Assembly: GCA_020846745.1 (NCBI GenBank)
Contig: JADLDI010000099.1
Coordinates: forward strand, 62,001 to 126,000
Source of the DNA: Bryobacterales bacterium
GTDB taxonomy: Bacteria > Acidobacteriota > Terriglobia > Bryobacterales > Bryobacteraceae
DNA length: 64,000 nt
Direction: 5' to 3'
The notes under the pieces are model-generated. The model saw only the letters and a list, made by a program, of their open reading frames with translations, searched no databases and was not told where the DNA came from. Made by a program: the position numbers and the translations under genes. Numbering within the stretch: the first letter of the stretch is position 1; each line of letters opens with the position of its first letter. Positions 1-64,000 of the stretch are shown here, one piece after another.

Positions 1-1
1 C

Positions 2-1651
2 ACGCAGCAGGGCAAAGTAAACGAGAACATGCTGCAGAAGGCGATCGAGCAGTACACGAAGATCGTTTCGAGCGATGCTCGCGACCTCGATTCGTGGATG
101 ACGCTGGGCCGTTTGTATAAGGTCGCCAACAACTCAGTGGAAGCGGAAAAGTCGTTCCGCAAGGCGCTCGATATCGAGCCTGAGAACGAAGAGGCAATGA
201 CGGGCCTCGCGATGGTGTATTCAGATCTTGGGGATAACAAGCGGGCAACAGAGCTCCTGCAAAAGGTAGCGGAAAAGAGTCCGAATCTTCGCACGCTCAC
301 TTCGCTGGCGGGCGCATATGAGCAGATGCGGGATTACAGCCTGGCCGCGGAGACGCTGAAGAAGGCGATGACGCTGGCTCCGGACAATGCGAACCTGCGG
401 CGGGCACTGGCGGAGAACCTGCTGCGCAGCGAGCGGTACGACGATGCGCTGAAGATCTACGAAGATCTGGTGGCGGACGAGCCGAAGGATGTTGAGTCGC
501 TGTTGCGCGTGTCGCAGATTTACCGGCAGCAGCGGAAGTTCGATAAGGCTCGCGAGGCGAGCGACAAGGCGAAGAAGCTGGCTCCGGACAGCGTTGAGAT
601 CGTTTATAACGAAGTGGGGCTGTACGAGGCCGAAGGCAAGACGGAGGAAGCGATCCAGGCGCTGAAGAGCGTGGTGGACCAGACGGCGAAACGGACCTAC
701 TCGGCGGCGGAGAAGAACAGCCGGGCCATGCTGCTGGAGCGGTTAGGTCTGCTGTACCGGCAGAACGAGCAGTACGAGGAAGCCAACCAGACGTTCCGCG
801 AGCTGGGCAATCTGGATGCATCGATGGCGGCGCGTGCGGCGGCGCAGGTGGTGGATACGCTGCGGCAGGCTCGCGACTATAAGAAGGCGGAAGACGAGGC
901 GGAAGCGGCTGCGAAGAAGTGGCCGGAGGACCGGACGCTGCGGGTGGTCCGCGCCAATCTGCTGGCGGATGTCGGCAAGACGAATGAAGCCGTGGCCGAG
1001 ATCAAAAAGACTTTCGACGGCAAGAACGATCGCGAAGGTCACCTGACACTGGCCCAGATTTACGAAAAGGGCAAAAACTACACCGAGATGGCGAAGGAAG
1101 TGGACGCGGCGGAGAAGCTGTCGACCACGAACGAAGAGAAGGAAGCCATCTACTTCATGCGCGGGGCGATGCTCGAGAAGCAGAAGAAGCACGAAGCGTC
1201 GGAGGCGGAATTCAAGAAATTGCTGGCGATGAATCCGAACTCCGCGAGCGCCCTGAACTACCTGGGGTATATGCTGGCGGACCGGAATGTCCGCGTGCCG
1301 GAAGCGTTAGATATGATTCGCAAAGCCGTCGAGCAGGAGCCGATGAACGGCGCGTATCTCGACAGCCTGGGCTGGGCGTATTTCCGGATGGGGAAACTGG
1401 AGGAAGCGGAGAAGTACCTCAAGCAGGCGATCGAGAAGACTTCGAAAGATCCGACGGTGCACGATCACCTGGGAGATGTGTACGCGAAGCGCGGCAACCT
1501 GAAAGAGGCCGTGACGCAGTGGGAGATCTCACTGAAGCTATGGCAGGTGAGTTCGCCGAGCGAGCAGGATCCGCAGGAAGTGGCGAAGGTGCAGAAGAAG
1601 CTGGAATCGGGGCGGGTGAAGCTGGCGAAGGAGCAGGCGGGGAAGCGGTAG
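2..1651 (+). CDS. TPR-repeat protein, 5' truncated by window edge
   Basis: The frame is open from base 2, and nine codons upstream of the first ATG (position 29) read straight into the protein, so the real start almost certainly lies outside the window. The visible 549 residues are nearly all tetratricopeptide repeats, with the usual A/G/Y/P spacing (for example near residues 20-50, 55-85, 90-120, 125-155 and 410-490). It is rich in Lys, Glu and Ala and has no membrane segment in the visible part. TPR arrays are protein-protein scaffolds; in acidobacteria such proteins are often secreted or lipid-anchored, but the N-terminus that would tell is missing. It ends about 240 nt before an efflux operon on the same strand. 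The specific partner is unknown. Confidence 0.85.
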   Translation, partial: TQQGKVNENMLQKAIEQYTKIVSSDARDLDSWMTLGRLYKVANNSVEAEKSFRKALDIEPENEEAMTGLAMVYSDLGDNKRATELLQKVAEKSPNLRTLTSLAGAYEQMRDYSLAAETLKKAMTLAPDNANLRRALAENLLRSERYDDALKIYEDLVADEPKDVESLLRVSQIYRQQRKFDKAREASDKAKKLAPDSVEIVYNEVGLYEAEGKTEEAIQALKSVVDQTAKRTYSAAEKNSRAMLLERLGLLYRQNEQYEEANQTFRELGNLDASMAARAAAQVVDTLRQARDYKKAEDEAEAAAKKWPEDRTLRVVRANLLADVGKTNEAVAEIKKTFDGKNDREGHLTLAQIYEKGKNYTEMAKEVDAAEKLSTTNEEKEAIYFMRGAMLEKQKKHEASEAEFKKLLAMNPNSASALNYLGYMLADRNVRVPEALDMIRKAVEQEPMNGAYLDSLGWAYFRMGKLEEAEKYLKQAIEKTSKDPTVHDHLGDVYAKRGNLKEAVTQWEISLKLWQVSSPSEQDPQEVAKVQKKLESGRVKLAKEQAGKR

Positions 1652-1747
1652 CGGCCCTCACGGGGTAGAGTGCCAGACACGCTCCCCCTCGGAAATCGAG
1701 ACAAAGCCGTGCAACGAAGATGGCGGTTGCGCTTCGGGCGGTTGGGT

Positions 1748-1780
1748 GCGCCGGCCCGGGTCGCTGACGCTCCCGCTCCG
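1748..1780 (+). repeat. Interspersed 33-nt GC-rich repeat, copy A
   Basis: This 33-nt stretch contains the core TCGCTGACGCTCCCGCTCCG. It recurs in inverted orientation at 45398-45429 with one indel and one substitution. Both copies are intergenic. A short dyad, GCTCCC...GGGAGC, follows at its right end. This looks like a dispersed intergenic repeat of the genome. Confidence 0.65.
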
Positions 1781-1891
1781 GTGGGGAGCAGTGGTTCGAA
1801 CTGATGATGCCGGTTAACGACATATCGCTATAGTCTGGGTTGCCTTAAAGAGCCTTCGTAATTGGCGCCTGGGCGTAACGAATATGCGAAA

Positions 1892-3106
1892 ATGGGCGCC
1901 ACAACCCTTATGCGCGCAGTTTATACTGCTGCTGTCGCCGTTGTAGTGTGTACACTCGCGGCATGCAGTGGTCCTTATTCCCAACCCAAGGTCGCCGCGA
2001 AAGATGATGGCCCGGCGCTCCGCGTGAATGTGGAGCGCGTGGCGGTGTCGAACATTCCTGAAGTGATCGTCGCCACAGGGGAATTGTTTGCCGAAGAACT
2101 GGCGACCGTGTCCGCGAAAGTGCCAGGCCGTGTGACGAAGTTATACGTGGACCTGGGGTCGCAGGTGACGCAGGGGCAAGTGATCGCGGAGCTCGAGAAA
2201 GACGATTACGACGTACGGGTGAAGCAGGCGGAGGCGTTGGTGGCGCAGACGCGGGCGCGTTTGGGGATTCTCGACAAGAACACCGACGAGGTCAATCCGG
2301 AGGAGACCGCTACGGTGAGGCAGGCGGCGGCCGCACTGAAGGAGGCGCGGTTTATCTTTCAAACCACCGAGCGTTTGACCAAAGAAGGCGTGGTATCGCG
2401 CATCGACTTTGAGAAAGCGCAGGTGCGGGCACAGGGCGCGGAGGCCGGCTACCAGGCCGCGATTGAAGAGATTATGCAGTTGCGCGCGCAGTTGGCGGAA
2501 CGGCGGGCGCAACTGGCGCTGGCGCGGCAACAGTTAGGCGACAGCGTGATTCGCGCGCCATTTTCCGGGGCCGTGACACGGCGGCAGGCCTCGCAAGGCG
2601 AGTATCTGGCGGTAAACTCTCCGGTGATCCTGCTGGTGCGGCAGCATCCGATCCGGATTCGCCTGGAGATACCGGAACGGCAAGCCTTAAAGGTTCGCGT
2701 GGGCCAGCAGATCGATGTGAAGTTGGAGGGAACCGATAAAACGCGAACGGGCCGGGTGGCGCGGTTGAGTCCGGCGTTTGAAGCGACAAACCGTTCGCTA
2801 TTGATTGAAGGCGAGATTCCGAACCAGGACGGCGCGCTGAGGCCAGGGTCGTTTGTGGAAGGTACGGTGACGGTGAACCCGAATGCGATGGGCGTCTCCG
2901 TGCCGTTCAATGCGTTGCTGACGTTTGCGGGTACCGAGCGCGTGTTTCTGGCGAACAAAGGCGTGTTGGAAGAGAAGGTGGTGAAGACCGGACGGCGCCT
3001 GGCGAACGACCGGGTGGAGGTTGTGGATGGGGTGGCGAATGGCGATGTGGTGGTGCTGAACTCGACGGACCGGATGGTGCGCGGCCAGCGTGTCAGTGTG
3101 AACTAA
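1892..3106 (+). CDS. RND efflux periplasmic adaptor (membrane fusion) lipoprotein
   Basis: This is the periplasmic adaptor of a tripartite RND efflux pump, linking the inner-membrane pump encoded 6 nt downstream to an outer-membrane channel. From the ATG at 1892 the product is 404 aa with a lipoprotein signal ending in LAAC (Cys25). ATG 1910 is an equally good start, and a TTG at 1862 is possible but adds residues before the signal. Domain order is typical: a biotinyl/lipoyl-like half (LYVDLGSQVTQGQVIAELEK), an Ala/Arg/Gln-rich alpha-hairpin around residues 105-215, the second lipoyl half (VIRAPFSGAVTRRQASQGEY), and beta-barrel and membrane-proximal domains. No outer-membrane partner gene is adjacent. 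Substrate cannot be read from the sequence. Confidence 0.92.
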   Translation: MGATTLMRAVYTAAVAVVVCTLAACSGPYSQPKVAAKDDGPALRVNVERVAVSNIPEVIVATGELFAEELATVSAKVPGRVTKLYVDLGSQVTQGQVIAELEKDDYDVRVKQAEALVAQTRARLGILDKNTDEVNPEETATVRQAAAALKEARFIFQTTERLTKEGVVSRIDFEKAQVRAQGAEAGYQAAIEEIMQLRAQLAERRAQLALARQQLGDSVIRAPFSGAVTRRQASQGEYLAVNSPVILLVRQHPIRIRLEIPERQALKVRVGQQIDVKLEGTDKTRTGRVARLSPAFEATNRSLLIEGEIPNQDGALRPGSFVEGTVTVNPNAMGVSVPFNALLTFAGTERVFLANKGVLEEKVVKTGRRLANDRVEVVDGVANGDVVVLNSTDRMVRGQRVSVN

Positions 3107-3112
3107 ACCCGT

Positions 3113-6100
3113 ATGCAGAAACTGGCTGAAATCTGCGTTGCGCGCCCCGTATTCGCCGTCATGCTGATCATGGCGATGGTGGTGGTGGGCGGGGTATCGT
3201 ACACGCGGTTGGGCGTGGACCGTTTTCCCGACGTCGACCTGCCGATCATCAGCATTCGGACTACGCTGCCGGGAGCGTCGCCGGAAGAGGTGGAATCGAC
3301 GATTACGCGCCGGATCGAAGATGCGGTGGCAACGGTGGAAGGCATCGAGAATATACGGTCGACCTCCACCGAGTCGGCATCAATCGTGGGCGTGAACTTC
3401 TCGCTGAACCGCAACATCGATGTGGCGGCGCAGGATGTTCGCGATGCGGTGGCGACGGTGATTTCGCTGCTGCCGCGGGATGCGAAGCCGCCGCTGATCA
3501 AGAAGCTCGATGCGGATGCGTCGCCGATCATGACGTTGGTGCTGACAGGCGAACGGACGCCGCGCGAACTATATGAGGTAGCCGACCGCGAAGTGCAGGA
3601 TTCGATTGAATCCGTAGGCGGCGTCGGGCAGGTGCAGATTATCGGCGGCGCCAAGCGCGCGATCAACGTGTGGGTGGATGCCAACCGTTTGGCGGCGTAC
3701 AAGATTCCCATCGTGAGCGTACGCGAAGCGATTGCGCGGCAGAACTCCGATGTTCCGGGCGGACGTGTGGATGAAGGCCAGCGCGAGGTGGTGTTGCGGA
3801 CGCTGGGCCGGTTTCCGGATCCGAAGCTGTTTAACGATCTGGTTGTGGCGACGATCCATGGGGCGCCGGTGCGGGTCCGCGACATTGGGTATTCCGAGGA
3901 CGGGCACAAGGAACAGCGCACGAGCGCGCGGTACGACGGCAAGACCTCAGTTGCGCTCGAGATCCGGCGGCAAACGGGCGCGAACACGATCGAGGTGATC
4001 AACAACGTCAAGAAGAAGCTGCCGCGCATTAAGCAGTTGCTGCCGCCGGGGTTGACGCTCGAGATGGTGCAAGACCAGTCGCGATATATCGAGGCGGCAT
4101 TCCATGAGGTGCAGTTGCACCTGATTCTCGGGTCGATTCTGGCGTCGCTGGTGGTGCTGCTGTTCATGCGCAACTGGCGGGCGACCGTGATTGCGGCGGT
4201 GGCGATTCCGGCATCGATTATTGCGACGTTCGGGGCGATGCGGTGGCTCGGGTTCACGCTGAACAACATCACGATGCTCGCGCTGGTGCTGATGGTGGGC
4301 GTGGTGATCGACGACGCGATTGTCGTGCTCGAGAACATTTTCCGGTTCATTGAAGAGAAGAAGCTGCCTCCGGCGCAGGCGGCGGTAATGGCGACACGCG
4401 ACATCGGGCTGGCGGTTATGGCGACAACGCTTTCGCTGGTTGTCGTGTTCCTGCCGGTATCGTTCATGTCGTCGATTTCGGGACGGTTCCTGTACTCGTT
4501 CGGATTCACTGCCGCGGTGTCGATCATGGTCTCTCTGGTGGTGAGCTTCAGTTTGACGCCGATGATGAGTTCGCGGCTGCTGCGGCTGGAAGGGGTAACG
4601 TCGCACGGCAGTTCGCGGCGCGGGTTTTACGGATTTGTCGAGCGGGCGTATATAGTGATGCTCGCGTGGGCGATGCGTCACCGGGCCGTTGTGGCCGCGA
4701 TGGCGATTATCGTGGTGGCGTCTACAGTGCCGCTCTATAAGCTGGTGCGGCAGGAGTACATTCCGACCAACGTCGATGAAGGCGAGTTTGAGATGAGCGT
4801 GAACGCTCCCGAAGGCACGAGCCTGGCATCGATGGAAAACGTGCTCGACCGGCTGTACAGCGATATTCGCGTCATGCCGGGCGTGAAGCACGTGCTTTGC
4901 ATGGTGGGCACGGGCTATCTGCAGACGGTGAATATCGCGCGCATGTATGTGCGGATTGAAGACGTCGAGGATCGTGTGTTCTCATTGAGCCGCTTGTGGA
5001 AGGCGACGCTTGCCGGAAATCCGAAAGAGGCGTTCACGAACATCTATTCGCAGCGCGACGTAATGCAGACGATCCGCGCGCGGTTGAAGGCGCAGTATCC
5101 GGAGCTGCGCGTTCGGGTGGGCAACCTGCAGACGATCAACCAGGGGACAGCGCCCTACGATATCGACTTCGCGATCCGCGGGCCGGACCTGATTACGTTG
5201 AACGGCTACTCGGAGAAGCTGCGTAAGCTGAGCCTGGATACGCCGGGACTGGTGGACGTGGATACGACGCTGCGCTTGAACAAGCCGGAACTGCGGGTGT
5301 TGATCGACCGGCAGCGTGCGGCCGATTTGGGTGTGGATGCGACGGACATCGCACAGTCGCTGCGGTTGATGGTAGGAGGCGATGACGAAGTGTCGCGGTT
5401 CCGCGACGACAAGCAGGCGGAAGACTACGACGTCGAGATCAGGCTGACGGGGACGGATCGCAATTCGCCGGGGACGGTGTCGAAGCTGTATGTGCCGTCG
5501 CGGAAGAGCGGCATGGTCCGGCTGGACAGTGTAGTCAACCTGCGCGAAGACTTTACAGCGTTCCGTATCGAGGCATTGGACCGGCAGCGCGTGGTGAACG
5601 TTCGCGCGAACGTCGCGCCTGGGTACGCGCTGGCGGACCGGCTGGACCTGGTTTATAAGCACGCCGAATCCCTGCAGATGCCGCCTGCCTATTCGACGGC
5701 GATCATCGGGCGGGGCCGCGAATTCGAACGCACCCTGGGCGAGTTTCTGCTGGCGTTTTCGCTGTCGGTCGTATTCATGTACATGATCCTGGCATCGCAG
5801 TTTGAGAGCGTGATCCACCCGGTGACGATTTTGCTGTCGCTGCCGCTGGCGGTGCCGTTCGGGTTTATCTCGCTGTGGTTCTTCAATGAGACGCTGAACC
5901 TCTATTCGGCGCTAGGCATTCTGGTGCTGTTTGGGGTGGTGAAGAAGAATTCGATTCTGCAGGTGGACCACACGAACAACCTGCGCAGGGAAGGCATGCC
6001 GCGGCTGGAAGCGATTCTGCAGGCGAATCGCGACCGTCTGCGTCCGATTCTGATGACCACGTTGACGCTGGTGGCGGGCATGATGCCGCTGGCGCTGGGG

Positions 6101-6289
6101 ACGGGCCCGGGAGCGGAAGAGCGGCGGTCGATCGCGATTATCGTGATTGGCGGACAGTCGCTGTCGCTGCTACTGACGCTGATCGTGACGCCGGTGGCGT
6201 ACTCGATCTTCGACGATTTGGGTGCGGTGGTTCGCAGGCGGCGGCGGACGGCGGGGGAGCGGATTTCGGTGCCGGTGGGCACGGATTAG
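3113..6289 (+). CDS. RND family efflux transporter permease (AcrB/HAE1-like)
   Basis: This proton-driven inner-membrane pump is 1058 aa, the usual length for the family. It begins with the characteristic MQKLAEICVARPVFAVML transmembrane entry and the motif DRFPDVDLPIISI at the start of the first periplasmic loop. The proton-relay acidic pair lies in TM4 (GVVIDDAIVVLENI), and the TM10 lysine region reads VVKKNSILQVDH. Two large periplasmic domains separate two sets of six helices. Its start is 6 nt after the adaptor stop, so the two are co-transcribed. The motifs fit the hydrophobe/amphiphile (HAE1) branch rather than the heavy-metal (CzcA) branch, but the exported compound is not predictable. 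It converges on the VOC gene. Confidence 0.95.
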   Translation: MQKLAEICVARPVFAVMLIMAMVVVGGVSYTRLGVDRFPDVDLPIISIRTTLPGASPEEVESTITRRIEDAVATVEGIENIRSTSTESASIVGVNFSLNRNIDVAAQDVRDAVATVISLLPRDAKPPLIKKLDADASPIMTLVLTGERTPRELYEVADREVQDSIESVGGVGQVQIIGGAKRAINVWVDANRLAAYKIPIVSVREAIARQNSDVPGGRVDEGQREVVLRTLGRFPDPKLFNDLVVATIHGAPVRVRDIGYSEDGHKEQRTSARYDGKTSVALEIRRQTGANTIEVINNVKKKLPRIKQLLPPGLTLEMVQDQSRYIEAAFHEVQLHLILGSILASLVVLLFMRNWRATVIAAVAIPASIIATFGAMRWLGFTLNNITMLALVLMVGVVIDDAIVVLENIFRFIEEKKLPPAQAAVMATRDIGLAVMATTLSLVVVFLPVSFMSSISGRFLYSFGFTAAVSIMVSLVVSFSLTPMMSSRLLRLEGVTSHGSSRRGFYGFVERAYIVMLAWAMRHRAVVAAMAIIVVASTVPLYKLVRQEYIPTNVDEGEFEMSVNAPEGTSLASMENVLDRLYSDIRVMPGVKHVLCMVGTGYLQTVNIARMYVRIEDVEDRVFSLSRLWKATLAGNPKEAFTNIYSQRDVMQTIRARLKAQYPELRVRVGNLQTINQGTAPYDIDFAIRGPDLITLNGYSEKLRKLSLDTPGLVDVDTTLRLNKPELRVLIDRQRAADLGVDATDIAQSLRLMVGGDDEVSRFRDDKQAEDYDVEIRLTGTDRNSPGTVSKLYVPSRKSGMVRLDSVVNLREDFTAFRIEALDRQRVVNVRANVAPGYALADRLDLVYKHAESLQMPPAYSTAIIGRGREFERTLGEFLLAFSLSVVFMYMILASQFESVIHPVTILLSLPLAVPFGFISLWFFNETLNLYSALGILVLFGVVKKNSILQVDHTNNLRREGMPRLEAILQANRDRLRPILMTTLTLVAGMMPLALGTGPGAEERRSIAIIVIGGQSLSLLLTLIVTPVAYSIFDDLGAVVRRRRRTAGERISVPVGTD

Positions 6290-6301
6290 GGTGGATGGAC
6301 T

Positions 6302-6317
6302 GGCCGGGTTACCGGCC
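6302..6317. terminator. Hairpin between convergent genes
   Basis: GGCCGG-GTTA-CCGGCC is a perfect 6-bp stem with a 4-nt loop in the 37-nt space between the RND pump stop and the VOC gene stop. The following + strand sequence has only a weak T bias, so bidirectional terminator function is a guess. Confidence 0.4.
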
Positions 6318-6326
6318 GTTGACCCG

Positions 6327-7112
6327 TTATTTAATCGACGCTAAGCCTTCCGTTAACTCGACGCGCGTTCCCCAGGGGTCGGTAATGAAGGCGATCTTGA
6401 GGCCGCCGAGATCGTTGCGAACGGTGTAGGGCATGTCGAGCTTGAGGCCATCGGCTTCGAGTTTCTTGCAAAAGGCCTGCAGGTCGCTTACCTCGAATCC
6501 GAAGTGGTCGACGGCGCGGCCTTTGGTGGGCAGTTGGGGCTTGTCGGCGGGGTTCCAGGACAGATTCACGCCAGGCAGGTCGGCAGCCTGGAACTTAAGG
6601 CGCTTGCCGGGGATGGCGTTGAACACCTTGGCATACCAGGCGCGCATGGGCTCCACTTCATGCGAGGCGAAGTGAACGTGATGGTGCACATAGGGCGCTT
6701 TGATCGTCTTGTCTTCGGAAAACTCGACCTTCACGTTGTCGGGGAACATCGAGAAGAACTGGCGCGTGACGGGCATCTCTTTCACGATCGGAATGCCTGC
6801 CTTCTTGAGCGCCTCTTTGGTGGCGTCGAGATCGGGGGTGAGAAAGCCGAGGTGGTTGATGACGGAATCGTCGGTACCGCCGGTATTGGCGCCTTCGCGC
6901 AGCCCAACCAGTACGCCGGGGAACATGTAGTATTCGAGCGGTCCCATTTTGCGCAGTTGGCCGCCCATGAGGTCGCGCCAGAGTTTGCGGTGCGCATCGA
7001 GGTTCTGGGTCACGATGTGAATGTGGCCCATGGAGATGCCGAGCGAGTTCGGGGCCACCACTTGAGCCGGCAGCGCGGCGGCCGCGGCGAGGAGCAAAGC
7101 AAAGATCCGCAT
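6327..7112 (-). CDS. Secreted VOC (glyoxalase/bleomycin-resistance fold) protein
   Basis: This 261-aa protein has a cleavable signal (MRIFALLLAAAAALPAQ) followed by two vicinal-oxygen-chelate halves, about residues 28-130 and 145-257. The second half opens with HHHVHFASHEVEPMRAWYAKVF and ends DPWGTRVELTEGL, a typical VOC C-terminus with a metal-ligand-type Glu. The first opens with MGHIHIVTQNLDAHRKLWRDL. VOC enzymes are metal-dependent lyases, dioxygenases or resistance proteins; most are cytosolic, so the signal peptide is notable. The ATG at 7112 is chosen over the TTG at 7115. It lies 8 nt downstream of the TPR gene and is probably its operon partner. The reaction is unknown. Confidence 0.8.
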   Translation of the reverse strand: MRIFALLLAAAAALPAQVVAPNSLGISMGHIHIVTQNLDAHRKLWRDLMGGQLRKMGPLEYYMFPGVLVGLREGANTGGTDDSVINHLGFLTPDLDATKEALKKAGIPIVKEMPVTRQFFSMFPDNVKVEFSEDKTIKAPYVHHHVHFASHEVEPMRAWYAKVFNAIPGKRLKFQAADLPGVNLSWNPADKPQLPTKGRAVDHFGFEVSDLQAFCKKLEADGLKLDMPYTVRNDLGGLKIAFITDPWGTRVELTEGLASIK

Positions 7113-7120
7113 CAAACGGA

Positions 7121-8578
7121 TTATTGCACCTTCGCGAGGCGCCTGGCGGTGGCGAGATTGTGCTGGGCGTTGGCGTAGTCGGGCTTGAGCTTGAGGGCGG
7201 CCTCGAAATCGGCGATCGCGTTCGTGAGGTCGCGTTGCATCATGCGGGCGTAGCCGCGGGCATTCAGGGCGAGCACATGGTTCGGGTTGGCGGCTAGTAC
7301 CTGGTCGAGGAGCGGGATCGCGTCGGCGAACTTACGATCGGCCAGCAACTTGCGAGCCTGTTGATGGCTTGCTTCGACGTTGGCGGCTGGAGTGGCCGGA
7401 CGTTCGGCGGGGATGGGTTTGGGCTTCGTTTCGGCAACCGGTGCCGGCGCGGGAGGACGGTTCGGCGACAGACCGGAAAGGGACGGGACGTCGCGTTCCG
7501 CGGAGGACCGTACGGGCGCGGCGGCAACCGTTACAGGCGGTGGAGGCGTTGCTGAGGCCGCCTCGATTGGCTTCGTTCCGGAGGCTTCGCGCACCTGGGC
7601 TTCGGCCACCTGGGCTTGGCTGACTTGGGCGTCGCCCACCTGGACTTCGCGAAGCTGGGCTTCGGCCCGGGCCAGCAGGTCGGGCAACGTCGGGTCAAGG
7701 GACTTGCGGTCGCGCGCGGCACGGAGATCGGCGACGGCTTCGGGCATCCGTTTCAGGAGGAAGTAGGCGTTACCGCGGGCGGCATAGGGTAGCGGATTGC
7801 CGGGATCGAGCTCGATTGCGCGGGTGCGGTCGGCCAAGCCATTGTCGTGCCGGCCGAGTTGATGGTAGCTGCCGCCGCGGGCGACCAGCGCTTCGACGTT
7901 TTCGGGTTCGGCGGCCACCGCTCGTTCGCGGTCGGCCAGGGCTTGGTCGTGCCGGCCGCGGCCGGCGTAGATGGCGGCGCGGGCGAGCAGGGCTTTGACG
8001 AGGTTGGGCTCAAGTTCGAGGGCGGCGTTGAGATCGACGAGGGCCCGGTCCGGCTCACCGATCCTGGCATAGGCGGCGCCACGCAGGCCCAATCCGTAGG
8101 CGTGATTGGGTTCGTTTCGCAAAAACACATTAAGGTCGGCGATGGCCTTGTCCCACAGGCCGGCATTTCCGTTCACCTGGCCGCGCTTCAGCCAGGCATC
8201 CCAGAAATCGGGTTTGATTTGCAGGGCGGCGGTGTAATCGTCGATCGCATCCTGGAAGCGGCCGAGTTCGGCCTTGGCGTAGCCGCGATTGCGGTAGGCC
8301 ACAGGGTTATCAAGACGGAGCTTAATGGACTCGTCGTAGTCGGCGACGGCGCGCTCCCACTCGCGCATGGCGGTAAGCGCATTGCCGCGGGCGAGGTAGA
8401 CCTGGGAGTGCTTCATTCCCAAGTCGATCGCCTGGGTGTAGGCATCGAACGCCTTAGCAGGCTGTCCGGCGGCCAGCAGTTTATCGCCTTCGGCCTTAAA
8501 GAATTCAGGACCGGAGGCGGCGACGAGCAGTATCCCGAATAGAGAAGAGAGCATGACCCTCAATGGAGTAGTGGGCAT
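7121..8578 (-). CDS. Secreted TPR-repeat protein with a pentapeptide-repeat linker
   Basis: This 485-aa protein has an N-terminal hydrophobic signal (VMLSSLFGILLVAASG), about eight TPR units over residues 25-300, a Pro/Ala-rich linker over about 305-400 and two more TPR units at the C-terminus. The linker contains a five-residue repeat (VQVGD, AQVSQ, AQVAE, AQVRE), encoded by imperfect 15-nt repeats near 7595-7660. An internal ATG at 8554 would give a signal peptide without the first eight residues. It is probably a periplasmic scaffold transcribed with the downstream VOC protein. No catalytic motif is visible. Confidence 0.8.
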   Translation of the reverse strand: MPTTPLRVMLSSLFGILLVAASGPEFFKAEGDKLLAAGQPAKAFDAYTQAIDLGMKHSQVYLARGNALTAMREWERAVADYDESIKLRLDNPVAYRNRGYAKAELGRFQDAIDDYTAALQIKPDFWDAWLKRGQVNGNAGLWDKAIADLNVFLRNEPNHAYGLGLRGAAYARIGEPDRALVDLNAALELEPNLVKALLARAAIYAGRGRHDQALADRERAVAAEPENVEALVARGGSYHQLGRHDNGLADRTRAIELDPGNPLPYAARGNAYFLLKRMPEAVADLRAARDRKSLDPTLPDLLARAEAQLREVQVGDAQVSQAQVAEAQVREASGTKPIEAASATPPPPVTVAAAPVRSSAERDVPSLSGLSPNRPPAPAPVAETKPKPIPAERPATPAANVEASHQQARKLLADRKFADAIPLLDQVLAANPNHVLALNARGYARMMQRDLTNAIADFEAALKLKPDYANAQHNLATARRLAKVQ

Positions 8579-8605
8579 CCCGTTCCATATTGTTTCAGAA
8601 TTGTT

Positions 8606-9778
8606 TTAGAGGACCTGCAGGAGCAGGCACTTCAGATAGAGCGTCTCGGGGACGGTCAACAGGATGGGGTGATCGGACGATTGGGTGCGGCGTTCGAGGA
8701 CGCGGACGGTGCGATTGGCGGCAAGCGATGCCTCGGCGACGACGCCCAGCAGGTCGGCCTCTGAGACGTGGTGGGAGCAGGAGCAAGTGATGAGGATGCC
8801 GCCGGGAGAGAGGAGTTGGAGGGCGCGCTGGTTGATTTCGCGGTAGCCGCGGAGGGCGGCTCGGACGTTCTGTTTGGATTTGGCGAAGGCCGGCGGGTCG
8901 AGGACGATGAGGTCGAAGCGGCGGCGGGAGGTGGAGAAGCGGGCGAGGGCATCGAAGGCGTCGGCTTCTTTAAACGAAACGTTTCGAATTGAATTGGCCG
9001 CCGCATTCCGTTGCGCCGTCCCCAGCGCCGCCGGTGACGCGTCAATCGCTTCCACCGTTTCCGCGTGACCGGCTAAGCGCAAAGCAAAGCCACCCGTCGA
9101 GGTGAAGCAGTCTAAAGCTAGTTTGGGGTGGAACGCCTCGGCAAGGCGTGCCGCGGCCTGATAGTTTTCCCGTTGATCGAGGAAGACTCCGGTCTTTTGG
9201 CCTCCGAAGATATCGGCATAGAAGGTGAGGCCATTCATTTGGATGGGAACGAGGTCGGGCAATTCGCCGATCAGGGTTTTCTTTTCGGAGGGAAGGTTTT
9301 CGAGACGCCTCGTCGCGCTATCGTTCCGGGCGGTGATGGAAATCGGCTGCAGGGTCGCGTTGAGCGCTTCGACGATGGCTGGCGTGTCGCGATCCATGCC
9401 TTGGGTAAGGAACTGAACGGAGAGGTGGCCGGCGTAGGAATCAACGATCAAGCCCGGGAGCAGGTCGGCTTCGGAGTGGACAAGGCGGTAAGCGTTGGAG
9501 CGATGGACGATCTGCTGGCGGAGGTGGAACGCGGCGGCGATGCGGTGGCGGTAGAAGTCCGCATCAACCGGGACTGGCTTGTTGTGGAGGAACCGGAGGG
9601 TGATTTGGGAAGTGGAGGAATAATGAGCGACGCCGAGGGGCTTGGCGGAATGGTCGAGGACCAGAACTGATTCGCCCGGCTGGGCGGCGCCGCGATCGGT
9701 AATATCAGAGGAAAAGATCCAGGGATGGCCGCCGGCGAACCGTTGGGCCGCGCGGCGGCTGATCCGAACAGAGTTCAT
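8606..9778 (-). CDS. Class I SAM-dependent rRNA methyltransferase, RlmI-like
   Basis: The 390-aa product combines an N-terminal PUA-like domain (residues ~1-75, with RFAGGHPWIFSSDI) and a Rossmann SAM-binding domain (DCFTSTGGFALRLAG) with the catalytic-loop motif VLDPPAFAKSKQN. This architecture belongs to the RlmI/RlmK-type family, which makes 5-methylcytosine in 23S rRNA. A late Cys in ITCSCSHHVSE fits the catalytic cysteine of that family. The ATG at 9778 is chosen because it overlaps the htpX stop (ATGA), indicating translational coupling, and because the PUA domain starts there; the open frame upstream to 9874 lies inside htpX. The exact modified base is an inference. Confidence 0.88.
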   Translation of the reverse strand: MNSVRISRRAAQRFAGGHPWIFSSDITDRGAAQPGESVLVLDHSAKPLGVAHYSSTSQITLRFLHNKPVPVDADFYRHRIAAAFHLRQQIVHRSNAYRLVHSEADLLPGLIVDSYAGHLSVQFLTQGMDRDTPAIVEALNATLQPISITARNDSATRRLENLPSEKKTLIGELPDLVPIQMNGLTFYADIFGGQKTGVFLDQRENYQAAARLAEAFHPKLALDCFTSTGGFALRLAGHAETVEAIDASPAALGTAQRNAAANSIRNVSFKEADAFDALARFSTSRRRFDLIVLDPPAFAKSKQNVRAALRGYREINQRALQLLSPGGILITCSCSHHVSEADLLGVVAEASLAANRTVRVLERRTQSSDHPILLTVPETLYLKCLLLQVL

Positions 9779-10617
9779 GCGAGACGCTGGAGAGCAGCAA
9801 TCCTCTCTTCCGTCGCGGGGTGAGTGGAGAACAGGCGCATCATGCCGCCACCGCCGAACGGTTTCATGATCCACATGTGAGCGGTTGACGGAGGGGCGTC
9901 CATGGGGATGCGTTGCGCCCAGGAATCGAGTTTGCGGAGCGCATTGATCAGACCATAAGGCGAGCCGGTGTACTTGGCGGCGGTCGCGTCGGCTGAAAAT
10001 TCGCGGGTGCGCGAAATAGCCATCTGAATGATCATAGCGGCAATGGGCGCGAGCAGGAACATCAACATGGCCGCGATCGGGTTGGGAGCGTCCTCGTCGT
10101 CGGAGCGGCGGCCGCCGAAAAAGAAGGCCATCTGGCCGAGGAAGGAGATGGCGGAAGCGATGGTGGCGGCGACGGACGAGATCAGGATGTCGCGGTTCTT
10201 GATATGACCGAGCTCGTGGGCGATGACGCCTTCGAGTTCCTCTTCATTCATGAGCCGGACCAGGCCGGCGGTGACGGCGACGGAAGAATGATTGGGATTG
10301 CGGCCGGTGGCGAAAGCGTTCGGCGAATCTTCCGGGGTCACCCAAAGCTTGGGCATCGGCAACCCCATGCGCTGGGTGAGCCGTTCGATCAAGGGCGCAA
10401 CCCGGTAGTAGATATCTGAATTTTCGGAAGGCGAGAGCGGCTGGGCGCCGGACATCATGAGCGCCATCTTCTCGGAGAAGAAATACGAGAAGAAGTTCAT
10501 GCCGATGGCCATGGCGAGGCCGACGTAGAGTCCTTTTTCGCCGGCAATGGCACGGCCTCCGAAAAGGAGAATGCTGGACATCAGTCCTAGCAGGAACACC
10601 GTCTTCAAACCATTCAT
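9775..10617 (-). CDS. htpX: Membrane zinc metalloprotease HtpX
   Basis: HtpX is an inner-membrane protease that degrades damaged membrane proteins. This 280-aa protein has two N-terminal membrane helices (residues ~5-25 and 30-50), the catalytic zinc site HELGH (134-138), two further helices around 145-195, and the third-ligand region SRTREFSADA. Length and order match the family. It overlaps the downstream methyltransferase gene by 4 nt. The heat-shock gene hsp20 lies just upstream on the same strand but is separated by a terminator-like hairpin, so the two may respond to the same stress without being one operon. Confidence 0.95.
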   Translation of the reverse strand: MNGLKTVFLLGLMSSILLFGGRAIAGEKGLYVGLAMAIGMNFFSYFFSEKMALMMSGAQPLSPSENSDIYYRVAPLIERLTQRMGLPMPKLWVTPEDSPNAFATGRNPNHSSVAVTAGLVRLMNEEELEGVIAHELGHIKNRDILISSVAATIASAISFLGQMAFFFGGRRSDDEDAPNPIAAMLMFLLAPIAAMIIQMAISRTREFSADATAAKYTGSPYGLINALRKLDSWAQRIPMDAPPSTAHMWIMKPFGGGGMMRLFSTHPATEERIAALQRLA

Positions 10618-10720
10618 AGCGAGATCCTTTGTGTTACTACTCTTTCATTCTCATTGATTCCTCAGACAGGCGGCAAGGTTCCAGGAATCGGAAACCGCTT
10701 CAGGCTCAGGCTGAGACACG

Positions 10721-10751
10721 AAAAGCCCGAGCGCGCGATGGGCCCGGGCTT
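10721..10751 (-). terminator. Rho-independent terminator downstream of hsp20
   Basis: On the minus strand AAGCCCG pairs with CGGGCTT around a 15-nt loop. The stem is followed by TTTTCGTGTCT. It lies 44 nt past the hsp20 stop and before htpX. Confidence 0.6.
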
Positions 10752-10794
10752 CGCCGTGGAGGAATGGTTGACCGTTTGGGTGAGTGTTGTCGAT

Positions 10795-11244
10795 TTAATT
10801 GGCGTGTACGTTTACCTTCACCGACTTCGGCTTGGCGATTTCCTTTTTGCCAATCGTAATGGTGAGTACGCCGTTTTTGTAGTCGGCGTTCAATTTTTCG
10901 GGATCGACCGTTTCGGGCAGCGTGAACGCGCGGACAAACGAACCGTAGGCGCGCTCGATGCGGTGATACCCTTTGCCCTCATCCTTCTTCTCGAACTCGC
11001 GCTTACCCTTGAGGGTCAGCGTGCCGTTTTCGAAGCTGACTTCGATATCTTCCGCCTTCACGTCGGGAACATCGGCCTTGAGAACGAGTTCGTTCTGGGT
11101 TTCAACGATGTCGACGGGCGGGGTCCAGGGTTTCGAAAGGTTGCCGCCGTTGGAGAAGAACTGGTCGACGAGGGAATCGAAAGCCTGGAAAGCGGGCGCG
11201 AGGTCCGCGTGGGCAGAATCGAGGGGACGGTATTTGATAAGCAT
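10795..11244 (-). CDS. Hsp20/alpha-crystallin family small heat-shock protein
   Basis: This 149-aa ATP-independent chaperone binds unfolding proteins. The alpha-crystallin domain spans about residues 45-140, with the beta-strand motifs NELVLKADVPDVKAEDIEVS and GTLTLKGKREFE, the loop ERAYGSFVRAFTLPETVD and the C-terminal YKNGVLTITIGKKE. The start at 11244 has a GGAGGT about 11 nt upstream. Expression is likely driven by the strong promoter at 11285-11313. No CIRCE or HAIR-type element was seen in the leader. Confidence 0.95.
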   Translation of the reverse strand: MLIKYRPLDSAHADLAPAFQAFDSLVDQFFSNGGNLSKPWTPPVDIVETQNELVLKADVPDVKAEDIEVSFENGTLTLKGKREFEKKDEGKGYHRIERAYGSFVRAFTLPETVDPEKLNADYKNGVLTITIGKKEIAKPKSVKVNVHAN

Positions 11245-11284
11245 GTTAGTGATTAACCTCCATAGAAATCTTACTCACAATCTC

Positions 11285-11313
11285 AATATAAAATATGAGT
11301 ATCATGCTGTCAA
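11285..11313 (-). promoter_or_regulatory. Sigma70-type promoter for hsp20
   Basis: Reading the minus strand, TTGACA (11313-11308) is separated by exactly 17 nt from TATATT (11290-11285). The region is strikingly AT-rich compared with its surroundings. The predicted transcript start lies about 30 nt before the hsp20 start codon. A TCAA-N4-TTGA dyad sits just upstream of the -35. Confidence 0.7.
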
Positions 11314-11340
11314 TATATTTTCTTCAAAAAATTGAGATCC

Positions 11341-11390
11341 AAAAAAACAAAGCGGCCAGAACACCCCTTTATGGGTATTCCAGCCGCTTT
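11341..11390 (-). terminator. Rho-independent terminator of the sigma/anti-sigma unit
   Basis: An 8-bp outer stem, AAAGCGGC/GCCGCTTT (11349-11356 with 11383-11390), encloses an inner stem pairing GAA/TTC and ACCC/GGGT around a CTTTAT loop. On the minus strand it is followed by a run of seven T (11347-11341). It lies just after the anti-sigma gene. Confidence 0.8.
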
Positions 11391-11428
11391 CTATCGACGA
11401 AAAAAACTACAGCTTTAGAGTGAGGCCA

Positions 11429-12058
11429 TTACTTAACGGTTAAGCTGAACTCGCGAAGCAGTGCATGCGGCGCCGCCGGTTCGCTCACCCGAACCCAGTA
11501 CTCACCGGGACGGAGCGGCCGGTCGGCGAGGACCGGGAGGCGTGCGCCAGCGGGCGTAGCGCGCGTCGTGAAGACGGAATCGCCCGAAGCGGTAGCAATC
11601 GTGACCGAGTAATTTTCCCGCTCCGCGATACCGCGCAGGTCGAGCGAGAGCTGCAACCGGTAATTGGCAGGGGCGGTGACGCCGATGCCGTTATCGCCTC
11701 GCGTCGATTCCAGATTGACAGCATAGGTTCCGAGCGCCTGCTGTTCGGGGCGCGGTACAAGCATGACAATAGCGAGGACCCCGGCAGCGACGGCGCCCAA
11801 GGCGTACGTCGGCCGGACGGGTACAAGAGAGTGGAAGAACTCACGGATCCGAGCGCCGAGGCTCGGCTGGACGGTAGGTACTTTGACCGCGGCATGCCGG
11901 AGTGCTTGCAGGAAGTCATCAAATTCCTGAAGCTGATCCTGGCAATCGGCGCAGAGCAAAAGATGCTCTTCGACGCGAACCGACTGCTCCTCCGACATCC
12001 GACCCATTGCGTACAGTTCCAACTGTTCTGGTTCGATATGTGATTCAAAAGTAATCAT
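11429..12058 (-). CDS. Anti-sigma factor with zinc-finger domain
   Basis: This 209-aa membrane protein starts with a zf-HC2/ZAS-like anti-sigma module: His32, Cys36 and Cys39 in EEHLLLCADC, followed by an acidic helix (QDQLQEFDDFLQAL). One transmembrane segment lies around residues 84-105 (TYALGAVAAGVLAIVML), and a C-terminal beta-rich domain would sit in the periplasm (NYRLQLSLDLRGIAERENYSV). ZAS domains bind and silence ECF sigma factors. The sigma gene lies 167 nt upstream on the same strand, so it is the obvious partner. ATG 12058 is preferred over TTG 12064. Confidence 0.82.
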   Translation of the reverse strand: MITFESHIEPEQLELYAMGRMSEEQSVRVEEHLLLCADCQDQLQEFDDFLQALRHAAVKVPTVQPSLGARIREFFHSLVPVRPTYALGAVAAGVLAIVMLVPRPEQQALGTYAVNLESTRGDNGIGVTAPANYRLQLSLDLRGIAERENYSVTIATASGDSVFTTRATPAGARLPVLADRPLRPGEYWVRVSEPAAPHALLREFSLTVK

Positions 12059-12120
12059 TGGCAACGCCCTTTCCGGCGAGAAATGTCCTGCAACGAGCCT
12101 CCCAGGATCCCATCCGGGAG

Positions 12121-12147
12121 ACTAAAACAAACTTCTGAATGAGAAGT
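12121..12147 (-). terminator. Weak hairpin between sigma and anti-sigma genes
   Basis: ACTTCT-CATTC-AGAAGT is followed on the minus strand by TTGTTTTAGT. The AT-rich stem is weak. It could attenuate read-through from the sigma gene into the anti-sigma gene, which would set their ratio, or be chance. Confidence 0.3.
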
Positions 12148-12225
12148 GCTATGTGGTGGGGAAAATTCTCAGACCTTCAAATAGATTCGTACGTTCTGAC
12201 GAGTGGGCGGCCAGAAATGATCGGG

Positions 12226-12936
12226 TTAGGCGCTCTGGCGAAAGAAGCGGCCCATGGCTTTGCGAACGAGTTTGCGGCGGCCGAGTTCTCCGAACCTGGT
12301 TTTGGCGCGCGATTTCAACAGCCGGAACTGGGTTTCCGACAAGCCCATCTCGTCGCAGATGACCTCTTGGGGTTGTTCCTGAATATAGAACCGGGTCAGG
12401 ATTTCGCGGTCGCGCTCAGAGATCTCGTCGAGAACCTGGCGCATGATGGCGGCGCGCTGCTCCTGGATGGCGGCTTCTTCGGGATTGGATGCGCGGTCGG
12501 GAATACTATAGCCGTTTTCCATGTCGGCCTGATCGCGCCGCGTCTGGACGGCGACATCGATTTGGGCGGCGACCTGGCGGCGGACGATGGTGCGGATATA
12601 GCCGGGGAGGCGTGCGGGTTCACGCAGTTCACCGCGCCGGATCGCGTTTACCACGACAAGAAAGGCGTCGTGGATCTTGTCGTCGAGTTCTTGCGGACCC
12701 AGTTGGCGGCACAAATAAAAGCGGACACCGCGGAGAAACAGCTTATACAGCTCTTCGAGTCCCGCTTGTTCGTTGGATTGGACAAGTTCAACGAGACGGA
12801 TCCAGCGGGAGTGATCGAAAGTTTGCAGATTGGGATTGGGATTGTCCGTGCCAGAGGACTGAGTGGGCGGTTGCGGATCTGGGTCGGAGGGCGCTGTGGG
12901 CGGCATGAGTAACCCGGTAGAAGCAGCTGCGGACAT
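12226..12936 (-). CDS. ECF-like RNA polymerase sigma factor
   Basis: This 236-aa sigma factor has region 2 around residues 45-120 (GLEELYKLFLRGVRFYLCRQLG, then DKIHDAFLVVVNAIRRGELR) and region 4 around 165-220 (EISERDREILTRFYIQEQPQEVICDEMGL, with helix-turn-helix residues QFRLLKSRAKTRF). A Pro-rich, low-complexity leader of about 35 residues precedes region 2. The ATG at 12936 is chosen because the longer frame to 13071 encodes an implausible Cys-rich leader. The gene is followed by the zinc-finger anti-sigma gene. Two palindromes lie upstream (13086-13126). The stimulus is unknown. Confidence 0.85.
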   Translation of the reverse strand: MSAAASTGLLMPPTAPSDPDPQPPTQSSGTDNPNPNLQTFDHSRWIRLVELVQSNEQAGLEELYKLFLRGVRFYLCRQLGPQELDDKIHDAFLVVVNAIRRGELREPARLPGYIRTIVRRQVAAQIDVAVQTRRDQADMENGYSIPDRASNPEEAAIQEQRAAIMRQVLDEISERDREILTRFYIQEQPQEVICDEMGLSETQFRLLKSRAKTRFGELGRRKLVRKAMGRFFRQSA

Positions 12937-13085
12937 GATACGAGTACCTTTCTGGTACGAGACCTGCGGACAACCGGTGCCGCAGGGGACTGAACGTATA
13001 AAACCGCAGCGGACAACGGTTAAGGGGTGCGAGGCTGCTACCGAAGAGAGTGGCGCTGAACAGCGAGCCACCCACGCGAGATCAT

Positions 13086-13126
13086 ACCAGAGATTTTCTG
13101 GTTTTGGTACTGACCGTGACGGTCAG
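13086..13126. promoter_or_regulatory. Two adjacent palindromes upstream of the sigma gene
   Basis: The first palindrome is ACCAGA-GATTT-TCTGGT (13086-13102) and the second is CTGACCGT-G-ACGGTCAG (13110-13126, 8-bp perfect arms). They are seven bases apart in the space between the sigma gene and the small gene at 13182. They look like operator sites; the second has the geometry often bound by dimeric TetR-like repressors, which is an inference. Confidence 0.45.
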
Positions 13127-13181
13127 ACGTAATAGTACGAGAATAGCCTAGAGTTTGTATCTCTGTCGAATGGGCTACAGA

Positions 13182-13394
13182 TCAACAGGCCGAATCGAGA
13201 GAGGGGACACGAAAGGCGGGCACCGGTCGACTGCAGTGCTTCTGGCGATAGCGTTCGCGCGCGGACTCATCGAGCACCAGGATTTTGGGCGGCACGGGGT
13301 GTCGTTTCATACCCAGTACACTGTGGAACACGTCAAACAGCGCTCGATCTTCGTCCGGCATCAAACGCGCGACAATCTGGCGAATCGACTCCAT
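13182..13394 (-). CDS. Small hypothetical protein (70 aa)
   Basis: I do not recognise this protein. It is supported by a good ribosome-binding site (GGGAG seven bases before the ATG at 13394) and a plausible soluble sequence starting MESIRQIVARLMPDEDRALF, with an amphipathic N-terminal half and a basic C-terminus ending PSLDSAC. A longer frame upstream to 13472 reads Cys/Tyr-rich residues and is less likely. It is on the same strand as the sigma/anti-sigma pair and 245 nt upstream of it. A regulatory role is possible by location only. Confidence 0.5.
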   Translation of the reverse strand: MESIRQIVARLMPDEDRALFDVFHSVLGMKRHPVPPKILVLDESARERYRQKHCSRPVPAFRVPSLDSAC

Positions 13395-13829
13395 AGAAAG
13401 CTCCCGATCAAAAAGACTTCGTTCGCAGGCACGAGCGTAATAGCAGGTTCGATACCAAAGTTGGCCATCCAAAGCCTGCGGATGGAGCGCGAACTACCGG
13501 CGTTCCCGGCCCCGAGCAACAGGATGCGACGCAAGTGGCGAGAGAACAAGCAGTTGGCGATAGCGAAAGCGAGCGGCCGTGAGAAGCGCGAAGAGGCGCC
13601 GTCGAGACGAAGCGGTTTGGAGCATGTGCCGTACGACCCGCCAAAACAGTTAGCACGGCGCAAAACACGGACAATCGCACGGCGCGGCAGAGAACGGGCT
13701 CTTTCCTGGTCGGAAGATTCTGCGGCCCAGTGAAAGCATGGTGAAAGCGTGGTGAAATCATGCTGAAAGGATGAGCTGGGTGGGGATGGACGGGCGAAAT
13801 GTAACGCACCGCGCACTGGCCTGCTCTAT
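13395..13829. other. Intergenic stretch without a supported gene
   Basis: About 435 nt have long open frames on both strands but Ser/Arg/Cys-rich translations without any recognisable family or ribosome-binding site. The only clear structure is the array of four 11-nt repeats at 13730-13773. Confidence 0.5.
13730..13773 (+). repeat. Four tandem 11-nt direct repeats upstream of doxX-like gene
   Basis: The units are GTGAAAGCATG, GTGAAAGCGTG, GTGAAATCATG and CTGAAAGGATG, with no spacer. The 11-nt period places each TGAAA core on the same DNA face. This is the spacing recognised by OmpR/PhoB-type response-regulator dimers, so an activator or repressor site for the gene starting 68 nt downstream is plausible. 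Confidence 0.6.
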
Positions 13830-13841
13830 GTGGACAGCGGA

Positions 13842-14267
13842 ATGCTAAGACCGATTCAGGCGGAAAACATTGATGCGGCATTACTGGTGATCCGGCTGGT
13901 GGCCGGAATCATCTTCATGGCGCATGGGGCGCAAAAGCTGTTTGGTGCATTTGGCGGACCGGGATTGACGGCAATGGTGGGCATGCTGGGTCCGGTAGGC
14001 TACCTCGTCTCGATCGGCGAGTTCTTTGGCGGGCTCGGCCTGATTGTCGGGTTTCTCTCGCGCTTCTCCGCAGCGGCGCTGATTGTGATTATGTTAGGGG
14101 CCATTGCGACGGTCCATTGGGAGAATGGGTTCTTTCTCTCGCCCAAAATGGGCTATGAGTACAACCTGGCCTTGATTGGACTGCTGGCGGCGATTGTGCT
14201 GGCTGGTCCGGGGCGGTATGCAGCGGCCGGATCGGCTGGACTGGTTGAGCGCCGGTGGGTCCACTAA
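13842..14267 (+). CDS. DoxX family membrane protein
   Basis: This 141-aa protein has four predicted membrane helices and the family signature RLVAGIIFMAHGAQKLFGAFGG, followed by SIGEFFGGLGLIVGFLSRFSA. DoxX proteins were first seen as a subunit of an archaeal quinol oxidase; most bacterial members have poorly known roles, with some linked to redox and thiol-stress membrane complexes. ATG 13842 is preferred; a GTG at 13830 would add four residues. The four 11-nt repeats just upstream suggest specific regulation. Confidence 0.85.
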   Translation: MLRPIQAENIDAALLVIRLVAGIIFMAHGAQKLFGAFGGPGLTAMVGMLGPVGYLVSIGEFFGGLGLIVGFLSRFSAAALIVIMLGAIATVHWENGFFLSPKMGYEYNLALIGLLAAIVLAGPGRYAAAGSAGLVERRWVH

Positions 14268-14297
14268 TTAAGGGCGTGGTGAAATACGGTTCAGAAG

Positions 14298-14343
14298 GTG
14301 TCCACATGGGTGTGGACACGGCATGGGGGCGTGCGCCACGGCG
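14298..14343 (+). repeat. 46-nt direct repeat, left copy
   Basis: This copy is identical over 46 nt to 14736-14781. It begins with a perfect hairpin, GTGTCCAC-ATGGGT-GTGGACAC, and ends with a GC-rich tail containing GGCG-TG-CGCC. It sits between the DoxX gene and the nucleotidyltransferase. Confidence 0.9.
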
Positions 14344-14365
14344 TACGCAGTTGGCGTGTGGCAGA

Positions 14366-14668
14366 ATGATCGTAGTTGTGACTCTGCTGAAACTGCTACA
14401 GGAACGCCGCGAGGTGGTATTGCGGGCCGCGGCTGCCCGAGGGGCTTTCGATATCAGGGTTTTCGGATCGGTAGCGCGCGAAGAGGAGCGGTCCGATAGC
14501 GATATCGACCTTCTGGTGAAGTGGAGACCGGGGACGAGTTTGCTGGATCATGCCGCGCTGATGCTCGAGCTAGAACGACTGCTGGGGCGGAAAGTGGAAA
14601 TCGCCAGCGACGGTTGGATCCGGCCGGACATCCGGGCATCGGTATATCAGGACGCGCGACCTTTGTGA
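14366..14668 (+). CDS. Minimal nucleotidyltransferase (MNT/NTase-like antitoxin type)
   Basis: This 100-aa protein has the polymerase-beta-type nucleotidyltransferase signature GSVAREEERSDSDIDLLVKW (residues 34-53), with Asp46 and Asp48 as the metal-binding pair. It is the size of the MNT partner in HEPN-MNT toxin-antitoxin pairs, where the MNT protein neutralises the HEPN RNase by adding AMP. The usual partner should start immediately downstream, but only a short stub is there. The gene is flanked by perfect 46-nt repeats 392 nt apart. ATG 14366 is chosen because the longer frame from 14255 runs through the left repeat. Confidence 0.85.
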   Translation: MIVVVTLLKLLQERREVVLRAAAARGAFDIRVFGSVAREEERSDSDIDLLVKWRPGTSLLDHAALMLELERLLGRKVEIASDGWIRPDIRASVYQDARPL

Positions 14669-14675
14669 TAAGGGG

Positions 14676-14735
14676 ATGCGGAGCGACCTCGACCGGTTGA
14701 ACGATGGCGGTTGCGGGGTGGAGGAGGGCCAGCTT
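14676..14735 (+). pseudogene. Stub of a HEPN (DUF86-like) toxin gene, truncated at the repeat
   Basis: Seven bases after the nucleotidyltransferase stop, an ATG opens with MRSDLDRLND, which resembles the usual N-terminus of HEPN/DUF86 proteins paired with MNT genes. After about ten residues the reading becomes Gly-rich non-HEPN sequence and then enters the right-hand 46-nt repeat. The rest of a HEPN domain, including the Rx4-6H motif, is absent. The identification rests on a short match and gene order. Confidence 0.45.
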
Positions 14736-14781
14736 GTGTCCACATGGGTGTGGACACGGCATGGGGGCGTGCGCCACGGCG
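14736..14781 (+). repeat. 46-nt direct repeat, right copy
   Basis: This is a perfect copy of 14298-14343, including the 8-bp stem hairpin. Its last three bases overlap a second strong dyad (GCGGCGGG...CCCGCCGC, 14779-14803). Confidence 0.9.
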
Positions 14782-14822
14782 GCGGGCCCGGACGACCCGC
14801 CGCTGATTTAAAAAGGGAAGGG

Positions 14823-15356
14823 TCAGACTTTGAGGGTTTCCTGGCCGGCTTTCCAGGCGCAGGGGGTTAGGCCGCCGGTCTGCAGGGCGTCGAGGACGCG
14901 CAGGACTTCTTCGGGGTTGCGGCCGATAGCGAGGTCAGTGACCATGACGAAGCGGATGGTGTTGTCGGGGTCGACGATGAAGGTGGCGCGCTGGCAGACG
15001 CCTTCGTTTTTGTCGAGGATGCCGAGGGCGCCCGACAGGTCGTGCTTGACGTCGGCGAGCATTGGGAACGGAAGCTTGGCGAGATCCTTATGATCGCGGC
15101 GCCAGGCGTGGTGGACGAACTCGGAATCGGTGCTGCCGCCGAGCACCTGGGCATTGCGCTTCAAGAATTCGCCGTTCAGCTCGCCAAAGCCGGAGATTTC
15201 GGTCGGGCAAACAAACGTGAAGTCTTTGGGCCAGAAGAAGTAGACTTTCCACTTTCCTTCGTAGCTCTGGTCCGTGATGGTGGGGAAGTCGAGGCTGTCG
15301 GTTGTAACAGTAGCCTTCACCGAGAACGTGGGAAACTTATCACCTACACCTAACAT
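14823..15356 (-). CDS. 2-Cys peroxiredoxin (AhpC/Prx1-like)
   Basis: This 177-aa thiol peroxidase reduces hydrogen peroxide and organic peroxides. The peroxidatic cysteine is Cys50 in DFTFVCPTE; the resolving cysteine is Cys166 in LTPCAWKAGQETL near the C-terminus, placing it among typical 2-Cys enzymes. The conserved Trp/Arg region is present (KDLAKLPFPMLADVKHDLS). The ATG at 15356 is preceded by AGGAG; the open frame further upstream is not protein-like. No dedicated reductase (AhpF/AhpD) is adjacent. A dyad at 15474-15495 lies in the divergent promoter region. Confidence 0.93.
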   Translation of the reverse strand: MLGVGDKFPTFSVKATVTTDSLDFPTITDQSYEGKWKVYFFWPKDFTFVCPTEISGFGELNGEFLKRNAQVLGGSTDSEFVHHAWRRDHKDLAKLPFPMLADVKHDLSGALGILDKNEGVCQRATFIVDPDNTIRFVMVTDLAIGRNPEEVLRVLDALQTGGLTPCAWKAGQETLKV

Positions 15357-15473
15357 GTTGTCATAACTCCTGAAGAAAATCTTTGCGGATCCCGATTGGC
15401 GAGCATGCCGCGCCAGGACGCGTATTGAAATGCTGCGTCCGCCCCCCAAATTCCGGCTGGCGGCGCTCGCCCA

Positions 15474-15495
15474 AATCCTTACTCTAGTCCAGAAT
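15474..15495. promoter_or_regulatory. Imperfect dyad in the peroxiredoxin/PSD1 divergent region
   Basis: AATCCTTACT-CT-AGTCCAGAAT forms two 10-nt half-sites that share AnTCnnnACT around a 2-nt centre. The spacing resembles Rrf2/IscR-type operators, but several positions do not match. It is the only dyad noticed between the two divergent genes. Confidence 0.3.
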
Positions 15496-15599
15496 ACAAT
15501 GCGCAGCCATGATGGCCACGCGAGGTCTAAACGTTGGATGCAGGGCGGGTGGGCGAGGATGCAACGGGAGCATATAAGATAGAAGCAATTCAAACGGGA

Positions 15600-18266
15600 A
15601 TGCGCTTTCAAAACTTGTTGGGCTTATTGAGCTTTTCGGCTATCGCGATTGTTCTGCGGGCCGACTCTCCGCGTTTTGAGCAGATGGTTGAGCCGGTGCT
15701 GAAGGCGCGGTGCGCGGAATGCCATAACGACCGGGCGCGGATGGGAGATTTGTCTGTTGCCACGCGCGATGGCTTGTTGAAGGGCGGCAAGTCCGGCGCG
15801 GCGATTGTGCCGGGGAAGCCAAGCGATAGCCTGCTGCTGACGATGGTGTCGGCGGGGACGATGCCGAAAGCGGGCCAGAAGCTGACGAGCGACGAGATTG
15901 CGACCATCCGGCGGTGGATTGAGGGCGGGGCGCTGCGGGCGGGGGAACAGGAAGCGGCGTTGAAGCCGGTGCGCGAGAGCGACGTGCACGCAATACTGGC
16001 AGCAAAGTGCTGGGTATGCCACGGCCGGCGGGAGCAAAAGGCGGGTCTCGATTTGCGGACCGTCGCGTCGATGCGGAAGGGCGGCAAGTCGGGCGCGGCG
16101 ATCGCCGTGGGCAATGCGGATAGGAGCCTGCTGGTGCAGCGGATTGCGAAGCAGGAGATGCCGCCGCCGAAGCTGCAGGAAGAGTATTCGGTGCGCGGGT
16201 TGACCGAGGATGAATTGCGGACGGTGAAAGCGTGGATTGCGGCGGGCGCGCCGCTGGACGATGAGAAGCCGGTGACGGCGGCCGTTCAAAACGATCCGCT
16301 GGTGAAGGCGAAGGACCGGCAGTTCTGGGCGTTTCAGGCTCCGCAGAGGCCGGCGATTCCGGCGGGCGCGGCGAATCCGATCGATGCGCTGGCGAAGGGC
16401 ACGTTGAGGAAGGAAGCGGACCGGCGGGTGCTGATCCGGCGGTTGTATTTCGATTTGATTGGACTGCCGCCGACACCGGACGAGATGGCGGCGGCGCTGG
16501 CGGATACGGCGCCCGATGCGTATCGACGGCTGGTGGACCGCTTGCTCGAATCGCCGCGTTATGGGGAGCGGTGGGCGCGGTACTGGTTGGATGCGGTGGG
16601 CTATGCGGACTCGGAAGGCGGCACGTCGGCCGATTCGGTGCGGCCGCATGCGTGGCGGTATCGCGACTACGCGATCCGGGCGTTTAACGTGAACAAGCCG
16701 TTTGACCGGTTTTTATCCGAGCAGATCGCCGGCGACGAGTTGTTCGACTACAAGGCTACGCGGGAGTATACGGCGGAGCAATTGGATTTGCTGGCGGCGA
16801 CCGGATTCTGGCGGATGGCGCCGGATTCGACCTATTCGACGGAGCAGAACTTCATTCCGGAGCGGATGGATGTGATCGCGAACCAGATAGAGGTGTTCGG
16901 GTCGGCCGTGTTGGGATTGTCGGTGGGATGCGCGCGATGTCACGACCATAAGTACGACCCGATTCCGCAGCGCGACTACTATCAACTGGTTTCGATCCTG
17001 ACGCCGGCGTACGACCCGTATGCGTGGCTGTCGCCGAACACGTGCCTGGGCGTGGGCGCGAACTGTAAGGACGAGCGGCAGCGGCACATTCTGCTGCGGG
17101 CGGGCCGCGAGTATGACGAAGTGATGGCGCACAATGCGCCGATCGAAAAAGCGATCGCGGAGTTGGAAGCGGCGAAGAAGGCGGCGACGGACGAGAAAAA
17201 GAAAAAGGAACTGGATGAACAGCTAGGCAAGGAGAAGGGGAAGCTAAAGGACCGGCCGAAGATCCGCGCGCTGTTCGATTTGGGGGCCGACCCGCCGCCA
17301 AACCGGATTTTGCTGCGAGGAGATGTGAATTCGCCGGGAGCGCTGGTGGAGCCGGGCGTGTTGTCGGTGCTGTCGGTGGGAGTGCCCGCGTATAAGCCGG
17401 AACCGCCGGGGTATGAGACCAAGACGACCGGCAGGCGGTTGGCGCTGGCGCGATGGTTGACACATCCGCGGCATCCGCTGACGGCGCGCGTGATGGTGAA
17501 CCGGATGTGGCAGCATCACTTTGGCGAGGGGCTCGTGAGTTCCGCGGGTAACTTCGGGAAGATGGGCACGCCGCCGGCGAACCAGCCGCTGCTCGACTTT
17601 TTGGCGACGGAGTTTGTGCAAACCGGATGGGACATGAAGGCGATGCACCGGCTGATACTGACTTCGGCCACATGGAAGCAGGAAGGCGCGCCGCGGCGGC
17701 TGGATTCGGATGCGCTGCGCGATTCGATTCTGGCGGTGGCGGGACGGCTCACACCGAAGATGTTCGGGGCGCCGGACGCGATTGAGACGAAGCCCGATGG
17801 CGAGGTGGTGGGCAAGCCTGCCAAGGACGGCTACCGGCGGACCATCTATGCGACTCAGCGGCGAACGCTGCCGGTGTCGTTGCTCGATGCGTTCGATTCG
17901 CCGTTCCTGAATCCGAATTGCGTGAAACGCGGACAGTCGACTGTATCGTCGCAGGCGCTGCATCTGATGAACAGCGATTTGCTGCGGGAGATGGCGCAGT
18001 ATATGGCGGGCCGCATTATCGATCAGGCGGGGGCTGACCAGAAGGCGCAGATCGAGCGGGCGTATCGGGTGGCGCTGGCGCGGCAACCGACGGATGCGGA
18101 GGCGGAGCAGGCGCGGCGCGCGATGACTGCGATTCGCGGGGAGTGGCGCAAAACATTGGATGCGAACCCGACGCCAGAGCCGCTCGACGGGCGCGCGGAC
18201 TGGCTTGCCCTGGCAACGGTTTGCCACACGATTCTGAATTCAGCGGAGTTCCAATATGTCGATTGA
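15600..18266 (+). CDS. PSD1/PSCyt cytochrome protein (DUF1549-DUF1553)
   Basis: This 888-aa secreted protein starts with a signal (MRFQNLLGLLSFSAIAIVL). Two N-terminal c-type haem motifs (CAECH near residue 40 and CWVCH near 140) lie in planctomycete-type cytochrome domains. They are followed by DUF1549 (LIRRLYFDLIGLPPTPDEM), a third CxxCH (CARCHDHKYDPI) and the C-terminal DUF1553 (LARWLTHPRHPLTARVMVNRMW). These proteins are abundant in planctomycetes and acidobacteria, always next to DUF1501 genes, and are thought to act in polysaccharide or sulfated-glycan breakdown; the activity is unproven. A Lys/Glu-rich insert sits near residues 520-560. The stop overlaps the DUF1501 start by 11 nt. Confidence 0.92.
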   Translation: MRFQNLLGLLSFSAIAIVLRADSPRFEQMVEPVLKARCAECHNDRARMGDLSVATRDGLLKGGKSGAAIVPGKPSDSLLLTMVSAGTMPKAGQKLTSDEIATIRRWIEGGALRAGEQEAALKPVRESDVHAILAAKCWVCHGRREQKAGLDLRTVASMRKGGKSGAAIAVGNADRSLLVQRIAKQEMPPPKLQEEYSVRGLTEDELRTVKAWIAAGAPLDDEKPVTAAVQNDPLVKAKDRQFWAFQAPQRPAIPAGAANPIDALAKGTLRKEADRRVLIRRLYFDLIGLPPTPDEMAAALADTAPDAYRRLVDRLLESPRYGERWARYWLDAVGYADSEGGTSADSVRPHAWRYRDYAIRAFNVNKPFDRFLSEQIAGDELFDYKATREYTAEQLDLLAATGFWRMAPDSTYSTEQNFIPERMDVIANQIEVFGSAVLGLSVGCARCHDHKYDPIPQRDYYQLVSILTPAYDPYAWLSPNTCLGVGANCKDERQRHILLRAGREYDEVMAHNAPIEKAIAELEAAKKAATDEKKKKELDEQLGKEKGKLKDRPKIRALFDLGADPPPNRILLRGDVNSPGALVEPGVLSVLSVGVPAYKPEPPGYETKTTGRRLALARWLTHPRHPLTARVMVNRMWQHHFGEGLVSSAGNFGKMGTPPANQPLLDFLATEFVQTGWDMKAMHRLILTSATWKQEGAPRRLDSDALRDSILAVAGRLTPKMFGAPDAIETKPDGEVVGKPAKDGYRRTIYATQRRTLPVSLLDAFDSPFLNPNCVKRGQSTVSSQALHLMNSDLLREMAQYMAGRIIDQAGADQKAQIERAYRVALARQPTDAEAEQARRAMTAIRGEWRKTLDANPTPEPLDGRADWLALATVCHTILNSAEFQYVD

Positions 18267-19677
18267 CGGGAAGATGCAACGGCGGGATTTCTTTGGACGG
18301 ATGGTGGATGGGCTGCAGGGTGCGGCCTTGGCTTCGCTGTTTGGGAAGGATCTTCTGGCGTCGGCTGCCGCGCCTTCGGACTTGAAACCCCGGAAGCCGC
18401 ACCATGAGCCGAAGGCGAAGGCGGTGATCCAACTGTTTATGAACGGCGGCCCGTCGCAGGTGGATCTGTTCGACCAGAAGCCGGCACTTACTAAGTACGC
18501 GGGACAGCCGCCGTCGCGGGACTTAGCCGCCGAGGTAAGGGCGGTGCGCGAAACGGGCGGGTTGATGCCCTCGCGGTATAAGTTCCAGCGCGCCGGTAAG
18601 TCGGGACTCGAGATATCGGAGATACTGCCGCATACGTCGAAGGTGGCGGATGAGTTATGCGTCATCAAGTCGATGTATACGACGCATCTCGCGCATGAAG
18701 CGGCGCTGTTTCTGATGCACGGCGGGCGGATACTGTCGACGCGGCCGACGTTGGGATCGTGGATCGTGTACGGATTGGGGTCGGAGAATCAGAACCTGCC
18801 GGCGTATGTGGTGCTGGACGATCCGAAGGGTCCGCCGGTGAACTTCATACAGAACTGGCAGGCGGGGTGGCTGCCGGCGGTGTTTCAGGGGACGCGTGTG
18901 CGGGCGGAAGGGTCGCCGATCTTGAATCTGCACGCGAAGAACGAGTATCCGTCGACGATTGTGGATATGAGCCGGAGCCTGCTGCATCGGATGGATGCGG
19001 ACCATCGGGACAAGCACCCGGGGAATGCGGAGTTGGAGGCGCGGATCGCCAATTATGAGTTGGCGGCGCGGATGCAGATTGCGGCGACGGACGCGCTGGA
19101 TTTGACGAAAGAGTCCAATGCGACGCGCGAGGCGTACGGCATGAACAACGAGCGGACGCACTCCTACGGGAAGCGCTGTTTGATGGCGCGGCGGCTGGTG
19201 GAGCGCGGCGTGCGGCTGGTGCAGATCTATATCGAGGGGCAGATTTGGGATAACCACAACGAGATATGGAAGGGGTTGGAATACGCGTGCGGGAAGACGG
19301 ATCAGCCGGCGGCGGCGCTGGTGCGGGATCTGAAAGAGCGCGGGCTGTTGGATTCGACGCTGGTGGTTTGGGGCGGCGAGTTCGGCAGGCTGCCGATTGC
19401 CCAGGCGCCGGGCGATAAAGCGGGTCGCGATCACGGGCCTTCGGGATTTTCGGTATGGCTGGCCGGCGGGGGTGTGAAGGGCGGGACGGCGTACGGGTCG
19501 ACCGATGAGATCGGGTACAGGGCGGCGGAGAACCGTGTGTCGATCCACGATTTCCATGCGACGGTGCTGCATCTGTTGGGGCTGAATCACCGGAATTTGG
19601 TGTTCCAGCGGGAAGGCCGTGGGGAGAGGATTACGGATGAGTTTCCGGCGCGGGTGGTGACCGAGATTATCACTTAG
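18256..19677 (+). CDS. Tat-exported DUF1501 protein (sulfatase-like fold)
   Basis: This 473-aa protein has a twin-arginine signal (QRRDFFGRMVDGLQGAAL) and the DUF1501 signatures FMNGGPSQVDLFDQKP, LVERGVRLVQIYIEG, VVWGGEFGRLP and GRDHGPSGFSVWLAGGG. The metal-site pattern resembles alkaline phosphatase-superfamily enzymes. The gene overlaps the PSD1 gene by 11 nt, so the two are translationally coupled and likely act together in the periplasm. An internal ATG at 18274 is an alternative start directly before the Tat motif. It is roughly the same length as its paralogue at 39248-40681. Confidence 0.92.
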   Translation: MSIDGKMQRRDFFGRMVDGLQGAALASLFGKDLLASAAAPSDLKPRKPHHEPKAKAVIQLFMNGGPSQVDLFDQKPALTKYAGQPPSRDLAAEVRAVRETGGLMPSRYKFQRAGKSGLEISEILPHTSKVADELCVIKSMYTTHLAHEAALFLMHGGRILSTRPTLGSWIVYGLGSENQNLPAYVVLDDPKGPPVNFIQNWQAGWLPAVFQGTRVRAEGSPILNLHAKNEYPSTIVDMSRSLLHRMDADHRDKHPGNAELEARIANYELAARMQIAATDALDLTKESNATREAYGMNNERTHSYGKRCLMARRLVERGVRLVQIYIEGQIWDNHNEIWKGLEYACGKTDQPAAALVRDLKERGLLDSTLVVWGGEFGRLPIAQAPGDKAGRDHGPSGFSVWLAGGGVKGGTAYGSTDEIGYRAAENRVSIHDFHATVLHLLGLNHRNLVFQREGRGERITDEFPARVVTEIIT

Positions 19678-19685
19678 GAGGCGGT

Positions 19686-20183
19686 ATGCTTCTGCGGACA
19701 GCGGTTGTTGGCTGTGTGATCGCCGGCCGGATGTTCGGCCAGCTGGTCGGGCTTTTCGCGGAACCGGAGAAGGTTTGCGACCTTCTGGTAGAGGAGGGGT
19801 TTCGCAATGCGAAGTGGGCTCCGGCGGCGGTTGGATACGGCTGCTCGCCGACGAACCTTCGGTTGGACTACTACGTTTCGGGGGACGATCCGCTGCTCGT
19901 GAAGCGGGTGAAGCTCGTGCTGGACCTGACGCACGAATCGGGGACGGTGGAGGAGCGGACGGCGGAGTTCGTTCGGGTGGTGAAGAAGTTGATGGAAGGA
20001 TTGGGGCTGAAGGCAACGCCGGAGTTGGTGGCGGCAATCAACGGGACGAAGCCGCTGCGGTTTGTGCAGAAGGGGGCGCGCGTGACGTTCGATCCGGGCG
20101 CGAGGCCGTACAAAATGCAGGCATTGACGGTCCGCGATGCAGGGGTGCGGGTGGTGACGATTCCGCGGGTGCCGAAGGATTGA
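19686..20183 (+). CDS. Hypothetical secreted protein in the PSD1/DUF1501 operon
   Basis: The family is not recognised. The 165-aa product follows the DUF1501 stop by 8 nt, with an excellent AGGAGG five bases before ATG 19686. It has a short N-terminal hydrophobic stretch (LLRTAVVGCVIAGRMFGQLV), then a mixed alpha/beta sequence with DYYVSGDDPLLVKRVKLVLDL and ends in basic residues. Because it is the third gene of a glycan-associated operon it may be accessory to it, but nothing in the sequence shows a function. Confidence 0.7.
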   Translation: MLLRTAVVGCVIAGRMFGQLVGLFAEPEKVCDLLVEEGFRNAKWAPAAVGYGCSPTNLRLDYYVSGDDPLLVKRVKLVLDLTHESGTVEERTAEFVRVVKKLMEGLGLKATPELVAAINGTKPLRFVQKGARVTFDPGARPYKMQALTVRDAGVRVVTIPRVPKD

Positions 20184-20215
20184 GACCAGAAGGTTCGCAC
20201 TACACGGAGCGCAAC

Positions 20216-21070
20216 TCATTCGCGGAACGAGGGGAAGGGGCGGTTGGATAGCGGGTCGTAGGCCCAGTGGAATTCGAGTTCGTAGGCGAGGGAGCGGGCG
20301 AGGCCGTCGAGGTCGGGGAACAGGGTGGCATTGGTGATGTTCATTTGATAGAGGTCGCGCATGGCGGCGGTGCGAAGGGAGTTGGAGGTTAGGGTGAATT
20401 TCACGATGGCGTTCTCGCCGCCTTGTTCAGCGACGATTTGTTCGACGGAAACGTCTAACACGCCAGGCATGACGAAGGTGCCGGATTGGGCGATGAGGCG
20501 CTGGTTCATGCGCTGGGGTTCCCCGATTACTACCACCGGGTGCGTGTTGGGGAGGAAGTATCGCTCGTAGTTGCCGACCGTACGGGGGCCGATTCGTTCG
20601 AGTTCGACGGGTTGGCCGTCCTCGGAGATTTGGATGCTCTGTTCGGAGAGGCGCGGCGGGCAGATGGCCCAGACGGCGGCGTCGGTGCGGGTACGTTCGA
20701 GGGCGAAGAAGGCGGCGACGTAGGGCGACCAGGTGAAGTCGAGCAAGCGTGTGGGCGCGCCGTGGTGTTGCATAAGCGCGAGCCATTCGAAGGTGTCGTC
20801 TTCAGCCGGGGGACTTTCGAGGAACAGGTGGGACTTGCGGCGGAAGATGCGGACGATGCGCTGTTCCTGGCGGGACCAGACGTCGCGGTGGACGCCATAC
20901 GCCATGAGATAGCGCGAGAGGGAACTGTACATGGGCCAGGACGCGTCGGCGGTGCCGCGGAAGGCCCAACTGCGGAATTCGTCGGTTTCGAGCTGGTCGC
21001 GGAAGTCCTTCCAGGTTTCGATACGGACTTCGCGGAAGTGGCTGACGGTCCCGTTAGCGCGGCTGGACAT
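20216..21070 (-). CDS. FRG-domain protein
   Basis: This 284-aa protein carries the FRG domain, named after its Phe-Arg-Gly motif, here FRGTADASWPMYSSLSRY at about residue 37. The domain's second hallmark, LMQHHGAPTRLLDFTWSPYVAAFFAL, lies near residue 105. The remainder has a conserved-looking alpha/beta continuation (RYFLPNTHPVVVIGEPQRMNQRLIAQSGTF). FRG proteins occur sporadically, often as single genes in variable regions and next to defence genes; their activity is not established. There is no signal peptide. It shares its strand with the phosphatase gene 34 nt upstream. Confidence 0.82.
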   Translation of the reverse strand: MSSRANGTVSHFREVRIETWKDFRDQLETDEFRSWAFRGTADASWPMYSSLSRYLMAYGVHRDVWSRQEQRIVRIFRRKSHLFLESPPAEDDTFEWLALMQHHGAPTRLLDFTWSPYVAAFFALERTRTDAAVWAICPPRLSEQSIQISEDGQPVELERIGPRTVGNYERYFLPNTHPVVVIGEPQRMNQRLIAQSGTFVMPGVLDVSVEQIVAEQGGENAIVKFTLTSNSLRTAAMRDLYQMNITNATLFPDLDGLARSLAYELEFHWAYDPLSNRPFPSFRE

Positions 21071-21104
21071 CGGCTGATTTCAGGGTATCAGCGGAGGTAG
21101 GCGC

Positions 21105-21929
21105 TTAGGGCTGTTTGGGTTGGAGCCAGCGCTCTTTCTGGCGGACGCGGTCGGCAGGACCGGCGGCGCGTTTGGGGGCATAAAGCGCTTCTTCCCAGGA
21201 ACCGTAGCCCGGATTGGGCAGGAGGAACCACTTGCGGCCCCAGTTTTCAAGGTAAGGCGCGACGAGGATAGCGCGCTGTTCGATGGAGGTACGGACGCCG
21301 GGGAGGAAGTCGCCGAGGTCGTCGCCGATCAATAGGAGGATGCGGTAGGTTTTGGCGATTTCCTGGCGGCGGGCGGTTTTCTCGCTGGTGTTCCATTCGG
21401 GGCGGTCGCCACGGCAGAGGAGGGTTTCGGGGCTGGCGGGGAAGCCTGCCTTGTTGAGGTTGGCGAGGGTGGCGGATTTCTGGCTCTGGTCGCGGTTGGT
21501 GACGAAGAAGACTTTGACACCGCGCCGGTCGGCGTACTGACAGAACTCGGCGGCGCCTGGGATGGCGACGGCCTGCTGTTCCTTTACCCACTGGTCCCAC
21601 GACTTGGGATCAAAATCGGTGTGGGTGACGACCTGGCGGGCCTGGCCGGGGGAATTGTCGAGGACGGTTTCGTCGATGTCGAGGATAATGGCGGGCTTAA
21701 GCTTCCTAAAGTTGCCGGTCTGTTCGATTGCGGCGGTGGACTTCTTATCTTTGAGGGCGCGGCTAAGGGCGGTGGTGGCGGCGCGATAGGTTTGGAGGCA
21801 GAGTCCGCGCCATTCGGGCGCCGTTTGAACCCAGAGGGTGGGGATGAGTTTCTGGTGGGTGGCGGGTTCGGGTTGCTGGGGGAATAAGCGAGCGGTCAGC
21901 AGCAGCGTGACCGGGAGCAGGTGGCGCAC
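21105..21929 (-). CDS. Secreted class C (e(P4)-type) acid phosphatase, HAD superfamily
   Basis: This 274-aa protein has an N-terminal signal (MRHLLPVTLLLTARLFPQQ) and the four HAD motifs: ILDIDETVLDNS (nucleophile Asp84, acid/base Asp86), FVTNRDQ (motif II), the Lys/Arg region ARRQEIAK (motif III) and LLIGDDLGDF (motif IV). The ETVLDNS extension and the late GRKWFLLPNPGYGSWEEALY are typical of e(P4)-type acid phosphatases/5'-nucleotidases, which release phosphate from nucleotides and small phosphoesters outside the cytoplasm. No lipobox is visible. Confidence 0.9.
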   Translation of the reverse strand: MRHLLPVTLLLTARLFPQQPEPATHQKLIPTLWVQTAPEWRGLCLQTYRAATTALSRALKDKKSTAAIEQTGNFRKLKPAIILDIDETVLDNSPGQARQVVTHTDFDPKSWDQWVKEQQAVAIPGAAEFCQYADRRGVKVFFVTNRDQSQKSATLANLNKAGFPASPETLLCRGDRPEWNTSEKTARRQEIAKTYRILLLIGDDLGDFLPGVRTSIEQRAILVAPYLENWGRKWFLLPNPGYGSWEEALYAPKRAAGPADRVRQKERWLQPKQP

Positions 21930-21968
21930 CTGAACAGGCTAGCAAACGGGGTGCGGGGGAAAAGCGAA

Positions 21969-22000
21969 ACAGCCGGGGAGGCGGTACTCCCCCCGGCTGT
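21969..22000 (-). terminator. Terminator downstream of the Flp pilin gene
   Basis: ACAGCCGGGG...CCCCGGCTGT forms a stem of about 12 bp with a small bulge and a 6-nt loop. On the minus strand it is followed by TTTCGCTTTT. It lies 41 nt after the pilin stop. Confidence 0.65.
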
Positions 22001-22040
22001 AACGGTTAAGATCGCTGCTTGTGGCGCTTGGGCCGCGGGA

Positions 22041-22241
22041 TTAAGAACCCTGCGCGGCGGCCTGCGACATCTGGGTGGCGATACGGTTGAAGATGGTGGT
22101 GATGCTGGTGGCGACACCAGGCATAATTGCGCCGGCGGCAACGGCGACGAAGCCGGCCATCAACGCGTATTCAATCAAGTCCTGACCACGGGTATCCTTC
22201 CAGATCCGCAGTTTCCAAACGATGCTAGTAAGCTTTTTCAT
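22041..22241 (-). CDS. flp: Flp/Fap-type pilin
   Basis: This 66-aa prepilin belongs to the type IVb tight-adherence (Tad) pilus. A basic leader (MKKLTSIVWKLRIWKDTRG) ends at the Gly of a prepilin-peptidase site, followed by QDLIEYALMAGFVAVAAGAI with the +5 Glu and the hydrophobic assembly helix. Usual length is 50-70 aa. A strong purine-rich ribosome-binding site (GAGAGGAGAAAG) precedes the ATG. The tad assembly genes are not adjacent; only a CpaF ATPase occurs, about 8.3 kb away on the same strand. Terminator-bounded single gene. Confidence 0.92.
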   Translation of the reverse strand: MKKLTSIVWKLRIWKDTRGQDLIEYALMAGFVAVAAGAIMPGVATSITTIFNRIATQMSQAAAQGS

Positions 22242-22344
22242 AATCTCTTTCTCCTCTCCCTACAAAAGGGTTTTTGTATGTCTGACTCATTGATAACATT
22301 TGGGCTTTACGCGCTAAATCGAGTAAAACCCTTAAAGAATCCAT

Positions 22345-23322
22345 TTAAGAATGCGTAGTACCCTCCGTTCGTAGAAGTTCTTGACCGGGTGGTAAGTCGA
22401 ACGGCTGAGCGAGGTGACGAATAGATTCACCACGCTGTTCGATGTCCTGCTCGCGCCAGGCGCCCGGGAGTTCTCCGGCGCTCAGGTAATCGATACGGTC
22501 GGGCGCGATATGCATGAGGCGGCTGCAGGTGGCGTCGGCTGCCACGACGTCACGGCTCATGACGATGAGGCCCGCGGGCTTGGCAGAGCCCTGGATGGGT
22601 CCGTTGCCTTCCATGGCGACGATACCGTCGACGATCGCCACCGTGTTCGGAACGAGGCGGTTGATTTCCAGGATCGACCGGCTAATTCCTTCGTAATGGA
22701 GCGGGTTTTTGGGCCACCCATAAACCGAGCCGGGGATGAGGCCGAATAGGTTTTTCATCGACAGGGTGACGCCGGCCCAGTGATGGGTTTTCATGCGCGG
22801 CAGCGAGATGACGATGTCGGCGGCGAGGACCGTTTGAGGCAGATAGATCTTGCCTGCCGGGAATCGCGAGCGCAGCGCGACGACCTCGTCCCGATTCAGG
22901 TCGGTAAAGAGGTCTTCGAAATGGGGGATGTGTTTGAAGTAGCCGGCTTGTTCGGCGATGCCGAGGGTGTCGCGGCGATGGCCGGGCCCTTCGCCGATGC
23001 GGACGTCGGCGGCGCCCATCGATTTGGCGAATTCGACGGCGGCAGCGACGGTGAGCGCGCTGGTGTTGATGGGCCGCGTGGAGTCGAATTCAACGAGATT
23101 GGGCTTGAGTAGGACACGTTTGCCGCGCAGGTCGAGGCCACAGAGTTTGGCGGCCTGGCGAAGGGTGGCGACAAGGTCGACGGAGTAGTCGTTCGCTTTG
23201 ACGATCGCGACGGCCGAGGGACGGCGGGCGGCGGTTGCGGTTGCACCGCGGCGGAGGCCGCACCCGGATAGAGCGGTGGTGGCGAGCGCGGCGGCGGAAC
23301 GGAACCAGTTGCGGCGTGTCAT
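22345..23322 (-). CDS. DUF362 lipoprotein with Tat-like signal
   Basis: This 325-aa protein starts MTRRNWFRSAAALATTALSG followed by Cys21, combining a twin-arginine motif with a lipobox (LSGC). The rest is a DUF362 domain (KRVLLKPNLVEFDSTRPINTS, DIVISLPRMKTHHWAGVTLSMKNLFG, LVPNTVAIVDGIVAMEGNGP). DUF362 proteins often accompany iron-sulfur clusters; no ferredoxin motif is fused here. ATG 23322 is chosen because it overlaps the upstream stop (ATGA). The long frame continuing to 24033 is antisense-type Pro/Arg-rich sequence inside the neighbour. Function unknown; likely coupled to the squalene-cyclase-like protein. Confidence 0.85.
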   Translation of the reverse strand: MTRRNWFRSAAALATTALSGCGLRRGATATAARRPSAVAIVKANDYSVDLVATLRQAAKLCGLDLRGKRVLLKPNLVEFDSTRPINTSALTVAAAVEFAKSMGAADVRIGEGPGHRRDTLGIAEQAGYFKHIPHFEDLFTDLNRDEVVALRSRFPAGKIYLPQTVLAADIVISLPRMKTHHWAGVTLSMKNLFGLIPGSVYGWPKNPLHYEGISRSILEINRLVPNTVAIVDGIVAMEGNGPIQGSAKPAGLIVMSRDVVAADATCSRLMHIAPDRIDYLSAGELPGAWREQDIEQRGESIRHLAQPFDLPPGQELLRTEGTTHS

Positions 23323-24215
23323 GTGAGACCTCGCAAGGAAAGGGGGCGGCAGGATCTGGAGTTTTCGCCGAGGCACTCGAGCGCCGTGAGGAGAACGTCG
23401 TTGGAACGGTTCGCTAGAGGCGCCGGGCCGGAGGGGAGGTTGTGCAGTTGGCGGGCGAGGCGGAGCCAGGCCGCACCGAGTGGAGAAACCTGTTCGACGG
23501 GCCACTGGCGCAAGCGGTTGAGGGCCGAATCGGGCTTGGGGCTTTGCTGCAGGCCGATGAGGGCCATGGCGGTGGTTTCCGGGAACGATTCGAGCGGGAT
23601 GCCCAATGCCTCTGGAGCGCCGTAGTTCCAACCGCCATCGGGGCAGCGGCGGCCGAGGAGCATGCGCTCGGCCGTTTGCACGCGGTATTCGATTTCGTGG
23701 GTGCGGCTGATGCGATGGCGGCTCAGGATAAGGTAGCGGCGCAAGGCCACCAGAGCGTGCGAGGTGGGTTCTACCCAGGAGTTGGTTCCGGCCACCCAGG
23801 CCCAGCCGAACGAACCGCCATCGGCGGGCACGCCACCGGATTGGATGCGGGTGAGCAGGCGACGCCAGAGGGAGCCTTCGGCGCCTCGCGTTTGCGCAAG
23901 CCAACAGGCGGCACGGTCGACGGAACCATCGATGGTAGCCGAAGCAAGGTGGAGCGTTACAAACAGAGAGGTGGCCCAGGAGGGTTCGTCGATGGTGGCA
24001 TGGGGACGGACAGAGCCGTCGGCGTGCTGCCACGATCGGAGAACACTGAGCGCCCTCCGACAGCGCTCAGTGTAGGCCTCCGAATCGATCAGGGCGAGAG
24101 CGGCCCAGGCTGTGGGTTCCAGCCACGACGAATTGCCGCGGTGATAGCCCCAACCGCCATCCGGATTCTGGATGGAGGCGAGCCAGGCACGACGCTCGTC
24201 TGCGTACTGCACCAC
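23319..24215 (-). CDS. Squalene cyclase/prenyltransferase-like (alpha/alpha toroid) protein
   Basis: This 298-aa protein has repeated QW-type motifs: QNPDGGWGYHRGNSSWLEPT near residue 16, QHADGSVRPHATIDEPSWAT near 64, DGGSFGWAWVAGTNSWVEPT near 126 and CPDGGWNYGAPEAL near 192. These are found in terpene cyclase and prenyltransferase barrels. It is about half the length of true squalene-hopene cyclases, and the catalytic DxDD motif is absent, so it is probably a toroid-fold binding protein. It starts at GTG 24215, has no signal peptide, and overlaps the DUF362 gene by 4 nt. Confidence 0.75.
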   Translation of the reverse strand: MVQYADERRAWLASIQNPDGGWGYHRGNSSWLEPTAWAALALIDSEAYTERCRRALSVLRSWQHADGSVRPHATIDEPSWATSLFVTLHLASATIDGSVDRAACWLAQTRGAEGSLWRRLLTRIQSGGVPADGGSFGWAWVAGTNSWVEPTSHALVALRRYLILSRHRISRTHEIEYRVQTAERMLLGRRCPDGGWNYGAPEALGIPLESFPETTAMALIGLQQSPKPDSALNRLRQWPVEQVSPLGAAWLRLARQLHNLPSGPAPLANRSNDVLLTALECLGENSRSCRPLSLRGLT

Positions 24216-24263
24216 CCTTCGTATCGGCGGGAATCGTACGGGGCTTTAGCGGTTGATTAGAAT

Positions 24264-24473
24264 GTGGGCGTGAATCCGTTCCAGGTGGTGAAGACAAACT
24301 GGTCGCCCGGCGATCGGCGGGAAATAGAGGATTGGCGCATCGAACGCCAGGAGGGTCTGGAGTATGACTCGTACCGGAGGGTGTATATGGCCGATGGCCG
24401 GGAATGGGTGATTGTGGGGCAAATCATGAAGCCGGACGGCCGCAAGTACTACATATTGGAATGCATGGAATAG
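24264..24473 (+). CDS. Small hypothetical protein (67-69 aa)
   Basis: I do not recognise the family. The frame starts at GTG 24264 or GTG 24270. It encodes a compact soluble protein with balanced composition (WSPGDRREIEDWRIERQEGL, then VYMADGREWVIVGQIM and a C-terminal YYILECME). The coding bias is like neighbouring genes and the opposite strand gives Pro/His-rich nonsense. It lies 25 nt before the NlpC/P60 gene and may be co-transcribed with it. Confidence 0.55.
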   Translation: MGVNPFQVVKTNWSPGDRREIEDWRIERQEGLEYDSYRRVYMADGREWVIVGQIMKPDGRKYYILECME

Positions 24474-24498
24474 GGATGGCGGCTGATACGCTGAAGAC

Positions 24499-25311
24499 AT
24501 GATGTGGTTGTGCGCGCTGGCGGTGTGGGTGGTGAACCAGCCGGTCGCCAATGTGTATAGCGAGCCCTCGGTGGAGGCGGGCGTGGCGACACAGGTCCTG
24601 TATGGGGTTCCCGTACGGGAGGTCGCGCGGAAGGCCGAGTGGCTGGAGATCCGGACCGAAGAGGATTACCCCGGGTGGATTCCGGCGGCGGCATTGCGAA
24701 AGTTGGAGAAGCCCTATGCCCGAGAAGGGCGCACGGTGCGGATCGACGCGCTGGCGGCGCACCTGTATCGCGAGGCGGATATCACGAAGCGCGCGCCGGT
24801 GCTAACGGTGCCGTATGAAACGGCGCTGGAGGTGACGGCGGAACCCGACGACGAGGAGCGGCGGTGGATGGAGGTGCGGCTGGTGGACGGGTCGCGGGCG
24901 TGGCTGCAACGGGGCGACACGCTGGTGGACGGGCGGACGCTGACGGTGGAAGAGGCGATCGCGCTGGCGCGGCGTTTTCTGGGCTTGCCGTATACGTGGG
25001 GCGGCGCGTCGAGTTTCGGCTACGATTGCTCGGGGTTCACGCAGATGCTGTGCCGGCGCCGAGGGATCAACATCCCACGGGATTCGCGGCCGCAGGCCAA
25101 GGCGCTGGAGGCGATCGGGAAGTCGGACTTGCGGCCGGGTGACCTGGTGTTCTTTGGGAAGACGGCCGATCGGATCACGCATACGGGAATGTATATCGGC
25201 GGGGGCGAGTTTATCCACGCGACGGCGTGGAAGTTGCCGCGGATCCAGGTGAGCCGGTTGGACGATCCGCATTGGGCGGAGTTGCTCGTTCTGTGCCGGA
25301 GGCCCTCATGA
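24499..25311 (+). CDS. NlpC/P60 peptidase with SH3 domains (YkfC-like)
   Basis: This 270-aa cysteine peptidase probably cleaves gamma-D-Glu-diamino-acid bonds in murein peptides. Two SH3b-like domains (about residues 12-70 and 78-140) precede the C40 catalytic domain, with Cys177 (YDCSGFTQ), His228 (ITHTGMYIG) and His240 (FIHATAWKL). The layout matches YkfC-type endopeptidases. The N-terminal hydrophobic stretch (MMWLCALAVWVV) is short, so secretion is uncertain. It overlaps the next gene by 4 nt (ATGA); that gene encodes a dipeptide epimerase, the same pairing found in murein-peptide recycling operons. Confidence 0.9.
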   Translation: MMWLCALAVWVVNQPVANVYSEPSVEAGVATQVLYGVPVREVARKAEWLEIRTEEDYPGWIPAAALRKLEKPYAREGRTVRIDALAAHLYREADITKRAPVLTVPYETALEVTAEPDDEERRWMEVRLVDGSRAWLQRGDTLVDGRTLTVEEAIALARRFLGLPYTWGGASSFGYDCSGFTQMLCRRRGINIPRDSRPQAKALEAIGKSDLRPGDLVFFGKTADRITHTGMYIGGGEFIHATAWKLPRIQVSRLDDPHWAELLVLCRRPS

Positions 25312-26450
25312 CACGGCGCAGTTTACTTGCTACGCCCGCGGTGGCACTGGCCGCCGCAAACACAGCGGAGTTTGAGGCGCGGTCGCAACGGCTGTTCTTG
25401 CGGCATACGTGGACCACGACGATGTCGTCGAGCGATTACCGCGACGTGATCTACACGGCCGTTACGCGGGACGGCATTACGGGGCATGGCGAGGGTGCGC
25501 CGATTGTGCGGTACAAAGAGTCGGCGGCGGAGGGCGTGCGGTCGCTGGAGGCGGTGCGCGCGGTGCTGGCGAAGTCTAACTGGCGGCACTATCGCAAGGT
25601 GCTCGACGAGGTACACCGCACGCTCGCAGGCAACTGGGCGGCGAAGGCGGCGGTGGACATTGCGGTACACGACTGGGTGGCGCAGAAGATGGGCGTTCCG
25701 CTTTATCAGTTGTTCGGGCTGGACCCCGCAGGGACGCCGTTGACGACGTTTTCGATCGGCATCGATAACCCCGAGATGACGCGGCAAAAGGTGCGCGAGG
25801 CGGAGCCGTATCCGGTGCTGAAAATCAAGGTGGGCCTGGATACCGATGAGGCGACGCTCGATGCCGTACGGAGCGTGACGAAGAAGCCGCTGCGGGTGGA
25901 TGCGAACGAAGGGTGGAAGACGAAGGAAGAAGCGGTCAGGAAGATCAACTGGCTGGAGTCGCAGGGCGTGGAGATGGTGGAGCAACCGCTTCCGGCGGCG
26001 ATGCTCGAGGAGATGAAGTACGTCAGGGCGAAGGTGCACATCCCGGTGCTGGCGGATGAGGCGTGTTTGCAGCCGGGCGATGTGCCGAAGCTCGCGCCGT
26101 ACTTCGATGGCGTGAACGTGAAGATCGATAAGTGCGGCGGACTGCTGCCGGCGCTCAGGATGATCGAGATGGCACGGTCACTAAAGATGAAGGTGATGTT
26201 GGGGTGCATGATTTCGTCGTCGGTGGCAGTGACCGCCGCGGCGCACTTGTCGCCGTTGCTCGACTATGCGGATCTGGATGGGAACCTGCTGATCAGGAAC
26301 GATCCGTTTGAAGGGGTGACGGTCGAAAAGGGGAAGTTGATGTTGCCCAGGCGGCCGGGGTTGGGGATTCGGGCGCGAGCGACAGAAGACAGAAGTCGGA
26401 AGACTGAAGTCGGAAGAAACTACCGTCCTGCGCAGCAGGTCGCCACATAA
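25308..26450 (+). CDS. L-Ala-D/L-Glu-type dipeptide epimerase (enolase superfamily), Tat-like signal
   Basis: This 380-aa member of the muconate-lactonizing/dipeptide-epimerase group has KIK at 172-174, metal ligands Asp198 (VDANEGW), Glu225 (MVEQPL) and Asp250 (LADEA), catalytic Lys in NVKIDKCGG and the late DLDGNLL that binds the substrate ammonium in dipeptide epimerases. It should interconvert L-Ala-D-Glu and L-Ala-L-Glu released from murein by the coupled NlpC/P60 enzyme. The start MTRRSLLATPAVALAAANTA looks like a Tat signal, unusual for this normally cytosolic enzyme. The last 20-25 residues are encoded by heptamer repeats (26384-26418) and look appended. Confidence 0.88.
   Translation: MTRRSLLATPAVALAAANTAEFEARSQRLFLRHTWTTTMSSSDYRDVIYTAVTRDGITGHGEGAPIVRYKESAAEGVRSLEAVRAVLAKSNWRHYRKVLDEVHRTLAGNWAAKAAVDIAVHDWVAQKMGVPLYQLFGLDPAGTPLTTFSIGIDNPEMTRQKVREAEPYPVLKIKVGLDTDEATLDAVRSVTKKPLRVDANEGWKTKEEAVRKINWLESQGVEMVEQPLPAAMLEEMKYVRAKVHIPVLADEACLQPGDVPKLAPYFDGVNVKIDKCGGLLPALRMIEMARSLKMKVMLGCMISSSVAVTAAAHLSPLLDYADLDGNLLIRNDPFEGVTVEKGKLMLPRRPGLGIRARATEDRSRKTEVGRNYRPAQQVAT
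26384..26418 (+). repeat. Five degenerate heptamers (family also at 45437-45471)
   Basis: The units are AGAAGAC, AGAAGTC, GGAAGAC, TGAAGTC and GGAAGAA. The same heptamer family occurs in reverse orientation at 45437-45471. Here it forms the 3' end of the epimerase reading frame. Confidence 0.65.
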
Positions 26451-26635
26451 AGCTCCGCGGTGACGGCACAAGTAGCACCGGACACGGAACCCGTGCGTTC
26501 CGGCGCGCGTCTAAAACCCCGATAACTGCTTTCGGGTCGAGTGGTCCGCGTTCCTCAGGTACACGTGTGCATTGGTGAACTGGCGGATCGTGTGCTTGAA
26601 CAGAAAACGCGATGGCTACTACGCGATGGATACAA

Positions 26636-27364
26636 ATGCATACAAAAAGATTTGGCTACCTGCTATTGTTGCTTTTTCCGCACACTGTTGCGGCACAGGG
26701 AACGCCGAAGCTGGAAGTTTTCGGCGGCTATTCATTTATGAGCCTTTCCACTCGGTCGAGCCCAGCGATGGAGGCCGCCAATGTCAACGGCTGGAATGGT
26801 TCTATTAAATACAATCTGTCGTCGAGAATCGGCCTGCTTGCGGACTTCGGAGGCCAATACGGCAAGAGAGGTATGCGGCCGCTATCAATAGTCACGGGTG
26901 GAGTGATCAGTGATCGGCCAGGCGCTCCGTGGTTCAGCGGGAACTCCGCCGCGCAGACTGAGTTTCAGATCGTGCCTGAGCCTGCCAACATCCACCAGCA
27001 CACGCTCCTGTTTGGGCCGGAAATCCGCGTTCACCGTGGCGCCCGGTTGACCGTCAACGTGCATGGATTAGCGGGGATGGCGCTCACAAGCCGCAGCGTT
27101 TTCCCTTTACGAGAACCCTACCGGCAGCCGCCGGATCTGCTGGGCAATGTGCCGCCGCCGCTAACGGAACTCAGCTATGGCGGCAAGCGGTGGTTTGCAG
27201 CCTCCGTGGGCGGGAGCGTTGATTACAGAATCACGGATCGCCTCTCGTATCGAATCATTCAGCCCGACCTGGCGGTGACGTTCACCAACCAATTTGACAG
27301 CGTTCGCGCCTACGGTAACGTGCGCCTTTCGACAGGCCTCGTGTTCAATTTTGGGCGCCGGTGA
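26636..27364 (+). CDS. Outer-membrane beta-barrel protein
   Basis: This 242-aa protein has a signal peptide (HTKRFGYLLLLLFPHTVAAQ) followed by alternating amphipathic strands with aromatic girdles: KLEVFGGYSFMSLS, WNGSIKYNLSSRIGLLADFGG, HTLLFGPEIRVHRGARLTVN, RWFAASVGGSVDYRITDRLSY and the C-terminal RLSTGLVFNFG. This resembles the OmpA/OmpW-like barrel domain common in Acidobacteria. ATG 26636 is chosen because it opens the signal. Four bases separate it from the VWFA gene. No ligand can be inferred. Confidence 0.8.
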   Translation: MHTKRFGYLLLLLFPHTVAAQGTPKLEVFGGYSFMSLSTRSSPAMEAANVNGWNGSIKYNLSSRIGLLADFGGQYGKRGMRPLSIVTGGVISDRPGAPWFSGNSAAQTEFQIVPEPANIHQHTLLFGPEIRVHRGARLTVNVHGLAGMALTSRSVFPLREPYRQPPDLLGNVPPPLTELSYGGKRWFAASVGGSVDYRITDRLSYRIIQPDLAVTFTNQFDSVRAYGNVRLSTGLVFNFGRR

Positions 27365-27368
27365 TCGA

Positions 27369-28436
27369 ATGGTTCGCTATCTTTTAGCTGCCATGTTCAC
27401 GAGCGTCCTGTTGGCGCAGGACTCCCGGTTCGCGACGCAGTCCAGGCTCGTGCTGGTTCCGGTAAACGTAACCGACATGAAAGGACGTGACGTCGCCAAC
27501 TTACGGGCGGATGACTTCATCGTTCTGGACAACGGCAATCCGCAGAAGGCGATGGTGGACACAATCGATACAGGAATCGCCCCTGTCGCATTAGTCGTCG
27601 CGGTGCAGTCATCGGGTATCTCGTCGGCGGTACTCGAAAAGGTAGAGAAAATCGGGTCCTTAATCCCGACATTAGTCACCGGGGAGCGAGGCTGCGCGGG
27701 ACTGCTTTCGTTCGCTGAGAAAGTGACATGGCTCCAGGAATGCACAAAGGACCCCGATCTGTTCCAGCGTGCTTTGTACGACCTTAGGCCAGGCCGGCCT
27801 AAGGATGCGCGCATGCTCGACGCGGCCAACTCCGCTATCGCGCACCTGCGCAAGCATTCGAATGCGCGGCGCGTGCTGCTGCTGATCTCCGAATCGCGCG
27901 ACCGCAACAGCGAGACCTCGCTTGAGTCCGTCGCTATCGCGGCGCAAAGCGCGGGAGTGGCCGTCTACGCCGCTACCTATTCGGCTTTTAAGACCGCATT
28001 CACATCCAAGCGCGCGCTTAACCAACCGCCCGAATCGAATCGCCCGAAGCGGCCTACCGATCAGACGGGTACGGTAAATGGTCAATCGCCGGGTCTGGTG
28101 AATCCTCCTCTCCCTCCGCCCGAGCAACGGGTCGACATTCTCGGTGGACTTGGCGAACTGCTGCGGCTTCATAAGGCCAACACCACGGAAGTTCTGACAC
28201 GAGCGACCGGTGGCACCGCGTTCGCCTTTACCAAGCAGAAGGCGCTTGAGGAGGCCATCCAGAAACTTGGATCTGACCTGCACTCGCAGTACCTGCTCAG
28301 TTTTGTGCCGGGGGCCTCTCCGCCCGGGTATCACGCCATCGAAGTCCGGCTTGCTCGTCCGGGGGAGTTTCGCCTACGCGCTCGGCCTGGGTACTGGGCC
28401 GCCGAAGATCCGGGATCGACCACGAGGGCGCAGTAA
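27369..28436 (+). CDS. Acidobacterial VWFA-related domain protein
   Basis: This 355-aa secreted protein (signal MVRYLLAAMFTSVLLAQ) contains the N-terminal beta module SRLVLVPVNVTDMKGRDVANLRADDFIVLDNG, characteristic of the acidobacterial VWFA-related family. A von Willebrand A-like domain runs over about residues 60-210 (LRKHSNARRVLLLISESRDR), and the family's C-terminal segment is QYLLSFVPGASPPGYHAIEV. The MIDAS position, usually DxSxS, reads VAVQSSGIS, so the first Asp is missing and metal-dependent binding may be lost. The family's role is unknown; co-occurrence with barrels suggests envelope adhesion or assembly. Confidence 0.88.
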   Translation: MVRYLLAAMFTSVLLAQDSRFATQSRLVLVPVNVTDMKGRDVANLRADDFIVLDNGNPQKAMVDTIDTGIAPVALVVAVQSSGISSAVLEKVEKIGSLIPTLVTGERGCAGLLSFAEKVTWLQECTKDPDLFQRALYDLRPGRPKDARMLDAANSAIAHLRKHSNARRVLLLISESRDRNSETSLESVAIAAQSAGVAVYAATYSAFKTAFTSKRALNQPPESNRPKRPTDQTGTVNGQSPGLVNPPLPPPEQRVDILGGLGELLRLHKANTTEVLTRATGGTAFAFTKQKALEEAIQKLGSDLHSQYLLSFVPGASPPGYHAIEVRLARPGEFRLRARPGYWAAEDPGSTTRAQ

Positions 28437-28514
28437 TGGCGAGTCGCAAGCCCAGCCGCGCCGGTCGTTAGATGAACAACGGGGTCGCGACGCAGCCGCT
28501 ATTCATAGGTTATT

Positions 28515-29171
28515 ATGCGAATTAAACAAACTGTTCTATCAATTGCGCTGGCCGCATTTACACTTCCAACTTTTGCGCAGTCTATTTCCTTCGGGGTAAA
28601 GGGAGGCGTACCGCTTACCGAAGCCTTCTCGACAGATCAACGTTATCCGGAGATCACGCAGTCTTCGGTTACACGGCGCTACGCGGTAGGCCCGACCGCC
28701 GAGATCGGCCTGCCGATCCTCGGCCTCGGTGTTGAGGCCACTGCTCTATACCGCCGGATCGGGTGGGACACCAAGAGGAGCGACCCGTCAGACCCCTATC
28801 TCATCACCGTGCGGTCCGGCGCCTGGGACTTCAGTGCACTTCTCAAACACCGATTCGAACGCGCGGGCTGGCGTCCGTACCTGGGTGGCGGGGCCGCGTT
28901 GCGCCGCATGTTCACCACCAGGACCGAGGCGGAATTCCTGGGTCAGCCAAACAGGCACATCTCCAAGCAGATGGTGGATGAGTTGAAGCGCAAGAATATC
29001 GCTGGACTCGTCGCTTCGGCCGGAGTTGAACTGGGCAGTGGGCCTGTGCGGATCTCACCCGAATTGCGGTACACCCGCTGGCTGATGAACAACATCTACC
29101 CGGCCTTCCCGCTCAGCACCCAAGCAAATCAGGTAGACCTTCTCGTGTCAATTACCTTTGGGAGCCGGTGA
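28515..29171 (+). CDS. Outer-membrane beta-barrel protein (single barrel)
   Basis: This 218-aa protein has a signal peptide (KQTVLSIALAAFTLPTFAQ) and a barrel beginning SISFGVKGGVPLTEAF, with VEATALYRRIGWD, WDFSALLKHRFERAGWRPYLGGG, RISPELRYTRWL and the C-terminal VDLLVSITFG. The same landmarks appear twice in the next protein, so the genes are paralogues. The stop overlaps the next start by one base (TGATG), indicating coupling. Confidence 0.82.
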   Translation: MRIKQTVLSIALAAFTLPTFAQSISFGVKGGVPLTEAFSTDQRYPEITQSSVTRRYAVGPTAEIGLPILGLGVEATALYRRIGWDTKRSDPSDPYLITVRSGAWDFSALLKHRFERAGWRPYLGGGAALRRMFTTRTEAEFLGQPNRHISKQMVDELKRKNIAGLVASAGVELGSGPVRISPELRYTRWLMNNIYPAFPLSTQANQVDLLVSITFGSR

Positions 29172-30361
29172 TGAACAGGACGACGAAAATTGTAGCGGTG
29201 GCGGCGCTCGCCTTGTGCAGCGCGTCGAGTGTGCTGGGGCAGCGCGTGTCGTTTGGTTTCGTCGGAGGCACGCCGCTTACGCGCGATTTCCCGATTACCA
29301 GAATGTTTTACACGAACCCGGAGATCTCGAATGATCTGATCGCCTTCGACTGGTTCTCCGATACCCGAACTTTCCTTGCGGGCCTATCCGTAGAGATTGA
29401 CTTGGGCAAGGGCATCTCTCTCGAAGGGAACGTCTTGCACCGTACCCTTCACCTTCAGAGGCGAAACGTCTTTCCCAACGGTTCTTCGGAGTATCTGGGC
29501 GAGGTCACTCCCAGCACTTGGGAGTGGCCGATTTTGGCAAAGTACCGGCTACCAGTGCGTGGGGCCGTGCGGCCATTCATTGAGGCGGGACCATCGTTCA
29601 GAACCCGTCATAACCAGGTCCCGGCGGAACCGTCGCAGTTTGGGGCTACGGCCGGGACGGGCGTCGAGTTTCGGTTTGGCCGGTTCAAGGTCTCACCGGC
29701 GCTGCGGTATACGCGATGGCAGTACGACGGCGATTTTCCGCGAGCGGCGACAAAGCGCGATCAGATCGAGTTTGTTACCGGCATCAGTTACGCGACTTCC
29801 ATCCCGTCCTGGCAACTGGGGAAAAGAAAGCTCCGCCTTGGGCTGGTCGGCGGCACACCACTGACCGGTGGGCTAAAGGAACTGCGCCGGCCCGAACGCC
29901 TCGACGAGGAGCAGGGCTACATGGGCGGCATCGCAGTGGAATTGGATCTGAGCCGCCGTGTGTCGATTGAAGTGAATGGCCTGTATCGTCCGTTTCGCGC
30001 TCGCAGCTACGGCGCTCAATTCGACCCGTCCGGCGCTCTTATTCCAAGCGATTATGGTTTCGAGTTCACGGTCGTGACTTGGCAATTCCCCGCTCTTGCG
30101 AAGTACCGCTTGCTGCCCGCGTCGAAGGTCCGTCCCGTGCTTGAGGCCGGTCCGTCGTTCCGCGCGGCGGGCAACCTGAATGGTTACAATCCGTCGCACT
30201 TCGGCATCACTGCCGGCGGAGGAATCGAGACAAGCTACAGGGCCATGAAGATCAGCCCGGTACTGCGATACACGCGGTGGGCGAAAGATCCAGCAGGCAC
30301 TGTGCGATCGGCCAGCACCGCGGCGAACCAAGTGGAATTCCTGTGTTCGTTCACTTTCTGA
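29171..30361 (+). CDS. Outer-membrane protein with two tandem barrel domains
   Basis: This 396-aa protein has a signal peptide (KIVAVAALALCSASSVLGQ) and two copies of the barrel found in the upstream gene. Copy 1 (about residues 25-215) runs from RVSFGFVGGTPLTRDF to KVSPALRYTRWQYDGD and QIEFVTGISY. Copy 2 (about 220-396) runs from KLRLGLVGGTPLTGGL to KISPVLRYTRWAKD and QVEFLCSFTF. The linker is short and charged (SWQLGKRK). Only the second copy ends with the terminal-Phe signature used by the outer-membrane assembly machinery. Whether this makes one large or two small barrels is unclear. Confidence 0.82.
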   Translation: MNRTTKIVAVAALALCSASSVLGQRVSFGFVGGTPLTRDFPITRMFYTNPEISNDLIAFDWFSDTRTFLAGLSVEIDLGKGISLEGNVLHRTLHLQRRNVFPNGSSEYLGEVTPSTWEWPILAKYRLPVRGAVRPFIEAGPSFRTRHNQVPAEPSQFGATAGTGVEFRFGRFKVSPALRYTRWQYDGDFPRAATKRDQIEFVTGISYATSIPSWQLGKRKLRLGLVGGTPLTGGLKELRRPERLDEEQGYMGGIAVELDLSRRVSIEVNGLYRPFRARSYGAQFDPSGALIPSDYGFEFTVVTWQFPALAKYRLLPASKVRPVLEAGPSFRAAGNLNGYNPSHFGITAGGGIETSYRAMKISPVLRYTRWAKDPAGTVRSASTAANQVEFLCSFTF

Positions 30362-30492
30362 GGGCTTTGGAGGGCTTCGCGTGGGGCAACCCGTCGGTCG
30401 TGCTCCGGGCTCTGGCCGGGGGGCATTGGACGATTTGGGGGACGATTGGGGAGGTAGTGCCGGCTCCGGTTCGCGTTGTTGACCAGCCCCGG

Positions 30493-31836
30493 TTATAAAT
30501 TGACATCCACCACTTCGTCGAAAATATCGGTCGGCACCTTGACGCCGTAGATGCGGAAGCGGTCGAGTAACTTTGGTGCGACGCCGGTCGCCTTGAAGCG
30601 GCCCTGCACCTTGCCCGCGTCGTTCACGCCCAAGCGTTCAAAAGTGAAGATTTCCTGGAGCGATACCGTATCGTCTTCAACGCCGGTTACTTCGGCGATG
30701 GAGACTACCTTGCGAGTGCCGTCCTGTAAGCGGGAGATCTGGACGACTAACTTGATGGCGCTGGCTAACTGCTGGACGACCACGCGGGTGGGCAGTTCTA
30801 AGTCCGCCATCAGGACCATCGCCTGCAAACGGGAAAAGGCGTCTTTGGGCGAGTTGGCGTGGATCGTGCTCATAGAGCCTTCGACACCGGTGTTCATGGC
30901 CTGCAACATGTCGAGCGCTTCGGCGCCGCGGCACTCGCCGACGATGATACGGTCAGGCCGCATGCGGAGCGCCGTGCGCACGAGTTGGCGCTGATTGATG
31001 CCGCCCTGTTTGTTGAGGTTCGGCGGACGCGTTTCGAATTTGATGACGTGGCGCTGCTGGAGTTGGAGTTCGGCCGTATCTTCGATGGTGATGATGCGCT
31101 CTTCTTCGGGGATGAAGCGCGAGAGCGCGTTAAGCGTGGTGGTCTTACCGGAACCGGTTCCGCCGGAGACGAGCACCGTGGCCTTCGATTGGACGGTGGC
31201 GGCGAGGAAGCGCAGCATGCCGGACATGAGCGTCTTGTTGCCGATCATCTCGTCGGAAGTGATGACGTGGCGGCCGAAGCGGCGGATAGAGAGGGCGGGT
31301 CCGTCAAGCGCGAGGGGCGGGATGATGGCATTGACGCGCGAACCGTCAAGCAGGCGCGCGTCCACCACGGGGTTGGCTTCATCGATGCGCCGCCCTACGA
31401 GCGACACGATTTTCTCGATGATGTGCAGCAGGTGGGTGTTGTCTTTGAAGCGGACCGGAGAGAGCGAAAGCTTGCCCTGGCGTTCGACGTAAACGCGATT
31501 GTAGCCGTTGACGAGAATATCGGAGATGGAGGGTTCTTTAAGAAGGGGTTCCAGCGGGCCGAGGCCCAGCACCTCGTCGAGCACCTCTTCTACAATCTTA
31601 TTCTGCTCGGCGGTGGTCATCGGGACGCGCTCGTCTTCAAGCAGGCGTTCCACCACGCGGCCGATTTCGGAACGGACCCGGTCTTTGGGTAGAGACGACA
31701 CCCGGTCGAGGTCGAGTACGCCGATCAGCTTGCGGTGGACTTCGGACTTGAGTTCGAAGATACGGTCGGCCGAGCGCGGCGGACCAGCGGGCGCCCCACC
31801 GGGACGCGGCGGCATCGGACGGAAACTAGATCCCAC
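30493..31836 (-). CDS. cpaF: CpaF/TadA-type secretion ATPase
   Basis: This 447-aa hexameric ATPase powers Tad (Flp) pilus assembly. Walker A GGTGSGKTTTL lies at 225-235, the Asp box reads IITIEDTAELQL, Walker B reads IIVGECRGAEAL and the His box reads STIHANSPKDAFSRLQ. The N-terminal domain has the CpaF signature EEVLDEVLGLGPLEPLL and DILVNG. A Pro-rich start (PMPPRPGGAPAGPP) precedes it. Other tad genes are not adjacent in this window, though the Flp pilin at 22041-22241 is on the same strand. It starts 31 nt from a divergent gene. Confidence 0.93.
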   Translation of the reverse strand: MGSSFRPMPPRPGGAPAGPPRSADRIFELKSEVHRKLIGVLDLDRVSSLPKDRVRSEIGRVVERLLEDERVPMTTAEQNKIVEEVLDEVLGLGPLEPLLKEPSISDILVNGYNRVYVERQGKLSLSPVRFKDNTHLLHIIEKIVSLVGRRIDEANPVVDARLLDGSRVNAIIPPLALDGPALSIRRFGRHVITSDEMIGNKTLMSGMLRFLAATVQSKATVLVSGGTGSGKTTTLNALSRFIPEEERIITIEDTAELQLQQRHVIKFETRPPNLNKQGGINQRQLVRTALRMRPDRIIVGECRGAEALDMLQAMNTGVEGSMSTIHANSPKDAFSRLQAMVLMADLELPTRVVVQQLASAIKLVVQISRLQDGTRKVVSIAEVTGVEDDTVSLQEIFTFERLGVNDAGKVQGRFKATGVAPKLLDRFRIYGVKVPTDIFDEVVDVNL

Positions 31837-31867
31837 GGGTGGTTCCTTTAGATATTAAATTGTAGCT

Positions 31868-32671
31868 GTGCGGCGGCGTACGTTGATCCGGCAGGCCGGC
31901 ATGGCTGGTTTGTCATTAGTAAACCCGATGGAAGGGGCTGAGTTGCACCCATCCGAAGTCGTTGTCTTGTACGCGACCGCGGCGGCGCGATTGCCCCCCG
32001 TTCCGCCTCGCGGTTTTCGCGTGTTCCACAGAGCCTATGCGGCACGGCCGACGGTGGAAGGCGCTGTAGCGGCGTTGACGACGGGCTGCTACCCACATGC
32101 ATCCGCGCGCAAGCCAGCCGTTGCGGAGTTGCTGAAGCCCACGCCTGTCTCGATTCGGGAATATCGCGGCGGAGCGTTGCCGCAGACGGGGCCGACCGCG
32201 CTTGTCGTGGTCACGGCGGCGTCGGGGGAGGCGATCGACGAACCGACAGAGACTTCCATCCACGTCCCCCTTTGGATTCGCGGTCTAGGCTTCGCACCTG
32301 CGTCCGACGAACGGCTGGTTTCACTCACCGACATCGTGCCGACCCTGCTGGCTGCGGCCACCGTTGCCATTCCGCCGAACATGCAAGGCCGCAGCCTGAG
32401 CGGGCCCGCGCGGGAACTGGTTTTCGCCTACGGCCGCTTAGGCGAACCGGGTGAGTGGCGTGCACTGATTCGCGGGTTCGACAAGATCGTCGTGGACCGG
32501 CAACTGACGATCACGCACCTCTACAATTTGGCGCTCGACCCGGAGGAATCGAACAACCTGGCGGACTCACTGAGTCACGGATTGCTGCGCGACGAGTTGC
32601 GCGCGCATCTGCGGACGGCCATGCGGCAACTGGGGGACCAGATGGACCCGTCGGGCCTCAAGCGGCGATAG
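31868..32671 (+). CDS. Degenerate sulfatase-like protein, Tat-type N-terminus
   Basis: This 267-aa protein starts at GTG with MRRRTLIRQAGMAGLSLV. Its second half reads like a sulfatase C-terminal region: VPLWIRGLG, SLTDIVPTLLAAATVAIPPN, MQGRSLSGPA and ITHLYNLALDPEESNNLAD. At the expected active site the usual C-x-P/A-S-R preceding LLTGRYPH is replaced by TVEGAVAALTTGCYPH, so the formylglycine cysteine and its arginine are missing. At 267 aa it is about 60% of normal length. It is probably non-catalytic or decaying. Convergent with the esterase gene, one base apart. Confidence 0.65.
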   Translation: MRRRTLIRQAGMAGLSLVNPMEGAELHPSEVVVLYATAAARLPPVPPRGFRVFHRAYAARPTVEGAVAALTTGCYPHASARKPAVAELLKPTPVSIREYRGGALPQTGPTALVVVTAASGEAIDEPTETSIHVPLWIRGLGFAPASDERLVSLTDIVPTLLAAATVAIPPNMQGRSLSGPARELVFAYGRLGEPGEWRALIRGFDKIVVDRQLTITHLYNLALDPEESNNLADSLSHGLLRDELRAHLRTAMRQLGDQMDPSGLKRR

Positions 32672-32672
32672 A

Positions 32673-34547
32673 CTAACGGACGCCGGCCAGCTTGCGCAAA
32701 TCCGGAATGTCGAAGTAGCGGTACAGGTCGAGGCAGAACAGTTCCGGGGCATCGCGGTATTCCACCGGGCCATCGAGCAGGTCCTGAAAGCTGGTTAGTG
32801 CGGACGATAACTCCACGCCGGCGAAGCGCTCGGGTTCGATTGCTGCCGCGGCCAGCGCGAGCGTCGTGTTCCGGCGGCCCGACGCATGGACTCGCACCTT
32901 ACCGCCCATCCACGCCGCGAGCGCGGTCAAATGCGCGGCCTGCAGACCGAGCGGACGCCGGCCCATAGTGGCGATCAATTGCGAGAACCCCATCGGAGAA
33001 ACGGGCTTCGGCGTCATGTCGCCGCTGAAAAGAAGATTGGCCGCCAGCACACGCTCGCCCCGATTAATACGTTCGGCAACGGGGTCCACCATGCTGCGCC
33101 GGCCACCGTCGTCGAGCAGGATGGTGGCGGGCGCGTGTTCAGCCGCGGTGAGCGACTGCGTAAGAACAGCCGTGGCGCTGAGTCCATCTTTGAAATCGAA
33201 CCGGTACGACCGTGTTTCCACGCCCTTACTGCGCGTATTACCGGTGGCCCATGCGTGCTCGACCGTTACGGGCGAGTACCGCAAGACAGAGCGGAGCCGG
33301 TCGCGAGTGGCCTGGCCGGTCTCGCGACGTTTGGCTAACTCCTTCGCGACGCCGGCAATGGTACGGTTATCTTCTGGTAATCCAACTCGTAACTGGTCGA
33401 CTGTCTTCACTTCGGCATCGACGGGAACTTCCTTGTTAGTTTCTTTGAGGCCGAAGTGGCGTGTGAAGAATGCATAAGAGTGTTGGCGGTTGTCGAGTTG
33501 GTAGTTATGGTCGGCGGGGTCGAAGTTTTCGTGCCACGCGAGTTTCTCAGAAGCGCCATAAAGGGCGAAGAACGGGCGAACACGGTCGTAGATGTCAGGT
33601 TTCACCAGCGCGGCCCGAAAGCAACAGTCGTCTTCCGCGTTGTAGACGAGCAGCGTCGGCCGCGGCGCGCGCATAGCGGTGAGGTGTGAGTAATCGCGGC
33701 CCACCAGGAAATCGGTTGGGTTCTGTTCGATATCGCCGATGTCGCCGGGACGCTCCAGCCGAGCGGTGACGGCGGAGTAGCCGGCCACGGGTACGGAGAC
33801 GGCGACACGTTCATCAAGAGCGCTAAGTACGATGGTCTGCCACCCTCCACCGGAAAGCCCGGTGACGCCCAGGCGTTTGGGGTCCACTTGCGTGTGCTGC
33901 GCCAGAAAATCGAGACCTTTGCGCATGGCGAGATAGAACAAACCGACACCGTTGGCGCCTGCTAAGTCGAGGTGTGCGCCGTACCAATGGACGTTACCGG
34001 GCTTATCCATCTCGCCGAACGAAAGCCATTCGACGTTAAGCGCGAATATGCCTTGTAGCGCCTGGTTGATGCAGCGCTTCTGCTTGTACTCCACAGCCTT
34101 ACCGGGCGGGCCGACGTGTCCGTTGACGTTGAGGATGGCGGGGATGCGGCCTGTAACCTGCTCAGGCTCGTAGAGCAATGCCGAGGTCCACATGCCGGGG
34201 ACTATCTCGTAGCGTAACTTGCGAATCCGGTAGCCCTTGCCTGTACCCTCGACAAAGCCGCGGTCCTCAAACTTGAGCGGCGCGTTCACCCAATCGCGCG
34301 GCCAGCCGTGAAAAACGATATTGTCGAGGATGTCGTGCCGGAGTTGACTGGCTTGGCGTGTCCAGTCGGCGGCGGAGGCCCCGGCAGGCAGAGTGGGAAC
34401 GCGTGTCTTTAGATAGCGCTGCAGTTGGTATTGCACGACCTCGGGCGCCACTAACTGCGCTTCGAGGACGGGGCGCAGGCGGCGCACGTCCGCCTGGCCC
34501 CAAACCGCACTGGTGATCAGAACACCAGCGGCCAGCCTAGAACGCAT
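32673..34547 (-). CDS. Secreted acetyl-xylan-esterase-like alpha/beta hydrolase, two domains
   Basis: This 624-aa protein has a signal ([18 protein letters not shown]). The first alpha/beta-hydrolase domain contains the nucleophile elbow [12 protein letters not shown], an oxyanion-side NVNGHVG, the region [14 protein letters not shown] and a late His ([12 protein letters not shown]). A second, degenerate hydrolase-like half follows ([50 protein letters not shown]), without a clear catalytic triad. Such proteins deacetylate plant polysaccharides. ATG 34547 overlaps the upstream receptor gene by 11 nt, so the pair is coupled, consistent with a carbohydrate-uptake locus. Confidence 0.8.
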
Positions 34548-37500
34548 ACCGCAGTCCAAGTTGAACGATGCGCGGTGATCCCGCCGAGGTGATTCTACCG
34601 AAGGTGGAGTTGATGCGGCTCGTATTCGGGCTACCCAGAGTCGTGTGGTTCAGAAGGTTGAAGAACTCGGCCCGAAACTCGAGTTTGTGCCCTTCCGAGT
34701 ACGGCATGACGAAGGATTTGAACGCGGAAAAATCGATGCCGGAGGATCCCGGCGCCCTGATCGTATTGCGCCCGATCGTGCCGAATGTACCCGGTGCGGG
34801 TTCACGAAACGCCGCTGTGTCGAACCAGCGGAGGATCTGCTCGCCACGCGACCTGCCGCCCGCCAGGGCGGGGTTTCCGATGATATCTACTCGATCGAGA
34901 CCGATGCCGGTACGCGAGATGTCCACGCCGTTGGAGATCGTCAGCGGACCTCCGGTTTGCGCCGTGATGATCCCGTTGGTCTGCCAGCCACCCAGGAGGT
35001 ACTTCGCTGGACCACTTAGCTTAAACGGTAGCACCCAGTTAAACGAGGCAGTTAGCCGTCCGGCACGGTCGAAAGCGGACAGCCCGTAATCCTTTTCAAT
35101 TGAGTCGTAGGGGTAGGTGTTGCCATTACCTTCGAAGGCGGTGTTCGATAACAGGTCCAGGCTTTTCTGCCAGCTATAGCCGGCGAGGAAGGTTAGCCCG
35201 CCGCTGAACCGGCGTTCGACACTTAGCACGAGAGCATTGTAGTTAGAACGGCCGTAAGTGCCGGCGAAAGTGATCTGAGTGAATTCGGGACGCAGCCGGC
35301 GCTGGTCGGTGTTGGCGATCGTCGCGCCAGGGCCGAAGACAGCGGGGTTCAGTTCGGCCGCATGAAACAATCGGCGGCCCGCCGCACCCTGGTAAGCCGC
35401 CCGGAATACCATCGATCCGGGCACGGCTTGTTCAAGGGTGAAGTTCCATTGGTGGATGTTGGGGTAAGTGAACTTCGGGTCGAAGCCGACAATCAGGAAC
35501 GGGGTCGGGAACCGCTGCGAGGGCGCGATTGGCCGCGACACCGGGAATGGATTGGTGAATCCCCGATAAGGATCCTGTGTGCTGAAGGGTGCGGTGATAT
35601 CGACTCGCACCGAGTTAGGCGGCGATGTGACCTGGCGGTTGTAAGTGAGCGCAGGTGTCTGGTCGTGGAAACGGCCGTAACCGCCGCGGATACTCGTTTT
35701 GCCATTGCCGAAGATATCGAGCGCGAATCCAAGCCGAGGATCGACAATGCCCCAGGCGGCGTTGACTCCGGAACTGGGAACACCAGGATCTCCAGCCGCC
35801 AACTGCCCGGGCGGGAGGTTCGGGAAACGCTGGGACCGCACGCCGCTTCGATACGCCTCATCGTTGAACTGCGAGATCTGGTTGGCGGGAATGTCAGAGA
35901 AGGGAATGAACGGATTCCAGCGCAGCCCCAAGTTGACGGTCAGGCGGCGCGACACCTTGAAGTTATCCTGGACATACAACCCATAAAGGTTCCGGAGCAG
36001 GTTGTTATAGAGCATCGAGATCTGAGTAAATGCACTCGGCTTGCCGACCATGAAGTCAGCCAGATTGTCACCCGAGAACCGGCCGCCGAACGTGTATGAG
36101 CCGTCGGAGAGGAAGTCCTGATCGAGAATGCTCTGCTCACGCAGGACGTCGAACCCCCACTCCAATTCGTGTTTTCCTTTGATCCAAGTCCAGCCGTGCT
36201 GGAAGTTGTACTGGTTGCGCGGGACACGATAAAGAGCGTTGTAACTCTGACTGAAATACTGACTGATCGACATGCGGAACGTAGTGGTAGCAGATAGCGT
36301 CGGCACATTGATTCCAAGCTCACGGTGTCCGGGGAACTCATCCGGGCCGTATGCGATGTTAGAGGCGCGGTTGTAACTCAGCGTGGTATTGGTGAGTAGC
36401 GTGGGTGAGAGCGTGCCGGTGTAGTTAAGGACGGCACTCTGGCTCTGCCAGCGGCGGTCCGGCAAGGCGGTGAGAATGTTGGTTTTGTCGATAATCGCCG
36501 GTACGCTCAGTCCGTCGTAAAAGAATCGGCCACTCAACTGGTGCTTGGTGGAGAATTGGTGATCGATGCGGAACAGATACTGGTTATCAGTTTGCTTTTC
36601 GCCGCGCTCATAGAAGATTAAACCGTCGGCGGAAGCGGCCGTCGGTACGTACTCCAGAACTTTCAATGCGATGGGATCAAGCTGAGAAGCTGGAATGATG
36701 TTGCCGGGGATTGGCTGGTTTGTGCGGGGATCGATAAGCGCCTGGCGCAGCGCCGAGAAGTCGCCGCGCCGTTGCGGCGCCGTCGCAACAATGGAGGTTA
36801 ACGAGGAAGGGCGCGAACGGATCTGGGTTCCTTGCCACGAGCCGAAGAAAAAGGTCCGGTTCTTTACGACAGGTCCACCGAAGGCGAACCCGTACTGATT
36901 GCGCTTCAAGCCGTCGTTAGTCGGAGCAAAGAAGTTGCGGGCGTTCATTTTGGCGTTGCGGAGATACTCAAACGCGGAGCCGTGAAATGAGTTAGTGCCC
37001 GAGCGAGTTACGATGTTTACAACGCCGCCGCCGCGGCCGGCGAATTTGGCGCCGTAGTTATTGGTTTGATAGCTGAATTCCTGCACGGCATCCGGGTTCG
37101 GCAGAACGTTGGCGACTTCGGTATACGGATCCTCGTGAATGCCGCCATCCATGACGAATGTGGTTGAGTTGCCGCGCCCACCGCTGGCGGAGATCAACTC
37201 ACTGCCTGCTTCGGGCCGTGTAGCGGCCTGGTTGAATGTGCCCGAGGCGGTGAGAGTTCCGGGTGTGACTCGCAACAATTGCAGAACGTTGCGACCATTC
37301 AGGGGAAGGTCCGCCACCATTTCTTTGGTGATGACGGTGTTCAACGTTGCGCCACGCGTATCCACGGCGGCGGCTTGCCCAACTACACTGATCGCTTCGC
37401 TCACCTGCCCTAGTTGCAATTGTGCGTTTGCCGTTGCGTTCTGGTCTACCTGAAGTACAAGTTCCGGGATTCCGAAGGTGGAGAACCCTTCTTTAGTTAC

Positions 37501-37749
37501 GGTGATCGAGTAAGGTCCGGCTGCGAGCGCAGTCACAGTGTAGTTACCCGTATCGTTGCTCGTGACCGACCGTTGAATGCCGGTACTGGTGTTCTTGACA
37601 GTTATCACGGCGCCGGGCACTGGTGCGCCCGTCGAGTCTGTTACGATGCCGGCGACCGACGCAGTTGCTCGCTGCGCGGCAGCCGGGTTGGACAAGGAAA
37701 GGAGGGCGGCAAGACACAGCAGGGTTGCAGGAAGTTTTGGCCAGTTCAT
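34537..37749 (-). CDS. Oar-like TonB-dependent outer-membrane receptor
   Basis: This 1070-aa protein has a signal peptide ([16 protein letters not shown]), a carboxypeptidase-regulatory-like Ig domain ([20 protein letters not shown] to [10 protein letters not shown], residues ~30-110) and a plug with [21 protein letters not shown] large barrel ends in [11 protein letters not shown] with terminal Phe. The acidobacterial Oar-type layout lacks a strong TonB box. ATG 37749 has AAGGA upstream; the extra upstream frame is inside the divergent gene's start region. Coupled to an esterase, it probably imports oligosaccharides or peptides. Confidence 0.92.
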
Positions 37750-37789
37750 CTTGGATTGTCCTTCGTCCGAAGAATTATATTCGAATTTG

Positions 37790-38566
37790 ATGGCCAATGA
37801 AACGAAATCCATTGAGATGATTGAGATGGCCTGCCGCGCCATCGGGGTGGTACGAAGTCCAATCACGGACCGTCCGGCGATGACACCGCTCGGTGTGCCG
37901 GCAGCGGTAGAGGTGTTTGCAGAGTTCGCGCCCGCGCTGTGGCGGTTCGAGAAGCACAGCCATATCTGGGTGTTTGGGTGGCTTGACAAGGTGGGTCGCG
38001 ACGCGTTGCAGGTTACCCCACGCGGGGTGAAGGATCAAGGTGAAGAAGGGCTGCATGGCGTGTTCAGCGTGCGGTCGCCTACGCGGCCAACGCCGATCGG
38101 GCTCACCGCGGCCCGGGTGTTGTCGCGCGAAGGCAATCGAATCGAACTCGACCGGCTGGACTTTATCGACGGGACGCTGGTGGTGGACATCAAGCCTTAC
38201 CTGGTAACGCGCGACATGATCTATTGCGCGCGGAATTATCAGATAGGCAAGGCGGCGAGCAGGGAGGCGATTCGCGATGCGCTGCTGATGCAGGCGGAGA
38301 TGTACTGCGGCGAGGTGACCGAAGACGCGCGCTTCGCGGCCGAGCACATCGCGCGGTTTCGGGCAGAGCAGCTCGGTTTCGTGGATCCGAAGGCGTGGCG
38401 GTTTCAGGTGCCGCGGTCGCGGCCGGGCCTGGTGGATGCGGTGCTCGCGATGACGCGGGTGCGGTTTGGGAACGGGGGGATTGAAATCACCAACGGCGAT
38501 GAATTCGTGATTGGGGCGGAAGTGGTTGACGGAGCATGCGTTGTGAGTAGAATTGCATGCGTATGA
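37790..38566 (+). CDS. trmO: TrmO-type tRNA threonylcarbamoyladenosine methyltransferase with C-terminal extension
   Basis: This 258-aa protein begins with the TsaA/TrmO beta-barrel domain (residues ~15-150): [52 protein letters not shown] and [14 protein letters not shown]. TrmO uses SAM to N6-methylate t6A37 in tRNA-Thr. About 105 extra residues follow ([20 protein letters not shown] onward to [20 protein letters not shown]) and are not recognised. ATG 37790 is used; an internal ATG at 37817 also fits the domain start. Only 40 nt separate its start from the divergent receptor gene. Confidence 0.85.
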
Positions 38567-38590
38567 CGTTAGGCGATAACATATTGGAAG

Positions 38591-38839
38591 ATGCCGACTC
38601 TACAGATCCGGGACTTGCCGCCTGACATCTATGAACAACTGGTGCAAGCCGCTGAGCGCGAACACCGCAGTTTGGCGCAGCAGGCAACGGTTCTCCTGGC
38701 TAAAGCGCTTGGCTTCAAAGAGTCCAATCGAGAACGTAGGCGTGCGATCCTGACCGATCTTCGTTCATCCGGCAAGCGGTTCAAGTTCCCTCCAGGATTC
38801 GCTCCAGAGGATTTGATCCGAGAGGACCGTCAACGTTGA
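38591..38839 (+). CDS. VapB/FitA-like ribbon-helix-helix antitoxin
   Basis: This 82-aa protein has an N-terminal RHH DNA-binding segment (PTLQIRDLPPDIYEQLVQAA, then HRSLAQQATVLLAKAL) typical of FitA-type antitoxins, and a C-terminal toxin-wrapping tail (RSSGKRFKFPPGFAPEDLIR). It overlaps the PIN toxin gene by 4 nt. Pairs of this kind repress their own promoter; no clear operator was identified in the 24-nt gap after trmO. Confidence 0.88.
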   Translation: MPTLQIRDLPPDIYEQLVQAAEREHRSLAQQATVLLAKALGFKESNRERRRAILTDLRSSGKRFKFPPGFAPEDLIREDRQR

Positions 38840-39237
38840 TTGTTGTCCTCGACGCGAGCGCCGCTGTGCGGGCTGCTTATGATTCGGACGATCGAAAGTG
38901 GGAGTCGATCATCATTGATGCGGACCTCGTTCTGGCTCCTGAACTGTTTGGCGCTGAAGTAGCGAATGCGTTTTGGAAATATGCGCGAGCCGGTCTCCTC
39001 TCTAAAGAGGAAGCTGCCGCGCGATTCCGCAAGGCATTAGGACTTGTGGACGAATTTCGGACCGTGTCCAATTTTGCGTCGGAGGCCTTTGATCTCGGCG
39101 TTCTGCTTGAGCGACCGGTCTATGATCTGTTTTACGTAGTGCTTGCCCGCCGCGAAAGCGCTAAACTTCTCACGGCGGACAAGGGGCTTGCGAACATTGC
39201 CCGCCGCCTTGGTGTTTCTGTTGTAGCGGTACGCTAA
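38836..39237 (+). CDS. vapC: VapC-type PIN-domain ribonuclease toxin
   Basis: This 133-aa PIN domain has the acidic quartet Asp6 (VVLDASAAV), Glu41 (LFGAEVANAFWKY), Asp97 (PVYDLFYVVLARR) and Asp115 (LLTADKGLA), which coordinates Mg2+ for RNA cleavage. It begins with TTG inside the antitoxin stop (TTGA overlap), giving low, coupled translation. It is complete and appears intact. Convergent with the DUF1501 gene, 10 nt away. Confidence 0.9.
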   Translation: MIVVLDASAAVRAAYDSDDRKWESIIIDADLVLAPELFGAEVANAFWKYARAGLLSKEEAAARFRKALGLVDEFRTVSNFASEAFDLGVLLERPVYDLFYVVLARRESAKLLTADKGLANIARRLGVSVVAVR

Positions 39238-39247
39238 CTGGCCCGCG

Positions 39248-40681
39248 TTACGCCAGCATTTTCTTTACGACGTTCCCGTGTATGTCAGTCAGGCGGAAGT
39301 CGCGGCCCATGTGGCGGTAAGTTAGTTTGGTGTGGTCGAAGCCGAGGGTGTGCATGATGGTGGCTTGTAAGTCGTGGACATGCACTTTGTCTTCGGCGAT
39401 GAAGAAGCCTAACTCGTCGGTCTTCCCGATCACTTGGCCGCCTTTGATGCCGCCGCCGGCTAGCCACATGCTGTAGGCCATAGGGTGATGGTCGCGGCCG
39501 GCGTTGTCGGCTTCGGCGGTGTTGCGGATTTCGCAGACAGGCGTGCGGCCGAATTCGCCGCCCCACACCACCAGCGTCGAGTCCAGCAGGCCGCGGCTCT
39601 TCAGGTCTTTGATCAGTGCGCCGGTGCCGCGGTCGGTAGAGTCGCAGTTCTCTTTCAGGCGCTTGTTGAGCGTGGTGTGGCTATCCCATGAGGCGTTCAT
39701 CACTAACACGAAGCGGACGCCGCGTTCGACCAGGCGCCGCGCCAGCAGCAGGTTAGTGCCGTATTCCTTCGTCTTGGGATCGTTGATCCCATACATATCG
39801 ATGGTAGCGGGGGATTCTTTGGAAAAGTCGACTAACTCGGGTCCCGCGGTTTGCATACGATAGGCGAGTTCGTACGAGGCGATGCGGGAGGCGATTTCCT
39901 GGTCGCCCATAGATTCGAGGTGGTCCTGGTTGAGGTCGCGCACGGCGTCGAGGGCGGCACGCTGCGAGTTGGCGCTGATACCCTTTGGATTCGATAAGTA
40001 GAGAATCGGGTCGCCGCTGGAGCGCAGTAACGTCCCCTGGTAAGTGGAGGGTAAGAAGCCGCTCGCGAAGTTAGATGCGCCGCCGCTGGTTCCCTTCCCC
40101 GTCGCCAGGACGACGAAGCCGGGGAGATTTTGCGATTCACTCCCCAGTCCGTAGACAGTCCACGCGCCGAGCGTTGGACGGCCGAATACCTGCGATCCGG
40201 TGAACATCAGGTGCTGCGCGGGGTGGTGGTTAAACGCGTCGGTCTGCATGGAGCGGACCAGGCAGATATCGTCGGCGGATTGCGCCGTATAGGGCAACCA
40301 GTCCGATATCTCCATGCCGCACTGGCCGTGCTTCTTGAACTCGCGGGGGCTGGCGAGTACGGCCGCATTCGGCTTGGTGAACGCCAGTTGTAACTGCTTG
40401 ACGATCGATTCCGGCGCGGGCTTGCCATGCCACTTCTGTAACTCGGGTTTAGGATCGAAGAGATCCATTTGCGACGGTCCGCCTTCCATAAAGAGGAAAA
40501 TGACGGACTTCGCTTTGCCCTCGAAGTGGGGCTTGCGTGGCGCCATCGGATTCGGCATGGCCGCGGGCGTCCGGCCGTCGGCATGGAGCATGTCACCGAA
40601 AGCCATGGAGCCGATGCCGCAGGCTACGTCAGTTAGAAATGAGCGCCGGTTGCGCAGTGATTTGTAGTCGCGTAGGTCCAT
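39248..40681 (-). CDS. Tat-exported DUF1501 protein, second copy
   Basis: This 477-aa protein has a twin-arginine signal (NRRSFLTDVACGIGSMAFGD) and the DUF1501 landmarks FLFMEGGPSQMDLFDPKP, LVERGVRFVLVMNASWDSH, TLVVWGGEFGRTPVCE and GRDHHPMAYSMWLAGGG. It retains the Asp/His-rich metal-site pattern of the family. It follows its PSD1 partner by 5 nt on the minus strand. Sequence differs clearly from the first copy, so the pairs are not a recent duplication. Confidence 0.93.
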   Translation of the reverse strand: MDLRDYKSLRNRRSFLTDVACGIGSMAFGDMLHADGRTPAAMPNPMAPRKPHFEGKAKSVIFLFMEGGPSQMDLFDPKPELQKWHGKPAPESIVKQLQLAFTKPNAAVLASPREFKKHGQCGMEISDWLPYTAQSADDICLVRSMQTDAFNHHPAQHLMFTGSQVFGRPTLGAWTVYGLGSESQNLPGFVVLATGKGTSGGASNFASGFLPSTYQGTLLRSSGDPILYLSNPKGISANSQRAALDAVRDLNQDHLESMGDQEIASRIASYELAYRMQTAGPELVDFSKESPATIDMYGINDPKTKEYGTNLLLARRLVERGVRFVLVMNASWDSHTTLNKRLKENCDSTDRGTGALIKDLKSRGLLDSTLVVWGGEFGRTPVCEIRNTAEADNAGRDHHPMAYSMWLAGGGIKGGQVIGKTDELGFFIAEDKVHVHDLQATIMHTLGFDHTKLTYRHMGRDFRLTDIHGNVVKKMLA

Positions 40682-40686
40682 TGCGG

Positions 40687-43161
40687 TTACTCCCGGGTGA
40701 TAAATTCGTCAAGGTTCAATAAGACACGGCTGACGCCGAGCCAGGCGCCGAAGTCGGATTTCTCTTGTTCGAAGATTTGCGCCTGCTTGTCCTGGAACTG
40801 AGCGAGGCGCTGGCGTTCGCGGTCGCTCGGGTCGCGCGACAGGGCGAGGCGGAAGGCGTAATTCATGCGGTCGGACAGGTCGCCTTGCGATTCCTTCTCC
40901 AAGCGCCACGCCATGGCTTTGGCGGCTTCGAAAAAGACCTCGTCATTCAGAAGGTTCAGGGCCTGCAGCGCGGTGTTGGAACGGGCGCGGCGGGTGCAGG
41001 CCACGTTCGAATCGGGCGCGTCGAACGACATCAACATCGGATAGGGGGTCGTTCGCTGAAAGTGGACGTACAGGCCGCGGCGGTAACGGTCTTTGCCGCT
41101 ATCGGTGTTCCATTTGATACCGCCGTAGCCTAACTCGGCCACACCTGCCGGTTGCGGCGGACGGACACTCTTTCCGCCAATGTCGGTGTTCAGCAAGCCG
41201 CTGACATAAAGGGCGCTGTCGCGGACTAACTCGGCGGGCAGCCGCAGGCGCGACTGGCGGGCCAGCAGGGTGTTTTCAGGGTCTTTGGCGTCGATCTCCG
41301 GCCGGGCTTTGGAGCTTTGCCGGTAGGCGGCAGACATGACGATCGACTTATGCAGCGCCTTGATGCTCCAGCCGTTAGTCATGAACTGTGTGGCCAGGTA
41401 ATCGAGTAACTCCGGGTTGGTGGGCTGTTCGCCCGTCTTGCCGAAGTCTTCGTTGGTCTTGACCAGGCCGCGGCCGAAGAACTCGTGCCACATGCGATTG
41501 ACGAAGACACGGGCGGTAAGCGGGTTTTCGGGCGACACCAGCCAGCGGGCCAGGTGCAGCCGGTTGGGCTTGCCGTCTACCTTCAACGCAGGCAGAAACT
41601 GCGGAGTGTTGGGTTCGACCGGAATGCCGTTCTGGTTCCAGTTGCCGCGAATGTGGATAGTGGTCTGCTTCGGCTTGGGATCGTTCACCAGAACATAGGC
41701 TTGGGTGAACGGCGGCAGAGTCTTATCTAACTCGTCGAGTTTCTTGCGGAGTTCTTTCAGACGGTCGATCTTTGCCTTATCCATGCCGACGGCGGTGAAG
41801 TTACGGTGCACAAAGTAGTCGGTAAGTCGCTTCTGGTCGCGCGGGGTGCGTTTCTCGGCCGGCGTCATCAAGGTGCGCACGGCATGGTCGAACATCGCTT
41901 TCATCGAGGTGAGGGCGAAGTCCCATTCGGGCACCTTGCCGGGGTCGGTGATGGCGACGCGCATATGCCCTTCCCACACCGGCATCAGCGTGGGCACCTC
42001 ATACTCTTCGAGCAACTTGGCGCGTTTCTTCTCGTACTCGGGCAGCGCCGCGAGATAAGGGCCTAACTCACCAGCCACAGGGGCGTCGATTTCCTGCTCT
42101 TCGGCCTGTTCGAAGAAAGCGAACAGGGAGTAATAATCCTTCTGGGTGATCGGATCGTACTTATGGTTGTGGCACTGGGAACAACCCATCGTAAGGCCGA
42201 GATAGACGGTGGATACGGTGTTCACGCGATTCACGAGTTGCTCAAAGCGTGCTTCATCGCGATCGACCCCGGCTTCGCGGTTCGTCAGAGTCTGCCGCAG
42301 GAAACCCGTCGCGACCATCTGCTCGGTGGTCGGCTTCGGCAGCAGGTCGCCGGCGATCTGTTCGACGGTGAACTGGTCGAACGGCATGTCGTTGTTAAAT
42401 GCGTTGATCACCCAGTTGCGATACCGCCAGGCCCAGGGTCGCGGCAGGTCCTTCTCATAGCCGTCGGAATCGGCGTAGTGAGCAAGGTCGAGCCAGTGTC
42501 GTGCCCATCGTTCGCCGTAGTGTGGAGATTGCAGCAGGCGCTCCACCTGGCGCTCGTAGGCGTCGGCACGGGTGTCTCGCAGAAAAGCTTCGAGTTCGGA
42601 CGGGGTGGGAGGCAAACCGGTGAGATCCAACGACAGGCGGCGGAGGAGAGTGGTCTTGCTCGCTTCAGCCGACGGAGTGATGGACTCTTTTTCGAGGCGG
42701 GCCAGCACGAAGCGATCGAGCGGAGAGCGCACCCAGGATTCGTTCTTCACCGGCGGCAGCGCTGCCTTGGCGATGCGTTGGAAGGACCAGAACGTGGGCG
42801 CCGCGGCGGCGGACGACGGCTTGCCTGTCGTGGGCCACGATGCGCCGGCGTCGATCCAGGACTTGATGGTGGCGATCTCCGAATCGCTTAGGCGAGCGCC
42901 GGCGGGCGGCATCTTAAAACCGTCTTTGGTGCTCGCGATGCGGTCAACCAGTTTGCTTTCGGCGGACTTTCCCTTGACGATAGCGACACCGGAGTAGCCG
43001 CCTTTGAGTGCGGCGTCGCCGTCGTCGAGCCGCAACCCGTTCATTTGATTTGCTACGCTATGGCAGGCGTAACATTTCTTCTGAAAAATGGTTTTGACTT
43101 CAGGCGGCTGCGCCAATGCGAAACTGGACACGAATAGCGCAAGGTAGGTGAAACGATTCAT
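40687..43161 (-). CDS. PSD1/PSCyt cytochrome protein, second copy
   Basis: This 824-aa secreted protein (signal MNRFTYLALFVSSFALAQ) has one N-terminal cytochrome domain (CYACHSVANQMNGLRLDD), DUF1549 (LLRRLSLDLTGLPPTPSELE), a second CxxCH (CSQCHNHKYDPITQKDYY) and DUF1553 (LHLARWLVSPENPLTARVFVNRMW). Unlike the copy at 15600 it lacks the second N-terminal cytochrome domain. ATG 43161 starts the signal peptide; the longer open frame up to 43782 runs antisense through the divergent gene. The start codons of the divergent genes are separated by 24 nt. Confidence 0.92.
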   Translation of the reverse strand: MNRFTYLALFVSSFALAQPPEVKTIFQKKCYACHSVANQMNGLRLDDGDAALKGGYSGVAIVKGKSAESKLVDRIASTKDGFKMPPAGARLSDSEIATIKSWIDAGASWPTTGKPSSAAAAPTFWSFQRIAKAALPPVKNESWVRSPLDRFVLARLEKESITPSAEASKTTLLRRLSLDLTGLPPTPSELEAFLRDTRADAYERQVERLLQSPHYGERWARHWLDLAHYADSDGYEKDLPRPWAWRYRNWVINAFNNDMPFDQFTVEQIAGDLLPKPTTEQMVATGFLRQTLTNREAGVDRDEARFEQLVNRVNTVSTVYLGLTMGCSQCHNHKYDPITQKDYYSLFAFFEQAEEQEIDAPVAGELGPYLAALPEYEKKRAKLLEEYEVPTLMPVWEGHMRVAITDPGKVPEWDFALTSMKAMFDHAVRTLMTPAEKRTPRDQKRLTDYFVHRNFTAVGMDKAKIDRLKELRKKLDELDKTLPPFTQAYVLVNDPKPKQTTIHIRGNWNQNGIPVEPNTPQFLPALKVDGKPNRLHLARWLVSPENPLTARVFVNRMWHEFFGRGLVKTNEDFGKTGEQPTNPELLDYLATQFMTNGWSIKALHKSIVMSAAYRQSSKARPEIDAKDPENTLLARQSRLRLPAELVRDSALYVSGLLNTDIGGKSVRPPQPAGVAELGYGGIKWNTDSGKDRYRRGLYVHFQRTTPYPMLMSFDAPDSNVACTRRARSNTALQALNLLNDEVFFEAAKAMAWRLEKESQGDLSDRMNYAFRLALSRDPSDRERQRLAQFQDKQAQIFEQEKSDFGAWLGVSRVLLNLDEFITRE

Positions 43162-43185
43162 CGCTTTCCGACTTCTAGTATAGAC

Positions 43186-45312
43186 GTGAGCGCTCATTTG
43201 CACCGGCTCATCGTGGTGCTGCTTTTCGCCATTCCCGCCTTCGCAAATGTGGTCTGGAACACCCCCAGTACGGATTCGTCGGGCTCCATGCCGCTTGGCA
43301 ACGGCGATATCGGCGTGAACGTCTGGTTCGAGCCTTCGGGCGACCTTCTCCTTTATATCTCCAAGACCGACGCCTGGGACGAGAACGGGCGGCTGGTGAA
43401 GTTGGGCCGTGTGCGTGTGTCGGCGTGGCCGAAGCAGACGGGCGCGGGCAAAGCGTTCCGGCAGGAACTCAAGCACGAGTCTGGTGAGATTACCGTGGAC
43501 CAGGGCGGCCTGCACTGGCGCATCTGGGTGGACGCGAACAACCCGGTGGTTCGGATTCAGACCACCAGTCCGCAGCCCGTGGTGCTGACGCCGCGCCTCG
43601 AGGTGTGGCGCAACCAGCGGCGAACGCTGGGTCCACAGGAAGCGGTCAGCGCTTACGGGATGGATGGCGGTCCGGAACCGATCGTTGTGGAACCGGACAC
43701 GGTGCTGCCGGAAAAGCACGGCAAGCTCGTGTGGTATCACCGCAACCCCAAGTCGATCTTCCCGTTCACGCTGCGCCACCAAGGGCTGGCGACGCTGGTG
43801 GGGAAGGTAAACGATCCGCTGATCGGCAGAACTTTCGGCGGGGCCGTGACGTGGGGAGCGAACATTGTCTCAATCCACGCGGTGACGGCGCAGACCGCCA
43901 CCCCCGACGATTGGCTCCGCTACCTGGATCAGACTATCGAGCACACGGAAGCCACTCCGGTCGACCGCGCCTATGCCGCGCATCAAAAATGGTGGGCCGA
44001 TTTCTGGAACCGCAGCTGGATCCGCATATCGGGTTCGGCGTCGGCAGAGACGGTGAACCAAGGGTATGCGCTCCAGCGGTTCATGAACGCGGCTGCCGGG
44101 CGCGGCGCGTATCCGATCAAGTTCAACGGGTCGATTTTCAACGTGGATGCACGCGAACCCAAAGAGCACTTCGATGCGGATTACCGCCGGTGGGGCGGCC
44201 CCTACTGGTTTCAAAACACGCGGTTGCCGTATTGGGGCATGCTGGCGGCGGGCGACTTCGATTTGATGCGGCCGTTGTTTAAAATGTACACCGACGCGCT
44301 GATGCTGTCGCGCGTCAGGACGAAGGTATACTTCCAGCACGAAGGCGCATTCTTCCCGGAGACGATGTATTTCTGGGGCGCTTATGCCAACTCGAACTAT
44401 GGGTGGAACCGCGAAGGTAAGGACCCTAACTGGATCGAGAACACTTACATCCGGTATCACTACAACAGCGGGCTCGAGTTAGTGGCGATGATGCACGACT
44501 ACTGGCTGCACACGGCCGACCAGGAGTTTCGAGAAAAGACGATGCTGCCCATCGCTAGGGATGTGGTACGGTTCTTCGATAATCATTACCTGCTTGACGA
44601 TGAACAGGTGCTGCGAATGGAACCTTCGCAGGCGCTGGAGACTTACCAGAAGACGGTGAACCCGATGCCGGACGTGGCCGGACTGCATTGGGTGATCAGC
44701 CGGTTGCGAGATAGTAACTTCTATGAATTCCGGCGGCAGTTACCCGCCCTGCCCATCAAAAACGGCATTTTGCAGCCCGCGGTCAAGGTGCTCGAAGAGC
44801 CGAAGAACTCAGAGAATCCCGAGTTGTACGCTGTGTTCCCGTTCCGGTTGATTGGCGTTGGCAAGCCGTCGCTTGAACTCGGGCAAAAGACGTACTTTAT
44901 GCGGCGAGTGAAGGACGACGTGGGCGGCTGGCGGCAGGACCCGATCGATGCCGCCTATCTTGGGCTGACCGCCGAAGCTCGCCAGTATGTCGAGCGTAAC
45001 TTCGCCAAACATCACGCGGGCAGCCGGTTTCCGGCGTTTTGGGGGCCGAACTTCGACTGGATACCCGACCAGGACCACGGCAATGCCAACATGATCGCGC
45101 TGCAACGCATGCTGCTGCAGGCCGACGACCCGAGCAAAATCTACCTGTTACCGGCTTGGCCCCGCGAGTGGGATGTCGATTTCAAGTTACACGCTCCGGG
45201 TGGCATTGTGATTCATGGCGTCTGGCGCCAGGGCGAGATGAAGCAGTTAGATGTTACCCCAACTACGGCGCGCAAGGCGATCGTGCTGCCTGGGGGAGTG
45301 CAGCAGCCTTAG
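43186..45312 (+). CDS. Large secreted glycoside-hydrolase-like protein (DUF5703/GH95-like)
   Basis: This 708-aa protein starts at GTG with signal sequence RLIVVLLFAIPAFA. An N-terminal beta-sandwich opens VVWNTPSTDSSGSMPLGNGD IGVN, with LLYISKTDAWDENGR, as in DUF5703 and GH95-type fucosidase/galactosidase N-termini. An (alpha/alpha)6-like middle follows (LQRFMNAAAGRGAYPIKFNG, YWFQNTRLPYWGMLAAGDFD), and the C-terminal part has LLPAWPREWDVDFKLHAPGG, as in GH95-like tails. It likely trims plant or microbial glycans. Divergent from the PSD1 gene with 24 nt between starts. Confidence 0.78.
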   Translation: MSAHLHRLIVVLLFAIPAFANVVWNTPSTDSSGSMPLGNGDIGVNVWFEPSGDLLLYISKTDAWDENGRLVKLGRVRVSAWPKQTGAGKAFRQELKHESGEITVDQGGLHWRIWVDANNPVVRIQTTSPQPVVLTPRLEVWRNQRRTLGPQEAVSAYGMDGGPEPIVVEPDTVLPEKHGKLVWYHRNPKSIFPFTLRHQGLATLVGKVNDPLIGRTFGGAVTWGANIVSIHAVTAQTATPDDWLRYLDQTIEHTEATPVDRAYAAHQKWWADFWNRSWIRISGSASAETVNQGYALQRFMNAAAGRGAYPIKFNGSIFNVDAREPKEHFDADYRRWGGPYWFQNTRLPYWGMLAAGDFDLMRPLFKMYTDALMLSRVRTKVYFQHEGAFFPETMYFWGAYANSNYGWNREGKDPNWIENTYIRYHYNSGLELVAMMHDYWLHTADQEFREKTMLPIARDVVRFFDNHYLLDDEQVLRMEPSQALETYQKTVNPMPDVAGLHWVISRLRDSNFYEFRRQLPALPIKNGILQPAVKVLEEPKNSENPELYAVFPFRLIGVGKPSLELGQKTYFMRRVKDDVGGWRQDPIDAAYLGLTAEARQYVERNFAKHHAGSRFPAFWGPNFDWIPDQDHGNANMIALQRMLLQADDPSKIYLLPAWPREWDVDFKLHAPGGIVIHGVWRQGEMKQLDVTPTTARKAIVLPGGVQQP

Positions 45313-45397
45313 TCTGTTATGAGTAGGATTCCGCCTCGGCCATTCTAGCCCGATCGCCTCCACCATCGCTTCCAACCGCCGCCGCCCGAAACAGAAA

Positions 45398-45429
45398 CGG
45401 AGCGGGAGCGTCAGCGATCCGGCCGGCGC
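45398..45429 (-). repeat. Interspersed 33-nt GC-rich repeat, copy B
   Basis: The inverted copy of 1748-1780 (32 versus 33 nt) contains GGAGCGGGAGCGTCAGCGA. It lies in the 198-nt space between two convergent genes. Confidence 0.65.
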
Positions 45430-45436
45430 CCCCCCT

Positions 45437-45471
45437 AACTTCTAACTCCAGACTCCTGACTCCTGACTTCC
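45437..45471 (-). repeat. Five degenerate heptamers (family also at 26384-26418)
   Basis: The + strand units are AACTTCT, AACTCCA, GACTCCT, GACTCCT and GACTTCC, five exact heptamer steps. Reverse-complemented they match the AGRAGTY pattern at 26384-26418. The remaining intergenic sequence here shows no gene. Confidence 0.65.
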
Positions 45472-45510
45472 ATGCAAACAGCCCGGAACATCCAGCCAGC
45501 CCACCCCCAA

Positions 45511-46605
45511 CTAACTGGAAGACCGACCAGCGCGCACGGTGCGGTGGATCGCATTGACAAGCTTCCGGTAAGCGACATCGGGCCACTCGTCAATCCCGAG
45601 CCACTCCCCGTCGCGCCAGCTCGAGTAAAACCACTTGGCGAGCAGCGCCAGATGGTCGTGGCGTTCGGTCAACGTCAGCTTCCTCGCCGCAATGCTGCCG
45701 GCGATCTCGCGCAATCGCGTGTCGAGCGACAGCGGTTTACTGCCGACAGGTGCGACAGAAAACAGGTGTGGCTCCGCCCACGCGCCTTCCCGCATAAACC
45801 AGAGCAGCACCGATTCCGGCTCCACAGACCGTGTCACCGCCACCCCATGCAGCAGGCTGATGTCGCGCGCCAGGTCGCCTGAGACCTTCACGATCGATTG
45901 AATTCTTTCCAGCCGTGCATGTTGCGCCGCGGCTTCTTCGAAGTTCAGCTCCTCCGACGCACGGTCACGCGCCAGTGCTGTCGCGTCCAGCAGTTTCTCG
46001 CCGCGATGCGACAGGAACTCCGCCACCCGTCCGGCTTCAGACGCATACTCCTCGGCGGTCACCTCATCCTGGCACGGCCTCAGGCATTTCAGCATTTCGC
46101 CGTAGATGCAGCCGGGATGTTCGGGCGAAGGCATCAGGTCTTCCTGGCAACGGCGCAGTTGGAACAGGTCGAGGAACGCGCCTTCAAACTGGTCGGCCCG
46201 GGCGCGCGATTGAAAAGGTCCGTACGTAACGCCGCGCGATCCGGACAATCGGGTGGTCACCTGCGTTCGCGGAAACTGGTTCGCAAGCAACAGCCGCACA
46301 TACGATGGCTTGGGCAATCGCAAGATCCGGTCATACTCGTCCGGAAAGTGCGTCCGCGCCAGCGTGTACGATAGCTGCCATTGTTCCAGGTGCGATGCCG
46401 TCAGCCAGTAGTCCACGCGTTCGGCGATTTCCGCCAGTTTCCAGCGCTCGAATAGACGTGAAATGCGCCGCCGCAAGACGTTAGTGCGGCCCAGGTGCGG
46501 CCGGCCTTCTTTCGGATGAACCAGGTAAACGGCCTGCGCTTGGGGCAGCGCGGCAAGCGCCTCCGCGAACCCGTCACCGCACCGGATCGTTAGCGGCGGA
46601 ACCAT
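45511..46605 (-). CDS. UvrC/Cho-like GIY-YIG protein without the C-terminal nuclease
   Basis: This 364-aa protein has a GIY-YIG-like N-terminus (AVYLVHPKEG, HLGRTNVLRRRISRLF), a UvrC-like middle with Cys-rich GCIYGEMLKCLRPC, and a UVR helix pair (ASEELNFEEAAAQHARLERIQ). UvrC and its short relative Cho incise DNA near lesions. Here the RNase H-like endonuclease and HhH domains of full UvrC are absent, so the protein is Cho-like or a diverged relative. It overlaps the aldo/keto reductase gene (which lies upstream on the same strand) by 16 nt. Confidence 0.75.
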   Translation of the reverse strand: MVPPLTIRCGDGFAEALAALPQAQAVYLVHPKEGRPHLGRTNVLRRRISRLFERWKLAEIAERVDYWLTASHLEQWQLSYTLARTHFPDEYDRILRLPKPSYVRLLLANQFPRTQVTTRLSGSRGVTYGPFQSRARADQFEGAFLDLFQLRRCQEDLMPSPEHPGCIYGEMLKCLRPCQDEVTAEEYASEAGRVAEFLSHRGEKLLDATALARDRASEELNFEEAAAQHARLERIQSIVKVSGDLARDISLLHGVAVTRSVEPESVLLWFMREGAWAEPHLFSVAPVGSKPLSLDTRLREIAGSIAARKLTLTERHDHLALLAKWFYSSWRDGEWLGIDEWPDVAYRKLVNAIHRTVRAGRSSS

Positions 46606-47594
46606 CGCGACAGGTCGGCCGGCGGGTGGTTGGCGATCGCCATGTTGCTTCTCACGTGGGCGGCATTGCTCATCCCCACCAGCGCGGTTGCAATGCCCGG
46701 CGCCGAGCGTGTGAACTGGATCGATCGCAAGGCATCGGAGGGCAACCCGGGCAGCGCTTCGGCCACTTGATCGGGCAGGTTTTCCGCAAGCCGCGATTGC
46801 AGCAATGACGCCGACGCGATCACTGTGATGCCGCTTTCGGCGGCCAGTTGCAGCACAGACAATCCATCTTCGCGGTCGATTGTCAGCGCTTCCATCATCG
46901 CCAGATTAAACGGCAGTTGGATAAAGCGGAACCGGTGATCGCGGCCGCCCACCTCTTCGGCCAAACTCACGATGCGCCGCAGCGGCAACCCTTCGTCGGC
47001 GGTCTTGGTGCGGAATCCGTTCCAGGTGGCCATGCCGTACCAGCGAATCTTGCCGTCGGCCGCGCAGTGTTCCAGGCATTCAAACGCCGTCCGTGTCCGC
47101 CGCAGAAACTCCTCGATGTTCACGTACTGCAGTTGCGTCTCGGGATTGTGCAGGTAGAAGACGTCGATGGCGTCCACGCCGAGGTTCGCCAGGCTGCGGC
47201 CGAGTTGATCTTCCAAAAACGCGGGGGCCATGGAATGCATCCGCCCCACAATGTCGGCGGCGCCCATCTTATTCACCGGAATCGCGTTGGGCACCAGATA
47301 ACCGGCCTTCGTCGAGAGCACATACTCTTCGCGTGGCGTTGGGGTGTGCCGCAGGGCCCGGCCGATATCAAGTTCCGATTCCTGGTTGCGATAGTTGAGC
47401 GACGTGTCGATGAAGTTGATACCCGATGAGAGCGCCTCTAGAATTGCGTCCGTATAAGCGGTGTCGCCCAGATAGGTGCCGATGCCGAGCGATGAAACAG
47501 TCAGGCCTTGCGCTGTCCGGTAGAACCGGTTGGCTGAAAACTGTGAAAACCGGGATGCGTAACGCGCGGTCCCTTCCGGCGTGGCAAACGACAT
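46590..47594 (-). CDS. Aldo/keto reductase family protein
   Basis: This 334-aa NAD(P)H-dependent oxidoreductase of the TIM-barrel AKR superfamily keeps the catalytic tetrad: Asp in NFIDTSLNY, Tyr in the same segment, Lys in YVLSTKAGYL and His in DVFYLHNPETQ. The barrel has the family end QFTRSAPGIATALVGMSNAAH. No signal peptide. The 3' end overlaps the UvrC-like gene. Substrate is unknown; long-chain aldo/keto reductases of this group act on sugars, aldehydes or steroid-like ketones. Confidence 0.88.
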   Translation of the reverse strand: MSFATPEGTARYASRFSQFSANRFYRTAQGLTVSSLGIGTYLGDTAYTDAILEALSSGINFIDTSLNYRNQESELDIGRALRHTPTPREEYVLSTKAGYLVPNAIPVNKMGAADIVGRMHSMAPAFLEDQLGRSLANLGVDAIDVFYLHNPETQLQYVNIEEFLRRTRTAFECLEHCAADGKIRWYGMATWNGFRTKTADEGLPLRRIVSLAEEVGGRDHRFRFIQLPFNLAMMEALTIDREDGLSVLQLAAESGITVIASASLLQSRLAENLPDQVAEALPGLPSDALRSIQFTRSAPGIATALVGMSNAAHVRSNMAIANHPPADLSRWFRR

Positions 47595-47624
47595 TTCTAC
47601 GATTGTACTGGGTGGTGCCGTTCG

Positions 47625-48680
47625 CTACTGCGCAATCTCGAACGGGATGGTGACGGACTCGCCCACCGGAGCTTGAGCAGCCTCCCCCGCGCGCTCCGCA
47701 TCGGCGGCTCGGCCGATCTTATTGCCCGCCAGGTCTTCCAGCGTCGACAGGACCTCTAATGTGTACTTGCCCGGTTGCCAGGCGACGTCAGGAGAAAAGA
47801 TCCAGCGCTTCTCTTCATTATCGAGCGAAACCTTACCGCGAACCGGCTTGCCCGCGGGGTCCACTACATCGATGAAGCGCAGCAAGAGAGCCGCGTCCAG
47901 ACTTTCGGGGAAGTCGATGACAAGGGTTGCCTGCGAGTTAGCCGCCGGCGGGACGACTTTCCACTGCTTGGGGTCGAGCGGCGTCCGGTCCGCCTCAACG
48001 GCTTTGAATTCTTTCGTGAAGCTCTGCTTCAGCGGCAATCCTTGCGCATCGCGCCATTCTTTATCGACTACCAGCTTATAAGCCTTCCCGGCTTTGAGCG
48101 GCAACGCGGCTTCGGCGTTCGGCGCAAACATCAGTGTCAGGCGCCGCGAGTCTCGGTCCCAAAGCTCTTCGTTAAGCGGAAGCCTCACCTCAGCCGAGCC
48201 CTCTTCGATCAAATGGACCCGGCCGCGAGCTTCGCCCTTGCTCATCGGAGCCGAGAACTGGATATAGAACTTCAACTGGTTTTCGGGCAAAGCCGAGGCG
48301 GAAGGAAAGATTCGCTCCACCGAGGTCGTCGGCTGGATTACCGGCCGTGGAGCCGTGTAGCTGAACGCAGCCTTTTCCGAGAGCAGCGAGAAAACGGCGC
48401 GGTAGGTGACCTCCGGCGCAAGCGGGGCCTTCGGCCGGAACACCAGCGCCCCGCCATCCAGTTCATAGTCGCCCACCACCCGTTGTTGCGGCTGCCCCTC
48501 GACAAACAACTGGAACATGGCCGCTAAGTTGGGGTTGTTCAGCCGCCGCAGGATCGTTGAGCCTTCCACGCGGAACTGCGGCGGTTCGCCCGTTACGCGA
48601 ATCTGTACGCCAGGCGCCTGTTGCGCCCACCCCGGCACGACAGCCAGCGTGGCCAGCAGGAGTAAAGAACGGACGGTCAC
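47625..48680 (-). CDS. Secreted Ig-like (SbsA-type) domain protein
   Basis: This 351-aa protein has a signal (TVRSLLLLATLAVVPGWAQ) and about three beta-sandwich modules with Big_5/SbsA-like patterns: FRPKAPLAPEVTYRAVFS, KFYIQFSAPMSKGEARGRVH with LPLKAGKAYKLVVDKEWRDAQGLPL, and WIFSPDVAWQPGKYTLEV with TLEDLAGNKIG. Such domains are structural and often stack in cell-surface proteins. No anchor is visible. It lies 30 nt upstream of the aldo/keto reductase gene on the same strand. Confidence 0.75.
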   Translation of the reverse strand: MTVRSLLLLATLAVVPGWAQQAPGVQIRVTGEPPQFRVEGSTILRRLNNPNLAAMFQLFVEGQPQQRVVGDYELDGGALVFRPKAPLAPEVTYRAVFSLLSEKAAFSYTAPRPVIQPTTSVERIFPSASALPENQLKFYIQFSAPMSKGEARGRVHLIEEGSAEVRLPLNEELWDRDSRRLTLMFAPNAEAALPLKAGKAYKLVVDKEWRDAQGLPLKQSFTKEFKAVEADRTPLDPKQWKVVPPAANSQATLVIDFPESLDAALLLRFIDVVDPAGKPVRGKVSLDNEEKRWIFSPDVAWQPGKYTLEVLSTLEDLAGNKIGRAADAERAGEAAQAPVGESVTIPFEIAQ

Positions 48681-48987
48681 CTTACTAGCTTAGGCGCTTT
48701 GCAAACAAAAATTGAGGGAGGCTTCGCAGCGGTTCGAAGCCGCCCGCGAACAAAGAGAAAAACCCCATGAGTACGAAATAATTGCAGGCGGCGTCTCCTT
48801 CGCCACTTCTTTCATTATTATCTACGCCTATTTTTCGCCAACCCTGAAAAAATCCATTCACAACTGATTCTAAAAACCTCGAATAAACTTTAAGTCCATA
48901 GCTGTCTTTCGCTTATGGGCTATGTCGCCCCTCCCGATCCTTCTCCGCTGATGCGGGTTCCGGTCCACCTCGTGCTATTCCCGGGGC
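48681..48987. other. Intergenic region, no gene seen
   Basis: This divergent spacer is AT-rich around 48785-48900. It contains a perfect 7-bp hairpin, GGCTTCG...CGAAGCC (48720-48741), near the start of the Ig-like gene. No confident promoter hexamer pair was found. Confidence 0.5.
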
Positions 48988-49557
48988 ATGAGTGAAACTA
49001 ACTCTACCCTCTTAGACGGAAAAGCCCGCGCAATCGAGCTCCTCCACCAGATGCACGATGCCGCTCGCCCCGAAGGCATCTTCGAACGCTTTGCCGTTCA
49101 ACGCCTCGCCGGAGCCTGGTGGCACTTTGAGCGCTTCATCGCTCTATCCATTCAACGTGCCAACACAGACGAAGCCGCCCCGCATCAGAAAACCGCTCTC
49201 CGCTGGGAAGCCTGCTACAACCGCGCCATGCGCGAACTCCGCACTCTCCAAACCGCCCGCGCCATCGCCAACCCCGCCGACCCGCCCCCGCCCATGGCCA
49301 ATCTCCAACAATTGCAACATTTTGCGAAACGAACTCCCCCGCCACCCCTCCGGGACTCCGACGCGCGCTCCGACCGTCAGGAAGGGGTTGCCGGCGCTCC
49401 CGCGACTCCGGCCCAACCCACAAAATCAACAATTTGCGAAACGAACTCCCATCCCGGCAAAGTAGGTCGCAACAGCCCTTGCCCCTGCGGCTCCGGCCTC
49501 AAGTTTAAGCGCTACTGCGGCGCCAATGCCGCCCCGATCTACAACTGCGCAGCCTGA
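48988..49557 (+). CDS. SEC-C zinc-motif protein with repeat-derived linker
   Basis: This 189-aa protein has a helical N-terminus (RAIELLHQMHDAARPEGIFE, residues ~12-85), a low-complexity Pro/Arg linker (95-155) and the C-terminal SEC-C motif GRNSPCPCGSGLKFKRYCG, a small zinc-binding module found in SecA and many stand-alone proteins. The linker contains two copies of one 18-nt DNA repeat read in different frames (FAKRTP and ICETNS). Function is unknown; the DNA-level repeat suggests the linker grew by insertion of a dispersed element. Confidence 0.75.
   Translation: MSETNSTLLDGKARAIELLHQMHDAARPEGIFERFAVQRLAGAWWHFERFIALSIQRANTDEAAPHQKTALRWEACYNRAMRELRTLQTARAIANPADPPPPMANLQQLQHFAKRTPPPPLRDSDARSDRQEGVAGAPATPAQPTKSTICETNSHPGKVGRNSPCPCGSGLKFKRYCGANAAPIYNCAA
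49321..49450 (+). repeat. 18-nt direct repeat pair inside the SEC-C gene
   Basis: TTTGCGAAACGAACTCCC occurs at 49321-49338 and 49433-49450, 112 nt apart, not a multiple of three. The DNA is conserved while the protein reading differs. Confidence 0.8.
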
Positions 49558-49648
49558 CTTCGCTCCCGATAAGTTCTTTGAAATCAGAATAGTGCGAGAC
49601 GAAATGCCTCGATTTCTGTCTCCTTCCCGCGCTCGCGCCGTTCCGTCC

Positions 49649-49696
49649 GAGCCGCGCGTCACCCGAGCCGCGCGTCACCCGAGCCGCGCTTTACCC
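49649..49696 (+). repeat. Three tandem 16-nt repeats
   Basis: The units are GAGCCGCGCGTCACCC twice and GAGCCGCGCTTTACCC once, in the spacer before the Ser/Thr kinase gene. Confidence 0.8.
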
Positions 49697-49743
49697 GGAT
49701 GCTTTGGCATTCAAGATGCCCCAATTACGTTCAGAGTTCGCCC

Positions 49744-51396
49744 ATGATTGGTTCCAGCGTCGCCCATTACCTCGTCACCGACAAGTTAGGCCAAGGAGGC
49801 ATGGGCACCATTTACAAAGCGCGCGATACGCGGCTGAACCGGTTTGTGGCGTTAAAGATTCTGCCGCCGGACAAGGTCTCCGATCCGGAACGGCGCCGCC
49901 GTTTTATCCAGGAGGCCCAGGCGTCGTCAAGCCTGAATCATCCGAACATCGTTGTGTTGTACGACATCGTCGAAACCGATGACACCATCTGCCTCGTGCT
50001 CGAACATATCGAAGGCAAAAACCTCGGCGAAATTGTGCCGCGCAACGGCTTGGAAACCGACCAGGCTCTCCTGGTCGCCACCCAGGTCGCGGCCGGACTG
50101 GCGGCCGCGCATGAAGCCGGTATCGTGCATCGCGACCTGAAGCCCGCCAACATCATGGTGACCGATTCGGGGCTTGTCAAAATTCTCGACTTCGGGCTGG
50201 CGAAACTCACTCCGGCGTTCACGGGAGAGCTGGCCGCCGAAACCGCCACAAAGTTTACGCTCACCACCGACGGCGCCATTCTCGGCACCGTAAACTACAT
50301 GTCGCCCGAGCAGGCCGAAGGGCGCCCCGTGGACGCGCGTTCCGACATATTTTCGTTTGGCGTTGTGCTGTACGAAATGCTGACGGGCGTGAAGGCGTTT
50401 CAGGCGTCCACCATCCTGTCGACGCTCACGCAGGTACTCCGGGACGATCCCCGTCCGATCAACGAGATCAAGACGGCGGCGCCGCCCGAGGTGGAGCGTC
50501 TGGTTGAGCTGTGTTTACGCAAGAACCCGGCGGACCGGATACAGACCATGCGCGAGGTATACACGACGCTCGCCCAGCTGCGCACCGCGCACGAGACACT
50601 GTCGCGCGCATCGGGAACCTTGCCGCGGTTGATGGAAGAGCCCCCAACCGTGATCGTCGCGCCCACCGCGGCTCAGTCCCATCGAATACCCAGGACCCTT
50701 TGGTGGATCTTCGCCTTGTTGGCCATCCCGTTGCTTGCCTTAGGCGTGTATCTCGGTACGCTGCTGCCGTCTCGCGGAGCCGCCGCCAGGCCGGCGCCGG
50801 ACCTGCCGCCAACTAACGCCCAGACCCCTGTGTCGCCGCCGCCCGCCGCACCAGTGGTTCTGCGTCCGGCGCCCCCCGGCGCACCGGCCGAACAGCAGGC
50901 GCCTGCCGCGCCTGTCCCAACGGCCCCGCCGCCGCCCAAAGAAACGCCTGCCGCCGCCAAGCCGGCGCCCAAAGAGTCGGTGATTCGCGATGCGACGCCG
51001 GTGCGGTTGGTACTGATGAATGCGATCCCCGACCGTATCGAAAGAGGCTCGCAGGTGGCGCTACAGGTCGCCGCGCCGGTCCTGGTCTCTGGTACCGTGT
51101 TGATCGCCAAGGGTGCGCCGGTGACAGCCACAGTCGCTGAGGTGGGCAAATCGCTCATCACGCGACGTCCGAAAGTGATGCTGCGTTTAAATAACGTGAA
51201 GGCCATAAATGGCCGGGACATTCCATTACGGGCAGTGCCGGTCGTCAAAGAGCCGCGCGATGCCAGCCGGCCCCTCGACGCCGTGGGCGATCGCGCCAGC
51301 GCGGCGGAACCTGTTTCTGGCGTTGCCGCCGCGGCTGGTTCGGAGTACTGGGGATATGTGCATGGGGATGCACGGATTCTAATCGAGCCGCATTAG
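49744..51396 (+). CDS. Transmembrane serine/threonine protein kinase (PknB-like)
   Basis: This 550-aa protein has a complete kinase domain (residues ~8-275): glycine loop KLGQGGMGTIYKA, Lys38 (VALKIL), HRDLKPANI with catalytic Asp131, DFG at 149-151, YMSPEQAEG and the APE-region Arg. A juxtamembrane stretch, a single helix (LWWIFALLAIPLLALGVYLG) and a Pro/Ala-rich extracytoplasmic linker follow. The distal domain (about 430-550: VLIAKGAPVTATVAEVGKS, RPKVMLRLNNVKAI) has a beta-rich, non-PASTA character. ATG 49744 opens the kinase. Its signal and substrates are unknown. Confidence 0.92.
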   Translation: MIGSSVAHYLVTDKLGQGGMGTIYKARDTRLNRFVALKILPPDKVSDPERRRRFIQEAQASSSLNHPNIVVLYDIVETDDTICLVLEHIEGKNLGEIVPRNGLETDQALLVATQVAAGLAAAHEAGIVHRDLKPANIMVTDSGLVKILDFGLAKLTPAFTGELAAETATKFTLTTDGAILGTVNYMSPEQAEGRPVDARSDIFSFGVVLYEMLTGVKAFQASTILSTLTQVLRDDPRPINEIKTAAPPEVERLVELCLRKNPADRIQTMREVYTTLAQLRTAHETLSRASGTLPRLMEEPPTVIVAPTAAQSHRIPRTLWWIFALLAIPLLALGVYLGTLLPSRGAAARPAPDLPPTNAQTPVSPPPAAPVVLRPAPPGAPAEQQAPAAPVPTAPPPPKETPAAAKPAPKESVIRDATPVRLVLMNAIPDRIERGSQVALQVAAPVLVSGTVLIAKGAPVTATVAEVGKSLITRRPKVMLRLNNVKAINGRDIPLRAVPVVKEPRDASRPLDAVGDRASAAEPVSGVAAAAGSEYWGYVHGDARILIEPH

Positions 51397-51398
51397 TG

Positions 51399-52358
51399 CT
51401 AATAGTCGGACCGTAGTTCTTCCACGATCTCAGCGGCCACGCGGCGCGCCTCTGCCAAGGCGCCTACGGGCAGGCTGATCGCCCCAACGCGAGGATGCCC
51501 GCCGCCACCGTAGCGTTCGCAAATCGACGCCAGGTTGTGCTTCAATTCGCCTTTTGCCCAGGGGTTTGAGCCCACTGAGATCTTGGTCCGGAAGCTCGCG
51601 GTCATCACCGACACCGTGTAGATCGATTCCGGATGCAGATAGTAGGGAATGAACTTGTTGTAGCCCTCCACCCCGTCGTCGGCAAGATCGAAAAACACAA
51701 CGCCACGGTCGTAGTGGCTGCGCCGTTCAATCAGGTCCATCGAGCGAACGTGCTGCTGATAGAGGGGCCGGAACCATTCCTGCACCTGGGAATTTTCGGC
51801 GATCGCCTCCAACCGTTCCCGCTGCATCAGGCGGATGATGTGGTGGACGATCTCCGACCCCTTGGCCCCTTCGATCACCAGCACGAGTTTGGTGGCCGGC
51901 AGTTCGATCTCCACCGCCTCTTTCGCATCGCGATACTGAGCGCCGTCGACGATGTCGGCCCATTCGACTAACTCGTTGAGGTCTGGGGCTTCGTAACCAA
52001 ACCGCTCGCGGGCGACCGTACAGATGAACTTGGTGCACGACCGGTAGTGCGGGTCGAAGAAGTGCCACGGACGGTTGGCGCGTTTGAAGTAGTCGGCATC
52101 TTCGGGCGTAAGGAAGGCGCTCTGGTGATGGTCGAACCACCAGGTCAGCTTTTCCGTGGCGGCATATTTGAAATCGACAATGGCGTTGACGTCGCCGTCG
52201 AACACCGCTTCATCCCAAGTCTGGGATGGCATGTGCATCATGCCAAGGTAGGAAAAGTCCGCGGCGCCGTAGAACTTTTCCCGCGCAAATCGGGAAAAGA
52301 AAGCGGCCGAGGCTGCCCCGTCGAAACAGTGATCATGGTAGAGGACTCGAACCCGCAT
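51399..52358 (-). CDS. DHH/DHHA1 family phosphoesterase
   Basis: This 319-aa protein has the DHH signatures YHDHCFDGAASAAFF, AIVDFKY and WWFDHHQSAF, followed by a linker helix region and a C-terminal DHHA1 module ending ERYGGGGHPRVGAISLPVG. DHH enzymes use Mn2+ to hydrolyse nanoRNA, pAp, cyclic dinucleotide products or polyphosphate. The first His/Asp motif, the second Asp and the DHH are all present, so it should be active. The precise substrate cannot be told. It converges with the kinase gene, 2 nt apart. Confidence 0.85.
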   Translation of the reverse strand: MRVRVLYHDHCFDGAASAAFFSRFAREKFYGAADFSYLGMMHMPSQTWDEAVFDGDVNAIVDFKYAATEKLTWWFDHHQSAFLTPEDADYFKRANRPWHFFDPHYRSCTKFICTVARERFGYEAPDLNELVEWADIVDGAQYRDAKEAVEIELPATKLVLVIEGAKGSEIVHHIIRLMQRERLEAIAENSQVQEWFRPLYQQHVRSMDLIERRSHYDRGVVFFDLADDGVEGYNKFIPYYLHPESIYTVSVMTASFRTKISVGSNPWAKGELKHNLASICERYGGGGHPRVGAISLPVGALAEARRVAAEIVEELRSDY

Positions 52359-52413
52359 GAAAACTCAACGTGAAAACCTCCTAGGATGCCGTAAACGGAG
52401 AGGAATTGCAACT

Positions 52414-52707
52414 TTAGTCTTTAGGCGGGTGGCGGACCAGGTCGAGATACTCGGGGTGCCGTTTGATGTAGCCGGCGACATACGGGCATAAAGGTACAAC
52501 GGTCAGCCCGTGCTCGCGAGCGAACTCCAGGCCGGCCGCGGCAAGTTGTTTGGCGATGCCCCGGCCTTCCAATTTCTCAGGTACGCCCGTATGTACGAAC
52601 GTGATGGAGCCCGGTTGAAGCCGGTAGGTCAGCACGGCTGTCTCGCCGTCGGCCGTCAACTCGAACTGGTGCGCCGATTGATTGTTTGTCACTTGTGAAT
52701 CTGCCAT
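52414..52707 (-). CDS. Small GNAT-like N-acetyltransferase (YjdJ type)
   Basis: This 97-aa protein is a minimal GNAT fold of the DUF1628/YjdJ-like group: FELTADGETAVLTYRLQPGS, then VPEKLEGRGIAKQLAAAGLE (acetyl-CoA pyrophosphate loop, GRGIAKQL), LTVVPLCPYVAGYIKRHPEY. Members acetylate unknown substrates. Length and order match the family. No operon partner; the gene lies 55 nt upstream of the DHH gene on the same strand. Confidence 0.85.
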   Translation of the reverse strand: MADSQVTNNQSAHQFELTADGETAVLTYRLQPGSITFVHTGVPEKLEGRGIAKQLAAAGLEFAREHGLTVVPLCPYVAGYIKRHPEYLDLVRHPPKD

Positions 52708-52861
52708 CTTTCACCTCAACTCTGGCCTGTGGATCGTCAGGACGATCTTGCCTCGTCTATGCCCGCCCATGATTGCCAGATTACTCGGAGCGGTCGTAGG
52801 AGAACTGAATCCCCGCCGTCCCGCCTGTCTCGACGAACAGGTTCCTGCACCTGGTGTGTAC

Positions 52862-53728
52862 TCAACGGGCGATCTGACCGAATCGGCCGCCTTGGTAGTC
52901 GGCGAAGGCCTGCTCGATCTCCTTCTCCGTATTCATCACGAAGGGCCCGTGCCCCACGATCGGTTCGTCGATTGGTTCGCCGCTGAGCAGCAATAGCGAC
53001 GCGTCTTCGGTGGCCTCGATGAATAGGCCTTCGCCGCTTCGATCCAGCAGAACCATCTGAGCCTCGCGTCCGGTGACGCCGCCGTTCACCTGAACCGCTC
53101 CGCTGAGAACAATTAGCGCCGTGTTCCAACCGTCGGGGGCGGGTAATTCCAGGCTGGCTCCAGCGCGAAGGCGAAGGTCCCATACACTGAGAGGCGAAAA
53201 TGTGTGTGCCGGACCGGCGTGTCCGTCGTACTTTCCGGCGATCACGCGCAACGTGCCACTTCCATTGGGAAGCGCAACGGCAGGGATATCGGCATCGAGA
53301 ATGGCCTGATACCCCGGCTCTCGCATCTTGTCTTTTGCGGGCAGGTTGACCCACAACTGCACCATGTGAAGAATGCCGCCGGACCGTGTGAACGCCTCCG
53401 AATGGAACTCCTGGTGGAGAATTCCGGACGCGGCCGTCATCCATTGCACGTCGCCCGGTCCGATGACACCGCCCTTGCCGGTGGAGTCGCGGTGGGCCAC
53501 CTCGCCTTTGTAGACGATCGTGACCGTTTCAAATCCGCGATGCGGATGTTGCCCGACCCCTCGCGGCCGGCTCGTCGGCGAGAACTCCGCCGGGCCGGCG
53601 TAATCCAGCAGTAAGAAGGGGCTCAACGCTTTTCCGTGATTGTTGTACGTGAACATGGAGCGCACCGGAAAACCATCGCCGACCCAATGCTGTCGGGGCG
53701 CACTATAGACACCCGTTACCTTTTTCAT
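52862..53728 (-). CDS. Pirin family protein
   Basis: This 288-aa bicupin has the metal site in its first cupin: HPHRGFETVT near residue 62 and GILHQEFHSE near 103. The second half contains FSPLSVWDLRLRAGASLELP and the pirin C-terminal SGEPIDEPIVGHGPFVMNTEKEIEQAFADYQ. Pirins are iron-binding proteins with quercetinase-like or redox-regulatory roles. AAGGA lies just before the ATG, and a promoter with perfect -10 is upstream. Confidence 0.93.
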   Translation of the reverse strand: MKKVTGVYSAPRQHWVGDGFPVRSMFTYNNHGKALSPFLLLDYAGPAEFSPTSRPRGVGQHPHRGFETVTIVYKGEVAHRDSTGKGGVIGPGDVQWMTAASGILHQEFHSEAFTRSGGILHMVQLWVNLPAKDKMREPGYQAILDADIPAVALPNGSGTLRVIAGKYDGHAGPAHTFSPLSVWDLRLRAGASLELPAPDGWNTALIVLSGAVQVNGGVTGREAQMVLLDRSGEGLFIEATEDASLLLLSGEPIDEPIVGHGPFVMNTEKEIEQAFADYQGGRFGQIAR

Positions 53729-53754
53729 ATATTCCTTGGTGGCTTCTCGGAGCT

Positions 53755-53783
53755 ATTATAAATTCCAAACAACAACCTGAGAA
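53755..53783 (-). promoter_or_regulatory. Sigma70-type promoter for the pirin gene
   Basis: On the minus strand TTCTCA is followed by a 17-nt spacer and a perfect TATAAT (53760-53755), about 27 nt before the pirin start codon. A GCGTTC...GAACGC hairpin lies just upstream. Confidence 0.6.
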
Positions 53784-53829
53784 GGGCGTTCTACTTATGG
53801 AACGCTGAGATCGCCAACGGACGTGGCCA

Positions 53830-54402
53830 TCACTGGAGCGCGCGCTCAATACGGCGGTCGGGAATCAGCCACAAAAGTGCGACCGCCACGTAGAGCGCCT
53901 GCGCGAGCCAGGGCCAGATCATCGATACGCTGATCGCAGTGAGGTAGCCGGCCACCGACGCCTTGCCCTTCCAGTCCCCTCCAATGGCTTGCTTGAGCAC
54001 CGCATGCTCGCCCTCCGCGGCGATGATGAGCCGTTGCAGGATCAGATACGCCATGGCAGCCATGAACAGCACCACCCCGTAAAGCGCCGTCGGCAACGGC
54101 GCAGCGTGGTTCTCTCCCATCCACCCGGTCGAAACCGGAAACAGCGACAGCCAGAAGAGCAGATGCAGATTAGCCCACAGCACGGGTCCTGACACGCGCT
54201 GCACCGTGTGCAACGTGTGGTGATGATTGTTCCAGTAGATCCCCACGTAAATAAAGCTGAGCACGTAGCTCAGAAACACGGGGACCAGCGGGGACAATGC
54301 GTGGAGGTCGTTCCCGTGCGGAACCTTCAACTCCAGCACCATAATGGTGATGACGATCGCCAGCACCCCGTCGCTGAACGCTTCCAGCCGGTTCTTTCCC
54401 AT
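53830..54402 (-). CDS. TMEM175-family (DUF1211) potassium channel-like protein
   Basis: This 190-aa membrane protein starts with the signature [21 protein letters not shown] on the first of about six helices, followed by VPVFLSYVLSFIYVGIYWNNHHHTLH, the second-helix His cluster. Bacterial TMEM175 proteins form tetrameric K+-leak channels; the FSDG motif in TM1 lines the pore. Length is usual for single-repeat bacterial members. Confidence 0.88.
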   Translation of the reverse strand: MGKNRLEAFSDGVLAIVITIMVLELKVPHGNDLHALSPLVPVFLSYVLSFIYVGIYWNNHHHTLHTVQRVSGPVLWANLHLLFWLSLFPVSTGWMGENHAAPLPTALYGVVLFMAAMAYLILQRLIIAAEGEHAVLKQAIGGDWKGKASVAGYLTAISVSMIWPWLAQALYVAVALLWLIPDRRIERALQ

Positions 54403-54616
54403 GGCGTTGTCCGTCAGTGCCCGCCGTCGGTCATCGCTCGCGTTCCTCCCTGTGCAACCCTCGCCACGATATCACGGATGCGCGGCGGCCAGCTTCGGTT
54501 CGAGTTTGGGGCTTTGGCTCTCCAGAAGATTTGTGGGGCCGCATCGCAAAAGCGTCCCAATCAAACGACGCGCGTCAATCCAATGAACTAAAGCAAAGCG
54601 GGCGAGGCTTGCCAAA

Positions 54617-55636
54617 TCAATAGCTGTGGTCGCCGAGCACGACGCGGCCCCGGAAGGTCCAGTAGACCGCTACGGTGTAGGTGAGCACGAACGGGATGCC
54701 GATCAGGACGATCACAAACATAATCCACAGCGTCTTCTGGCTGGAAGCGGCGTTGTAGATCGTCAGGCTGTGGGCGGGGTTATTGCTGGCGGTGAGGAGG
54801 TTGGGCCAGAGGGCCAAACCAAACAGCGCCACCAGAGCGACGATCGTGAGGGCGGAAGACGCAAAGGCCTGCACCGGTTTCGATTGGTAGACGGCGCGCG
54901 GGATGTTAGCTACGGCGAGGACGTTTACGACGACGATGCCGGCGGCCCACGAGAAGTGTTTGAAGTTCGCGGTAGCGCGGGGTAAGGTGACGAGGGTATA
55001 GAAGCTGCCCAGAATGTAGAGGACGAGGAAGAGCCCCCAGGTGTGCCAGATCCAACTGCGGACGCGTTCGCGAGCCTCGCCATCCGGAAGTTTGAGGTAT
55101 AGGTACAGACCGCCGTGCATGGCGAACATGGCGATCACGACCATTCCAGCCATAAGGGAATAGCCGTTCAGCAGCGAGAGAAACGATCCGCGGTACACGC
55201 CTTCGGCGTCGATCGGTACGCCGACAATGCCGTTGCCCACAGCTACGCCGAACAGTAGCGCCGCCAACAGGCTCGACGCGGAGAAGCCGAAATCCCAAGC
55301 TTTGCGCCAGCCGGCGTGTTTCATCTTACTGCGGAATTCGATTGAGACGGCACGGAAGATGAGCGCCAGCAGCAAGAGCATGAAGGCCAGGTAAAAGCCG
55401 GAGAACAGGGTGGCGTAAGCCATCGGAAAGGCCGCAAAGAGCGCGCCACCGAAGACAATGAGCCAGACTTCGTTGCCGTCCCAGATGGGTCCGATGGCGT
55501 TGATGAACAGGCGGCGCTCATGATCGTTTTTGGCGAGAGGGTGGAGGATGCCGACGCCGAGGTCGAATCCGTCGAGCACGGCGTACCCGGTGAGCAGGAT
55601 GCCGAGGAGTACAAACCAGATCGCGTGGAGGTCCAT
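54617..55636 (-). CDS. cydB: Cytochrome bd ubiquinol oxidase subunit II
   Basis: This 339-aa integral membrane protein with about eight to nine helices begins MDLHAIWFVLLGILLTGYAVLDGFDLGVGIL, the CydB signature, and includes DGNEVWLIVFGGALFAAFPMAYA and SLLNGYSLMAGMV. It pairs with CydA, encoded 12 nt upstream, to form the high-affinity quinol oxidase that reduces O2 without pumping protons, useful under low oxygen. No cydX-like gene or cydDC exporter is adjacent. It ends about 210 nt before the TMEM175-like gene region. Confidence 0.96.
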   Translation of the reverse strand: MDLHAIWFVLLGILLTGYAVLDGFDLGVGILHPLAKNDHERRLFINAIGPIWDGNEVWLIVFGGALFAAFPMAYATLFSGFYLAFMLLLLALIFRAVSIEFRSKMKHAGWRKAWDFGFSASSLLAALLFGVAVGNGIVGVPIDAEGVYRGSFLSLLNGYSLMAGMVVIAMFAMHGGLYLYLKLPDGEARERVRSWIWHTWGLFLVLYILGSFYTLVTLPRATANFKHFSWAAGIVVVNVLAVANIPRAVYQSKPVQAFASSALTIVALVALFGLALWPNLLTASNNPAHSLTIYNAASSQKTLWIMFVIVLIGIPFVLTYTVAVYWTFRGRVVLGDHSY

Positions 55637-55648
55637 TGTGTCGTTCTC

Positions 55649-57175
55649 CTAACCGGCGGTCTCGTCTTTGGCTTCCGACATGGTTCCGCGATGAGCGGTG
55701 CGCTCGGACGCGGCATCGAGCCAGCCGTGGGCGGCGCCGCCTTCGACAATGGTCACTGGCTGCGGACCTTTTTGGATCTTGTCGTTCAGTACGTAGATCC
55801 AGATAAAGAACAGCAACGCGTAGACGATTCCGAACATGATGATGGAGGCGAGGACATGCTCGCCTTGAATGGCTTCAGAGACGGCTTTGCTGGTGAGCAG
55901 CCCTTCATTCGGCATGTACTGCAGCATTCCCGCACTGTCGAGAACCGGCTGGCCGGCCACATCGCGTACAAGGGGAGGATGGACGATCCACGGCTGACGG
56001 CCGACTTCGGCGGCCACCCACCCGGCTTCGTTGGCGGCGACGGGTCCGATAATGCTCACCACCAGCACCCACAACAGCCAGCGCTGTTCGAACAGCTTAT
56101 TGCGCCAGCGGAGGAAACTCGCGAATAGCGTGAGCCCGATCAGGTACATGCCGACGCCGATCATCAGGTGGTAACTCATGAACGTGGTCACCAGAGGCGG
56201 CCAGAACTCCCGGCGGATCTTGTCGAGTCCCCAAACGGGTTTTGAGACGTCGTCGTGTACGAGAAAGCTCAGCATGCCAGGGATCGCAATGCCATACTTT
56301 ACCCGGCGTTCGTCCGCATCAGGTATGCCAATGAGGTGGAGCGCGGCCGGTCCTGTTTCGAAGTGCCCTTCAAACGCCGCCAACTTCGCGGGCTGCCGGC
56401 TGGCGACCATGCGCGAATTGGAATGCCCTGAGACGAGTTGCGCACAACTCCAAAACGTAGCGAGGATCAAAGCCCCGGTAAGCGAACGGCGCGCGAAGTC
56501 GACATGCTTACGCTTCAGCAGATACCAGGCAGAGATGCTGATTACGAAGAACGCTCCGACGATGTAGGCGCCGATGAGCGTATGCGCCAAACGGTCAAGA
56601 CTTGACGGGCTAAAGATCACGGTCCAGAAATCCGCTGTTTCGGCACGCATCATGGGCTGGCCGTTCACAAGCCACGGCTGGCCTTCCTTCAGGACCGGGA
56701 CCACTTTGTGTCCGGCGGGAGTCTGCTGCCAGCTGTTCGCGACAATAATCCACACAGCGGAAAACGTGGAGCCGAGCGCGACCATCGTCGTGGCAAGGAA
56801 GTGGAACCGTGGACTGACCTTGTCCCACCCGAACACGAGCACGGCGAGAAACCCCGACTCCAGGAAGAACGCGAAGATGCCTTCGGCCGCGAGCGCCGAG
56901 CCGAAGACATCGCCGACGAAACGCGAATAAACGGCCCAGTTTGTGCCGAATTCGAATTCCATTACGATGCCCGTGGCCACGCCCATCGCGAACGTTACGG
57001 CGTAGAGCGAGGTCCAGAACTTCGCCGCGCTTTCGTAAATGGGTTCTTTCGTGCGCAGGTACATGCCTTCCAGGTAGACCAGCACGAGCCCCATGCCGAT
57101 AGTGAGCGGCGGGAACAAGTAGTGGAACATGATTGTGAACGCGAACTGAAAACGGGACAGGTAAAGTGCATCCAT
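55649..57175 (-). CDS. cydA: Cytochrome bd ubiquinol oxidase subunit I
   Basis: This 508-aa haem-bearing subunit has the N-terminal [19 protein letters not shown] with axial His, the acidic helix region [20 protein letters not shown] and the GRQPW motif before a quinol-binding (Q-loop) region ([13 protein letters not shown]). Length is typical for the short-Q-loop family. Six to nine helices follow the usual pattern. The gene starts the cydAB operon; the 117-nt divergent spacer lacks a convincing FNR/ArcA-type site. Confidence 0.96.
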
Positions 57176-57292
57176 GGTAGAGGACTATTACTTTTGATTC
57201 CAGTCTAGATCCAAAGTGACAAGATTGTACGCGAGATATCAAGAGACAAGGATTGTGCTACAACAGCGCAATACCCAAACGGGAATGAACTA

Positions 57293-58261
57293 ATGAAAAT
57301 ACGATATCTGATAGCCTCGGGTTCTTTCGCCTTGGCCGCGCTGGCCTGGCAGGATTCGTTCGCCACGCTGAAACTCACTCGCGAGGTATTTGAGAAGGGG
57401 ATACGGTCGTACGTGTACAGTATGGCCGGGGATTCCGGAGGGGAACCGAGACTGCCGTGGGCAGGGCGGACTGTGACTGGCGCGTTTCTGGCATTGAACG
57501 ACAGTGGACGCGCCGCGGCGGTGAAGGAACTGGGAGCAACGGCAAAGTCATTGGTGATGTCGCCGGCGTTTGCGGCCGCGTACGACGAGTACCTGAAGAC
57601 CTCCCACAATGCGGTGAACCACGGCGTGAAGCCCGTGGCAGATGCATCCGCGGCGATGAACGCCGCCGCGGCGTCAGGCAACGTCGAGGCGATGGATGCG
57701 GCGACGAATAACATGATGCGGGACACGTTCCGGAAGATGGTGCAGCAGAAGATTCCGCAGATCGGGACTTTCGACGCACAGACGATAGGATTTATGGTCG
57801 ACGCCGATGTGAGCATGATTGAAATGGCGACGCCTTCGAGCGCCGCGGAGAAGGCGAATGTCGCGAAGGCGAAGACAATGCTCGCGGAGGTGAAGAAGAC
57901 GGCGCCGGCGGACATCAACAAAGCTCGCGCCACCTACAAGAGTGCGCTACTGCTGGCCGCTGGACTCAAGGACGAGGCTGCAGTGGCCTCGGCCAACAGC
58001 GATGACAAGAAACAGGAGCAACAACGCAATTACGACCGGTTGCGGTTGAAGCCCGTGTTGAAACAGAAGTTGCAGCGGTTTATCGCGATCGGCAAGACAG
58101 TGGATTTCAAAGCGGCGACGCAGGCTAAAGGTAACAAACTGGTGTTTGTGAATCCGGCGGATGAGCGCCGCGCGCCGCTCTGGAAGCTGCTGTACCGAGC
58201 GGGCCCGGGCGCGACGAACGCCGCGTTAGCGATTGCGCAGAGTTGGGCGTCCGAATTGTAA
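57293..58261 (+). CDS. Hypothetical secreted protein
   Basis: I do not recognise this 322-aa protein. It has a signal peptide (KIRYLIASGSFALAALAWQ), an Ala/Lys-rich helical body with coiled-coil-like stretches (VAKAKTMLAEVKKTAPADIN, residues ~180-245), and a C-terminal RRAPLWKLLYRAGPGATNAA. No metal or catalytic motif was noticed. It diverges from cydA with a 117-nt gap; the context suggests nothing specific. Confidence 0.75.
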   Translation: MKIRYLIASGSFALAALAWQDSFATLKLTREVFEKGIRSYVYSMAGDSGGEPRLPWAGRTVTGAFLALNDSGRAAAVKELGATAKSLVMSPAFAAAYDEYLKTSHNAVNHGVKPVADASAAMNAAAASGNVEAMDAATNNMMRDTFRKMVQQKIPQIGTFDAQTIGFMVDADVSMIEMATPSSAAEKANVAKAKTMLAEVKKTAPADINKARATYKSALLLAAGLKDEAAVASANSDDKKQEQQRNYDRLRLKPVLKQKLQRFIAIGKTVDFKAATQAKGNKLVFVNPADERRAPLWKLLYRAGPGATNAALAIAQSWASEL

Positions 58262-58317
58262 GAGAGGATCGTGGGGCGTCCAAGCCGCCTGTTGCACAGG
58301 GGCTCGGGTCGGGCATC

Positions 58318-59343
58318 TCAGGCGATGCGTTCGAGACGCCAGACGTCGGGTTCCATGTTGTTGCCGGCAACCATCCAGAGCGCTCCGGCGTGGACAAAGG
58401 CGCTGGCGGCGTGGCGGGGTTTCCAGGGGGTTTCGACCTCGTGCCAGTTGACGCCGTCGGCGGAATGCCAGACATCGTTGCGGTTGCCGCCGGGTTGGGC
58501 GTAGCCCTCCATCACCCACAGACGGTTGTCCCACACGGCGACATCATGATACTGGCGGGGCGCCCATTGCGCGGCCCCTGTGTGGCGCTTCCAGGCGATG
58601 CCGTCGGCGCTGCTCCAGACGTCGTTGTAGAAGTTGCGCTTGGGCGTTTTGGGAGTGTCGTAGGTGCCGCCGCCTAAGATCCAGATACGATCCTGGAAGA
58701 CGGCTGCGCCGCCGATCATGCCGCGCGGGGACCAGTAGGGTTCCTTCGGTTTCACCTGCTCCCAGGTGACGCCGTCGCGCGAGCGCCAGACATCGCGGTA
58801 GAACGTCTCGGGACTTTCGGAGAATGCCGGCATGGTCTGGCCGCCGATCACCCACAAGTAACCGCGATGGACGACGGTGTAGTGCAACGCGCGGGGAGCC
58901 CAGGGGAGACTGCCGGTGACGCGGGTCCAGCGCTTGCCGTCCGAGGAGTTCCAGGCGTCGTTCTGATAGTGCTTCTGGTTGACGTCGCCGCCGATAATCC
59001 ACATCTTGTTCCGGAAGACGGCGTAGCCGGCGGTGTGGCGACCTTCCCAATCGGCGGCGGCATCAAACGAGGCATCGCGAAACGTGTTGGGCCGTTCCTG
59101 CACCCAGTCGCGGCCGTCGGCGGAGGACCACACATCGTTGCTGCAGATCCTAGGAAAGTGCGTCTTGTCCTGTGGATTCCAGCCGCCGATCAGATACATG
59201 CGGCCTCTAAAGGAGAGAGCGCCCGCCCCGTCGCGCGCGGCGAACGCCGCTTTCCCGTTCACCTCGCGCCAGCGATACCGCGGCGACTGTTGCGCGCAGG
59301 CTACTGTGCCGATGCCCGCACCCAGAAAAGTCCGGCGAAGCAT
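58318..59343 (-). CDS. Kelch-like beta-propeller protein, Tat-type signal
   Basis: This 341-aa secreted protein begins MLRRTFLGAGIGTVACAQ, a short twin-arginine-like signal. About five kelch-type blades follow, each with the consensus YLIGGW/WIIGGD/WVIGGQ/WILGGG and DVWxSxDGxxW: LSFRGRMYLIGGWNPQDKTH, YAVFRNKMWIIGGDVNQKHY, TVVHRGYLWVIGGQTMPAFS and AVFQDRIWILGGGTYDTPKT. The propeller likely binds a sugar or protein. The gene is 4 nt downstream of the large secreted protein gene, forming one unit. Confidence 0.85.
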   Translation of the reverse strand: MLRRTFLGAGIGTVACAQQSPRYRWREVNGKAAFAARDGAGALSFRGRMYLIGGWNPQDKTHFPRICSNDVWSSADGRDWVQERPNTFRDASFDAAADWEGRHTAGYAVFRNKMWIIGGDVNQKHYQNDAWNSSDGKRWTRVTGSLPWAPRALHYTVVHRGYLWVIGGQTMPAFSESPETFYRDVWRSRDGVTWEQVKPKEPYWSPRGMIGGAAVFQDRIWILGGGTYDTPKTPKRNFYNDVWSSADGIAWKRHTGAAQWAPRQYHDVAVWDNRLWVMEGYAQPGGNRNDVWHSADGVNWHEVETPWKPRHAASAFVHAGALWMVAGNNMEPDVWRLERIA

Positions 59344-59347
59344 GGTG

Positions 59348-61267
59348 TTACTGCTTCCCGTACCAGGCGCGGTCCCACGGGAAGGCGAAGGTGGGCTTGT
59401 TCGAGTAGCGTGTCATGGCGAACTCGAGGCGTGCGCCCGTGCCGGGTTCGAGGCGGATGGTGACGACCGGACCGTCGATCTTGACCGTCTTGCCGTTGAC
59501 CGCGACGGAATCGAACCGGTGCTCTCCGTAGCCGCCGGCCTGCACGACGACTTCACGCGCGTCGATCGGGTTCACGTTCACGAGCGAAACGGTGGCCGAC
59601 GATGCACCGAGCTTTTCGACCAGCGCGCCGACATCTTCGGGCAACCCGGCGCGGCGCTTCACAGGGTCGAAGTAACGGAAGCGGCTGTGCAGCACCCAGA
59701 CGCGGCCGCGGGCGAAGTAACCGCCGAGCATGAGGTTGGTAAGTCCGTTGGTGGTGGCGGGGTTGAAGTCGAGCAGATAGTCGGCCAGGCGCGAGTCGGC
59801 CGTGGTGTTGTCGGTGCGGATCATTTCCATCTTCTTGCGGACGCGCTGCAGGTCGTCGCTCAGGACCTTTTCGGGATAGCCGGGCAGTTTGCCTTCGAGG
59901 TAGCCGAGCCACTCTTCGCCACGGTCAGGCTCGCTGTAGCCGTCGCGGCCGGACCGGGGGCGGAACTCGGTGGCGATGCGGACACGTTCCAGGTCTTTGC
60001 GGTTCATCGACCAGAAGTAGACTTCGATCTGACGGTCGGTCCGGAACAGCGGACCATATTGATACCAACTGGGAGCGCCCGTGCCTTTGTAGCCCTTGGG
60101 GTCGCCGTACATTTGGGGGAACAGCGTGCGTCCGTTCTCTTCCTTCTTCTGTGCGTAGATAAGGTCGAGTTGCTTGCGTAAGACATCGACAAAGCCCTGG
60201 TCGCCGCTCATCAGGAGGGCGTTCGCGAAGCCGGGCCACGATCCGTCGCTGTAGTAGTTGCGGTGGGCGATCTGCTGTAGTTCGCCATCGAAGATGGTGA
60301 AGTTCCAGCCGTAAGTGCCTTTCCACCATTGCCCGTTATGCTCGCCGCCGAGCTTGCCGTCGAGGCCTACATTGCTGGGGATCATGCCGCCGGCTTCGGC
60401 CGTGCGTGCGCGCCATGCGCCCACGTAATCGAGCACCCACTGCCGGTATTTCTCGTCCCCGGTGAGCGCATAGGCGTTCAGGCCGAGGATGGTGGAAGCA
60501 AGGTTGAGGTGCATGTCGCCGACGCTATCGAGATATTCGTCGCAGTGCGAGAGCATGCGCTTGTAATTGGCCATGAGGTCGAGCATCTTGCCGCGGCCGG
60601 CAGGGTTGTGAAGAAGATGGAAGAGGCCAGGAACAGGGTCGCCGACCCAATCGTAAGTGGTCGCCCGGCGGAGCATGGGGCCTTTGCTCCCGGTCCACAT
60701 GCTCTTGATCACCTTGGTTTTCGGGTCGTAGTTAGGCGCATCGGGATCTTCGCCGGTGTACATTTCGGCGAAGCGTTTCATGCGAGCTTTGTAGAGTTCG
60801 TCATTGGGAGTAGAGAGGCCTTGCAGCAGGACAGCGCGCATGCCTTCCGCCGTATGAAACCAGTCGGACTGTGTGATGAACTCGCGGCTATAGGCGCCGT
60901 TGGTGGCGAGTTCCGTTAGCTTGGTGCGCAGATCGCCGTACTGCTTGAGGTGACCTTCGTACCCCTTCTTATAGAGTTCGAGCACCTTGTCGGAACCGCC
61001 CATGGCGTGCAGCAACGTCCAGTTCCAGTAAGTCTCGATGGCATCGTCCGGACCGTCGAGCGTCCCCCAGCGCGGCGTGTGCGCCAGGTAGCCGCGCTCG
61101 TCCAGATATTTCTCAGCAAACTTCTCGACACCGATGGAGTTGAACTTAAGCAGTTGGCGTTCGAGCAGTGCCCATTGCGGCGGGGCCATGGGAGAAGTAA
61201 CGCGGACCAAAACTTCCGCCGGCAGGGCGGCGGCCAGGATAACTGCGAGGGTAATGAGTCGCCTCAT
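59348..61267 (-). CDS. Large secreted protein, probable alpha/alpha-toroid
   Basis: This 639-aa protein has signal MRRLITLAVILAAALPAEV and a helical central region with alternating aromatic/His motifs (YWNWTLLHAMGGSDKVLELYKKG, WFHTAEGMRAVLLQGL, GDMHLNLASTILGLNAYALTGDEKYRQWVLDYVGAW), reminiscent of (alpha/alpha)n barrels of polysaccharide lyases or unsaturated-glycan hydrolases. A C-terminal beta domain follows (ATVSLVNVNPIDAREVVVQAGG). I cannot assign a family. ATG 61267 opens the signal; the frame upstream is antisense. Kelch protein follows 4 nt later. Confidence 0.65.
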   Translation of the reverse strand: MRRLITLAVILAAALPAEVLVRVTSPMAPPQWALLERQLLKFNSIGVEKFAEKYLDERGYLAHTPRWGTLDGPDDAIETYWNWTLLHAMGGSDKVLELYKKGYEGHLKQYGDLRTKLTELATNGAYSREFITQSDWFHTAEGMRAVLLQGLSTPNDELYKARMKRFAEMYTGEDPDAPNYDPKTKVIKSMWTGSKGPMLRRATTYDWVGDPVPGLFHLLHNPAGRGKMLDLMANYKRMLSHCDEYLDSVGDMHLNLASTILGLNAYALTGDEKYRQWVLDYVGAWRARTAEAGGMIPSNVGLDGKLGGEHNGQWWKGTYGWNFTIFDGELQQIAHRNYYSDGSWPGFANALLMSGDQGFVDVLRKQLDLIYAQKKEENGRTLFPQMYGDPKGYKGTGAPSWYQYGPLFRTDRQIEVYFWSMNRKDLERVRIATEFRPRSGRDGYSEPDRGEEWLGYLEGKLPGYPEKVLSDDLQRVRKKMEMIRTDNTTADSRLADYLLDFNPATTNGLTNLMLGGYFARGRVWVLHSRFRYFDPVKRRAGLPEDVGALVEKLGASSATVSLVNVNPIDAREVVVQAGGYGEHRFDSVAVNGKTVKIDGPVVTIRLEPGTGARLEFAMTRYSNKPTFAFPWDRAWYGKQ

Positions 61268-61312
61268 GTCAGCCAACCACCATACCAAAGCTTGTTGGCG
61301 CACAATAGAGCC

Positions 61313-62266
61313 ATGCTTACTCGCCGCCTGTTCCTCTCCGCAACCGCCGTTGCCGCTGTTTCGGCGCAGACGAAAATGACGCCGCGCCAGCGCGTGGACC
61401 GTGCTTTGGCCGGGCAACCGGTGGACCGGCCGCCAATCTCGTTGTGGCATCACTTTGGCCTGGAGAAGCAGGGTCCGGCGAAACATGCCGAAGCGACGCT
61501 TGCCTTTCATCGGAGTAATCGGACCGACCTGGTAAAGGTTATGAGCGACTTTCCGTTCCCCAAACCCGCGGCCGGCGCCTGGTGGGAGGTGAAGGAGCAG
61601 AAGAGTCCGTTTGCGCCGCAGCTTGAGGCGTTGACGATCATCAACAAGCAATTGGGCGGCAGCGCGCACTTCGTGGAGACGATCTTCAATCCGTGGAATC
61701 AGGCCGAAAAGATCTCGTCGAAGGAAGAAGTGAAGCGGATGATGACAGAGAATCCGCAACGGCTGCTGAATGCGTTGGAGGCGATCGCGAAGTCAGAAGC
61801 GAATCACGCGCGGCTGGCGCTGCAGAAGGGCGCGAGCGGGATCTTCCTGGCGATCGCCAATGCGGACCCGGCGGTGATGACGTTCGAGCAATACCGCAAG
61901 TTCAGCGAACCGTTTGACCGGATGGTGCTGGCCGCCGCGAGTTCGGCTCCGCTGAACGTCATGCACATCCATGGAGACAAGGTTTACCTGGACCATTTCC
62001 TCAGCGGATGGCCGCAGGCGGTAATCAACTATTCGGTGTCGGACACGAAGGTTTCGCTGGCGGCAACGCGGAAGAAGTTCGCGGGTGTGTTGGCCGGTGG
62101 GATTGACGAGGATGCGTATCCAAAGTTGTCGATAGGGGACCTGAAGTCGCAGGCAGCGAAGGCGAGGCAGGAGGTTGGCGCGAAGTTCATTCTGACGCCG
62201 GGATGTTCGGTTCCAAACGATACGCCGGCGGACAAGCTGAAGCTGCTGGCCCAAGCTGTCGGGTAG
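61313..62266 (+). CDS. UroD-like (uroporphyrinogen decarboxylase fold) protein, Tat-type signal
   Basis: This 317-aa protein begins MLTRRLFLSATAVAAVSAQ, a Tat-like signal. The rest follows the UroD/MtaA superfamily: MTPRQRVDRALAGQPVDRPP, DLVKVMSDFPFP, AIANADPAVMTFEQYRKFSEPFDRMV, LNVMHIHGDKVYLDHFLSGWPQAVI and AGVLAGGIDED, close to the motifs of corrinoid methyltransferases and non-haem UroD paralogues. Export is unusual. It ends with LTPGCSVPNDTPADKLKLLAQAV, the usual UroD C-terminus. Diverges from the large secreted gene with 45 nt between starts. Confidence 0.8.
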   Translation: MLTRRLFLSATAVAAVSAQTKMTPRQRVDRALAGQPVDRPPISLWHHFGLEKQGPAKHAEATLAFHRSNRTDLVKVMSDFPFPKPAAGAWWEVKEQKSPFAPQLEALTIINKQLGGSAHFVETIFNPWNQAEKISSKEEVKRMMTENPQRLLNALEAIAKSEANHARLALQKGASGIFLAIANADPAVMTFEQYRKFSEPFDRMVLAAASSAPLNVMHIHGDKVYLDHFLSGWPQAVINYSVSDTKVSLAATRKKFAGVLAGGIDEDAYPKLSIGDLKSQAAKARQEVGAKFILTPGCSVPNDTPADKLKLLAQAVG

Positions 62267-62461
62267 GACGCGGCAGGATTTGAGCGGGCGGGAAGCCGGC
62301 ACCGGAAGGATTTACTCGCCGCACGAACGCCCCGATAGAGCGAACAGGCGCCGAACGTACGAGGCATCACGCTTATCGCCGCTTTCCTGATTGGCCGAAT
62401 ACATGCATCCCTCTAAGCCATTCAGGCGAGCAGTTTCGCCGGCTCAAAGTAAGAGGGAATC

Positions 62462-64000
62462 ATGCATGTCGAAAGCATCCGGGCTATTTATGGTCCAAAC
62501 GTATATAGCAGCTTGCCGGTCCTGGTAATGAAACTGGATCTCGAGGATCTGGCGGGCAAAGAAAGCTATGAATTGCCGGGGTTTAACGACCGGCTGATCA
62601 GTCTGCTGCCTGGGGTCCACGAACACGTGTGCGGCCTGGGACGCCGCGGCGGATTCGTGGAGCGGCTGGAGGGCGGCACATGGTTCGGGCATATCGTCGA
62701 GCATGTCGCGCTGGAACTGACCGATGCCGTAGGCATCCCGGTGAATCGCGGGAAGACGCTAGCGGCAGGCGAACCAGGGAAGTTCCTGGTCGCTGTAGCG
62801 TTCCAGTCTGAGCCGGCAATGCGGGCGCTGTTGCGGACAGCGGTGGAGCTGGTACAAGCGCTGGTCGACAACAAGCCGTATCCGCTGGACGAGAAGATCG
62901 CGGAAGCGCGCGAACTCGCCGAGCGATCGTCGCTCGGTCCGAGCACGCAGGCGATCTTGGATGCGGCTGATGCGCGAAACATCCCATGGACGCGGCTCGA
63001 TACCGAATCGAGCCTATGCCGCCTCGGATTCGGAATTCATAGCCGGTATGTGGAAGCAACCATCTCGGGGCAGACAGGCGCGGTGGCGGTGGACATCGCA
63101 TCGAACAAGCACCTGACGAAGGCGTTGTTGCGCGAAGCCGGACTCCCGGCGCCGATGGGCGAAGTGGCGACCACACGAGAGGAAGCGTTGGCGGCATTTG
63201 AAAAGATCGGCGCGCCGGTTGTTGTGAAGCCGCTCGATGGTAATCAAGGCCGCGGAGTTTTTCTAAACCTCCAGACCGCCGACGAGGTGGCGGAAGCGTT
63301 CGAGTGCGCGAGTGATCATTCCCGGCGCGTTGTGATCGAGGAACTGTTCCGGGGCCGAGATTACCGGGTGCTGGTGGTGAACGGTCGCATGGTGGCCGCA
63401 AGCGAGAAGACCCCGGCGCACGTGATTGGGACCGGTACGCACAGGATTCGTGAACTGATCGACATCACGAACCGCGACCCGCGACGAAGCGAGCACCACT
63501 CGAAGGCGCTGAGTTCGATCAAGGTCGACCCTGTTATGGAGGCGTACCTACGCCGGCACGGCCGGTCGCTCGATACGGTTCCTGCGGCAGGTGAGACCGT
63601 TTGGCTGCGCGAAAGCGCGAACCTGTCGACCGGTGGCGAAGCTCGCGATGTAACCGATGCCGTGCATCCGACGATGGCGCGGATGTGCGAACGCGCCGCC
63701 AGGACCATCGGGCTGGACATCTGCGGTATCGACTTTGTGGTGCCGGATATATCGCAGGCATGGGACGGCACGGGCGGCATCATCGAGATCAACGCGGCGC
63801 CGGGGATTCGGATGCACGAGTTCCCAAGCGAGGGCAAACCGCGGCGGGCGGCAGCGGCGATCGTCGACATGCTGTTCCCTCCGCCATCGGACGGACGCAT
63901 TCCGCTGATTTCGATTACGGGGACGAACGGCAAGACCACGACCACGCGCATGATCGCGCACGCGATCGGGTCCACCGGCAAGGTGGTCGGCACCACGAGC
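62462..64000 (+). CDS. cphA: Cyanophycin synthetase, N-terminal 513 codons
   Basis: The enzyme polymerises aspartate and arginine into cyanophycin. From ATG 62462 (GAGGG about six bases upstream) the frame stays open to the right edge without a stop. An N-terminal domain opens VESIRAIYGPNVYSSLPVLV, with GLGRRGGFVERLEGGTWFGH IVEHVALEL. The ATP-grasp domain follows (KALLREAGLPAPMGEVATT, VVVKPLDGNQGRGVFL, GGIIEINAAPGIRMH). The Mur-ligase-like domain begins with P-loop GTNGKTTTTR near residue 486. No cyanophycinase is visible in the window. Not split from its usual position. Confidence 0.93.
   Translation, partial: MHVESIRAIYGPNVYSSLPVLVMKLDLEDLAGKESYELPGFNDRLISLLPGVHEHVCGLGRRGGFVERLEGGTWFGHIVEHVALELTDAVGIPVNRGKTLAAGEPGKFLVAVAFQSEPAMRALLRTAVELVQALVDNKPYPLDEKIAEARELAERSSLGPSTQAILDAADARNIPWTRLDTESSLCRLGFGIHSRYVEATISGQTGAVAVDIASNKHLTKALLREAGLPAPMGEVATTREEALAAFEKIGAPVVVKPLDGNQGRGVFLNLQTADEVAEAFECASDHSRRVVIEELFRGRDYRVLVVNGRMVAASEKTPAHVIGTGTHRIRELIDITNRDPRRSEHHSKALSSIKVDPVMEAYLRRHGRSLDTVPAAGETVWLRESANLSTGGEARDVTDAVHPTMARMCERAARTIGLDICGIDFVVPDISQAWDGTGGIIEINAAPGIRMHEFPSEGKPRRAAAAIVDMLFPPPSDGRIPLISITGTNGKTTTTRMIAHAIGSTGKVVGTTS

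Follow-up and report, generated by a model that had tools for sequence, protein, structure and literature searches.

Four genes that follow one another closely in a Bryobacterales genome raise the question of whether they constitute an envelope apparatus evolved by duplication, as a preliminary description had proposed, and whether the longest of their barrel proteins folds as one large barrel or as two. The window, i.e., the whole 64,000-nucleotide stretch of contig JADLDI010000099.1 that was analysed, carries these genes as open reading frames on the plus strand, and we regard all four as real. Gene A (26636..27364) encodes a signal-peptide-like start followed by an outer membrane barrel, probably of the PF13505 type; B (27369..28436) probably encodes a secreted VWFA-domain protein of TIGR03436 (acidobact_VWFA) whose MIDAS has been lost; C (28515..29171) is, by its PF13568 score, a single 8-stranded OMP_b-brl_2 barrel; and D (29171..30361) is predicted to place two 8-stranded barrels in one chain. 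Only 4 bases separate A from B and 78 bases separate B from C, while the stop codon of C and the start codon of D overlap in TGATG, and a signal-peptide-like N-terminal stretch was recognized by eye in each of the four products. Scans for promoters (1 vs. 1.5 in shuffled sequences) and terminators (4 vs. 4.1) gave no excess over the shuffles. A TadA-like secretion ATPase (T2SSE; 30493..31836, minus strand; PF00437, 211 bits) converges with D and lies outside the feature.

D scores above the cut-offs of two Pfam families, PF13568 (43.2 bits, cut-off 27) and PF13505 (37.7 bits, cut-off 28.7), each of which matches it in two separate stretches. Its signal-peptide region (residues 1–23 by eye, 29171..29239), the start of which overlaps the C stop codon, is followed by barrel 1 (mature residues 1–187, 29240..29800), a linker of variable sequence (29801..29824) and barrel 2 (29825..30361). 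The two halves are 37.7% identical (E = 6e-36), 55 standard deviations (sd) above 300 shuffles, which bears out the earlier claim of two barrel copies in one 396-aa chain; at the sequence level, D is an internal duplication in which a whole barrel was copied, with homologous halves. Both barrels were found within one open frame in 44 locus entries representing 36 distinct sequences, and the gap between the matched stretches was 6–12 aa in 41 of the 44, the start of barrel 2 being unmatched in the other three. Among 18 barrel regions compared, 11 contain a complete double barrel, one (L043) contains a double that is internally deleted, two (L047 and L048) have single barrels, and L052 to L055 are fragmented, partial or truncated by a contig end. 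Judged from these sequences, the fusion is old and common to many other genomes. A search of PDB sequences with the D profile returned no match at E ≤ 1.

A tree built from 35 pairs and 41 singles, 111 barrel units in all once partial units and duplicates were excluded, separates first halves from second halves for the most part, requiring 11 changes of label between first half, second half and single, compared with 52.1 in shuffles. Each half of D is closest to the corresponding half in other organisms, with top identities of 80% for D1 and 76% for D2. Many deep forks are weakly supported: the second halves form two main groups, one on each side of the midpoint root; the main set of singles has six first halves next to it; and first halves are interspersed with one second half (L128) and with singles, for example L142, L144, L149, and L147. 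Because of these weak forks and misplaced units, it is possible that the family has experienced more than one fusion, or swaps or losses.

C too scores as a barrel, with a PF13568 score of 39.3 bits (cut-off 27) and a PF13505 score of 19.3 bits, below the cut-off of 28.7, and it resembles D1 (28 sd over 300 shuffles) and D2 (19 sd). Since C adjoins D and is homologous to it, D might be taken for a recent local duplicate of C. However, C and D are only 28–29% identical, as against 37.7% between D1 and D2, and the tree places C in a group made up of 31 single barrels (support 95), apart from D, whose halves have their nearest relatives in the corresponding halves from other organisms. A local duplication of C to give D is therefore ruled out by the tree and the identities, leaving it the faintest of chances, and on this evidence C is a remote single-barrel cousin of D and not the source of the duplication. 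The suggestion that the coupled genes encode related barrels thus holds for the overlapping pair C and D, but does not extend to A, which showed no clear sequence relation to them (−1.3 sd vs. C, 3.1 vs. D1, and 1.6 vs. D2, none beating the best of 300 shuffles). A itself matches no Pfam or NCBIfam family; its two relatives that were scanned (L059 and L064) match PF13505 with 36.5 and 34.7 bits (cut-off 28.7), and A is probably a barrel of that other type. A terminal F, likewise given as a shared landmark, is present in barrel 2 of D, but C ends in F-G-S-R and barrel 1 ends in ISYATS before the linker.

AlphaFold models mature D as a pair of closed barrels connected by a short linker (pLDDT 88.2, pTM 0.60), and barrel 2 alone as an 8-stranded barrel (pLDDT 90.3, pTM 0.83), from input alignments of 31 and 20 sequences only; with a pTM of 0.60, the model does not fix the placement of the two barrels relative to each other. 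Residues 1–186 of the model superpose on the N-terminal domain of OprF (VIA-align; Z 17.8, rmsd 2.1, 126 residues aligned), and among the matches listed for whole D none extends past residue 202, while barrel 2 alone superposes on OmpA (Z 16.1, rmsd 3.1, 158 aligned). The fold predicted for each half is the same as that of the 8-stranded OmpA, OprF, and OmpW barrels, which differ from D in having one barrel per chain and are 9–17% identical to it among the superpositions listed. By prediction, therefore, D is a multi-barrel protein with at least two separately closed barrels per chain.

The sequences fit such a fold. All 16 strands of D alternate between a polar and a hydrophobic face, and the polar face is the more conserved in both halves (entropy 1.12 vs. 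1.76 in half 1, and 1.34 vs. 1.80 in half 2), except for strand 7 of half 1, where the hydrophobic face is better conserved (0.95 vs. 1.20); the loops are variable (entropy 2.59 and 2.69). Both halves retain the same inward-facing charged residues, E62, K101, R121, and R156 of half 1 aligning with E244, K288, R308, and R343 of half 2. The signal-peptide-like start, amphipathic strands and terminal F are consistent with insertion of D into the outer membrane.

Two repeats of eight strands and a short linker, all of which D has, are also what a single 16-stranded porin-like barrel would require, which would make D the natural equivalent of the artificial duplication of OmpX that Arnold reportedly described in 2007. 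The whole chain can be aligned by Foldseek with 16-stranded porins over at least 400 columns (E about 1e-5), yet it superposes poorly on them (TM about 0.2, rmsd above 20), the first half of the model fits closed 8-stranded barrels, as does the second half when predicted alone, and each half retains its own polar-face residues. We consider a single large barrel very unlikely, and the choice between one large barrel and two, which the preliminary description had left to structure prediction, is answered by prediction in favour of two; a non-barrel fold was not predicted. Rather improbable, too, is the reading in which this natural duplication from 8 to 8+8 strands, long preserved and with an intact lumen in both copies, stands in evolution between one small barrel and a 16-stranded pore and can perhaps switch to the single-pore form in the membrane. 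Instead, we think it likely that D belongs to the multi-barrel outer membrane proteins and is specific to its lineage, the source organism's acidobacterial order; A, B, and C do not travel with it. An old whole-barrel duplication would have given two separately closed barrels of the OmpA/OmpW class, joined by a linker of about eight residues on the side that the topology suggests is periplasmic. Such a protein would most likely act as a covalently tethered pseudo-dimer in which eight extracellular loops of variable sequence stand next to one another, and its two lumens would be filled by the conserved network of Glu, Lys, and Arg. By analogy with OmpA-type barrels in general, D may have a binding or structural role at the surface instead of acting as a diffusion pore.

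The MIDAS motif consists of DxSxS and an Asp in the third loop. B is a member of TIGR03436 above the curated cut-off (139.9 bits vs. 81.25), but in the motif columns it has VAVQSSGIS in place of DxSxS, and its third MIDAS loop is altered as well (LLISESRD). B lies between barrel genes as a VWFA protein with the substitution noted earlier, and the alignment indicates that the loss is real and that B is not a MIDAS-bearing VWFA protein. In an alignment of 28 of 51 matches (those with a stretch of more than 200 aa; 18 distinct), MIDAS loss is frequent in the family and common to the whole subfamily of B, whose orthologues are 49–61% identical. A separate list of motifs leaves out the VWFA region L203, which scores below the cut-off.

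It could be argued that A, B, C, and D form a functional operon here, with the MIDAS-less B serving to bind or assemble the barrels, either in the periplasm or on the surface. The tight spacing on one strand, the C–D overlap, the 4-base gap between A and B and the exported look of all four products favour this. Of 79 loci, 4 (L142, L125, L177, and weakly L116) have a VWFA-like gene from another subfamily close to a barrel, compared with 1.5 genes expected from each genome's own density, the gene in L142 being directly upstream of a single barrel on the same strand, and the B orthologue in genome G002 (L105) adjoins a weakly barrel-like ORF (PF13505, 22.0 bits, cut-off 28.7). However, the A-B-C-D order was repeated in none of the loci examined. 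When A to D and six neighbours were compared with the 18 barrel regions and with 10 VWFA regions plus L047, B matched only one barrel locus (L047, 22–28% identity), and the VWFA loci (L099–L108) gave no tblastn match to A, C, or D at E ≤ 1e-3. Profiles run over about 1.5 kb of flank around relatives of A (12 loci) and C (14 loci) detected neither a VWFA gene nor a second C/D-type barrel. We thus consider a functional operon unlikely.

The wider neighbourhoods are unrelated for the orthologues of B, and matches to the other neighbours were scattered: TonB receptors at 23–27%, an MLE-like enzyme at 22–24%, and TadA in L055 (39%) and L101 (58%). D likewise lies in unrelated neighbourhoods in its nearest relatives: eight of their loci (L109–L114, L116, and L117, from 32 doubles; window frames of at least 120 codons) share no neighbour in order with it; beyond the barrel gene (other frames too), the sole match was a TonB receptor in L111 (29%), although some of these loci are interlinked by a few ORF similarities (27–39%). 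A, B, and C appear to be ordinary envelope genes that lie in close succession here. An apparatus evolved by duplication is not supported, given that the duplication in D occurs in many genomes, C is not its parent, neighbourhoods are unrelated and MIDAS loss is common, and the gene order, whose conservation in other acidobacteria had been suggested as a check, did not recur in any locus examined. Candidatus Solibacter usitatus is described, in the part of the account available, as having numerous divergent paralogues, including proteins of von Willebrand type A, with unconserved gene order (PMC3174227).

D is a lineage-specific addition to the multi-barrel outer membrane proteins already described, for example GfcD. 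Solan et al. (PNAS, 2021) reportedly found combinations that include 8-stranded barrels to prevail among them, arising by lineage-specific fusion or amplification; like D, these proteins are said to have more than one separate barrel per chain. According to the excerpts available, GfcD/YjbH of Escherichia coli also has two predicted barrels in one chain, but these are 12- and 13-stranded, flank a periplasmic domain and are encoded in a capsule operon (PMC8592465; PMC11494523), whereas in D both barrels are 8-stranded and homologous to each other, a short linker joins them, and conserved neighbours were not found. Fused OMPPs such as MnoP and 1.B.4.1.1 likewise join complete outer membrane barrels, but those described in the accessible text are alphaproteobacterial and mostly combine different families, unlike the acidobacterial D; the same text reports unsuccessful attempts to document a duplication from 8 to 16 strands (PMC4827864), and growth in strand number through added hairpins has been argued, as far as the available part goes (PMC6340704). 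Among the literature listed, no title or abstract opening mentioned acidobacterial double barrels.

Acidobacteria would join the lineages with multi-barrel proteins, unless they already figure in earlier lists such as that of Solan et al. The duplication of a whole barrel is plain in all 36 distinct sequences of the D family, and its predicted outcome is two barrels and not one pore. This family, which is compact and natural and includes one internally deleted derivative, may therefore allow a test of what determines whether two small barrels or one large barrel are formed.

Four consecutive plus-strand ORFs, A (26636-27364), B (27369-28436), C (28515-29171) and D (29171-30361), make up what the preliminary description called a barrel gene cluster; 4 bases separate A from B and 78 bases B from C, and the stop of C overlaps the start of D. 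B matches TIGR03436 (acidobact_VWFA, NCBIfam) at 139.9 bits (cut-off 81.25), and both C and D score above the curated cut-offs of Pfam families for outer membrane barrels, D with two stretches, here D1 and D2. Identity between these halves is 37.7% (E 6e-36, 55 sd above 300 shuffles), and C is 28-29% identical to them (28 and 19 sd above shuffles). The run is real, but A is another type of barrel: it has a clear relationship to none of C, D1 and D2 in the shuffle test, and both scanned A relatives (n = 2) are PF13505 barrels. The barrel landmarks said to be shared hold as well, apart from the terminal F: D alone ends in it, and the last residues of C are F-G-S-R.

AlphaFold, given the mature D chain and 30 homologues, returned a model with pLDDT 88.2 and pTM 0.60, in whose strand list we read eight strands per half, connected on one side by three short turns and on the other by four longer loops. 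In VIA-align, the N-terminal barrel of OprF could be superposed on D residues 1-186 (Z 17.8, rmsd 2.1, 126 aligned) and OmpA on residues 1-187 (Z 16.2, rmsd 2.3, 128 aligned), and among the matches listed for the whole-chain model none extends past residue 202. D2 predicted alone (pLDDT 90.3, pTM 0.83) also aligned with OmpA (Z 16.1, rmsd 3.1, 158 aligned). Foldseek alignments between the full chain and 16-stranded porins did run to at least 400 columns (E ~1e-5), but with TM ~0.2 and rmsd >20, and a single 16-stranded barrel is ruled out at the level of the model because the predicted D1 closes on itself. The fused double barrel first proposed from sequence is thus borne out by structure prediction, as two 8-stranded barrels in one chain rather than one large barrel.

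Decay is seen in neither half. In an alignment of 31 doubles (both barrels in one open frame), mean entropy was lower in strands than in loops (half 1, 1.44 vs. 2.59; half 2, 1.57 vs. 2.69). Alternating faces differ in polarity in 16 of 16 strands, the polar face being better conserved over each half (1.12 vs. 1.76 and 1.34 vs. 1.80); strand 7 of half 1 is reversed (polar 1.20, other face 0.95), whereas that of half 2 obeys the rule (1.09 vs. 1.39). Charged positions of the polar face match between the halves (E62/E244, K101/K288, R121/R308, R156/R343). Since inward charged residues of this kind fill the lumen of OmpA, we infer by analogy that the D barrels would be plugged.

Solan and colleagues reportedly described many lineage-specific multi-barrels, with 8-stranded barrels frequent. 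D resembles these, the fused outer membrane pore proteins and GfcD in having several barrels per chain. The fused pore proteins have been described (PMC4827864), by authors who also state that they were unable to document duplication from 8 to 16 strands, and GfcD is a predicted two-barrel protein (PMC8592465, PMC11494523); both of these last papers cite the 2021 study by Solan et al. of proteins that contain several barrel domains. Because such proteins were described earlier, D is an addition to a known class.

The genome carrying the window encodes a second double, 39% identical to D, and 48 of 81 genomes searched gave a match at E <= 1e-6. Complete doubles were found in 11 of 18 regions examined closely; the genomes concerned are coded as belonging to the window's own family or to another family of the same order. 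A scan of genome contigs found both barrels in one frame at 32 of 79 loci, which is no frequency since doubles served as the seeds of that scan; some of the records in it bear no title beyond Acidobacteria or Terriglobia. The 44 double entries in total represent 36 distinct sequences. Among 149 genomes drawn evenly from the phylum, with up to 13 candidates scored per genome listed, at least two had a match at E <= 1e-25, the window's own at full length and one other with one half.

On a tree of 111 barrel units (35 pairs and 41 single-barrel chains), the labels first half, second half and single were strongly clustered (11 changes vs. a shuffled mean of 52.1); many deep forks are weakly supported. 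Second halves split into two main groups, six first halves adjoin the main set of singles, and one second half and some singles fall among the first halves. Since D1 and D2 are closest to D1 and D2 of other organisms, respectively, the fusion is old, and it may have arisen in one event or in more than one.

Variant arrangements were also seen. In L043 (genome G044), a D relative (9377-9763) is reduced by internal shortening to 128 aa and joins the first strands of barrel 1 directly in frame to the last part of barrel 2, immediately downstream of an ORF (8934-9362) that is transposase-like by eye. L147 (2-3635) holds four single-barrel frames in tandem on the same strand, the first truncated by the contig end; here unfused barrels have been amplified locally. 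At L052 (8914-10192, the same place as L148), two barrels occupy neighbouring frames that overlap instead of forming one chain. This is a frameshifted double or else an unfused pair.

The conserved gene order that the preliminary description had proposed to check did not materialize, the A-B-C-D order appearing in none of the loci examined. Outside the window, A was present in 0 of 18 barrel regions, among which B-like genes occurred only in L047 (22-28% identity). Eight near D loci shared no common run of neighbours with the window, a single TonB-receptor match (29%) coming from L111. The nearest B orthologues (49-61% identical) have other gene neighbours, by eye NADH dehydrogenase-like genes in L099 and a Tad cluster in L101, and a weakly barrel-like ORF adjoins one in L105; ten B-orthologue loci had no match to A, C or D. 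Short flanks of 12 A-relative and 14 C-relative loci contained no VWFA gene and no second C/D-type barrel. Barrels had VWFA-like genes of other subfamilies close by in 4 of the 79 loci (L142, L125, L177 and, weakly, L116), against 1.5 genes expected over the same 705 kb from the own genome's density, so that a slight general VWFA-barrel association may exist. As the gene order was unrepeated around the relatives examined, the cluster is, as far as seen, local; a working operon in its own organism is possible, and conservation gives no support to it.

A TadA-like ATPase gene (30493-31836, minus strand) is convergent to D, with five more matches in the own genome. The TadA of G029 (L101, 2417-6824) is 58% identical to it and lies in a run with a TadZ-like gene and two T2SSF genes, convergent with the B orthologue; in the window, the C-D pair may stand in place of those two T2SSF genes.

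Motif alignment confirmed that B is a VWFA protein without MIDAS, and extended this trait to its subfamily: the first MIDAS Asp is absent in 17 of 18 distinct aligned B-like proteins, which share A-[VI]-[QE] at its place, and L195 alone retains it. The own genome carries 17 TIGR03436 genes that score above the cut-off; strict DxSxS is present in nine of them and absent in eight, including B, with several different replacements. Judged from these motifs, the loss of the metal site is real and conserved in B's subfamily, yet common in TIGR03436. The eight genes lacking strict DxSxS, with their different replacements, suggest that metal binding was lost repeatedly in this expanded family.
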